Origin: a virus
Strand: one strand, 5' to 3'
DNA length: 32,134 nucleotides
IMG/VR virus record: IMGVR_UViG_3300043429_001387
Coordinates: 1 to 32,134 of that record
Below the pieces are notes generated by a model that worked only from the letters and a program-made list of their open reading frames with translations, searched no databases and was not told the DNA's origin. Positions 1-32,134 of the stretch are shown piece by piece (positions within the stretch are counted from its first letter, which is position 1; every line of letters begins with the position of its first letter). The position numbers and the translations under genes were made by a program.

Positions 1-72
1 GATCAGTATCCATGCAGGAAAAAAAGTGAGTCTTGGGGGCTATGAATAACTGAAAGAGCTGATCCCGCTGTG

Positions 73-103
73 AGCCCCGCCATTTCTGGCGGGGCTTTTG
101 TTT
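73..103 (+). terminator. Rho-independent terminator (rightward)
   Basis: A perfect 9-bp stem, AGCCCCGCC/GGCGGGGCT, has a 6-nt loop (ATTTCT) and is followed on the + strand by TTTTGTTT. This is a textbook intrinsic terminator for rightward transcription. It sits just past the stop of the leftward giant gene, which lacks a T-tract on its own side. No rightward gene precedes it in the window. It would serve the rightward repressor gene that ends at the last base if the molecule is circular. Confidence 0.85.
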
Positions 104-3100
104 CACCTCCTCCTCATCAAATCCTTCACCCCCAGCGGCTCGTCGCCCATTCTCCCCGCTTCCATCAGGTTGTGGACGATGGTGGTGAGCTGATCCATAG
201 GCAGGCGGAAGACGTAGCCGATCATGTCGACGGAGTCGAGCCAGGCTTCGGGGTTACCCCAGTCGTCTTCGTCGTCGAAGGCGTGGTGGCCGACGGCGGT
301 GATGGCGCCGATGGCCTGGGAGGCGGGCGTCATCTGGCCTGTGCCTTTGCCGGCGATGGTGGGGATGATGTCGCGGACGAAGGGAAGGACGCCGGCGAGG
401 TAGAGCAGGTTGTTCTTGGCCAGCCATTCGAGCCAGGATTCGTCGTCCTCGGGGAGTTTGCCGCGGATGGCGGCGAGGAGCACGCCAGGGAGCAGCGACA
501 AGAGGAAGTAGCGCATCATCAGGTTGGGGATCATGCGCATGGCGGTGGCGCGGTCTTCCTGCCAGGCGGTGCGGAAGGCGCGGCTATGGGCCCAGAGGCG
601 GTTGAAGACGGCGTTCATGGGGGTGTAGAACATGGTGAAGAGCTTCTGCAGCTCGCTGCCGCGCTGCCAGCCGGCGATGTCTTTGGTGCCGCCTGCGCCT
701 TGCGATAAGCGCACGGCGCGGTCGGCGAGGGCGATGGCTTCGTCTTCTTGCGTCGGGTGCTGCTGCAGGTGGTCGAGATAGGCGCCCCACCAGGTCGGGG
801 TGGTGACGGCGCGGTCCATCTCGTTGATCATCCAGAATGACCACTGGCGGAACTTGTCGACCTTGCTGAGATCGTTGCCGAGGGTCTTGATGCTGTCGGC
901 GAGGTCGCGGTCGAGGCTGTTGTGGCGGTGGCGCATTTCGCCGGATTTGGCGAGCATGGCGGCGCGGGCGGACTCGAAGCCCTCCGGGGTGTTGAAGCTG
1001 GCGGCGATGCCCTTGGCAATGGCGGCGGGGCCGATGATCTCGATGGCGTTGCCGTAGCCGAGGGTCTGGACGATGGCGGTGGAGAAGCGGAAGCCCAGGC
1101 CCATGTAGGTGACGCCGGAGCGGACATGGCGGAGGACGGCGTTGGCTTTCTGCTGGCCTTTGTCGATCTCGCTGCCCTTGGCAATGGCCTCGATGGCGGG
1201 CTGCAGCTGCATGTAGGCGCCGCGGCCGACACGCTTCTCGATGGCGCTGCGGACTTCGGCGTGTTGCAGGGTGCGCATCACCTGGGCGATGGCTTCGCGG
1301 TGGCTGAGGTCGTGGGCGACGTTGGTGATGTGGCGACGCAGGGCGCCGAGCTCAAGCAGGATGGGGTAGGCGGCTTTGGTCCGGGCCTTGGTAAAGGACT
1401 GGTTGGTCTCGGCTCTCAGGCTGCCGCCTTGGAACATGCGGAGCGCGGCCATCTCGTCGAAGTTGGAGATGCGGCCGGACTTGTCGGCGTTGGGATCGTA
1501 GATGACGGGGAAGTAGCCGCCCTCGAGCTCGACCTCGACGGGGGCACCGCTGCGGTCGGTGAGATGCAGGCGGAGTCTCTGGGGCTTGACCTTGCCGATG
1601 CCGTGGCCGGTGGTGCGGAGCTGCAGCTCGTTGACCTTCGGCCACCATTTGCCGATGTCGTCCCAGATCTGCTGCGCCAGGCGGGCGTCTTCGGGGCTGA
1701 GGTGGCTGATGATGGCTTCGAGCTGGGCGCCGCTCCAGTTGTAGCCAATGGTGAGCTTTTCGGCGTTGCCACGGTTGCCGAGGTTGAGGAGGACCATGAG
1801 GATCTCGGAGCGCTTGAACTGGCGCCCGACTTCCGGGACGGTGATGATGTCATCCATGCTGGCCCGCTGCTCTTTGGGCATGGCGTCGATGGCCTTGAGA
1901 AGTTCCTTGTTGGCTTCGAGGATGAGATCGTTCTCGGTGTGCTGGGCCTGGTCGATGGGTTTCCAGAGCTGCTTGGTGGCTTGGCCGATGCGTTGGGCGA
2001 GGCCGCTGTTGTCGAGGACGGCGATGATCTGTTCGTAGCGGAGGAAGGCGGCGGCGAAGCCTTGGACATTGCTCCAAGCTTGGGTGTCGGTGACTTTTGC
2101 GTCGCTGCGGAGGAAATCGCCGAGGCTGCGGGGGTTCTGCTGGATGAGGCCGGAGGGAGGCGCGGCTTGGGCGCCGCCGATGTCTTCGACGAGGAGCTTG
2201 ATGCGGGCGGCTTCGGCCTTCTTGGCAGCTTCGGAATCGGCCAGCGCCTTGCGGGTGCCGGTGATCTTCAGGGCTTCGATGGTGGCGGCGTACTCGTCGA
2301 GCTCGACCAAGGACATGGCCAGGTGGTTGTTGATGCCGGTGTCGGCATCGGCAAAGGCATCGAGGACGGCGTCGGGGATTGGGGTGATCCAAGCGCCGTT
2401 CTCGGCTTTCTTCTCGCGCAGGAGGAAGGCGATGAGCTCGGGCCGCTGGTTGTCCGGGTTCTGGTAGATGTGGATGGCGCGGCGGATCTCCTCGATCATG
2501 GCCTTGTACTCGGCGTGGACCTCCTTGCCGACGGGATCGAGCAGGCGCTCGTAGATGCCGTTGCGTTCATCGCGAGCTTTCTCGGCTTCGCGGGCGAGCA
2601 TGTACTGCATGAGCTGGCGCTCTTTGGCCGCGGCGGCTTTGGCTCGGTTGTCATCGATACTGAGGATGGTGCCGGCGGCTTCGACGGTGCGGCGCAGGCT
2701 GCCGGACGCCATGCCGGAACCGGCTTCGGCGGCTTGCTTGGTGCCGACTTCGGTGAGGAGTCGGGCGGCAGTGGCGGCTTCGCGTTCGGCGGCGCGGGCG
2801 TAGATGGCGGGGGCGAGGATCTTCTTGGCCGGGCTGCTGAGCATGAGCTGGCGGGCGGCGGCGCGGGCGCGCTCGATGTGTTGCCATGGCTTGCCTTTGC
2901 CAGAGAGGATGACGAGCTCACGGGCGATGACGGCGGCACCGGCTTCGCCGATCTTGCCCTTGCGGAGGGCTTGGTTGACGGCGCGGGCACCTTCGGAACG
3001 GGCGATCTCCATCGGGTCGTCTTCACCTCGGAGACGGGCGTCGACTCCGGCGCGGATCTGCTCCTCGAGCGGGGCGAAGCCCGCCAGGTCTTGGATCAGG

Positions 3101-6100
3101 TCGCCGGCGTCGGCGTAGCCGTGTGCCTGGGCGAAGTCGTCGGCGAAGAGCTCGCCGTCGACGCTGTGCAGGGGTGGAACGAAGCGGGGGAGCTTCTTGA
3201 CTAGGGTTTCGCCGAAGCGGCGGATGAGGGCTTCGGTGTTCAGGCGTTGGTGTTGGGCACCTTTGCGGAGGGCTTCGATGGCCTGCCAGGCGGGCTTGGC
3301 CTTGATGGCGGCTTCGACCTCGGCTCGGATGGCTCGCACCTTGTCGGCGTGGGCGTTCATGGCGTCCATGACTGGGCGCCAGTAGACCTGGTCGATGGCT
3401 TTCACCGCTTCATCTTTTGCGGTGGCCGCAGCGGCGAGGTAGTCTTGCCAATCGGCTTCGTTGATGCCGAGCTTCTTGGCAAGCTCGGGGCTGAGCTGGC
3501 TTTTGAGCTGCTGGCTGAGGGTGGCGGCGACGGCTTCGTCGCTGGCGAGCATGCGATCGAAGAGGCTTTTGACTTCGGGGCTGGCGCGGTGGTTGAGGCC
3601 GGTGAGGGAGTGGTAGACGGCGAGGAGCCAGTCACGAAACTGGGCGAAGAGGGGGCGGAGCTCGGGGCTTGGGGCTTCGCCGCGCATGAGGTAGCCTTCG
3701 AAGCTACGGGCAAAGAGTTCGTGGCCGGGCTTGTCGATGATACCGTCGGCATTGCCGAACTGCTGCTCGATGAGAGCCCAGTCGGCGACGATGTCTGGCG
3801 ATGCGCCGTCGCGGTGGGCGAGGTCGCGCATGACTTCGAGGAAGAAGTGGCCGGATTCGTGCAGGAAAGAGCTGCGGTCGGCGGTCTTGAAGAGGGTGAT
3901 GAGGTTGGTGGCGGGGGTGAAGGAAGCGCGGGGCGGGGCGACTTGCTTACCTTCATGCGGCTTCAGCTGTTCGTCCGGAACATTCCAGTCGCGGTCGCGG
4001 TAGCTCTCGGTGCGATCCTGGTAGAGCTCGCCTTCCTCCGCTGCGCTGCGGGACGGCTCTAGTGAGGATTGGTGGTAGGTGCTGCCGCTTTCGGCGTCTC
4101 GATCCGGCGCAGAAGTTCGCGCATTTGATCCATTCGTTCTGCCAAGATCAGCCGGGCTTCGCTGAGGTCTCGCTGCCTTTCCTGTTCGGTCAAGACGGGC
4201 CAATAGTTCGCCAAGGAGTGAGTCCACTTGAGAATCAATCCCTGCGTCTCCTCGTTGAAGTAGTCGTCCAGCCGGGGTGCCAGTTCCTGTTGATACAGGC
4301 CCATCAGGCGTTGATACTCCGGATCCTCCAGCAGATTGAAGTCGGCTGCGGATGTTGATGATTTTTTCGATGAGGCTGGCATCTTCGTCGATCTCCTTGT
4401 GTTCATTGTATCCCTTAATCCGTTCTGTGCTTTGGCCGACATAACAGCCGACGCCACCGGATTTATCACATTTGGTGCAGTTCCAGGTGTTGTTGCGGCC
4501 ATTGCCCAGTTCCTTGACCCCGGCATCGATGGGGCAGAGGTATTTGCTGGCGCCGGGGATGGCGCGGATCGGCTTAACCTCGTCTTCATGCAGGATGCGG
4601 CTGCCCATTTTGACCGGCAGGATGACTTGCATCTGGCCGCGTTTGACCAGCTTGGCGATCTCTTCGAGCTGGCTGCGTTCGGTGTAGACATAGGCGACAG
4701 GCAGGTCGGGATTTTGCTCGGCAAGGGTGGCGTTGCTCTGGTCGATGCTGAGGAGGCGGACATGGAAGTCGCTGACCTGCCGCAGAAGCTCGGGGCGCTT
4801 GCTGAAGATGTGGGTGCGGACACCCTGTTTTTCGAGTTCAGCGATGAAGGGCAGCCACTCGGCCGAGATGTCGCCCTTGTCGAAGAGGCGCAGGGCTTTT
4901 TTCTCTAAGAATTCCCGAGTTCGTTTGTATTCGTCAGCGACGGCTTTGGCGGCGCGGGGGGGATCCATCTCGACGGCGAGGCTGACCAGCTCGCTCTTCA
5001 CCATCGAGGAGCTGAAGATGTAATTGCCCTTGGTGGCGTAGCAATATTGGGCGCAGTCGTCGCTGGGGCGGCAGTTGAGGAAGGTGCTGGAGACATTGTT
5101 GACCGGTTTGGCCGCTTCGGAGAGCAGGCCGTTATGAGTGGCGATCATAAACCAGAAATTTTCGAGTCCTCCTTCAAGGGCCTTGCGCATGCCTTTGACC
5201 TTACTGGAATCGAGCGCCGACTGGAAGTCCGGGGTCTTGCCTTCGAGGAGCAGGCGGGCGGCGGCGCGGGTGAAGACGCCCTCGATGGCCTGTTTGGCCC
5301 AGGGTGTGCCGGCGTGGTGTTTGAGCTGGCGCAGGACTTCGGCTTTGTCGTCGCGGCGGGCGAGCTCGCTTTCCCACGCGGTTTTCTCCTCCGGGGTGAA
5401 GTTGGCGGGTGTGCGCTGGCCGATGCGTTTTTCGGGGGCGTCTTCGCCGATGGCGGATTGGTTGTATTCCGATTGGTTTTCGACCCAGTCCCACTGGCCT
5501 TTGCTGCTGTTGCCTTCACGCATCGAGACGGGGGCGCTGCCGGGGTGGTCGCGGGTGATGGCGTCGAGCATTTCGATGCCCATCTGGCGACCGAAGGCGC
5601 TGAGGTTCCTGAAGGCTTTGAGCTCGGCTTTGCCGCTGCCGTCGTAGGCCATGAAGCGGGCGGGGGAGCCGCGGTGCAAGCCAGTGAGCAGGGTCTTGAG
5701 GCGCTCGGTGCCGCGCAAGTGGGTGGCACTGGCAATGTCGTAGGGGAAGATGCCGACGAGGCGGTTGCGGGTGTTGACGAGGAGCAGGGCGGATTCGTCT
5801 TCGCGGTTTTCGGCTTTCATCATGCGGATGATTTGGTCGGGGCTGGTCATCATCATGCCTTGGCCGGTCTGCTTGACGAAGCTGCGTTTGACATGAGGGA
5901 CAAGATGCTTGCCAAGGGCCGGAGTCGCGGTGCCGCTGGTGAAGTCGGGAGCCGTCCAGCGGATTCCGCTGCCGTTGTTGGCGACGGCGATCAAGCCGTG
6001 ATAGCGAATGTGCGTGTCGCGCAAAATATCGTCCAGGGCCTCGGAGGTCTTGAGGTCCTGCGGGCTGAGTGAGGAGTCGCCGCCGGGGTGATTGTGGCTG

Positions 6101-8670
6101 AGCCAGAGATGGGCCGCCTTGGGGTAGGCGGCGAGCCATGTGACGATTTCGCGGGGGTGCAGGCTGCTGCGGTCGAGGGTGCCACGGGTGACGCTGTGGA
6201 CGGCGAGGATCTTGCCCTTCTTGTCGGTGGCGACGGCGAGGACGTTCTCTTGCGGATCGGCGGCGATGGCGGCGGTGGCGCGGGCAAGATCGGCGTGAGT
6301 GAGCAGCTCTTTCAAACCGGCATCCCAAGTGCCGATCTTCGACATCCCGACTTCATCGTAGAAGACCGGTTGAGGCTCTCCCGGGAGACTGAGCGTCAGT
6401 TGCTCGGGCTGTGGACTTCCCAGTTCTGACCCGGCGGCGGGGTGATCCCCATGTAGGGGGCTGGGCGCGTCACTAGCAGCCACGGATTCTCCCTCTCGAA
6501 CTTCTCCCATTCCAGAAGATTGCGACGATTCTGCTGCGCGGGCGTAAGCAAGCGCGGCGGCGGTGGCATTCTGAGTTTGCGAAGGGGCTGCATCGGGTGT
6601 CTCCGGGCTTACGATATCACGCGATTCGGCGGCAGTTCCGGCAGTTTTCAGATTCCAGCCGTATGACTTGAAGAGCTCATGAGGGTCTTGGCCGGAACGG
6701 CGGCCTTGGGTGGCGAAGAAGTTGCCGTAGAGGTAGCCCCAGAGCATGGCTTGCTCGTCGTCGACGCCTTGGGCGGTGGCGATGGCCTGGACTTCCTCGC
6801 GCACCTTCTGGGCGGATTCGCTGAGGGAACCGGCGTTATTCTCGGCGTCCTGGGCGGCTTTGAGGATGGCGGGCATGTTGGTCTTGAGCTCGGCTTCGCG
6901 CTGCTGCGCTTGCTCAAGGCTGAAGCCGCTCTGGTCGAGGTGGGCGCCGGGGAGAAGCTCATCGCTTTTGCCGAGGGGGGCGATGTGGGCGATGTAGTCG
7001 GCAAGGGACATGGTGACGGCGGCGCGGCTGGCGATCTGGTCGGCGAGGTCGGGGAAGCGCTGCTGCAGGCTGTCTTTGACGCTTTGGCGCTCGACGGCGA
7101 TGACTTTTGCGAGGGACGCAGAGTCGAGGGTGATTTCGGTGATCGGGCTGTCCTTGGCGATGTCTTTGGCGAGGGTCTCGAAGGCGGTCTTGTCGCCGAG
7201 CTTCGCCAGGTCGGAAGCTTTGACTTGCTGGTGGATGCTTTGCAGGGTGGCGGCTCCGGCGTGGGCGGCGTCGATCTTCGCCTGGTCGGTGATGGCGCTT
7301 TGCAGCTCGGCAGTGCTGTTGGCGTCTTTCTGGCCGTGGTAGCTGCGGGCACCGGAGAAGAGGGCGGGGAGCAGACCGAGCCAGAGTCCGGCGGTGGCAC
7401 CGCCTTTGCCCGCGTCGAAGATCTCGTCGAGCCACTGGGCGCCGCTGTGAGCGGTGGGGGAGAAGGCGAGTTCTCCGGCTTGTTGGGCCATCTCTTCGCT
7501 ACCCTCGACAATGGTCTGGCCGGTGACGGCGGCGAGGCTGCCAAGTGCGGCGACCGCAAGGGGCGATTTGATGCCGAGGCGCTGGATCAGGCGTTGGCCT
7601 GCGCCGCCCGCAAAATGGAGGGCGCTGTGCAGGGGGAGGACTTCGAGCGCGCCTTTGAGGTGACCTGAGATATTGGCACTGCGCCCGAGCTCGGCGATTT
7701 CGGTTTCGTTGGGGGCGCGTCCGTGGGCAGCGGTGAACTCCTGGATGTAGCGATCCATGCTCATGCCGGTTTCGAGTTGTTCCGAGCCGTGGATGGTGGC
7801 GAGGGTGCCGCCGATCTTGGCGGAACGGGCGCGGCTGAAGTAGTTGGCGACGCGGGCGAGGTTGATGACGGCGCTGCGCTCTAGGCCACTGAGGGCGCCG
7901 ACGGCGGTGCCGCCACCGGGCTCGATTGCGGTGCCCGCAAGAGCTCCGGCGAGGGTGCCCTCTACCGTGGTGCCGATGACCGAACCCATGAAGGGGAGCA
8001 TTTCGCCCATGGTGGTGGCGCTGTAGGCGAGGAAGCTGCCGTCGCTGGAATCGCCGTGATTGGCGAGTTTTTCCGAGAGCTCACGCATGCGGATGCGCTG
8101 GTCGGCATCGAGGTATTTGCCGTCGGCCTGTTTGTTCCTGAGTTCGGCAAGCTCGTTGCTGAGCATGCCGCGCTGCCAAGCGAAGCTGAATCGCTTGAGG
8201 TTGGCCTTGACGCCGGAGAAGTTCTTGAGGTCGCCTTCAGTGAGCAGGTAGCTGAGCTCGGGATGGGCCTTGATGTGCTGGATCAGGTCGGCATGGGCGG
8301 TGGACTGGTAGGCTCGTTCCATCGAGTTGATCTGCTTCTGGCGGACAATGTCATCGGCGGCAGGCTCCAGGACCTGGAAGCTTTCGCCGAGGTCTTTGGT
8401 GGCACCGTAGACGGCGGCGTTGGGTTCGCGACGGGCGCGATTCAAGGCGCCGACGGCGGCCATGGCGAGGCGCTCCTTGGCGTCTTCGAGGGCGGCGCTG
8501 TGCTCGCCGTCGAAGTCCGGCGCGAGGGGTTTATTCCACTCGGGATGACGGGCGAGGAAAGCGGCTTTGTCTTCCTTGGCGCGGTGGGCGTCGGCTTCGG
8601 CCTGCTGCTCGGGGGTGAGGTGGATGCGCAGGGGTGGGACAGAAGGTTCGTTGGGTGTTTCAAGGTTCAT
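103..8670 (-). CDS. Giant gp16-like internal virion/polyvalent protein (RadC, GP88 and metallopeptidase segments)
   Basis: A 2855-aa protein at the end of the leftward virion operon, after a gp15-like gene. By position, size and Gly/Ala-rich hydrophobic stretches (about residues 215-265, 345-440 and near the C-terminus) it is probably the DNA-ejection protein. Visible segments in order: an N-terminal helical region; a RadC-like JAMM segment with HNHPGG at residues 859-864 followed by SPQD; a GP88-like segment with Cys1200, 1206, 1210, 1379, 1398, 1401 and 1409 and an FDKGD motif; a zinc-peptidase motif HESGH at 1604-1608; long charged coiled coils; and a C-terminal LPD-like segment with two hydrophobic helices. 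Polyvalent proteins are known to be injected with phage DNA; enzymatic roles here are inferred. The ATG at 8670 overlaps the upstream stop as ATGA and is preferred over TTG at 8685. Two linkers contain nested ORFs. Confidence 0.85.
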   Translation of the reverse strand: MNLETPNEPSVPPLRIHLTPEQQAEADAHRAKEDKAAFLARHPEWNKPLAPDFDGEHSAALEDAKERLAMAAVGALNRARREPNAAVYGATKDLGESFQVLEPAADDIVRQKQINSMERAYQSTAHADLIQHIKAHPELSYLLTEGDLKNFSGVKANLKRFSFAWQRGMLSNELAELRNKQADGKYLDADQRIRMRELSEKLANHGDSSDGSFLAYSATTMGEMLPFMGSVIGTTVEGTLAGALAGTAIEPGGGTAVGALSGLERSAVINLARVANYFSRARSAKIGGTLATIHGSEQLETGMSMDRYIQEFTAAHGRAPNETEIAELGRSANISGHLKGALEVLPLHSALHFAGGAGQRLIQRLGIKSPLAVAALGSLAAVTGQTIVEGSEEMAQQAGELAFSPTAHSGAQWLDEIFDAGKGGATAGLWLGLLPALFSGARSYHGQKDANSTAELQSAITDQAKIDAAHAGAATLQSIHQQVKASDLAKLGDKTAFETLAKDIAKDSPITEITLDSASLAKVIAVERQSVKDSLQQRFPDLADQIASRAAVTMSLADYIAHIAPLGKSDELLPGAHLDQSGFSLEQAQQREAELKTNMPAILKAAQDAENNAGSLSESAQKVREEVQAIATAQGVDDEQAMLWGYLYGNFFATQGRRSGQDPHELFKSYGWNLKTAGTAAESRDIVSPETPDAAPSQTQNATAAALAYARAAESSQSSGMGEVREGESVAASDAPSPLHGDHPAAGSELGSPQPEQLTLSLPGEPQPVFYDEVGMSKIGTWDAGLKELLTHADLARATAAIAADPQENVLAVATDKKGKILAVHSVTRGTLDRSSLHPREIVTWLAAYPKAAHLWLSHNHPGGDSSLSPQDLKTSEALDDILRDTHIRYHGLIAVANNGSGIRWTAPDFTSGTATPALGKHLVPHVKRSFVKQTGQGMMMTSPDQIIRMMKAENREDESALLLVNTRNRLVGIFPYDIASATHLRGTERLKTLLTGLHRGSPARFMAYDGSGKAELKAFRNLSAFGRQMGIEMLDAITRDHPGSAPVSMREGNSSKGQWDWVENQSEYNQSAIGEDAPEKRIGQRTPANFTPEEKTAWESELARRDDKAEVLRQLKHHAGTPWAKQAIEGVFTRAAARLLLEGKTPDFQSALDSSKVKGMRKALEGGLENFWFMIATHNGLLSEAAKPVNNVSSTFLNCRPSDDCAQYCYATKGNYIFSSSMVKSELVSLAVEMDPPRAAKAVADEYKRTREFLEKKALRLFDKGDISAEWLPFIAELEKQGVRTHIFSKRPELLRQVSDFHVRLLSIDQSNATLAEQNPDLPVAYVYTERSQLEEIAKLVKRGQMQVILPVKMGSRILHEDEVKPIRAIPGASKYLCPIDAGVKELGNGRNNTWNCTKCDKSGGVGCYVGQSTERIKGYNEHKEIDEDASLIEKIINIRSRLQSAGGSGVSTPDGPVSTGTGTPAGRLLQRGDAGIDSQVDSLLGELLARLDRTGKAARPQRSPADLGRTNGSNARTSAPDRDAESGSTYHQSSLEPSRSAAEEGELYQDRTESYRDRDWNVPDEQLKPHEGKQVAPPRASFTPATNLITLFKTADRSSFLHESGHFFLEVMRDLAHRDGASPDIVADWALIEQQFGNADGIIDKPGHELFARSFEGYLMRGEAPSPELRPLFAQFRDWLLAVYHSLTGLNHRASPEVKSLFDRMLASDEAVAATLSQQLKSQLSPELAKKLGINEADWQDYLAAAATAKDEAVKAIDQVYWRPVMDAMNAHADKVRAIRAEVEAAIKAKPAWQAIEALRKGAQHQRLNTEALIRRFGETLVKKLPRFVPPLHSVDGELFADDFAQAHGYADAGDLIQDLAGFAPLEEQIRAGVDARLRGEDDPMEIARSEGARAVNQALRKGKIGEAGAAVIARELVILSGKGKPWQHIERARAAARQLMLSSPAKKILAPAIYARAAEREAATAARLLTEVGTKQAAEAGSGMASGSLRRTVEAAGTILSIDDNRAKAAAAKERQLMQYMLAREAEKARDERNGIYERLLDPVGKEVHAEYKAMIEEIRRAIHIYQNPDNQRPELIAFLLREKKAENGAWITPIPDAVLDAFADADTGINNHLAMSLVELDEYAATIEALKITGTRKALADSEAAKKAEAARIKLLVEDIGGAQAAPPSGLIQQNPRSLGDFLRSDAKVTDTQAWSNVQGFAAAFLRYEQIIAVLDNSGLAQRIGQATKQLWKPIDQAQHTENDLILEANKELLKAIDAMPKEQRASMDDIITVPEVGRQFKRSEILMVLLNLGNRGNAEKLTIGYNWSGAQLEAIISHLSPEDARLAQQIWDDIGKWWPKVNELQLRTTGHGIGKVKPQRLRLHLTDRSGAPVEVELEGGYFPVIYDPNADKSGRISNFDEMAALRMFQGGSLRAETNQSFTKARTKAAYPILLELGALRRHITNVAHDLSHREAIAQVMRTLQHAEVRSAIEKRVGRGAYMQLQPAIEAIAKGSEIDKGQQKANAVLRHVRSGVTYMGLGFRFSTAIVQTLGYGNAIEIIGPAAIAKGIAASFNTPEGFESARAAMLAKSGEMRHRHNSLDRDLADSIKTLGNDLSKVDKFRQWSFWMINEMDRAVTTPTWWGAYLDHLQQHPTQEDEAIALADRAVRLSQGAGGTKDIAGWQRGSELQKLFTMFYTPMNAVFNRLWAHSRAFRTAWQEDRATAMRMIPNLMMRYFLLSLLPGVLLAAIRGKLPEDDESWLEWLAKNNLLYLAGVLPFVRDIIPTIAGKGTGQMTPASQAIGAITAVGHHAFDDEDDWGNPEAWLDSVDMIGYVFRLPMDQLTTIVHNLMEAGRMGDEPLGVKDLMRRR
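4059..4382 (-). CDS. Nested +1-frame ORF inside the giant gene, after the GP88 segment (107 aa)
   Basis: This ORF lies wholly inside the giant gene, in the +1 frame on the same strand. ATG 4382 is preceded by AAGGAG at 4393-4398 with a 10-nt spacer, and the ORF ends in TAG. From about residue 14 the protein looks like an ordinary helical domain (for example DPEYQRLMGLYQQEL and ANYWPVLTEQERQRDL). The long frame across the same bases is a Gly/Ser/Thr/Arg-rich linker. A hand count gives about two thirds of codons ending in G/C in the nested frame and about one third in the long frame, so the nested frame looks like the older coding frame. It could be an expressed overlapping gene, or the fossil of a separate gene absorbed by fusion. 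No family was recognised. Confidence 0.55.
   Translation of the reverse strand: MPASSKKSSTSAADFNLLEDPEYQRLMGLYQQELAPRLDDYFNEETQGLILKWTHSLANYWPVLTEQERQRDLSEARLILAERMDQMRELLRRIETPKAAAPTTNPH
6396..6593 (-). CDS. Nested +1-frame ORF inside the giant gene, before the RadC segment (65 aa)
   Basis: A second same-strand +1-frame ORF inside the giant gene. ATG 6593 has GGAG seven bases upstream. The protein is Pro/Trp-rich and looks natural (LLEWEKFERENPWLLVTRP, then ITPPPGQNWEV). The long frame here is an Ala/Ser/Glu/Gly linker between the helical N-terminal part and the RadC-like domain. Codon endings favour the nested frame. As in the other nested ORF, the ATG overlaps a GAT codon of the long frame (G|ATG). 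No family was recognised. It may be translated, or it may be a relic of a formerly separate gene. Confidence 0.45.
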   Translation of the reverse strand: MQPLRKLRMPPPPRLLTPAQQNRRNLLEWEKFERENPWLLVTRPAPYMGITPPPGQNWEVHSPSN

Positions 8671-10712
8671 TTGATGTGGATCCAATCGCGCATGTTCGGG
8701 TTATCGGCAATGATCAGGGGCTCGCCTTGCGGCTGGGGCGCTGGCAGTTCTTCGGCTTGCGTCCGTTTGTCGATGATGTAGGGGCCGGAGGACTTCTGGC
8801 CGGCGGCGGGGTCGGGCATGGCGGGGCTGTAGAACTTGCCGCGCTTGAGGGCCTCTCTGGATTTTTCGAGCTCTCGTTTGTTGTGCTCGGCGGCGGCGGC
8901 TTCTTTGGCTTTGCGAAGCTCCCTCTCCAGGGCGAGCTCGATGTCGGTCTGCTGCTCGATGCTGCGGCCAAAAACCATCCGCTCGATCTGGCCGAGGATG
9001 TGGCCGCCGCTGGCATCTTGCATCTGCTGGAACTGGATGGGGTCGAGGCCGAGCTTGTTCTGCAGCTCGATGTCGTCTTTGGCGATGTGGGTGGAGGCTT
9101 GCTGGCGCTGGGTTTCCGACAGCTTCCAGGCAGGGACTGAGCTGCCGTCGGCAAGCGGCACAGGTTGGAGCAGGCCTTGGCGGAGGATGATCTTCTCGGC
9201 TTCGCTCAAGGGGCGTCCGGGGCGGGATTCGTTGATCTTCTCGATGCGGGAGCGCCAGACTTCGCGGAGCTTGATCTGGTCTCTGAGTTTATTCAGGTCC
9301 GGCGCCTGGGTCCGCTTGTCTTTGATCTGGGCGTCGTTGAGTCCGGCGAGATCGATGAGGTTTGCTTCGTGCTCTTTGTCGGAAGCTTTGCTGTGCTTGT
9401 CCTGCTCTTCTTCCCGCTTCTTTTTAGCGGCTTCGACCTTAGAGTTGCGCTCGGCGAACTTCTGCCGTCCGGCTTTGTCGAGATCGAGGTAGAGCTCGCG
9501 AGCGATCTCGGCGGGCATCTTTTCGAACTCGTCATCCGGCAGGGCGGTCATCTTCGCTTCAGCGCCGAGGGCTTTGGCCTCGTCGGCCTTGAGCTTGTCC
9601 TTCATGGCGATTTCTTTTTGATCAAGATCGAGCTTCTCGCGATCTGCGGCCGACATGAGTGCTTGGATTTCGGGATCGACCTCTTTTCCGGTGAGCTTCT
9701 GGGTGATGGCGGCATCTTTGGCGGCCTTCTCTTTTCTGGACCGGATTTCGGCTTCGACGCCCCAGTCTGCCAGGAGTTTGTTTTCGGCTTTGCGGGCGAG
9801 GTTGGCGTCTGGGATCTTGCGGAGTTCCTTCACTGCTTTGTCGACATCATCGGCATTTCCGAGGTCGCGGTCTTTCATGACGCGGTCCACTTCATCGCGC
9901 ACCTTGTTGTCGTCGTTTTTGACGCGCTCCGAGTACATACGCATATCCAGGTGCTTCTGGACGGCGGCGATGTCCTCGCCATCGAGCATTTTGCCGTAGC
10001 GCTTTTGGGCTGCCTGGGCGGCTTCGGCATCGGGGGCGGACAGGATGCGCTCGCGGGCGAAAGTGCTGCCGAGCTTTTTCTGCGCGGCTTCGACTTCTTC
10101 CGGTGACTGGCCAGCGACGGCGGCACCGAGCATGCCCCGGGCGCGGATGAGGCGGCTTTCGGCCTCGCCATCGCTGAGGCGTTGGTCTTTGGCGGCGTTG
10201 ATGGCGGTGTCCAGCGTGGCGTTGGTCTGGCCCTGTTTGTAGCTGGCGATTTCGCGTTCGCGGTGGGCGATGAAGCCGTGGCGCTGCTGCTCCTCCTCGC
10301 GGCGCATCGAGCTGGCGAAGGCTTTGCGGGCTCGTTCCGAGGGCAGGTTTTTGGCGAGCTCGTCGCGGTTTTTGGCGTAGATCGCCATGCCATCCTGCTC
10401 GATGGTTTTGGCGTCCATGCCCTTGCGGGCGTAGAGGCCGGGGTTTTTATCGGTGCCATCGCCGAAGCGGGCGAGGTCCATGCGTCGGCTGAGCTCGGAT
10501 TGAGCTTCACCGACAGCGGCGGCGGCTTCTTCCTCCTGGTGCTGGTCGATGGCTTTGACGGCGACATTGGCGAGGTCGCTTGCGCCTCGCGTCATCTGGC
10601 CGATCTGCTCCTGCTTCATCTGCAGTGCTTCTTGGCCGTAGATGTTTTGAGCACGGGAGAGCGGCAGGGGGCTGAGCTCGGCTTGGGGATTGGGGGAGAC
10701 TTGGACGCGCAT
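8667..10712 (-). CDS. gp15-like internal virion protein, coiled-coil rich (681 aa)
   Basis: A long, charged, Ala/Glu/Lys-rich helical protein with no membrane segment, lying directly before the giant protein and after a gp14-like gene. This is the place and size of the T7 gp15 ejection-tube component. Most of residues 20-650 look coiled coil. ATG 10712 is chosen over the upstream ATG at 10769 because AAGGAA lies just before it and because the N-terminus (MRVQVSPNPQ) fits better. Its TGA overlaps the giant gene's ATG, so the two are probably translationally coupled. Assignment rests on context and composition rather than a diagnostic motif. Confidence 0.7.
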   Translation of the reverse strand: MRVQVSPNPQAELSPLPLSRAQNIYGQEALQMKQEQIGQMTRGASDLANVAVKAIDQHQEEEAAAAVGEAQSELSRRMDLARFGDGTDKNPGLYARKGMDAKTIEQDGMAIYAKNRDELAKNLPSERARKAFASSMRREEEQQRHGFIAHREREIASYKQGQTNATLDTAINAAKDQRLSDGEAESRLIRARGMLGAAVAGQSPEEVEAAQKKLGSTFARERILSAPDAEAAQAAQKRYGKMLDGEDIAAVQKHLDMRMYSERVKNDDNKVRDEVDRVMKDRDLGNADDVDKAVKELRKIPDANLARKAENKLLADWGVEAEIRSRKEKAAKDAAITQKLTGKEVDPEIQALMSAADREKLDLDQKEIAMKDKLKADEAKALGAEAKMTALPDDEFEKMPAEIARELYLDLDKAGRQKFAERNSKVEAAKKKREEEQDKHSKASDKEHEANLIDLAGLNDAQIKDKRTQAPDLNKLRDQIKLREVWRSRIEKINESRPGRPLSEAEKIILRQGLLQPVPLADGSSVPAWKLSETQRQQASTHIAKDDIELQNKLGLDPIQFQQMQDASGGHILGQIERMVFGRSIEQQTDIELALERELRKAKEAAAAEHNKRELEKSREALKRGKFYSPAMPDPAAGQKSSGPYIIDKRTQAEELPAPQPQGEPLIIADNPNMRDWIHIK

Positions 10713-10852
10713 GTAATGTTCCTTGGGTGTTTCTTTAATTTCTGTATAAACTGAAAATTTCAAGATCATGGCGCGAGGGATTGTAACAGAATCGGGGATG
10801 CAGTAAGCTAGTTAGAAATAAAAAAACCTGTTAACAAGGCTGAGGATTGCAA

Positions 10853-11272
10853 ATGAATGATGATAATAAAATTCGCGAGGTGATCGAAAGGTATATGTCA
10901 TTGCTGCATTCGATCGAATTGGATTTCGAACGAAAAAGAGAATGCATACCTAATGGGGACTCTTTGGCTATTATTGCCTTGGCAAGAGATAGCATGAGAA
11001 AATATAATGAAATTTTCCCAGTCTGTTGCATCGGATCTCCTAAGTTGTCGAGTTTATCACATGCCGGACCTCATGACTTCGCAAATTTTGAATTTAAATC
11101 AATTAAATTAACGCCATCTGGAGCTATTGGAATTATAGATTCTAAACCCAATTCTTTAAAGGTTAATAGATCGTACAAGTTCACACTTAAAAAAATAGAT
11201 GACAGCTACAAAATTTCTGGCCTATCGGCTATGGTTGATAATGATGGAGAATGGATAAAGCTATCTATTTAA
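10853..11272 (+). CDS. AT-rich cargo protein with a possible NTF2-like fold (139 aa)
   Basis: A rightward AT-rich gene wedged between leftward virion genes, so it is a moron by position and composition. ATG 10853 has GAGGA just upstream. The N-terminal helix (IREVIERYMSLLHSI), a middle variable region and C-terminal alternating strands (YKFTLKKIDDSYKISGL, then DNDGEWIKL) resemble NTF2-fold proteins, a fold frequent among immunity proteins of polymorphic toxins. No signal peptide or membrane segment is visible. Function unknown; an immunity or exclusion role is inference from fold impression and neighbours. Confidence 0.7.
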   Translation: MNDDNKIREVIERYMSLLHSIELDFERKRECIPNGDSLAIIALARDSMRKYNEIFPVCCIGSPKLSSLSHAGPHDFANFEFKSIKLTPSGAIGIIDSKPNSLKVNRSYKFTLKKIDDSYKISGLSAMVDNDGEWIKLSI

Positions 11273-11283
11273 TCACATAATTT

Positions 11284-11340
11284 TTAAGGACTGTGCATCC
11301 TCTGAATGCTGTAGGCCATGCCGATTTGTGCGTTGCCGCC
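11284..11340 (-). pseudogene. Diverged remnant of the 3' end of the gp14-like gene
   Basis: On the minus strand this reads GGNAQIGMAYSIQRMHSP then TAA. That matches the C-terminus of the intact gp14-like protein (GSDAQTGMAAYSMMG) and, at the DNA level, the bases around 12001-12050. The differences make it a diverged allele rather than a fresh copy. It lies about 700 bp beyond the intact gene's stop, with the two AT-rich genes at 11349-11939 in between. No start codon or upstream part of the gene is present. Confidence 0.7.
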
Positions 11341-11348
11341 ATATAAAT

Positions 11349-11558
11349 TTATAAGTTTATAGATAATTCGCACTTCCCAGACGAGTAAACCAAGACTACA
11401 ATTTCATCGTTATCTATTATCCAAGGAGATGTATCTATACGAAATGCAACAACCAATAATTTCCCTACTCTCCTTACACGCCTAAATTCTTCATGAATCA
11501 AATTATTGGCCTTAAGAAATTCTTGCGCTTTCGATATAGCTTCTGCTTCAGTGATCAT
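11349..11558 (-). CDS. Small AT-rich protein resembling YrhB/Imm35 immunity proteins (69 aa)
   Basis: The N-terminal helix MITEAEAISKAQEFL followed by strands (LLVVAFRIDTSPW, then EIVVLVYSSGKCEL) recalls the YrhB/Imm35 family, in which a short Ala/Glu helix precedes a small beta sheet. Those proteins are associated with immunity to polymorphic toxins. The gene begins three bases after the stop of the neighbouring zinc-ribbon gene, so the two form an operon. It is distinctly AT-rich compared with the flanking virion genes. Resemblance is by eye; the characteristic Trp-Val-Phe strand of the family is only partly matched. Confidence 0.6.
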   Translation of the reverse strand: MITEAEAISKAQEFLKANNLIHEEFRRVRRVGKLLVVAFRIDTSPWIIDNDEIVVLVYSSGKCELSINL

Positions 11559-11561
11559 GAT

Positions 11562-11939
11562 TCATGCCCATTCAAGAATAATTTTTATATTATTCTTTGA
11601 AGCTAGTTGCTCATACCGTCCTTTGTTAATTGTATTTGCAACAGGTCCAAGTGGAATGCATTTTATGCCTTTGTATTCAATTATCATTTTTCTTAATTGT
11701 AGTGAATTAAATTCTGGCGCCAAATTTATGGCTCTAATCAAGAAGTCTTTAGTATCATCAACTATCAAGAAAACATTAAAATCATCCTCCACCTCAACCT
11801 TGCATTCGTTCTCATGATATTCCATGTTTAAATTCGGGTTATTTATTTTGTGGCATTGCCCGCATATACCGTGATATAAATCAGAAGTTGACGGGAGAAT
11901 CATGTTGCTGCATAGCGTGCATTTAACTCGTTCAGTCAT
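11562..11939 (-). CDS. AT-rich protein with N-terminal zinc ribbon (125 aa)
   Basis: A zinc-ribbon knuckle pair, CTLC and CGQC at about residues 8-29, is followed by an acidic strand-helix domain (EDDFNVFLIVDDTKDFLIR, then a Lys/Ile-rich C-terminus ending ILEWA). No family was recognised. It is the first gene of an AT-rich pair placed directly downstream of the gp14-like gene in the same direction, so it may be read from the late virion transcript. Base composition unlike its neighbours indicates transfer. An accessory or immunity-type role is possible but unproven. Confidence 0.65.
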   Translation of the reverse strand: MTERVKCTLCSNMILPSTSDLYHGICGQCHKINNPNLNMEYHENECKVEVEDDFNVFLIVDDTKDFLIRAINLAPEFNSLQLRKMIIEYKGIKCIPLGPVANTINKGRYEQLASKNNIKIILEWA

Positions 11940-11994
11940 CTGATTTCTCCATTACAAGTGCTCAAACCTAATCAAACGAATGAAAAAATCAACC

Positions 11995-12453
11995 TCACCC
12001 CATCATGCTGTAAGCGGCCATGCCTGTTTGGGCATCGCTGCCGACGCCAGAGAAGATGGCGGCGAACTGGCCGTTGGCGGCGGCGTTGATGTTGCGCTTG
12101 GCGCGCTCGACGTTCATGCGGGCTTCGAGGGCCATGGCGCGGGCGTTGCGGGCGGCGTCGAGCTGCAGGGTATTGGCGTCCGTCTGGGCGGCGTAATCGG
12201 TGTCGGCGATGACGTCGAGCGGCGAGCCGCGATCATTGCGGACGCCGCTGGCGGCGTAGGCGACCTTCTGTTGCCCTTTGAGTTGTGATCCTTCGAGAAG
12301 ACGGCGGGAGGCTTGCACCTGGCCGCGTTCGCGGGTGTCGCCAGCTAGGGCTCGGACTTGGCCTTCGCGGTAGGCGGCTTCCTTGCCCTGGGCGCGCATC
12401 TCCTCGGTCTTGGCCATGCCTTGGAAGCCGTTGCCGATCATGTTGAAGCACAT
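11995..12453 (-). CDS. gp14-like internal virion protein (152 aa)
   Basis: Starts MCFNMIGNG and continues as an Ala/Arg/Gln-rich helix into a Gly/Ala-rich tail. This matches the short internal virion protein that forms the outer-membrane part of the ejection channel in T7-like phages (gp14), and its place between gp13-like and gp15-like genes agrees. ATG 12453 has GGGGAGG eight bases upstream. It lies four bases after the gp13-like stop. Its 3' end is echoed by a diverged fragment at 11284-11340. Confidence 0.7.
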   Translation of the reverse strand: MCFNMIGNGFQGMAKTEEMRAQGKEAAYREGQVRALAGDTRERGQVQASRRLLEGSQLKGQQKVAYAASGVRNDRGSPLDVIADTDYAAQTDANTLQLDAARNARAMALEARMNVERAKRNINAAANGQFAAIFSGVGSDAQTGMAAYSMMG

Positions 12454-12457
12454 GGGA

Positions 12458-13045
12458 TTAGCCTCCCCAGCTTTTGTGGAAGTAGAGGGCGAGGCCGGGC
12501 TTTTTGCCGATGGGGTCGGGGAGGAACTCGAAGCCGAGCCAGGAGAGCCAGCGGCGGGCGGCGAAGTTGCGGCGGTCGCAACAGTTGAAGAGGGTGCCGG
12601 TCTGCACAAGCATCTGGTCGACCAGTTGCCGCGAGGCGGCGAGGAAGCCGAAGGAATTCTTGGTGATGAGGTCGGAACCCAGGAGCCAGGGGACGCCATT
12701 GCCGCATTGGCTGATGCCGAGGCCGCCGACGCAGATGACGCGTCCCTCGGCATCGAGGAGGGTGACGCACCAGGCGGAGGTTTCGGCGCTGATTAACAGG
12801 GCCTCGCTGACGGTGACGCCGGGATTGAGGTCGCGGATCTCGATGCGGTCGGCGAAGCGCATGGTGGCTTCGAGCTCGATGAGGTGGCGTTGCTCGACGG
12901 GAACCAGCCGCAGGCCGGGGGAGAGCTCGATCTGGCGGCAGATAAATTCGGCGTCGATGACGGGATCGGGCAGGTTCAGATCGGCGAGCAGATTGAGTGC
13001 GGCTTGGGTGTCGTCGATGACGAGGCAGTTTTGATCAGCGTCCAT
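12458..13045 (-). CDS. gp13-like internal core protein, GNAT-like (DUF2833 type, 195 aa)
   Basis: The central and C-terminal parts (SAWCVTLLDAEGRVICVGG; GVPWLLGSDLITKNSFGFL; RNFAARRWLSWLGFEFLPD) follow the pattern of T7 gp13-type proteins, a degenerate acetyltransferase fold needed for virion assembly in that family. An N-terminal extension of about 75 residues is present. ATG 13045 has AGGAGA upstream and overlaps the end of the nozzle gene by 11 bases. Catalytic acetyl-transfer is not implied. Confidence 0.75.
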   Translation of the reverse strand: MDADQNCLVIDDTQAALNLLADLNLPDPVIDAEFICRQIELSPGLRLVPVEQRHLIELEATMRFADRIEIRDLNPGVTVSEALLISAETSAWCVTLLDAEGRVICVGGLGISQCGNGVPWLLGSDLITKNSFGFLAASRQLVDQMLVQTGTLFNCCDRRNFAARRWLSWLGFEFLPDPIGKKPGLALYFHKSWGG

Positions 13046-16000
13046 TTTGATTCTCCTGGGTGATGGAAAGTAAGGTGAAGGGCAGGGGTTTTCGTTGGCG
13101 GATCTGGACGGCGCTACCGGCCTCCCAGCTGCTGGCTTGGGTGATGGTGCCGACGCCGGTGAAGAGGTTTTTGGCGTCGATGGGGGTGGAGCTTTGGTTG
13201 GCGGGGGCGAAGCTGGACCACTGTGCGAAGGAGTAGGCGGGGCGGATCTCGATGCCAGCGGATTTCTCCAGGCCAATGCGGAGCTGGGGGCTGGCGGATT
13301 TCGAGCCTTCGGGGCGGACTGCATCACCGGGGAGGGTTTCGATGAGGGACTGGTAGCGGTAGCCGGAGTAGGCGCGGTCGAAGCGCCAGGACGCGCTGGC
13401 TTGGCTGCCGCTGCCCGAGAAGTTGCCTTGGTCGACGCCATCGGTGATGAAGGCGTAGGTGCTGAGGGAGCTGAAGGCGGTGCCGCTGCGCTGGAAGCTG
13501 TTCTTGGGAGCGAAGACCTTGCCGCCGCTGCGATAGGCAGTGCAGGGCGCGGGCAGACCGGCAAGGGTGGGCAGTGCAAATGTCGTGGTGCCGTCTGTGG
13601 TGCCAGTGACGGTGATGGTGGCGCTGAGGCCATCCGTTCCTGCCTTGGACAGGACTTTGAGGAGGACGCCATTACACAGGGAGACTAGGGGTTCGCCGAT
13701 ATTGCTGAGGGCTTCATAGCCCTGAACTTCCTCCATGCGGGCGGTGGCGCCGACGGTGAAGATGCTTTGTGCGGCGACCGCAAGAGTCCACTGGCCGCCA
13801 CCGATGTCGGTGATGGCGATGCGGCTGGCGCCGTCGAGGAGGGTCGAGCTCGCATCATGACGGACGGCAGCATCGAGGAAGTTGAGCTCGGCGAAAGGCA
13901 GATTGCGCTGACTCATGCGGAGATAGGCGATGAGGTAGGGGAATTGTGCTCCGGCGCTGACGGCGCACATGATGTAGAGGCTGTCTTTGCCTCCCTCGGG
14001 GATGCTACAGATGGCGGTGGCTCCGCCGATGCTGAAGTCGCAAAGACTCCAGGCGTTGACCTTCTGCTCTTCGAGGAGGGTGGCGGCGGTGAGTTTGCCG
14101 TCGGCACGAAGGCCCCAGAGGATGCCGTCGGGGCGTTTGGCGTAGGCGATTTCGACGAGCGGGCTTTCTTCGAGAAGGTGGCGCGCCAGCAAGGAAACCT
14201 CGCTGCCGGTGAAGGCTTCGGCTTCGAGGCTCCAGGTGAGATTGCGGACTGCTTGGCCGCCGTTCTGGACATGGACGAGGCCGCTGCCGGTGATTTCCGG
14301 ACGGCAGAGGGCGGCGCCGTTTTTCGATTGCTGGCGGATGGAGACCGAGGTAGCGGTGATGGCGTCTTCGACTCCGGCGGCGCCGGTGAGCGACCATTCG
14401 GCATTGGCGGTGAGGATGATCAGTGCTTGGTGGCTGATGAGCTGGCGTATCTGGTTGACCTCGCCGGCGGCAATGGTCACCTTGATGGCGTCGTCGGCTT
14501 GGATAGGGATGTGCTTTTGGAAGTTGTAGCGGTCGCCGCTGCGGGAGAACCACAGGGTCATCGGCTCGTTGTCGGTGCCTGCGAAAATCAGCCTTTGCTG
14601 GTGGAAGGCGACGGCGCCGGGGTAGTTGCCAGAGCTAGTGAAGGTGGATCCGGGGATGGCGTCGAGGATCGACTCGCCCCCGGCGATGTTGGCGTCCTGG
14701 AACTGCGTCGTCTCGGTCGTGCCGATGAGCTTGTAGATGTCGCCGGAATCGGAGCGGAAGACCTGGTAGCGGATGGCTCCGGCAACGGGGCTCCAGGTGA
14801 TGCGGTTGGTGGCCCATGCGGCGGTGAGATCGTTGATCATGTGCGCCGGATCGGAGGGCTTGGAATAGCCGCCCTTGGCACCGATGGCGATGATCTTGTA
14901 ATCGAAGTTTTTGAAGGCCGTGGTTTGAGCCGGGGCGGTGGTGGTGTAGGTGTAGCTGACGGACTGCGGTTTGCCCTTGGCGGTGTCGAGGCCAGTCCGG
15001 GCGGTGAGGGTGGTAGAGTCGATGACGAGGGTGATGAGCGTGTCGCTATTGATGTTGTAGACCGTGGGACCGCTGACTGAAAGGTCGTTTTTGAAGATGC
15101 AGACGCCGACAAGTCCCTTGGCGGCGGCCTCTCCGACTCGGGCGGTGAGACTGGCCAGAGACTCGGCGACGACTTGGACATAGATCTTGTCAGTGGTGGT
15201 GTTTAGCGTGTCGGTGACGAGGCTGAATTCGTCGCTGTAATTGAAGGTCTTGGTCAGAGTCGGAGCTGAGGGGCTGGTGGTGAAGTCGGTGCCGACTGTT
15301 CCGGCTCCGACTCGCATATTGCCGCCTTCGCTGGTGCGGAGCTGTTTCCCTGCCATGCTCGTCCCGACAGGGCAATCGCTCGCCCTTTGCCAAGCGCCAG
15401 CCTGGGCGATGTAGATGCCATTCTCAGCAGTGACGGTTTGAAAGGTGGCGAGGATGCGGTCGCCTGCGCGCACCGTCCAGCCGACAATGGTCTGCCCGAT
15501 GCCGCTAAGCGGCAGGTTGCCGGACCCCATGGTCGAGGTGTAGAAGTCATAGGATTCGAACATGTAGCCGACGCGCAGGCGGTTCATCGCGGTAGTGCCG
15601 ATCTTGTTGCGCGCGGCGGCAAGGCCGGTGGGCGCGGCGACTTCGGGAGTGAGGCTGAGATCGGCAATGGTCCAGAGATAATGCTGGGCGCCGCGAGTGA
15701 TGCCGAGCGGGGCGTGCAAGTGATGGCAGAGAATGAGGGTGTTGCCATCTTGGGCGAAGCTGGCTTCCTCAATATCGGCGATGGGCCAGGAGACGGTGAA
15801 GTTGGTCGGGGCACTGACCGCGTCGAGAACGATGCCGCCGTCCTTGAGGATTTGCAGGGTGCTGGTGCCGTCGCCTTTGTCGGTGAAGGCGAGGACGTAG
15901 GCTTGTGTGTCCGAGAAAATGAAGGGGATCATCCTGCCACTGCGGACGCCATAAGCGGCGGGGGCGTAGCCGACGAACTCGGTGCCGGGGCGATTCCAAG

Positions 16001-16127
16001 CGGCGCCATGGGGGCGCACCAGCATGTTGCGGAGCTTGCCGACGCTGCTGACGTAGCGCTCGAAATCGCGGCGGGCGTAGAGAGTCGGGGCAATCTCGCC
16101 GCCGGTGAAGCTGACTTGTTCTTTCAT
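13035..16127 (-). CDS. Tail nozzle/stabilisation-like protein with embedded fibre-type domain (1030 aa)
   Basis: The N-terminus (QVSFTGGEIAPTLYARRD, then YVSSVGKLRNMLVRPHGAA) is typical of large podovirus tail nozzle or stabilisation proteins, functionally like T7 gp12. Further on, AVAFHQQRLIFAGTDNEP and WFSRSGDRYNF are also family-typical. About residues 200-285 contain a repeat-like segment common in tail fibres (GWTVRAGDRILATFQTV, ENGIYIAQAGAWQRASD), and about 430-510 looks like a fibronectin type III domain. No separate tail fibre gene was found, so this protein may also carry receptor-facing parts. No strong SD precedes ATG 16127. Confidence 0.75.
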   Translation of the reverse strand: MKEQVSFTGGEIAPTLYARRDFERYVSSVGKLRNMLVRPHGAAWNRPGTEFVGYAPAAYGVRSGRMIPFIFSDTQAYVLAFTDKGDGTSTLQILKDGGIVLDAVSAPTNFTVSWPIADIEEASFAQDGNTLILCHHLHAPLGITRGAQHYLWTIADLSLTPEVAAPTGLAAARNKIGTTAMNRLRVGYMFESYDFYTSTMGSGNLPLSGIGQTIVGWTVRAGDRILATFQTVTAENGIYIAQAGAWQRASDCPVGTSMAGKQLRTSEGGNMRVGAGTVGTDFTTSPSAPTLTKTFNYSDEFSLVTDTLNTTTDKIYVQVVAESLASLTARVGEAAAKGLVGVCIFKNDLSVSGPTVYNINSDTLITLVIDSTTLTARTGLDTAKGKPQSVSYTYTTTAPAQTTAFKNFDYKIIAIGAKGGYSKPSDPAHMINDLTAAWATNRITWSPVAGAIRYQVFRSDSGDIYKLIGTTETTQFQDANIAGGESILDAIPGSTFTSSGNYPGAVAFHQQRLIFAGTDNEPMTLWFSRSGDRYNFQKHIPIQADDAIKVTIAAGEVNQIRQLISHQALIILTANAEWSLTGAAGVEDAITATSVSIRQQSKNGAALCRPEITGSGLVHVQNGGQAVRNLTWSLEAEAFTGSEVSLLARHLLEESPLVEIAYAKRPDGILWGLRADGKLTAATLLEEQKVNAWSLCDFSIGGATAICSIPEGGKDSLYIMCAVSAGAQFPYLIAYLRMSQRNLPFAELNFLDAAVRHDASSTLLDGASRIAITDIGGGQWTLAVAAQSIFTVGATARMEEVQGYEALSNIGEPLVSLCNGVLLKVLSKAGTDGLSATITVTGTTDGTTTFALPTLAGLPAPCTAYRSGGKVFAPKNSFQRSGTAFSSLSTYAFITDGVDQGNFSGSGSQASASWRFDRAYSGYRYQSLIETLPGDAVRPEGSKSASPQLRIGLEKSAGIEIRPAYSFAQWSSFAPANQSSTPIDAKNLFTGVGTITQASSWEAGSAVQIRQRKPLPFTLLSITQENQNGR

Positions 16128-16141
16128 AGGGGATGCTTTGG

Positions 16142-16561
16142 TTACGCGGTCAAGGATTCAAGAGGCAAAGAGACAAGCGGCTTGCCGCGCTTGGTGAAGA
16201 AGGCGTCGCCGCACTCGCGGACTTCGTTGTAGTACTCGATGGCGCGGAAGCGGGCGGCGCGGCGCAGCAGCCAGGCGGTGCCGAAAGGGAACTGGTGCAA
16301 TTCGATCAGCTGCAGCATGGTGGCGAGGAATTGATTATCCCAGAATTCCTTCTCGGCCTCGCCGCCACCGATCTCGTAGCCGCCGTCGTGCAGCCAGCCT
16401 GCAGGGTTGAGGTCGCAGCCGCAGGTGTAGCGCAAGATCTTGAGGGCGCCGCGCTTGCCGGGGCCGATGTAGTTCACCGCGTCGTCGTAGGTGGGCAAGC
16501 GGCTGTAAATGCCTTCGCCGATGCGCCGACGGATAAAATCAAAAATTCTTGGATTGGCCAT
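16142..16561 (-). CDS. Small phage protein with HD-GGY motif (phospholipase A2/DUF1353-like, 139 aa)
   Basis: The first gene of the leftward virion operon. The centre reads CGCDLNPAGWLHDGGYEIGG and then an Asp-containing helix (EKEFWDNQFLATML). A His-Asp followed by Gly-Tyr and a later helix Asp recalls small phage DUF1353 and phospholipase A2-like proteins. ATG 16561 has AAGGGG seven bases upstream and is preferred over the ATG at 16621. Whether it is structural, a membrane-active enzyme or a lysis factor cannot be told from sequence. Confidence 0.6.
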   Translation of the reverse strand: MANPRIFDFIRRRIGEGIYSRLPTYDDAVNYIGPGKRGALKILRYTCGCDLNPAGWLHDGGYEIGGGEAEKEFWDNQFLATMLQLIELHQFPFGTAWLLRRAARFRAIEYYNEVRECGDAFFTKRGKPLVSLPLESLTA

Positions 16562-16587
16562 TTTTTTACCCCTTGCGTTTTTCTGAC

Positions 16588-16632
16588 TGCGACATATTTC
16601 TGTCGCATGTAATTTCTGCATGGACAGAAATT
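16588..16632. promoter_or_regulatory. Two tandem palindromes between the divergent virion operons
   Basis: Palindrome 1 is TGCGACA-TATTTC-TGTCGCA (16588-16607). Palindrome 2 is AATTTCTG-CATGGA-CAGAAATT (16611-16632). Both have perfect arms and 6-nt centres and lie in the 106-bp gap between the leftward start (16561) and the rightward start (16668), the only divergent junction of the late genes. They could be operators for a late activator or overlap both promoters. Confidence 0.6.
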
Positions 16633-16667
16633 TTCAACAGAACAAACAAAAAATAAAAGGAGCCAAG

Positions 16668-17303
16668 ATGCCCGATCCCGCACCACCTGTGGCGGACTCC
16701 GCAAATCCCGCTGCCGCCGCAACGGTGCCGCTGCTCGCCGCCCCTGCTGCTGCCGCTGCGCCGCAAGCTCAGCCTCCAGTGGCTGCACCTGCGACAAACT
16801 CGGCGACTCCTGCGGCAGCCGCAAGCGAAGCTGCGCCGCCTGCGACTGAGCCGGTCTACGACTTCAAGCTACCGGACACGGTGGCCAAGGACGATCCCGG
16901 AGTGGCTGCGTTCAGCGCGCTCTGCAAGGAATCGAAGATCGCGCCGGAAGCAGCGCAGAAGATCATCGATCTCGAGCTGAGCCGCCAGCAAGAACAGCAG
17001 AAGACCCGCATGGACGCTTGGGAAGCGCTGCAAGGCGAATGGGCGCAGCAGCTCAAGAGCGATCCCGAGCTCGGCGGCGCCAAGCTGCCACAGACTTTGG
17101 CCGCTGCCAATAAGGCGCTGCAAGCCTTCGGCCCTGCCGCCCGCGAGGTGCTGATTGACGCGGGCCTGGGCAACCACCCCGCCGTCATCGGTTTGCTCGC
17201 CCGCTGCGCCGCCGCCATCCGCGAGGACAGCAGCGTCCGCGGCACGCCGAGCACTGAGAAAAGCCTCGTTCAATTGATGTTTGACAAGTCCGTTCCGTCC
17301 TAA
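16668..17303 (+). CDS. Head scaffolding protein (211 aa)
   Basis: Lies directly before the major capsid gene, the usual scaffold position. The first 70 residues are an Ala/Pro-rich disordered region. The rest is helical and charged (PGVAAFSALCKESKIAPEAA; QQEQQKTRMDAWEALQGEW), with a conserved-looking stretch FGPAAREVLIDAGLGNHPAV common in phage scaffold or capsid-assembly proteins. ATG 16668 has AAGGAG five bases upstream, better than the ATG at 16620. It is the first gene of the rightward virion operon. Confidence 0.7.
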   Translation: MPDPAPPVADSANPAAAATVPLLAAPAAAAAPQAQPPVAAPATNSATPAAAASEAAPPATEPVYDFKLPDTVAKDDPGVAAFSALCKESKIAPEAAQKIIDLELSRQQEQQKTRMDAWEALQGEWAQQLKSDPELGGAKLPQTLAAANKALQAFGPAAREVLIDAGLGNHPAVIGLLARCAAAIREDSSVRGTPSTEKSLVQLMFDKSVPS

Positions 17304-17463
17304 GCCTCTTTGATTTCAGCAATTCCACGAACCTTCAATGCCCCTAAGAACCTTGCTTCTTTTTGAAGCCCGCGCTGCTCCTTGATCCTGCCTCCCATTG
17401 AGGCCTGCCGCTCGCTGATCCTACGCACCTTCACTGAAACCCACGAACCTTACGGAGCCCACC

Positions 17464-18468
17464 ATGGCCGTCCTCGCCCCCTTGTCCCTGACCTACGCCG
17501 ATCTTGTCAAGCGCATGCAAGACGGCAAGATCGCCTACATCGTTGAGACTCTCAACGAAACCAACGATCTCCTTACCGATATGCGACTCATGGAGTGCAA
17601 CCAAGGCACTGCCCACAAGTCGACTCAACGTGCCTCGCTGCCTTCCGGCGCCTTCCGCGCCTTTGGCGAAGGTGTGCCCAAGAGCAAGTCGACCACCATC
17701 CAGATCACCGATAACACCTCGATGTTCGAGGCTTGGTCAGATGTGGACTGCGCTCTGGCTGAAATCGCTCCCGATCTCGGCGCCTTCCTGCAGAGCGAAA
17801 GCCGCAGCTTCATCGCCGGCATGAACAACGGCATGGCGCAGACCATGATCTATGGCAACAGCCAGGTCAACGCCAAAGCTTTCGACGGCCTCTTCACCCG
17901 CTACAACAAAATCGCCGGTAACGATGCGCTGACTGCTGGCCAGATCATCGACGCGGGCGGTACTGGCAGCGCCAACACCTCGATCGGCTTGGCCGTCTGG
18001 GGCGACGACTCCCTGCTTGGTATCTACCCCAAGGGTACCAAGGGCGGTCTGCAGCAAGAAGACCTCGGTCGCCGTCCGGTGAAAGACTCCGGCGGCATCA
18101 ACGAGTTCATGGCCTACAGCTCGCACTACAAGTGGTACAACGGCCTCAGCGTCCGCGACAAACGCCAGTTCGTGCGGATCTGCAACATCGACAACGGCGT
18201 CATCATGGCGGACGGCACCAAGGCCAAGCTCAAGGACCTGCTGACCTACATGATCATGGCGCAGGAGCGGATCTACAACATCAAGGGCGGCAACGCTGCC
18301 TACTACTGCAGCCGCGCCACCATGACGCTCTTGCGTCTGGCCATCCTCGAGAAGATCGCTTACAACCTGACGGAAGAAACCGTCGGCGGCAAGCCGGTCG
18401 TTCAGTTCAACGGCATCCCCGTGCGCCGCGTCGACGAGATCCTCTCCACCGAGGCCCGCGTCATCTGA
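17464..18468 (+). CDS. Major capsid protein (Bbp17-like, 334 aa)
   Basis: The N-terminus (LTYADLVKRMQDGKIAYIVE), the middle region (GMAQTMIYGNSQVNAKAFDG) and the end (PVVQFNGIPVRRVDEILSTE) match the major capsid family of BPP-1-like podoviruses. The 334-aa length is normal for an HK97-fold subunit. ATG 17464 has GGAG upstream. The gene has strong G/C-ending codon bias, as expected of an abundant protein, and is followed by a strong hairpin. No protease domain or N-terminal delta domain is obvious. Confidence 0.9.
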   Translation: MAVLAPLSLTYADLVKRMQDGKIAYIVETLNETNDLLTDMRLMECNQGTAHKSTQRASLPSGAFRAFGEGVPKSKSTTIQITDNTSMFEAWSDVDCALAEIAPDLGAFLQSESRSFIAGMNNGMAQTMIYGNSQVNAKAFDGLFTRYNKIAGNDALTAGQIIDAGGTGSANTSIGLAVWGDDSLLGIYPKGTKGGLQQEDLGRRPVKDSGGINEFMAYSSHYKWYNGLSVRDKRQFVRICNIDNGVIMADGTKAKLKDLLTYMIMAQERIYNIKGGNAAYYCSRATMTLLRLAILEKIAYNLTEETVGGKPVVQFNGIPVRRVDEILSTEARVI

Positions 18469-18475
18469 TTCCTCT

Positions 18476-18498
18476 GCCGGGCGGTTCTGCCGCCCGGC
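18476..18498 (+). terminator. Hairpin after the capsid gene (partial terminator)
   Basis: A perfect 9-bp stem, GCCGGGCGG/CCGCCCGGC, with a 5-nt loop (TTCTG), follows the capsid stop by 7 bases and is followed by TTTCCCC. Such leaky terminators are common after major capsid genes and set the capsid to downstream ratio. The T run is short, so partial readthrough is expected. Confidence 0.65.
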
Positions 18499-18545
18499 TT
18501 TCCCCCTCTCCCCTTTCGACTCTCAACCCATCAAGGTCAATCCCC

Positions 18546-18983
18546 ATGATCCCCGACAGCAACCACTACTTCTCTTCTGCCCAACTTCTTAGTGCCGGCA
18601 ACTTCGTCCTTTCCACTAACGTTGTCGATCTCGGCCCGGGTCAGCAGGCCCGCAATGCCCAGGGCGCCCTTGTCAACGGCTCCGCCGGCAGCAACGGCTC
18701 CGACTACCTGCCGATCCAGGTCATGGCCGGCGTCATCAATAGCTCTGGTACGATTAAGGTCGAAGTGCTCAGCTCGCCCAACAGTGACCTGAGCTCGCCC
18801 TCCGTCCATGCTTCGCACGACGTTTCGGTCTCAGTCGGCATGTCCAACACGATTCTGCCCATTGAACCAGATCTGCCGCAAGTTTGCCAGCGCTACGTCG
18901 GCTTGCGCTACACCACTGGCGGCGGCTTCACCAACTTGCCAATCACCGCTCTGATCATCCCCGAGCGCCAGACCAACCGCTAA
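18546..18983 (+). CDS. Head accessory/decoration-like protein (Bbp16-like, 145 aa)
   Basis: Lies just after the capsid gene. The sequence is rich in Ser, Gly, Val and Asn with alternating strands (STNVVDLGPGQQARNAQGAL; VMAGVINSSGTIKVEVLSS) and ends in a Gly-rich YTTGGGFTNLPITALIIPE segment. This agrees with small head proteins found after the capsid gene in BPP-1-like phages (Bbp16), probably a decoration or stabilising protein. ATG 18546 has a weak AAGG upstream. A bulged hairpin (18991-19014) follows. Confidence 0.65.
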   Translation: MIPDSNHYFSSAQLLSAGNFVLSTNVVDLGPGQQARNAQGALVNGSAGSNGSDYLPIQVMAGVINSSGTIKVEVLSSPNSDLSSPSVHASHDVSVSVGMSNTILPIEPDLPQVCQRYVGLRYTTGGGFTNLPITALIIPERQTNR

Positions 18984-19058
18984 GCCACGACAGGGGCGGC
19001 CTAGCCGTCCCCTGAAAACTTCATTCACGCACAATCCCCTATATCCCGGAGTTAACCC

Positions 19059-19346
19059 ATGTCCCGTTTTCACGTGAAAGCCCCTTCCTATATCGCCGGT
19101 CGCATCCTCGAACCCGGCGAGTACGAACTCCCCGACGACACACCCGAAGCCCCGCATCTCCTCAATCTGGATGCCGAAGCGAAGCGCCAAGAAGAGACCA
19201 AGGCGAAAGCCGAAGCCGCCAAGCTCAAGGCCGAGAAGGATGCCGAAGCCGCCAAGCTCAAGGCCGAGAAGGATGCCGAAGCCGCCAGAATCAAGGCTGA
19301 GAAGGCTTCGGCTTCAAAGGCGTCCGGCGCTGAATCCAGCAACTGA
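19059..19346 (+). CDS. Small protein with hendecad coiled coil (95 aa)
   Basis: An N-terminal 40 residues (FHVKAPSYIAGRILEPGEYE) resemble small phage head or tail accessory proteins with an FxVxxPxY-type opening. They are followed by three 11-residue repeats (AEAAKLKAEKD) predicted to form a right-handed coiled coil, then a Ser/Ala tail. ATG 19059 has GGAG seven bases upstream. Its place between head and tail-adaptor genes suggests a minor virion or assembly role. The exact function is unknown. Confidence 0.65.
   Translation: MSRFHVKAPSYIAGRILEPGEYELPDDTPEAPHLLNLDAEAKRQEETKAKAEAAKLKAEKDAEAAKLKAEKDAEAARIKAEKASASKASGAESSN
19209..19307 (+). repeat. Three 33-bp tandem repeats coding 11-residue units
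   Basis: Units start at 19209, 19242 and 19275. The first two are identical and the third differs at several bases. Each encodes AEAA(K/R)(L/I)KAEK(D/A). Such arrays change copy number by slippage, which would alter coiled-coil length in whole turns. Confidence 0.85.
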
Positions 19347-19391
19347 TCGAACCAAGGGGGAGCCACGGCGCCCCCTTCCCTTGGGGGCCTC

Positions 19392-19964
19392 ATGACTGAC
19401 CTCGACATTTGCAACCACGCTCTTGCCCGTCTGGGCTGTCGCTTCAACGTGGCGTCTCTGAGTGAAGACTCGGCCGAGGGCCGCGCCTGCAACCTGCTTT
19501 ATGCAGTGGCACGGGACGCGGCGCTGCGTCGCCACGACTGGAGCTTCGCGACGACGCGCCTCGCCTTGACCGATCTCGGCACGCCGCCGAGCGACTGGGG
19601 CTATCGCTACAGCTTGCCTGCTGACTGCCTGAAGGCGCGGCAGTTGATGATCAAGGACGGCGCGCCGCCCTCGCCCTTCGAAGTGGCGGGGCGCGAGCTC
19701 TTCTGCGACATTGCGTCGGCGACGCTGATCTACACCAAGCGGATCACCGACACGACGATCTTCGACCCCGGCTTCATCGAGCTGCTGATCCTCAAGCTGG
19801 CGACCGATCTGGCCACCGTCTTGCGACTTTCCGCCGAGCTGCACAACAGCTTTGACAGGTCGTGGAAATCGTGGCTGCCGGAAGCCGGGGCGCAGGACGC
19901 CAATGAAGCGGCCGGCCTGGGCAGCTGGGATGCGCCGTGGATCACGGCGCGGGGAGGTCTGTAA
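19392..19964 (+). CDS. Tail tubular protein A / gp11-like adaptor (190 aa)
   Basis: The start (LDICNHALARLGCRFNVAS) and motifs ARDAALRRHDWSFATTR and DWGYRYSLPADCLKARQLM are diagnostic of the gp11-like head-to-tail adaptor family of podoviruses. The length is typical. The protein forms the ring between portal and nozzle. ATG 19392 follows GGGGG. The run is flanked by alternative C5/G5 pairings that may control initiation. Confidence 0.85.
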   Translation: MTDLDICNHALARLGCRFNVASLSEDSAEGRACNLLYAVARDAALRRHDWSFATTRLALTDLGTPPSDWGYRYSLPADCLKARQLMIKDGAPPSPFEVAGRELFCDIASATLIYTKRITDTTIFDPGFIELLILKLATDLATVLRLSAELHNSFDRSWKSWLPEAGAQDANEAAGLGSWDAPWITARGGL

Positions 19965-20269
19965 TGGATGCCGGTAGCGTCACCATGATCTGCACCCTCG
20001 TCTCCGGTGCCTTCGGTGCCTTCTTCAAGTTCTCCGTCTTCGACCGGATCAAGCTCCTCGAGGGCAAGATCCAGGCGATGGAGGAGGAGCTGGCGACCGA
20101 TCGCGCTGTGCTCGCCTTTCATCACTCTTTCCGCCTCACTGTCGCCTCACTGGCCCGGCAACAGCCGCAGGTACCAAGCGCCGCCATCCTCGAACTCGAC
20201 ACCCAGCTGGAAAGCCAGCTCGAAGTGCTCATCAACAAAAACCAGAACAAACGCAAGGAAGCCCCATGA
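19964..20269 (+). CDS. Small membrane protein with coiled coil, i-spanin/holin-like (101 aa)
   Basis: A short N-terminal hydrophobic helix (SVTMICTLVSGAFGAFF) is followed by a charged coiled coil (IKLLEGKIQAMEEELATDR) and a second helix. ATG 19964 overlaps the upstream TAA (TAATG) and has GGGGAGG before it. The topology (N-terminal anchor, long coil) and an overlapping lipoprotein gene directly downstream match inner-membrane spanins, although a holin cannot be excluded. No endolysin is adjacent. Confidence 0.55.
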   Translation: MDAGSVTMICTLVSGAFGAFFKFSVFDRIKLLEGKIQAMEEELATDRAVLAFHHSFRLTVASLARQQPQVPSAAILELDTQLESQLEVLINKNQNKRKEAP

Positions 20270-20520
20270 TCATCCTGCATCCCCGCATTCGTCTCGCGCT
20301 GCTCAAGCTCGGCGCCGTCCTCCTCTTCGCCAGCTGCGCCAGCACTGCCACTCCCGCCAGTGCCGGCGGCTGGACCAATGGCGAACGCTGCAATGTCGTC
20401 GTCATCAACCTCGGCGAGATGAAGAAAGAGGGCTCCAACAGCGCGCCCAATTCTTCGGTCAACAGCCCGACCAACACCACCGACGTGAAGCCGGTGATCA
20501 CTCCCGCTGCCGCGCCCTGA
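20266..20520 (+). CDS. Small lipoprotein, o-spanin-like (84 aa)
   Basis: An N-terminal basic and hydrophobic signal (RLALLKLGAVLLFASC) ends in a lipobox-like LFASC, so the mature protein would start at Cys24. The mature part is Ser/Asn/Pro/Thr-rich and ends in PAAAP. The ATG overlaps the preceding stop (ATGA). Size, lipobox and the overlap with a membrane-anchored coiled-coil gene are those of two-component spanins. The assignment is by context. Confidence 0.6.
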   Translation: MIILHPRIRLALLKLGAVLLFASCASTATPASAGGWTNGERCNVVVINLGEMKKEGSNSAPNSSVNSPTNTTDVKPVITPAAAP

Positions 20521-20524
20521 ACCC

Positions 20525-20959
20525 ATGAAGCCGCTGACTGCCAAACAAAGGCAATTCTGCCTGGAATACCTCGCCGATCTGAATGCGACCGCGGCGGTGA
20601 TCCGCTGCGGTTATGCGGCGTCGGTAGCGAAGCAAACAGCGGCGAAATTGATGGCGAATCCCCGCGTTCAGGCGGAGATCCAGAAGCAGCGCAAGGATCG
20701 CGAGAAGCGCACCAAGGTGACTGTCGACGCGGTGGTGAAGGAACTGGAAGGCATCGCCTTTGCCAAGGTGGACCCGCAGGAGGAGGAAGGTCCGCCTCCG
20801 GCAGTGACCACCGGCCACAAGATCAGCGCTCTGGACAAGCTGATGCGGCACCTCGGCGGCTACAACGACAAGCTGGAGGTCGAAACGACCAGCAATCTGA
20901 AAGGCCGCGTCGACGCGGCGATCAAGAAAATCAAAAACCAGGATGAAGCCTCTTCATGA
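20525..20959 (+). CDS. terS: Terminase small subunit (144 aa)
   Basis: The N-terminus LTAKQRQFCLEYLADLNATA, then VIRCGYA and KLMANPRVQAEIQ, is the standard signature of the Terminase_2-type small subunit with its DNA-binding helix-turn-helix. A central Glu/Pro stretch precedes a C-terminal helix that should contact the large subunit. Its end overlaps the large-subunit ATG as ATGA. It recognises phage DNA for packaging. Confidence 0.9.
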   Translation: MKPLTAKQRQFCLEYLADLNATAAVIRCGYAASVAKQTAAKLMANPRVQAEIQKQRKDREKRTKVTVDAVVKELEGIAFAKVDPQEEEGPPPAVTTGHKISALDKLMRHLGGYNDKLEVETTSNLKGRVDAAIKKIKNQDEASS

Positions 20960-22476
20960 GCTGCGACAATTCCAGCATCGACGAAAAGCGGATGGACTTG
21001 CTGGCGCGCTGCGCCCGCGATCCCCTGCTCTTCGTGCAGATCGCCTTCCCTTGGGGCGAGCCCGGACCTTTGGAAGATCATGAGGGGCCGGATGACTGGG
21101 CGGTGGACATATTGACGCAAATCCGCGATGCTTTGCGGAAACCGCGAAGCCAGCTCAAGCCGATCTTCATCGCGGTGGCCTCGGGGCACGGCATCGGCAA
21201 GAGCTGCCTGGTGTCTTGGATTAGTCTCTGGTCGAACATGACTTGCCCGGATTCGAAGGGGCTGGTGACGGCCAACACCGAAGCGCAGCTCGTCACCAAG
21301 ACCTGGCCGGAAATCTCGAAGTGGTTCGAGCTCTGCCTGTTCAAGGACTGGTTCAAGATGACCGATGGAGCGATCCTGAGCCGCGATCCCTCCTGTGCGA
21401 AGACCTGGCGCTTCGACAAGGTGACTTGGAGCGAGCACAACACCGAAGCCTTCGCCGGCCTGCACAACCAGGGCAAACGCCTGCTGCTGGTCTTCGATGA
21501 AGCATCTAACATCGCCGACAAGGTCTGGGAAGTTGCGGAAGGCGCACTCACCGACAAGGAAACCGAGATCATCTGGGTGGCCTTCGGCAACCCGACGCGG
21601 AACTCGGGGCGCTTCTTCGAGTGCTTCCACGCTCGCCGGGCTCGCTGGATCACCCGGCAAATCGACAGCCGCACGGTGAAGATCACCAACAAGGCGGTCT
21701 TGGCCGACATGGTGGCGGAGAACGGCGAGGACAGCGACTTCGTCAAGGTCCGGATCAAGGGGCAGTTCCCCTCTTCGTCGACGAATCAATTCCTGCACCG
21801 CGAGGCGGTCCTGGCGGCGCAGCTGCGCGAGGTGACGGTGTACCCGCACGATCCGATCGTGATCGGCGTCGATGTCGCCCGCTTCGGTTCGGACCGCAGC
21901 ACCATCTGGACGCGACGCGGCGACGACTGCATCTACCGCCCGCCGCTGATCTTCGAGGGCAAGGACACGATGCAGCTCGCCGCGCAAGTGGTGCGCCTGG
22001 CCGCTGAGCTTCACCCCGACGCCATCTTCATCGACGGTACCGGAGTGGGCGGCGGCGTCATCGACCGCGTCCGGCAGCTCGGCTGGTCGGTGATCGAGGT
22101 CTACAACAACGGCAAGGCGACGCAGCGCGACTTTGCCGATTGGGGCGCCGAGTGCTGGGGCAACCTGAAGGCGAACCTGCACCGCCTGCGGCTGCCGCGA
22201 CTGCCGGCTCCCGGCGGCGCGGTCGACCGCCTCGTCGATGAGCTCTGCCAGCGCGAGTATCACTACGACGCGCAGAACCGGCTCAAGCTGGAGAGCAAGG
22301 ACGAGATGAAGAAGCGCGGCCTCGCCTCGCCCGACATCGCCGACGGCCTCGCCCTGACCTTCGCCTTGCCCGTGGGCCATCGCGACCCGCAACGCGGCCG
22401 CCTGGTCGAGCTCGGCGCTCCCGAGTCGAGCTACGGCGGCCAGATCAACAACGATTTCGACCCTTTCAAACAGTGA
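20956..22476 (+). CDS. terL: Terminase large subunit (506 aa)
   Basis: Packaging motor ATPase and nuclease. Walker A is GHGIGKS at residues 77-83 and Walker B is LLLVFDE at 176-182. The RNase H-like nuclease has Asp306 (IGVDVARFG), Asp360 (IFIDGTG) and a late Asp pair at about 460-463 (PDIADGLAL). The order and length are complete. ATG 20956 is coupled to terS. All key residues appear present, so it should be functional. Confidence 0.95.
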   Translation: MSCDNSSIDEKRMDLLARCARDPLLFVQIAFPWGEPGPLEDHEGPDDWAVDILTQIRDALRKPRSQLKPIFIAVASGHGIGKSCLVSWISLWSNMTCPDSKGLVTANTEAQLVTKTWPEISKWFELCLFKDWFKMTDGAILSRDPSCAKTWRFDKVTWSEHNTEAFAGLHNQGKRLLLVFDEASNIADKVWEVAEGALTDKETEIIWVAFGNPTRNSGRFFECFHARRARWITRQIDSRTVKITNKAVLADMVAENGEDSDFVKVRIKGQFPSSSTNQFLHREAVLAAQLREVTVYPHDPIVIGVDVARFGSDRSTIWTRRGDDCIYRPPLIFEGKDTMQLAAQVVRLAAELHPDAIFIDGTGVGGGVIDRVRQLGWSVIEVYNNGKATQRDFADWGAECWGNLKANLHRLRLPRLPAPGGAVDRLVDELCQREYHYDAQNRLKLESKDEMKKRGLASPDIADGLALTFALPVGHRDPQRGRLVELGAPESSYGGQINNDFDPFKQ

Positions 22477-22484
22477 GGTGAATC

Positions 22485-22778
22485 ATGTGTATGGGCAAAA
22501 AAGCCGGCGGCGAACTCGGCGGCGGCCTGTTGATCGGCGGCGCCGATCCCTTCGTCGGTACCCTGGTCGGCGGCAAGGGCCTGCTCGACAACAACAAGGC
22601 AGAGAAGCAGAAGACCAAGGATGCCGAGCGCAAGTATCGCGACTCCTTGATCGACAAGAAGCAGACCGCAGTCCAGAGCGACGCGGCGTCGCGATGGCTG
22701 GTCGCGAACCGCTCGCAACCCTTCAGCGGCGGCCTGCTCGGCGGCGCCAATGGCAACAGCAAACTGGGAGGTGTCTGA
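22485..22778 (+). CDS. Small virion-module protein MCMG-1 (97 aa)
   Basis: Starts MCMGKKAGGEL, has a Gly-rich hydrophobic stretch (GLLIGGADPFVGTLVGGKGL), then a Lys/Asp helix and ends NGNSKLGGV. It lies between terL and portal. ATG 22485 has a GAGGTG SD. Its TGA overlaps the ATG of the next gene, which shares the MCMG start and NS-LGG end. No family was recognised; a minor head or connector component is likely. Confidence 0.65.
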   Translation: MCMGKKAGGELGGGLLIGGADPFVGTLVGGKGLLDNNKAEKQKTKDAERKYRDSLIDKKQTAVQSDAASRWLVANRSQPFSGGLLGGANGNSKLGGV

Positions 22779-23068
22779 TGTGTATGGGAGGAAAAGCCGC
22801 GCCCGATCCCTTCGGCATGCGCAACCTGCCGGAAGTCGGCGGCGTCCGTGTCTCGGACCCGATGCAGATCTTCGGCGAATCGGACAAACAGAAGCGCAAG
22901 AATGTCGCCGATCAGCGCAAGGCCGAGCTCAAGGCCTTCAACGAAGCCCAGGGCTATCGTCAGGAAGTGGTCAAAAGCCGCTACAGCCGGCCATCTGACG
23001 CGCCGATGAGCGGCCTCGGAATCATGACGCCGGCGAAGACCAGCAACAGCCTGCTCGGAGGTTCCTGA
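22778..23068 (+). CDS. Small virion-module protein MCMG-2 (96 aa)
   Basis: Starts MCMGGKAAPDPFGMRN, has a charged helix (KQKRKNVADQRKAELKAFNE) and ends TSNSLLGGS. ATG 22778 overlaps the upstream stop and is preceded by GGGAGG. It resembles its neighbour in N-terminus and tail but not in the middle. Its final codon overlaps the portal start (TGATG). Function unknown. Confidence 0.65.
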   Translation: MCMGGKAAPDPFGMRNLPEVGGVRVSDPMQIFGESDKQKRKNVADQRKAELKAFNEAQGYRQEVVKSRYSRPSDAPMSGLGIMTPAKTSNSLLGGS

Positions 23069-24726
23069 TGGAATGCTCCGTGCCCCAGCAATTGCTCGCC
23101 CGCCTCGCCTCGCTGCGGGCCGAACGGAGCCTCTTCGAGGCCGATTGGCGCAGCCTGGCCGAATTCATCCTGCCGCGCAATGGCCGCTGGCTGGAGAGCC
23201 AGACCAACAAGCCGCAGCCAAAGAGCAACAAGATCCTCAACACCCGGGCGACCCTGGACATGCGCTCTCTCGCCGCCGGACTGGCCGCCGGGGTGAGCAG
23301 CAAAGCCCGCCCGTGGTTCCACCTCGGCACGCCCTCGAAGAAGCTGAACAAGCGAGAAGACGTCAAGATCTGGCTCTTCGAGGTCGAAAGCATTCTGCGC
23401 GAGGCAATGAACCGCAGCAACTTCTACAGCAGCATGCACCAGCTTTACGAAGAGCTGGGACTTTTCGGCTGTTCGGCGATGATCCTCGACGAGCACGAGG
23501 AAAAGACGGTCCACTGCCGCACCCTCACCGCCGGCGAGTTTTTCTTTGCGCTGGGCGCAGACGACACGGTGAACTCGCTTTACCGCACCCTGCAAATGAC
23601 GGTGGCGCAACTGGTCGAGCGCTTCACCTTGGCGGCCTGTTCGCCGCCGGTGCAGCAGGCCTGGAGAGAGCACCAGCATGACCGCCAGGTGAAGGTCTTG
23701 CATGTGATCGAGCCGAACGACTTGCGCGACTGGAACAGCCCCGGCCCGGCGGGCATGGCTTGGCGCAGCGCTTGGATGGAGCTGGAGGGCCACTGCGACA
23801 AGTTCCTCAAGCTCAGCGGCTATCACAGCAAGCCCTTCATCGCGCCGCGCTGGCATGTGCTCGGCGGCGACGCCTATGGTCGCGGTCCCGGCCATGACAT
23901 CCTGCCCGACGTACAAAGCCTGCAGACGATGGAGAAGTGGAAGGCGAAGGCGGTGGCCAAGAAGGTCGACCCGCCTCTCCTCGGTCCCTCCAGCCTGAAG
24001 AACCAGGTGATCAACAACGTCCCCGGCGGCGTCACCTACGTCGACCTGACCAACTCGCCGAACGGCTTCCGCTCGGTCTACGATGTACAACTGCAGACCG
24101 GCGAGTTGCGCCAGGACATCGCCGAGATGGAAGCCCGCATCCGCAGCGGCCTCTTTGTCGACCTCTTCTTGATGATCTCGAACGATCAGCGCAGCGACAT
24201 CACTGCAGCCGAGATCGCGGCCCGCCAGGAAGAGAAGATGATGATGATTGGCCCGGTGCTTGAACGCCTGCACGACGAAGCGCTCGGCCCGGCGATCGAC
24301 CGGATCTTCGAAACCTGCCAGCGCGATGGCAAGCTGCCGCCTCCTCCGCCCGATCTGAACGGCGTCGAGCTGCAGGTGGAATACATCAGCATCCTGGCAC
24401 AGGCGCAGAAGGCGCTGGCGACGCGTGGCATCGAGCGCACCATCGGCTTCGTCGGCAACCTCGCCCAAAGCAATCCGGCAGTTCTCGACAAGCTCGATTG
24501 CGACGCCGCGGTCGACGCCTATGTCGATGCCATAGGCACCCCGCCGATGCTGATCCGCAGCGCCGATGCGGTGGCGGCCATCCGTCAGCAACGCCAGGAC
24601 GCTTTAGACCAGCAAGCGCAGCGCGAGCAACTCATGCAAGCGGCCCAGGGCGCCGAGCTGTTATCTAAAACCGACACGCGTTCGGGCAATGCCTTGAACG
24701 CCTTACTGACAGGGAGATTGACATGA
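23068..24726 (+). CDS. Portal / head-to-tail connector (T7-like, 552 aa)
   Basis: Motifs EADWRSLAEFILPRNGRW, LNTRATLDMRSLAAGLAAGV and YEELGLFGCSAMILDEHEE are diagnostic of the T7-like head-tail connecting protein family. Later, GPGHDILPDVQSLQTMEKWK and SDITAAEIAARQEEKMMMIGP also fit. The length is typical. It forms the dodecameric portal that docks the terminase and the gp11-like ring. The start is coupled to the upstream gene and the end overlaps the next gene by 4 bases. Confidence 0.95.
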   Translation: MECSVPQQLLARLASLRAERSLFEADWRSLAEFILPRNGRWLESQTNKPQPKSNKILNTRATLDMRSLAAGLAAGVSSKARPWFHLGTPSKKLNKREDVKIWLFEVESILREAMNRSNFYSSMHQLYEELGLFGCSAMILDEHEEKTVHCRTLTAGEFFFALGADDTVNSLYRTLQMTVAQLVERFTLAACSPPVQQAWREHQHDRQVKVLHVIEPNDLRDWNSPGPAGMAWRSAWMELEGHCDKFLKLSGYHSKPFIAPRWHVLGGDAYGRGPGHDILPDVQSLQTMEKWKAKAVAKKVDPPLLGPSSLKNQVINNVPGGVTYVDLTNSPNGFRSVYDVQLQTGELRQDIAEMEARIRSGLFVDLFLMISNDQRSDITAAEIAARQEEKMMMIGPVLERLHDEALGPAIDRIFETCQRDGKLPPPPPDLNGVELQVEYISILAQAQKALATRGIERTIGFVGNLAQSNPAVLDKLDCDAAVDAYVDAIGTPPMLIRSADAVAAIRQQRQDALDQQAQREQLMQAAQGAELLSKTDTRSGNALNALLTGRLT

Positions 24727-24998
24727 GCGACGAAGATGAAAGTGAAGACACGAAAGAGCCGACGCAGGAAGACCTGCGCCGGCAAGCGATCGAGCGCGGC
24801 CTGGCCCGCATCATGGAGCATCCGGACTCCCGCGCCTGGTTGCGCGATCATCTCGACTTCTGCGGCCCGTTGCGCAGCAGCTTCACCGGTGAGGCGCTGA
24901 GCTCGGCTTTCGCCGAGGGGCAGAGGAACGCGGGACTCAGGGTGATGTGCCAGGTGCTGGAGAAATTTCCGGTTGGGTGGGGGGAGATGATGGGGTGA
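24723..24998 (+). CDS. Bbp19-like small phage protein (91 aa)
   Basis: An acidic N-terminus is followed by RQAIERGLARIMEHPDSRAW, LDFCGPLRSSFTGEAL and FAEGQRNAGLRVMCQVLEKF, the pattern of the Bbp19 family found after the portal gene in BPP-1-like phages. Its start overlaps the portal end (ATGA). The 3' end overlaps a convergent lipoprotein gene by 62 bases, and a diverged copy of the 3' half lies at 25456-25606. Confidence 0.8.
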   Translation: MSDEDESEDTKEPTQEDLRRQAIERGLARIMEHPDSRAWLRDHLDFCGPLRSSFTGEALSSAFAEGQRNAGLRVMCQVLEKFPVGWGEMMG

Positions 24999-25353
24999 TA
25001 GGAAGCTTTTCGGCATCAGCTAGTTTTTTATTTGCCTCAGCAAGAGTTTTTTTAGCCTCGGCAAGAGTTTTAGCTGTCTCGTCTCTTGTTTCTTGGGAGG
25101 ATTTTAAATTCTCTTGAGCCATTTTATTTGCCCGAGCCGCTGTTTCAAGCGCATTTGCAGCAGCAGCAGAGGCGTCTTTTGCAATTTTGACTTCGCGTTC
25201 GCGGCCCTGTGGATTCAATACATCGCCCGTTTTCGCCATAATCGCTTCTGCATCTGGCTGCTTACATCCGAAGCACATCACTGTCAATGAAAATGCAATC
25301 AGTAACGAGGTGATTTTTTGGCGCAATGAAATGTTGGTTCTAAAATAAGTCAT
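24937..25353 (-). CDS. AT-rich cargo lipoprotein with coiled coil (138 aa)
   Basis: A signal sequence (LRQKITSLLIAFSLTVMCFGC) ends in a weak lipobox with Cys at about residue 30. An Ala/Lys/Glu coiled coil follows (ALETAARANKMAQENLKSS, then KTLAEAKKTLAEANKKLAD), and the C-terminus is Pro-rich. This is like Lpp-type or spanin-like envelope lipoproteins. ATG 25353 has AGGAAA upstream. It runs against the flanking late genes and is AT-rich, so it is a moron. Its last 20 codons run antisense over the Bbp19-like gene. Confidence 0.7.
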   Translation of the reverse strand: MTYFRTNISLRQKITSLLIAFSLTVMCFGCKQPDAEAIMAKTGDVLNPQGREREVKIAKDASAAAANALETAARANKMAQENLKSSQETRDETAKTLAEAKKTLAEANKKLADAEKLPITPSSPPTQPEISPAPGTSP

Positions 25354-25455
25354 AATTTATTTCCTGTTGATTGGCGTCTTACGTGCGTAATAGCCTACGT
25401 CAACATCCCAATCTCTGCAAGTAGTTTTCTCTTTTTCTCTTCGCTTCCAGCCTGC

Positions 25456-25606
25456 TCTCGCGCTTGGCTTCGCGATCACCTCGAGTTCTGCGGCCAGATA
25501 AGGAGCAGCTTCACCGACGAGGCGCTGAGCTCAGCCTTTGCCGAGGGGCAGAGGAACGCGGGGCTCAGGGTGATGTGCTAGGTGCTGGAGAGGTTTCCGG
25601 GGGGAG
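25456..25606 (+). pseudogene. Diverged 3'-end remnant of the Bbp19-like gene
   Basis: Reads SRAWLRDHLEFCGQIRSSF, then TDEALSSAFAEGQRNAGLRV and MC, to a TAG at 25579-25581 where the intact gene has CAG. Homology to 24828-24990 continues past the stop to the GG-rich end. The differences (Asp to Glu, Pro-Leu to Gln-Ile, plus silent changes) keep the frame, so it was a working allele before truncation. There is no start or 5' half. Confidence 0.85.
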
Positions 25607-25796
25607 TAGAGCAAAATGATCGGAGGGCCTTGTAACCTAAGTAATTCATACTAATTTTGAGACTACGTGAATCGTTAGCTTGTAAGATCGAGTAGGGGAG
25701 GATGTAAGGATGGAGACACAAACTCTAGAAAATCTGTTGCTCCATATATTTTTATAAGCTGCAATCATCAACCAAGCAAACAAAAGGAATGAAAAA

Positions 25797-26747
25797 ATGA
25801 TCTCATCATTTATAATCTCAAGCATGATGGTATGCACATCACCAAATGAATCAATTTACTGTAATTATTACAATGAAATTCAATACTTCAATTCCCCTCA
25901 AGACAACAAAATTACGCCGCCTCGCATTAGGCCAACTATTATTAGGGGGGGATCTGGCGGAGTTTTGAGTGCATTAATGGTAGTTGTAACTGGTGCAATA
26001 GCGGCTAAATCTTGTGAAGAAATGAGTCTATCTCAATCGCTTTACGATAATAAAATGTCTGTCATTAATGACCTTAAGAGACAGGGCATAAACCCTAATG
26101 ACAGCACAATCTACTCCTTGTACTTTTCACTTAATAACGACGCTAGATCTATATATTGGGCTGACATACTGGATAAACCTGATATATTTGCAGTGGTCCA
26201 AATCGAAGGTCAATCTGACTTTCTTATTCCCAACATTACTAACGAATATCATGGTCAGCCGTTATTAAGTCGAGTCATCAGCAAAAACGCAAAGCCTGGA
26301 GCGAGGGTTTGCATTCATATTTATGACGATGATACGGCATCGAATAGGGTTTGGAATCGAATCATCGAGACAAAAGTAAACTTCAATATCAACGGGAAAG
26401 CGGGTTATTCAAACTGTTTGGCTGCTCAGGCATCTGCTTCTGGTTCAATAGATTTAAGCGGTTTAAATCTTGAAATCGACAGTCCTGACCATATAGCAAT
26501 GGTGGAATTTAAAATGCCATCAGATGTCAATGAGGCATGGGCTTCGACTGGAATTCTCAAAGATAGCAACGGGAGCGATGTCGGGAAAATTGAATTTTCT
26601 CAGGTGTGGAGGTCGGATCCACAAATCGTAGAAGATGCAGCTAAGGCACGATCTTCGATGATATTCTGGGGAATTATAGCCATTGTTGCTGCGGCACTTT
26701 GCCTTAAATTTTTCTTTATGAAGTCACCAGATCCCGCTAAGGACTGA
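25797..26747 (+). CDS. AT-rich two-TM protein with possible C2-like domain (316 aa)
   Basis: Strongly AT-rich, unlike the flanking genes. Hydrophobic helices lie at about 55-71 (VLSALMVVVTGAIAA) and 287-307 (MIFWGIIAIVAAALCLKFFF), leaving a soluble middle of about 215 residues. About 128-190 (PDIFAVVQIEGQ; GARVCIHIYDDDTASNRVW) recalls a C2 beta-sandwich with its acidic loop. ATG 25797 has AAGGA upstream. It is placed between late genes and the integrase, where lysogenic-conversion genes often sit. An exclusion or defence role is possible; no family was confirmed. Its 3' end overlaps the convergent integrase by 24 bases. Confidence 0.7.
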   Translation: MISSFIISSMMVCTSPNESIYCNYYNEIQYFNSPQDNKITPPRIRPTIIRGGSGGVLSALMVVVTGAIAAKSCEEMSLSQSLYDNKMSVINDLKRQGINPNDSTIYSLYFSLNNDARSIYWADILDKPDIFAVVQIEGQSDFLIPNITNEYHGQPLLSRVISKNAKPGARVCIHIYDDDTASNRVWNRIIETKVNFNINGKAGYSNCLAAQASASGSIDLSGLNLEIDSPDHIAMVEFKMPSDVNEAWASTGILKDSNGSDVGKIEFSQVWRSDPQIVEDAAKARSSMIFWGIIAIVAAALCLKFFFMKSPDPAKD

Positions 26748-27986
26748 GTGAAAGCTTAACTCTGTCAATAACCTTTTCTTTGCCTCCAGCGTCGCGTGCG
26801 CCGCATAGTGCTCCGTCATGCGGGGGCTGGCGTGGCCAACAATCGAGACGATGATCGGCAGCGGCACTTGGGCTTCTGCGGCCATGTAGACGAAGGTGTG
26901 GCGGAGTGCATGGAAGCTTTTCACCGTGACGGAGCGTCCGCGCCCTGCGATCGACTCTTGGCGCCGGATACCCAAGCGATCGAGCAGCTCGGCGAAGCGG
27001 CGGGAGAGCTGGCCCGGGCTCTTGCGATAGAGCTCGGCCAGTTCCGGCAAGAGGAATTCGCCGGAGCGCTCGCGTCCCGACAGCCACTCTGCCAGGGCCG
27101 GGAGGATGGGGATCTCGACCTCGCTCTTGGTCTTGCTGGTGATGCGCCGGATGCAATCCCGCGAGGCGTCGATCTCATCCCAGCGCAGGGTGACGGCGTC
27201 GCCAAGGCGCAGGCCGGTGTTAGCGCCGATGAGCACCAGCGGCCCGATGTCCTCCTTTGCGGATTCCGCGAGGATTCGCTGCAGCTCTTCCGGGGTGAAG
27301 GCGCGGCGGCTTGCTCCGTCGGCAGCGGGGGCGGTGCTTTCGCGGAAGGGATTACGGCGCAGGCCGGCGAGCTCAAGGGCGGCGTCGAAGATGCGGATGA
27401 GGCGCACGCGGTGTTTGCGCAGTGTAACGGTGGCAAGCTTGGCAGCGGCCAGCGAGCGCAGCCAGTCTTGGGCGTCTTTTGCGGTGACCGCAGCGAGATC
27501 CTGTCCCGCGATCTTCTTGCGCTTCTGGCTGAGCCGCTCCTCGACCCGGGCCTTGGCAAGCCAGGCGGCGAAGCCGCGCAGGCTGCAAAGATAGGCACGG
27601 CGCTCTTTGACGCTGAGCCGCGGGTGTGCCTGCTCGAAGCAGGTCCAGGCGCTGGGACGCTCGACTTCCTTTCTCGGTGTGTAGCCCGGAGTGGAGCGGA
27701 AGGCGCGGCGTTTGGCCGAGTGTTTGGCGTTGCGAACTGGGAGATCCAAGCCGCGCTCGTCGAGCAGCGGCAGGGCTTCGCCGGCGAGGGCAACTTGTGC
27801 CGCCTTCTCCAAGGCCGCCAGGGTCTTTTCGTCTTTCAAGGGTTGGATGTGACGCTGCACCCAAGCCTTCGCCTCGGCGTAGGTGCGGCGCCCGGTACTG
27901 ACCCGGATTTCGCGTCCCGACAGCCGCAGCCGCACATAGTAGTGCGGACTGGGGCCGGACTTGAGCTGGCGGCGGTAGAGCTTCAT
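26724..27986 (-). CDS. int: Tyrosine integrase (420 aa)
   Basis: Site-specific recombinase of the lambda-integrase type. The N-terminal arm-binding domain (YYVRLRLSGREIRVSTGRRT) is followed by a core-binding domain (about 105-210) and a catalytic domain with Arg260 (NTGLRLGDA), a Lys in the TSKTKSE turn (285 or 287), His359-Arg362-His363 (HALRHT), His385 (GHASPRM) and the nucleophile Tyr394 (EHYAA). All catalytic residues are present. It is the last gene of the leftward early operon. The attachment site was not identified. Confidence 0.95.
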   Translation of the reverse strand: MKLYRRQLKSGPSPHYYVRLRLSGREIRVSTGRRTYAEAKAWVQRHIQPLKDEKTLAALEKAAQVALAGEALPLLDERGLDLPVRNAKHSAKRRAFRSTPGYTPRKEVERPSAWTCFEQAHPRLSVKERRAYLCSLRGFAAWLAKARVEERLSQKRKKIAGQDLAAVTAKDAQDWLRSLAAAKLATVTLRKHRVRLIRIFDAALELAGLRRNPFRESTAPAADGASRRAFTPEELQRILAESAKEDIGPLVLIGANTGLRLGDAVTLRWDEIDASRDCIRRITSKTKSEVEIPILPALAEWLSGRERSGEFLLPELAELYRKSPGQLSRRFAELLDRLGIRRQESIAGRGRSVTVKSFHALRHTFVYMAAEAQVPLPIIVSIVGHASPRMTEHYAAHATLEAKKRLLTELSFHSVLSGIW

Positions 27987-27990
27987 AGTG

Positions 27991-28209
27991 TCAGACGATG
28001 GCGCTTTGGATCAGTTCGAGGCAGGCTTCGCAGCGAGTCTGGCCGGTGGGCATCTCGTCCATGAAGGGGCGGCTGTTGGGGCCAAGGCGTCGATTGACGC
28101 GGCGTTCGGCGCCGCAGAGGTAGGCCTTGGGATCGGGGCCGAGAGCGTGCGAGCGCAACGCCTTCTTCCCCGACTTCAGCGGCGTGCGCCAGTCGATGCG
28201 GGTCAGCAT
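27991..28209 (-). CDS. Small Cys-containing early protein (72 aa)
   Basis: ATG 28209 with GGAGGG seven bases upstream is preferred over the ATG at 28299. The protein is basic at the N-terminus (RTPLKSGKKALRS) and carries single and paired Cys (YLCGAERR; RCEACLELI) that could bind zinc. It overlaps the preceding gene by 7 bases and ends 4 bases before integrase. Possibly DNA-binding; not recognised. Confidence 0.6.
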   Translation of the reverse strand: MLTRIDWRTPLKSGKKALRSHALGPDPKAYLCGAERRVNRRLGPNSRPFMDEMPTGQTRCEACLELIQSAIV

Positions 28210-28496
28210 GCGGTGGCCCTCCGTTCGAGCGCGGGGAGCAGCGCCTCGAGTTCGCGGATGTGTCCCCGCGCCAGGGCGAGGTCCTGCTCGATGCGGCACA
28301 TCATGTCGCGGCAGGCGAGCTCCTGCGTATTGGCGAGGGGCTCGATCTCCGGCGCCTCGTCTTCTTGCGGCGCTTCAACGATGTTGATCGAGTGGCACTT
28401 GGGGCAGGTGGTGTCGACTTCGAGGCCGGCTTGTTCGGCAGGGATTTCGTGGGTGTGATCGAGGTCACATTCCCAGCAGGTGACTTGGACTTTCAT
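28203..28496 (-). CDS. Zinc-ribbon early protein (97 aa)
   Basis: Two CxxC knuckles, CWEC and CPKC (about residues 7-34), are separated by a His-containing strand, followed by an acidic linker and a C-terminal coiled helix (RIEQDLALARGHIRELEALL). It overlaps the DnaC-like gene's stop by four bases (ATGA). Composition and operon position suggest a small regulatory or replication-accessory protein. No family was assigned. Confidence 0.65.
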   Translation of the reverse strand: MKVQVTCWECDLDHTHEIPAEQAGLEVDTTCPKCHSINIVEAPQEDEAPEIEPLANTQELACRDMMCRIEQDLALARGHIRELEALLPALERRATAC

Positions 28497-29227
28497 GCGA
28501 GGACTTCCTTTTTGGCTGTGGTTCGTTTCTTTTGGGCTTCGGCGAGGTAGGCGGGGTCGACCAGCATCAGGCCGTCGTTCTTGATGCGGCGCATCAGGGC
28601 GGCGGTCTTCTCGATGCCGCCGAGCTTTTCGCCGAGGGCCTCGCTGCTGTACTGGGTGGTGGCGAGGATGGGGGCGCCGGTCTTGTAGCGCCGGTCGATG
28701 ATCTCCCAGAGGCGGTCGATGACCCGGGCGTCGGCGTTGCCGTTGCCAAGGTCGTCGATGAAGAGTGTCGGGGCGGAGACGCAGCGGGCGACCAGCTCGT
28801 CGGCGCCGCGTCCGTAGTTCTGCAGCGCTCCTTGGGCGAGCTTGGTGGAGAGCTCGGCGTGGGTGAAGGGAGCGAACTTGCGGCCGAACATCACCCAGCT
28901 CTGCTGGAGGGCGAACCAGGCGGCGCGGGTCTTGCCGGAGCCGGTGGCGCCGGCGATGATCAGCGATTTCTCTCCGGTGTAGTTGGGCGGGATGGCAAGC
29001 CAGGCCGGCAGGCGTTCGGGGTGGGTCTCGGCGGCGAGGAGCGGGGCGACATCGAGGAAGGCGTCCATGCGGCGCTTCAGGCGTTCCGGCGTGGTCGGTT
29101 CGTAATGGCGCAGGTAGAGCCCGACGCAGCCGGGGCAGGGGCAGTGGTAGAGGCAGTCGCTCCAGCGGCTGAACTGGGCGAGCACCTGGGCGGCGGAGGA
29201 GCCGCAGTAGAGGCAGGCGGCGCTCAT
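28493..29227 (-). CDS. DnaC-like AAA+ helicase loader (244 aa)
   Basis: An N-terminal Cys-rich segment (CLYC, then CPCPGC, about 6-34) is followed by an AAA+ domain with Walker A GATGSGKT (93-100), Walker B LFIDDLG (155-161) and a sensor-like ATTQYSSEAL. This is the DnaC/IstB-type arrangement. It should load the host replicative helicase onto phage DNA with the initiator encoded directly upstream. The spacing is one base. The zinc-binding N-terminus is unusual compared with DnaC itself. Confidence 0.85.
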   Translation of the reverse strand: MSAACLYCGSSAAQVLAQFSRWSDCLYHCPCPGCVGLYLRHYEPTTPERLKRRMDAFLDVAPLLAAETHPERLPAWLAIPPNYTGEKSLIIAGATGSGKTRAAWFALQQSWVMFGRKFAPFTHAELSTKLAQGALQNYGRGADELVARCVSAPTLFIDDLGNGNADARVIDRLWEIIDRRYKTGAPILATTQYSSEALGEKLGGIEKTAALMRRIKNDGLMLVDPAYLAEAQKKRTTAKKEVLA

Positions 29228-29228
29228 C

Positions 29229-29972
29229 TCAGAAGCCCAGCATGTCGGCGAGTTTCGACTGGGTCATGCCGGCGGCGGGCGGCGACTGCATCTGGTCTTC
29301 CCAGCGGCGACCGTTGAGCCAGGTGGCGGGATGCGGGATGTACTTACCGCCGTCCCGGCGCCACTGCTCGCTCACCGAGGCCTGACCGAGGGCAGTCAGC
29401 AGCGTCTCCGGCGCCGGCAGGGGCTTGGCCCGGGCTTGCCAGGCTTTCCAAGCCTCGCCCTTGCCGACCTTGCGGGGGTATTGCTCCCAAAAGGACTCGA
29501 AGTCGGTCGAATAGCCCACCTCCCGAGCCGGCTTGCCCGGCGGCTTCTCCCCGGCAGGGGAATGGGTGTTGGAAGAAGCTTCAGCTTCTGTCTTGTCTTG
29601 CTTGTCTTGCATTGCTTTGCTTTGGCTAGAGGCTGGCTTCGGGCTGGCTGCGGCGGCGCTGCAGGGAGCCTCAAGGGTCGCTTCCGTTTTCAAGGACTTG
29701 CGACGATCTGCACCCTTGAAACCAGCGCTGGTCTGGCCCTCGATGTAGGCGAGCGTTTCGGCGACGCAAGCGGGGATGAGGCCGTCCTCGGCACGGAGGA
29801 CGACGCCGTCATTGATCAGCTCTTCGAGCCCTTGGGCCTTGACCGGGCCGCGGATACGGCAGCAGCGGCGGATGAGGGCGAGGAACTCCAGTTCGCAGTC
29901 GTACTCGTGGGCGGCGGCGAGGTGGTCGATGGGGATTTGCAGGCTATGCATGGGTTTGGACTTGGCACTCAT
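29229..29972 (-). CDS. Phage replication initiator / replisome organiser (247 aa)
   Basis: The C-terminal block FESFWEQYPRKVGKGEAWKAW, then KYIPHPATWLNGRRWEDQM, is a known signature of phage replisome organiser proteins that act before a DnaC-like loader. The N-terminal 100 residues look like a winged-helix domain (HEYDCELEFLALIRRCC; EELINDGVVLRAEDGLIPA). A Lys/Ser/Pro linker joins them. ATG 29972 overlaps the upstream stop (ATGA) and has AGGA upstream. The origin may lie inside the gene, but no iterons are obvious. Confidence 0.8.
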   Translation of the reverse strand: MSAKSKPMHSLQIPIDHLAAAHEYDCELEFLALIRRCCRIRGPVKAQGLEELINDGVVLRAEDGLIPACVAETLAYIEGQTSAGFKGADRRKSLKTEATLEAPCSAAAASPKPASSQSKAMQDKQDKTEAEASSNTHSPAGEKPPGKPAREVGYSTDFESFWEQYPRKVGKGEAWKAWQARAKPLPAPETLLTALGQASVSEQWRRDGGKYIPHPATWLNGRRWEDQMQSPPAAGMTQSKLADMLGF

Positions 29973-30433
29973 GATCTTTCCTTTCTGGGCCGGCCGCCTT
30001 TGTTGCCGGAGGCGGCTTTGGCGGCGTTGGCCAGGTTGAGTTTGTCGCGATTCATCGCGGTGATTTTGGCCCGGGCTGCGGCAGTTTCGGCAGTTTCCAG
30101 TTCCTGCCGGGAGGAACGGTCGCACCAGGCGGCGGCGAACTCGTCCATCAGCGCGACCGATTCATCGATCTTGCCCTCGATGCTGAGGCCGCCGAGGCTG
30201 CGGGTTTCAGCGGCGTCGGCGAGAGCGCTGGGCTGGTAGATCTGGCGCATCACTTCGCGGTTCATGTAGAGCTTGCTGACGAGCTTGGAGAAGGCGATGG
30301 TGAAGTGCTCGCTCCTCGTCAGACATGAGTCTTTCGACGGGGCGGCGGTCGCGGCAGGCGCCGCAGATGCCGCTGGAGCCGAGGGGCATGTATCTGCCGT
30401 AGCGATGCCAGCAGACGGGACAGAGGCCGGCAT
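29969..30433 (-). CDS. Early protein with AT-hook-like tail (up to 154 aa, start uncertain)
   Basis: From about residue 43 (HFTIAFSKLVSKLYMNREV) the frame has strong G/C-ending codon use and looks real. It ends in a basic GGRPRKE tail like an AT-hook. The first 38 residues are Ala/Pro/Ser-rich and overlap the zinc ribbon of another frame, so the ATG at 30433 may not be used. Alternatives are CTG 30319, ATG 30265 or a frameshift from the zinc-ribbon ORF. Function unknown; it precedes the initiator. Confidence 0.6.
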   Translation of the reverse strand: MPASVPSAGIATADTCPSAPAASAAPAATAAPSKDSCLTRSEHFTIAFSKLVSKLYMNREVMRQIYQPSALADAAETRSLGGLSIEGKIDESVALMDEFAAAWCDRSSRQELETAETAAARAKITAMNRDKLNLANAAKAASGNKGGRPRKERS

Positions 30434-30491
30434 TCAGGGGAGCCTCAGCAGGCGCTTGAGTCGCTGCCACCAGCTTTTGCGGGGGGCGCAA
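30207..30491 (-). CDS. Zinc-ribbon ORF overlapping the AT-hook gene (start uncertain)
   Basis: Contains a clear CPVC and CGAC pair (LCPVCWHRYGRYMPLGSS, then GICGACRDRRP), and G/C-ending codons favour this frame at about 30350-30430. No ATG is well placed: TTG 30491, an internal GTG or a CTG after GAGG are possible. Past about 30340 codon bias moves to the overlapping frame, so the two ORFs may be one frameshifted gene or two overlapping genes. Confidence 0.5.
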   Translation of the reverse strand: MRPPQKLVAATQAPAEAPLNAGLCPVCWHRYGRYMPLGSSGICGACRDRRPVERLMSDEERALHHRLLQARQQALHEPRSDAPDLPAQRSRRRR

Positions 30492-30652
30492 CGGTGGCTA
30501 GTGAGGTGCGCAGCGCGGGCCTGGGCGTAGAAGCGGGCGTCGCAAGAGCCAGCGGGGAGGGATTCGGCGAGGCAGCGGCGGCAGGCTTTGCGGGGACGAG
30601 GTGCACCGGCGGGAGCGAGGCGCAGGCAGACGGGGCAGGTGGCGAGAGTCAT
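30434..30652 (-). CDS. Cys-rich zinc-ribbon miniprotein (72 aa)
   Basis: CPVC and CRRC (residues 6-27) form a zinc ribbon. A basic tail (RKSWWQRLKRLLRLP) follows and could bind nucleic acid or membrane. ATG 30652 overlaps the upstream stop as ATGA. Its own stop runs into TGAATG, the nominal start of the next ORF. No family was recognised. Confidence 0.65.
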   Translation of the reverse strand: MTLATCPVCLRLAPAGAPRPRKACRRCLAESLPAGSCDARFYAQARAAHLTSHRCAPRKSWWQRLKRLLRLP

Positions 30653-30969
30653 GCCGGCACTCCTTTGCCCATCAGCAGAGCGCGGAGCTGTCGCTCGTCG
30701 ATGTAGGAAATCTTATTGGAAGGGCGCCAGCATTTCAGGTGACCCTGATTGACCCAGTTCTCGATGCAGCGAGGCGTCACCGAATATTTGGCGGCGGCGT
30801 CCTTGACCCGCATCATCACTGGTTCGGCATGGAGAGTGAGCAGATCCTCGAGGCGGAGGCCATTGAGGGCGAGGAGTTGTTTGGCGGCCTCGAGGGCGGC
30901 CGACTGGGCGGGAGTCCGGGACGGAGCTTGCGGCTCGGCGGCGGACGGGTATCTTGCGGGTGAACTCAC
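30649..30969 (-). CDS. Excisionase-like HTH protein (106 aa)
   Basis: The C-terminal half (MMRVKDAAAKYSVTPRCIEN, then WVNQGHLKCW and DERQLRALL) is a MerR/excisionase-type winged helix. GTG 30969 with AAGGA seven bases upstream is preferred over TTG 30990. The N-terminal 50 residues are Pro/Ala-rich and probably flexible. It could direct excision with the integrase at the other end of the operon, or act as an early regulator. Confidence 0.65.
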   Translation of the reverse strand: MSSPARYPSAAEPQAPSRTPAQSAALEAAKQLLALNGLRLEDLLTLHAEPVMMRVKDAAAKYSVTPRCIENWVNQGHLKCWRPSNKISYIDERQLRALLMGKGVPA

Positions 30970-30991
30970 GGTTTGGTCCTTGGGTTTCAAC

Positions 30992-31022
30992 GCTCCCGGG
31001 CAGTTCGTACCTGCCCGGGAGC
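30992..31022 (-). promoter_or_regulatory. Perfect 12-bp hairpin upstream of the HTH gene
   Basis: GCTCCCGGGCAG and CTGCCCGGGAGC flank a 7-nt loop. It lies 16 bases past the RHH-like stop and 22 bases before the GTG start of the HTH gene. There is no T-tract on either side, so it is more likely an attenuator, RNA-stability element or protein site than a classical terminator. Confidence 0.75.
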
Positions 31023-31038
31023 ACTCTTTCGGGGAGGC

Positions 31039-31212
31039 TCAGCGAGGCTGGGCGGTGGAGCTTTCGGCGGCTGCGGCCGCCTGTGCCTTGGCCCGCAGGC
31101 CGGCGGCGATCAGTTCTTCGGCGGCGCGGGGGACGGTGACCCGCTCGCGTTTGGCGTAGGCCTTGACTAGCGGGGCGACCGCTTGGGGGAGCATGACTCG
31201 ATCTTGTTTCAT
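31039..31212 (-). CDS. RHH-like small DNA-binding protein (57 aa)
   Basis: The first gene of the leftward early operon. The sequence MKQDRVMLPQAVAPLVKAYA, then ERVTVPRAAEELIAAGLRAK, has the strand-helix-helix pattern of ribbon-helix-helix repressors, followed by an Ala-rich tail. The start codon overlaps a TTGTGC repeat. It is divergent from the S24 repressor, so it is the Cro-like position. The length is right for an RHH dimer subunit. Confidence 0.65.
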   Translation of the reverse strand: MKQDRVMLPQAVAPLVKAYAKRERVTVPRAAEELIAAGLRAKAQAAAAAESSTAQPR

Positions 31213-31232
31213 TGTGCGTTGTGCCTTTGTGC
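31212..31232. promoter_or_regulatory. Three TTGTGC direct repeats at the leftward start
   Basis: TTGTGC occurs at 31212-31217, 31219-31224 and 31227-31232, overlapping the ATG and leader of the RHH-like gene. Two more copies (31360-31365, 31375-31380) lie before the repressor. A ten-base ATTGTGCGTT is shared by 31211-31220 and 31374-31383. Tandem short repeats are typical RHH operators. Confidence 0.55.
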
Positions 31233-31259
31233 CTGATGTCGGTATCGGTTCGTGTCGGC

Positions 31260-31288
31260 AGACTAAAGGGTGCGCAGTTCTGCGTCAA
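31260..31288 (-). promoter_or_regulatory. Predicted leftward early promoter
   Basis: Minus-strand -35 TTGACG (31283-31288), 17-bp spacer and -10 TAGTCT (31260-31265). The spacer holds the palindrome CGCAG-TT-CTGCG (31273-31284), a likely operator. The start site would be about 40 bases before the RHH-like ATG. The -10 match is weak. Confidence 0.5.
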
Positions 31289-31359
31289 GAAGCTCGTTCA
31301 AAATTTTTCCGCCTATTTTTCATGTGCGCATTTTGGTGCGAAAAACACTGCGACAAGCC

Positions 31360-31388
31360 TTGTGCATTGCTTAATTGTGCGTTATGTA
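31360..31388 (+). promoter_or_regulatory. Predicted repressor promoter (leaderless)
   Basis: TTGTGC (31360-31365), 17-bp spacer, TATGTA (31383-31388). The ATG at 31394 lies five bases after the -10, so the mRNA would begin about at the start codon, as for lambda cI from its maintenance promoter. The -35 is one of the TTGTGC repeats, so an operator-bound protein would block it. Confidence 0.45.
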
Positions 31389-31393
31389 AGGGC

Positions 31394-32134
31394 ATGGAAG
31401 CACTGCCCACCAACGAAATCAAAGCCTTGAAGGACTGGATGTCTGACAAGGGGCTGACGCTTGCCGCGACGGGATCGATACTCGACGTGGCGCACACCTC
31501 AGTGATGAAGTGGCTGCAGGGCGGCGGCATCCGGCCAAAGCAGCGTCTGGCCTTGCGGGGGCATTTGCGCCCCTATCTGGGAGAGGAAGAAGCCGGCTCG
31601 ATGGATGTGCTGCCGATCGACAAGCCCAAGCCGAAGGTCCGGGCGACGGAGATCACCGTGGCGCCCTTGCCGGAGCTGACGGTGACCGAGCGGCACGAAG
31701 TGGAGGAGGCTGCGGCCGGGCACGGCCTTTTATCGCAGGGGTGGGATTGCGGCTGCCGCATCGCCGAGCTGCCGAAGAAGGGCAATCTCGGTCTGGTGCG
31801 GGTGGTGGGCGACAGCATGCTGCCGCTGCTCGCTCCCGGGCGGGAGGCGGTGGTGATCAGCCTCGACGGCTGCGAGCTCGAGCCGGAAGGCAGCAGCAGC
31901 ATCGAAGCCCTGCGCAGCGCCGTCCCGGACGGCAGCATCGTGCTTTACATTTTGAACGGCGCCGGACTCGCCCTGAAGCGCATCCGCTATGTGCGGGGCA
32001 ACTACGTGCCATTGATCGTCGAGCTACACGCCGACAACGGCCCCTGGGGCGAAGAGAACGGCTATCCTTTGAGAGTGAAACGCACCGACCACCTGATTTT
32101 GCTGGGGCGGGTCATCGGGGTGGTCCATGTCTGA
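31394..32134 (+). CDS. LexA/cI-type repressor with S24 peptidase domain (246 aa)
   Basis: The N-terminal 60 residues form an HTH-like domain (GLTLAATGSILDVAHTSVMK, WLQGGGIRPKQRLALRGHL). The C-terminal half is an S24 peptidase with Ser141 (VGDSMLPLLAPG) and Lys195 (LALKRIRYV). A Cys119-Gly120 bond before the domain is a candidate self-cleavage site like that of UmuD. It should maintain lysogeny and be inactivated in the SOS response. ATG 31394 is chosen because the upstream in-frame extension looks non-coding. The gene ends on the last base of the window. Confidence 0.85.
   Translation: MEALPTNEIKALKDWMSDKGLTLAATGSILDVAHTSVMKWLQGGGIRPKQRLALRGHLRPYLGEEEAGSMDVLPIDKPKPKVRATEITVAPLPELTVTERHEVEEAAAGHGLLSQGWDCGCRIAELPKKGNLGLVRVVGDSMLPLLAPGREAVVISLDGCELEPEGSSSIEALRSAVPDGSIVLYILNGAGLALKRIRYVRGNYVPLIVELHADNGPWGEENGYPLRVKRTDHLILLGRVIGVVHV

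Follow-up and report, generated by a model that had tools for sequence, protein, structure and literature searches.

The window, by which we mean the whole stretch of DNA analysed (32,134 bases), contains genes for capsid, terminase, portal, tail and internal virion proteins and for an endolysin. It also carries a giant gene on the minus strand (103..8685), a single open frame specifying a multi-domain, polyvalent-type protein of 2860 aa. Several effector-type domains are present in this one polypeptide: a RadC-like JAB domain (5977..6273, minus strand; PF04002, above the Pfam cut-off), a GP88 domain (4366..5403, minus strand; PF17338, Pfam match at 4666..5085), which also exceeds its cut-off, and, 3' of the linker that follows GP88, a conserved segment with an HExxH motif (3286..4008, minus strand), a putative zincin recognized by this motif and by its homologues. 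The C-terminus of the giant protein is long and matches phrog_9880 and Bbp10-like phage proteins. With several such domains in one polypeptide, RadC among them, and late virion genes nearby in the window, the giant gene resembles the phage polyvalent proteins of Iyer et al. 2017 (PMC5512222) and is a member of that class. Going by its relatives and context, the giant protein is probably packaged in the virion and injected.

The GP88 domain of the window scores 24.6 bits against a Pfam gathering cut-off of 24.4, and its structure is confidently modelled as an alpha/beta fold (pLDDT 89). The motif CxxxxxCxxCYA is conserved in GP88. A Foldseek comparison of the model with phage proteins returned GP88 proteins and, weakly, Gp37/Gp68 and Radical_SAM phage models (E 0.03–0.04), and there was no match with E < 0.001 in PDB. 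No clear function for GP88 emerged when PDB was searched by fold and by sequence, and the possible membership of the radical-SAM group is a weak lead from the modelled fold only. The domain differs from the GP88/Gp37/Gp68 phage proteins in being fused into a giant protein and then followed by a nested gene.

This nested gene, in the +1 frame of the giant gene, has 107 codons and runs from ATG to TAG (4382..4059, minus strand); directly upstream of it lies GP88, and 10 nt 5' of its ATG is the Shine-Dalgarno (SD) sequence AAGGAG (4398..4393, minus strand). The ORF, its +1 frame, its ATG and the AAGGAG had been pointed out in the initial annotation, and are present as described there. The annotation also held the product to be helical, and AlphaFold2 likewise models it with three helices (mean pLDDT 74; about 80 in the core). 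The annotation's hand count of codons ending in G or C (about one third in the long frame, two thirds in the nested frame) was roughly right, third-position GC over the nested span being 41% in the giant frame and 65% in the nested frame. In the flanking DNA of the giant gene, the giant-frame value is 75–84%. The description of the linker as low complexity was accurate in part: the giant frame is rich in S, G, T and R, but it also includes a helix, DSLLGELL, found again in distant relatives. No consistent or significant family match to the nested protein was found in Pfam, PHROGs, PDB or viral fold libraries, and a search with the 107 aa sequence, suggested earlier as a check, gave no match among phages, Pfam, PHROGs, plasmids and IMG/VR peptide patterns. 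One relative was found in a genome collection.

That relative is a 5.1 kb contig (L073), the only close relative found, which shares 89% DNA identity with the window and has the same nesting. L073 is clearly from a phage, yet the MAG into which it was binned bears the title Lentisphaera araneosa, and the host assignment is doubtful. Inside the ORF, in what is the only pair available for a clean two-sequence test of the window itself, the substitutions at nested codon positions 1/2/3 number 20/21/39 (39/20/21 at giant positions 1/2/3), while the counts at giant positions are 28/18/78 in the GP88 part and 16/11/97 in the DNA after the linker. Both flanks of the ORF are back under giant-frame constraint. 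Over the ORF, 74 of 107 residues (69%) are identical in the nested frame and 62 of 107 (58%) in the giant frame, and overlap-aware dN/dS is 0.56 for the nested frame (bootstrap P≥1 0.035) and 1.48 for the giant frame. The comparison of constraint in the two frames, which had been put forward as a check, therefore favours the nested frame and not the long one, and no homologous giant gene among the close relatives keeps the linker while lacking the ORF, an arrangement named at the outset as speaking against the nested gene. Of two other pairs, L077/L078 gave a nested dN/dS of 0.41 (P≥1 0.016), and L074/L076 showed no excess of substitutions at nested third positions, with a nested dN/dS of 1.09.

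A search of IMG/VR that used only the GP88 domain as query yielded about 20 diverged giant genes, and in the great majority of them a +1 ORF with an ATG start follows GP88. Twenty-four sequences carry such an ORF, of 45–107 aa, which begins 45–171 nt past the GCxxG end of GP88 where this could be measured. One nested family is common to about 14 diverged lineages, and has a hydrophobic helix (WTHSW, WIYSYL, LFMKGN and the like) followed by xALTxxQ and a second helix. The profile of this family recovered L121, which was not in the training set, at 31 bits, and weakly recovered a GTG-started version in L116 (E 0.0096); it fails to recognize the nested ORFs of L081, L082, L083/L094, L111 and L119. 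GP88 occurs without a detectable nested ORF in L106, L110 and L114, L109 is truncated, and in L115 a stand-alone GP88 gene is followed by an apparently unrelated, separate gene. A scan with the HExxH segment gathered 70 giant genes regardless of GP88, and among these both GP88 and a nested homologue were found only in L034. The domain downstream of the nested ORF varies, being the HExxH segment in L076, RadC-like in L075 and ART-like in L074 (the latter two names come from reading of the sequences), and because these downstream domains differ, the nested ORF is seen to move with GP88. In L086–L088, at about 6990–7241, the giant frame is interrupted by a stop immediately past GP88, and it is the beginning of the following ORF that contains the nested one. 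Because related small genes occupy the same position after GP88 in many phages, the 107-codon ORF is, on sequence evidence, almost certainly a real and overlooked gene.

In the giant frame, the DNA of the nested ORF specifies a helix that recurs (DTLLGELL or DILLSEIRSGIDP; LDxLLSEIRxG), and it was therefore necessary to test whether the nested similarity is forced by the giant frame. In the shuffle test, the giant protein was kept fixed and synonymous codons were redrawn, the profile being built each time without the group of the sequence concerned. Real nested sequences scored 16–63 bits against these leave-group-out profiles (6.5–19.6 bits in the most distant group), and the synonymous shuffles had medians near zero and maxima of 6–27 bits; for the window ORF the values were 37.0 bits versus a shuffle maximum of 18.5. 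The p value was 0.001 in 16 of 17 sequences and 0.002 in the remaining one, with a Fisher combination of 2e-19 over ten groups that were defined by eye and whose lineage p values are not fully independent. The converse test detected extra constraint in the giant frame that is weaker but real (Fisher 5e-9). Since both frames are constrained, the giant one more weakly, the region is best described as dual coding, and by these measures both frames matter, the nested one more clearly.

A second nested gene occurs in the window. It is a +1 ORF of 65 aa in the linker before the RadC domain (6396..6593, minus strand), is conserved in L073 (567..761) far beyond what the giant frame demands, and scored 78.7 bits against a shuffle maximum of 22.5. 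Four further nested +1 families, in the giant genes of other phages, were positive in the shuffle test, with members in the linkers of L023 (9801-9992), L032 (892-1077), L035 (3616-3801), L044 (8193-8414), L045 (9807-9992), L050 (9182-9364), L062 (9138-9323) and L063 (4755-4934); a candidate family in L005/L055 failed it. Two of the four families include tandem nested ORFs, the stop of the first adjoining the ATG of the second. In the linkers of L032, L035, L062 and L063 the tandem ORFs share a frame and there is an SD inside the end of the first, an arrangement that amounts to a nested mini-operon. Matches to DUF7178 (PF23802) lie upstream of nested ORFs in L003, L005, L029 and L050, a placement that suggests other pairings of domain and partner. 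Together with the gene at 6396..6593, these families suggest a wider pattern. We would venture, at slightly less than even odds, that polyvalent genes are built as mosaics of cassettes, many of the accessory domains bringing their own +1 nested linker gene, which would specify a partner, an inhibitor or an immunity protein and would at times form part of a tandem mini-operon. If so, a second layer of genes would be hidden throughout an entire class of phage conflict proteins.

The reading we prefer, at a probability of about 0.7, is that a real nested gene lies in the +1 frame after GP88, that it gives a small three-helix protein by internal initiation, and that this protein is a dedicated partner of GP88. 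Ribosomes would initiate internally at the nested ATG on the giant mRNA, and the product made in the infected cell would be a small protein with the three helices predicted by a model of moderate confidence. The start codon and SD are conserved, the frame under constraint switches at about the ATG, and the protein is conserved beyond the demand of the other frame. One of the two explanations first offered for the ORF, that the phage expresses a second protein from inside the gene, thereby gains strong support from homologues, codon-position patterns, SD conservation and shuffles. Less surely, the nested protein may act on GP88 as, for example, an inhibitor, a cofactor or a folding/packaging helper, and it would do so while the giant protein is being made, before entry into the virion. 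We favour a partner of GP88 because the nested gene travels with this domain whatever domain comes next, and because of its strict placement and an IMG/VR scan with the family's own motif that recovered only GP88 giant genes. A tenable, if somewhat improbable, alternative is that the nested gene is real but independent of GP88, for example an anti-defence or host-takeover gene hitch-hiking in a tolerant linker. Small accessory genes may generally reside in linkers, since other linkers hold unrelated nested families after other domains, and there are the three GP88 genes without a nested gene to account for; however, within the data set the family is found only directly after GP88, and stays there when the downstream domain changes.

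The partner reading leaves aside the age of the two frames. The initial annotation considered the nested frame to look ancestral and, as its second explanation, proposed that an old gene was overprinted when domains fused. A separate gene beside the GP88 gene would then have been overrun by the fusion of the giant frame, a history that fits the window and L073, where constraint is seen in the nested frame but not in the giant one, as well as the split giant frame of L086–L088. Neither proposal could be established: across lineages the giant frame has a constraint of its own over this region, a similar giant-frame helix occurs in L114, where there is no nested ORF, and searches of phages, plasmids, IMG/VR and the GTDB species genomes (these last by one peptide-pattern scan) turned up no free-standing copy. 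A profile search of 199 genomes related to the assembly of L073 also gave no further copy. We regard overprinting of an older gene as rather unlikely.

It is very improbable that there is no second gene, with the +1 frame open through base composition and the conserved giant-frame helix LDxLLSEIRxG, and the likeness between nested ORFs incidental. The order of codons in GC-rich genes opens the +1 frame by itself, as 45 +1 ORFs are expected by codon permutation of the GC-rich giant genes and 59 are observed; the general count of +1 ORFs is for this reason a weak test, and was dropped in favour of tests in which the giant protein is fixed. For the window alone, openness of the ORF gave p=0.14 in the fixed-region test, and the helix itself, as noted, recurs in L114. 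Against this, the nested similarity was destroyed by synonymous shuffles in every lineage, which largely refutes an incidental likeness, and the changes between the window and L073 avoid nested positions 1 and 2 and not the giant ones. SD sequences precede 20 of the 24 nested ORFs, where 7.9 are expected (a 2.5-fold enrichment), and the codon-position pattern of GC switches to that of the nested frame both in the window (p=0.016) and across lineages (combined 8e-17). In the fixed-region test, the longest +1 ORF with ATG and SD gave a Fisher p of 2e-5, negatives included; this is the fair test of openness, since the probability of an open frame calculated on post hoc ORF ends overstates significance. 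The choice of ORF was post hoc in some of the tests, an effect reduced by the fixed-region and leave-group-out designs.

Least likely of all, and rejected here, is a programmed +1 frameshift after GP88, which would produce a truncated GP88 with an alternative tail and involve no internal initiation: in the window and L073 the +1 frame is indeed open for 174–205 codons upstream of the ATG, but both the start codon and the SD are conserved, substitutions in the GP88-coding part immediately upstream show the giant-frame bias (28/18/78), and 16 of 24 lineages have an in-frame stop no more than five codons upstream of the nested ATG, so that internal initiation is favoured over frameshifting.

These sequences point to an unannotated family of small proteins that keeps to one position within the giant conflict genes of many unrelated phages; gene callers forbidding full overlaps would miss it. 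If confirmed, it is a new protein family that suggests polyvalent domains come with partners, and the function of GP88 becomes testable through its partner. The nested genes would also supply naturally occurring examples of dual coding maintained over long times, under strong constraint in one frame and weak constraint in the other.

To our knowledge, most of the nested genes known in phages belong to lysis genes or to tiny genomes. Small phages such as phiX174 have tiny genomes pressed for space, and its genes B, K and E are overprinted, nested genes with their own starts in different frames, so that one stretch of DNA specifies two proteins. The nested gene after GP88 likewise shares its DNA with a second protein in another frame and has its own start, but the overlap is in a phage of tens of kilobases, and it is specifically in linkers that it recurs. 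The literature searched contained no account of nested genes in polyvalent proteins, and neither overlapping genes nor GP88 came up in a term search of Iyer et al. 2017 (PMC5512222). The closest parallel in layout is Rz/Rz1 of phage lambda, where Rz1 is embedded in the +1 frame of Rz and its product partners Rz (PMC6139136); in both cases, a small gene lies wholly inside a larger phage gene in the +1 frame. The partnership has been shown for Rz and Rz1, whereas for the nested protein and GP88 we infer it. The proteins and the stage also differ, and while the lambda pair occupies a short lysis gene, the nested gene described here sits in an interdomain linker of a virion-type giant gene, preceded by about 1400 giant-frame codons.
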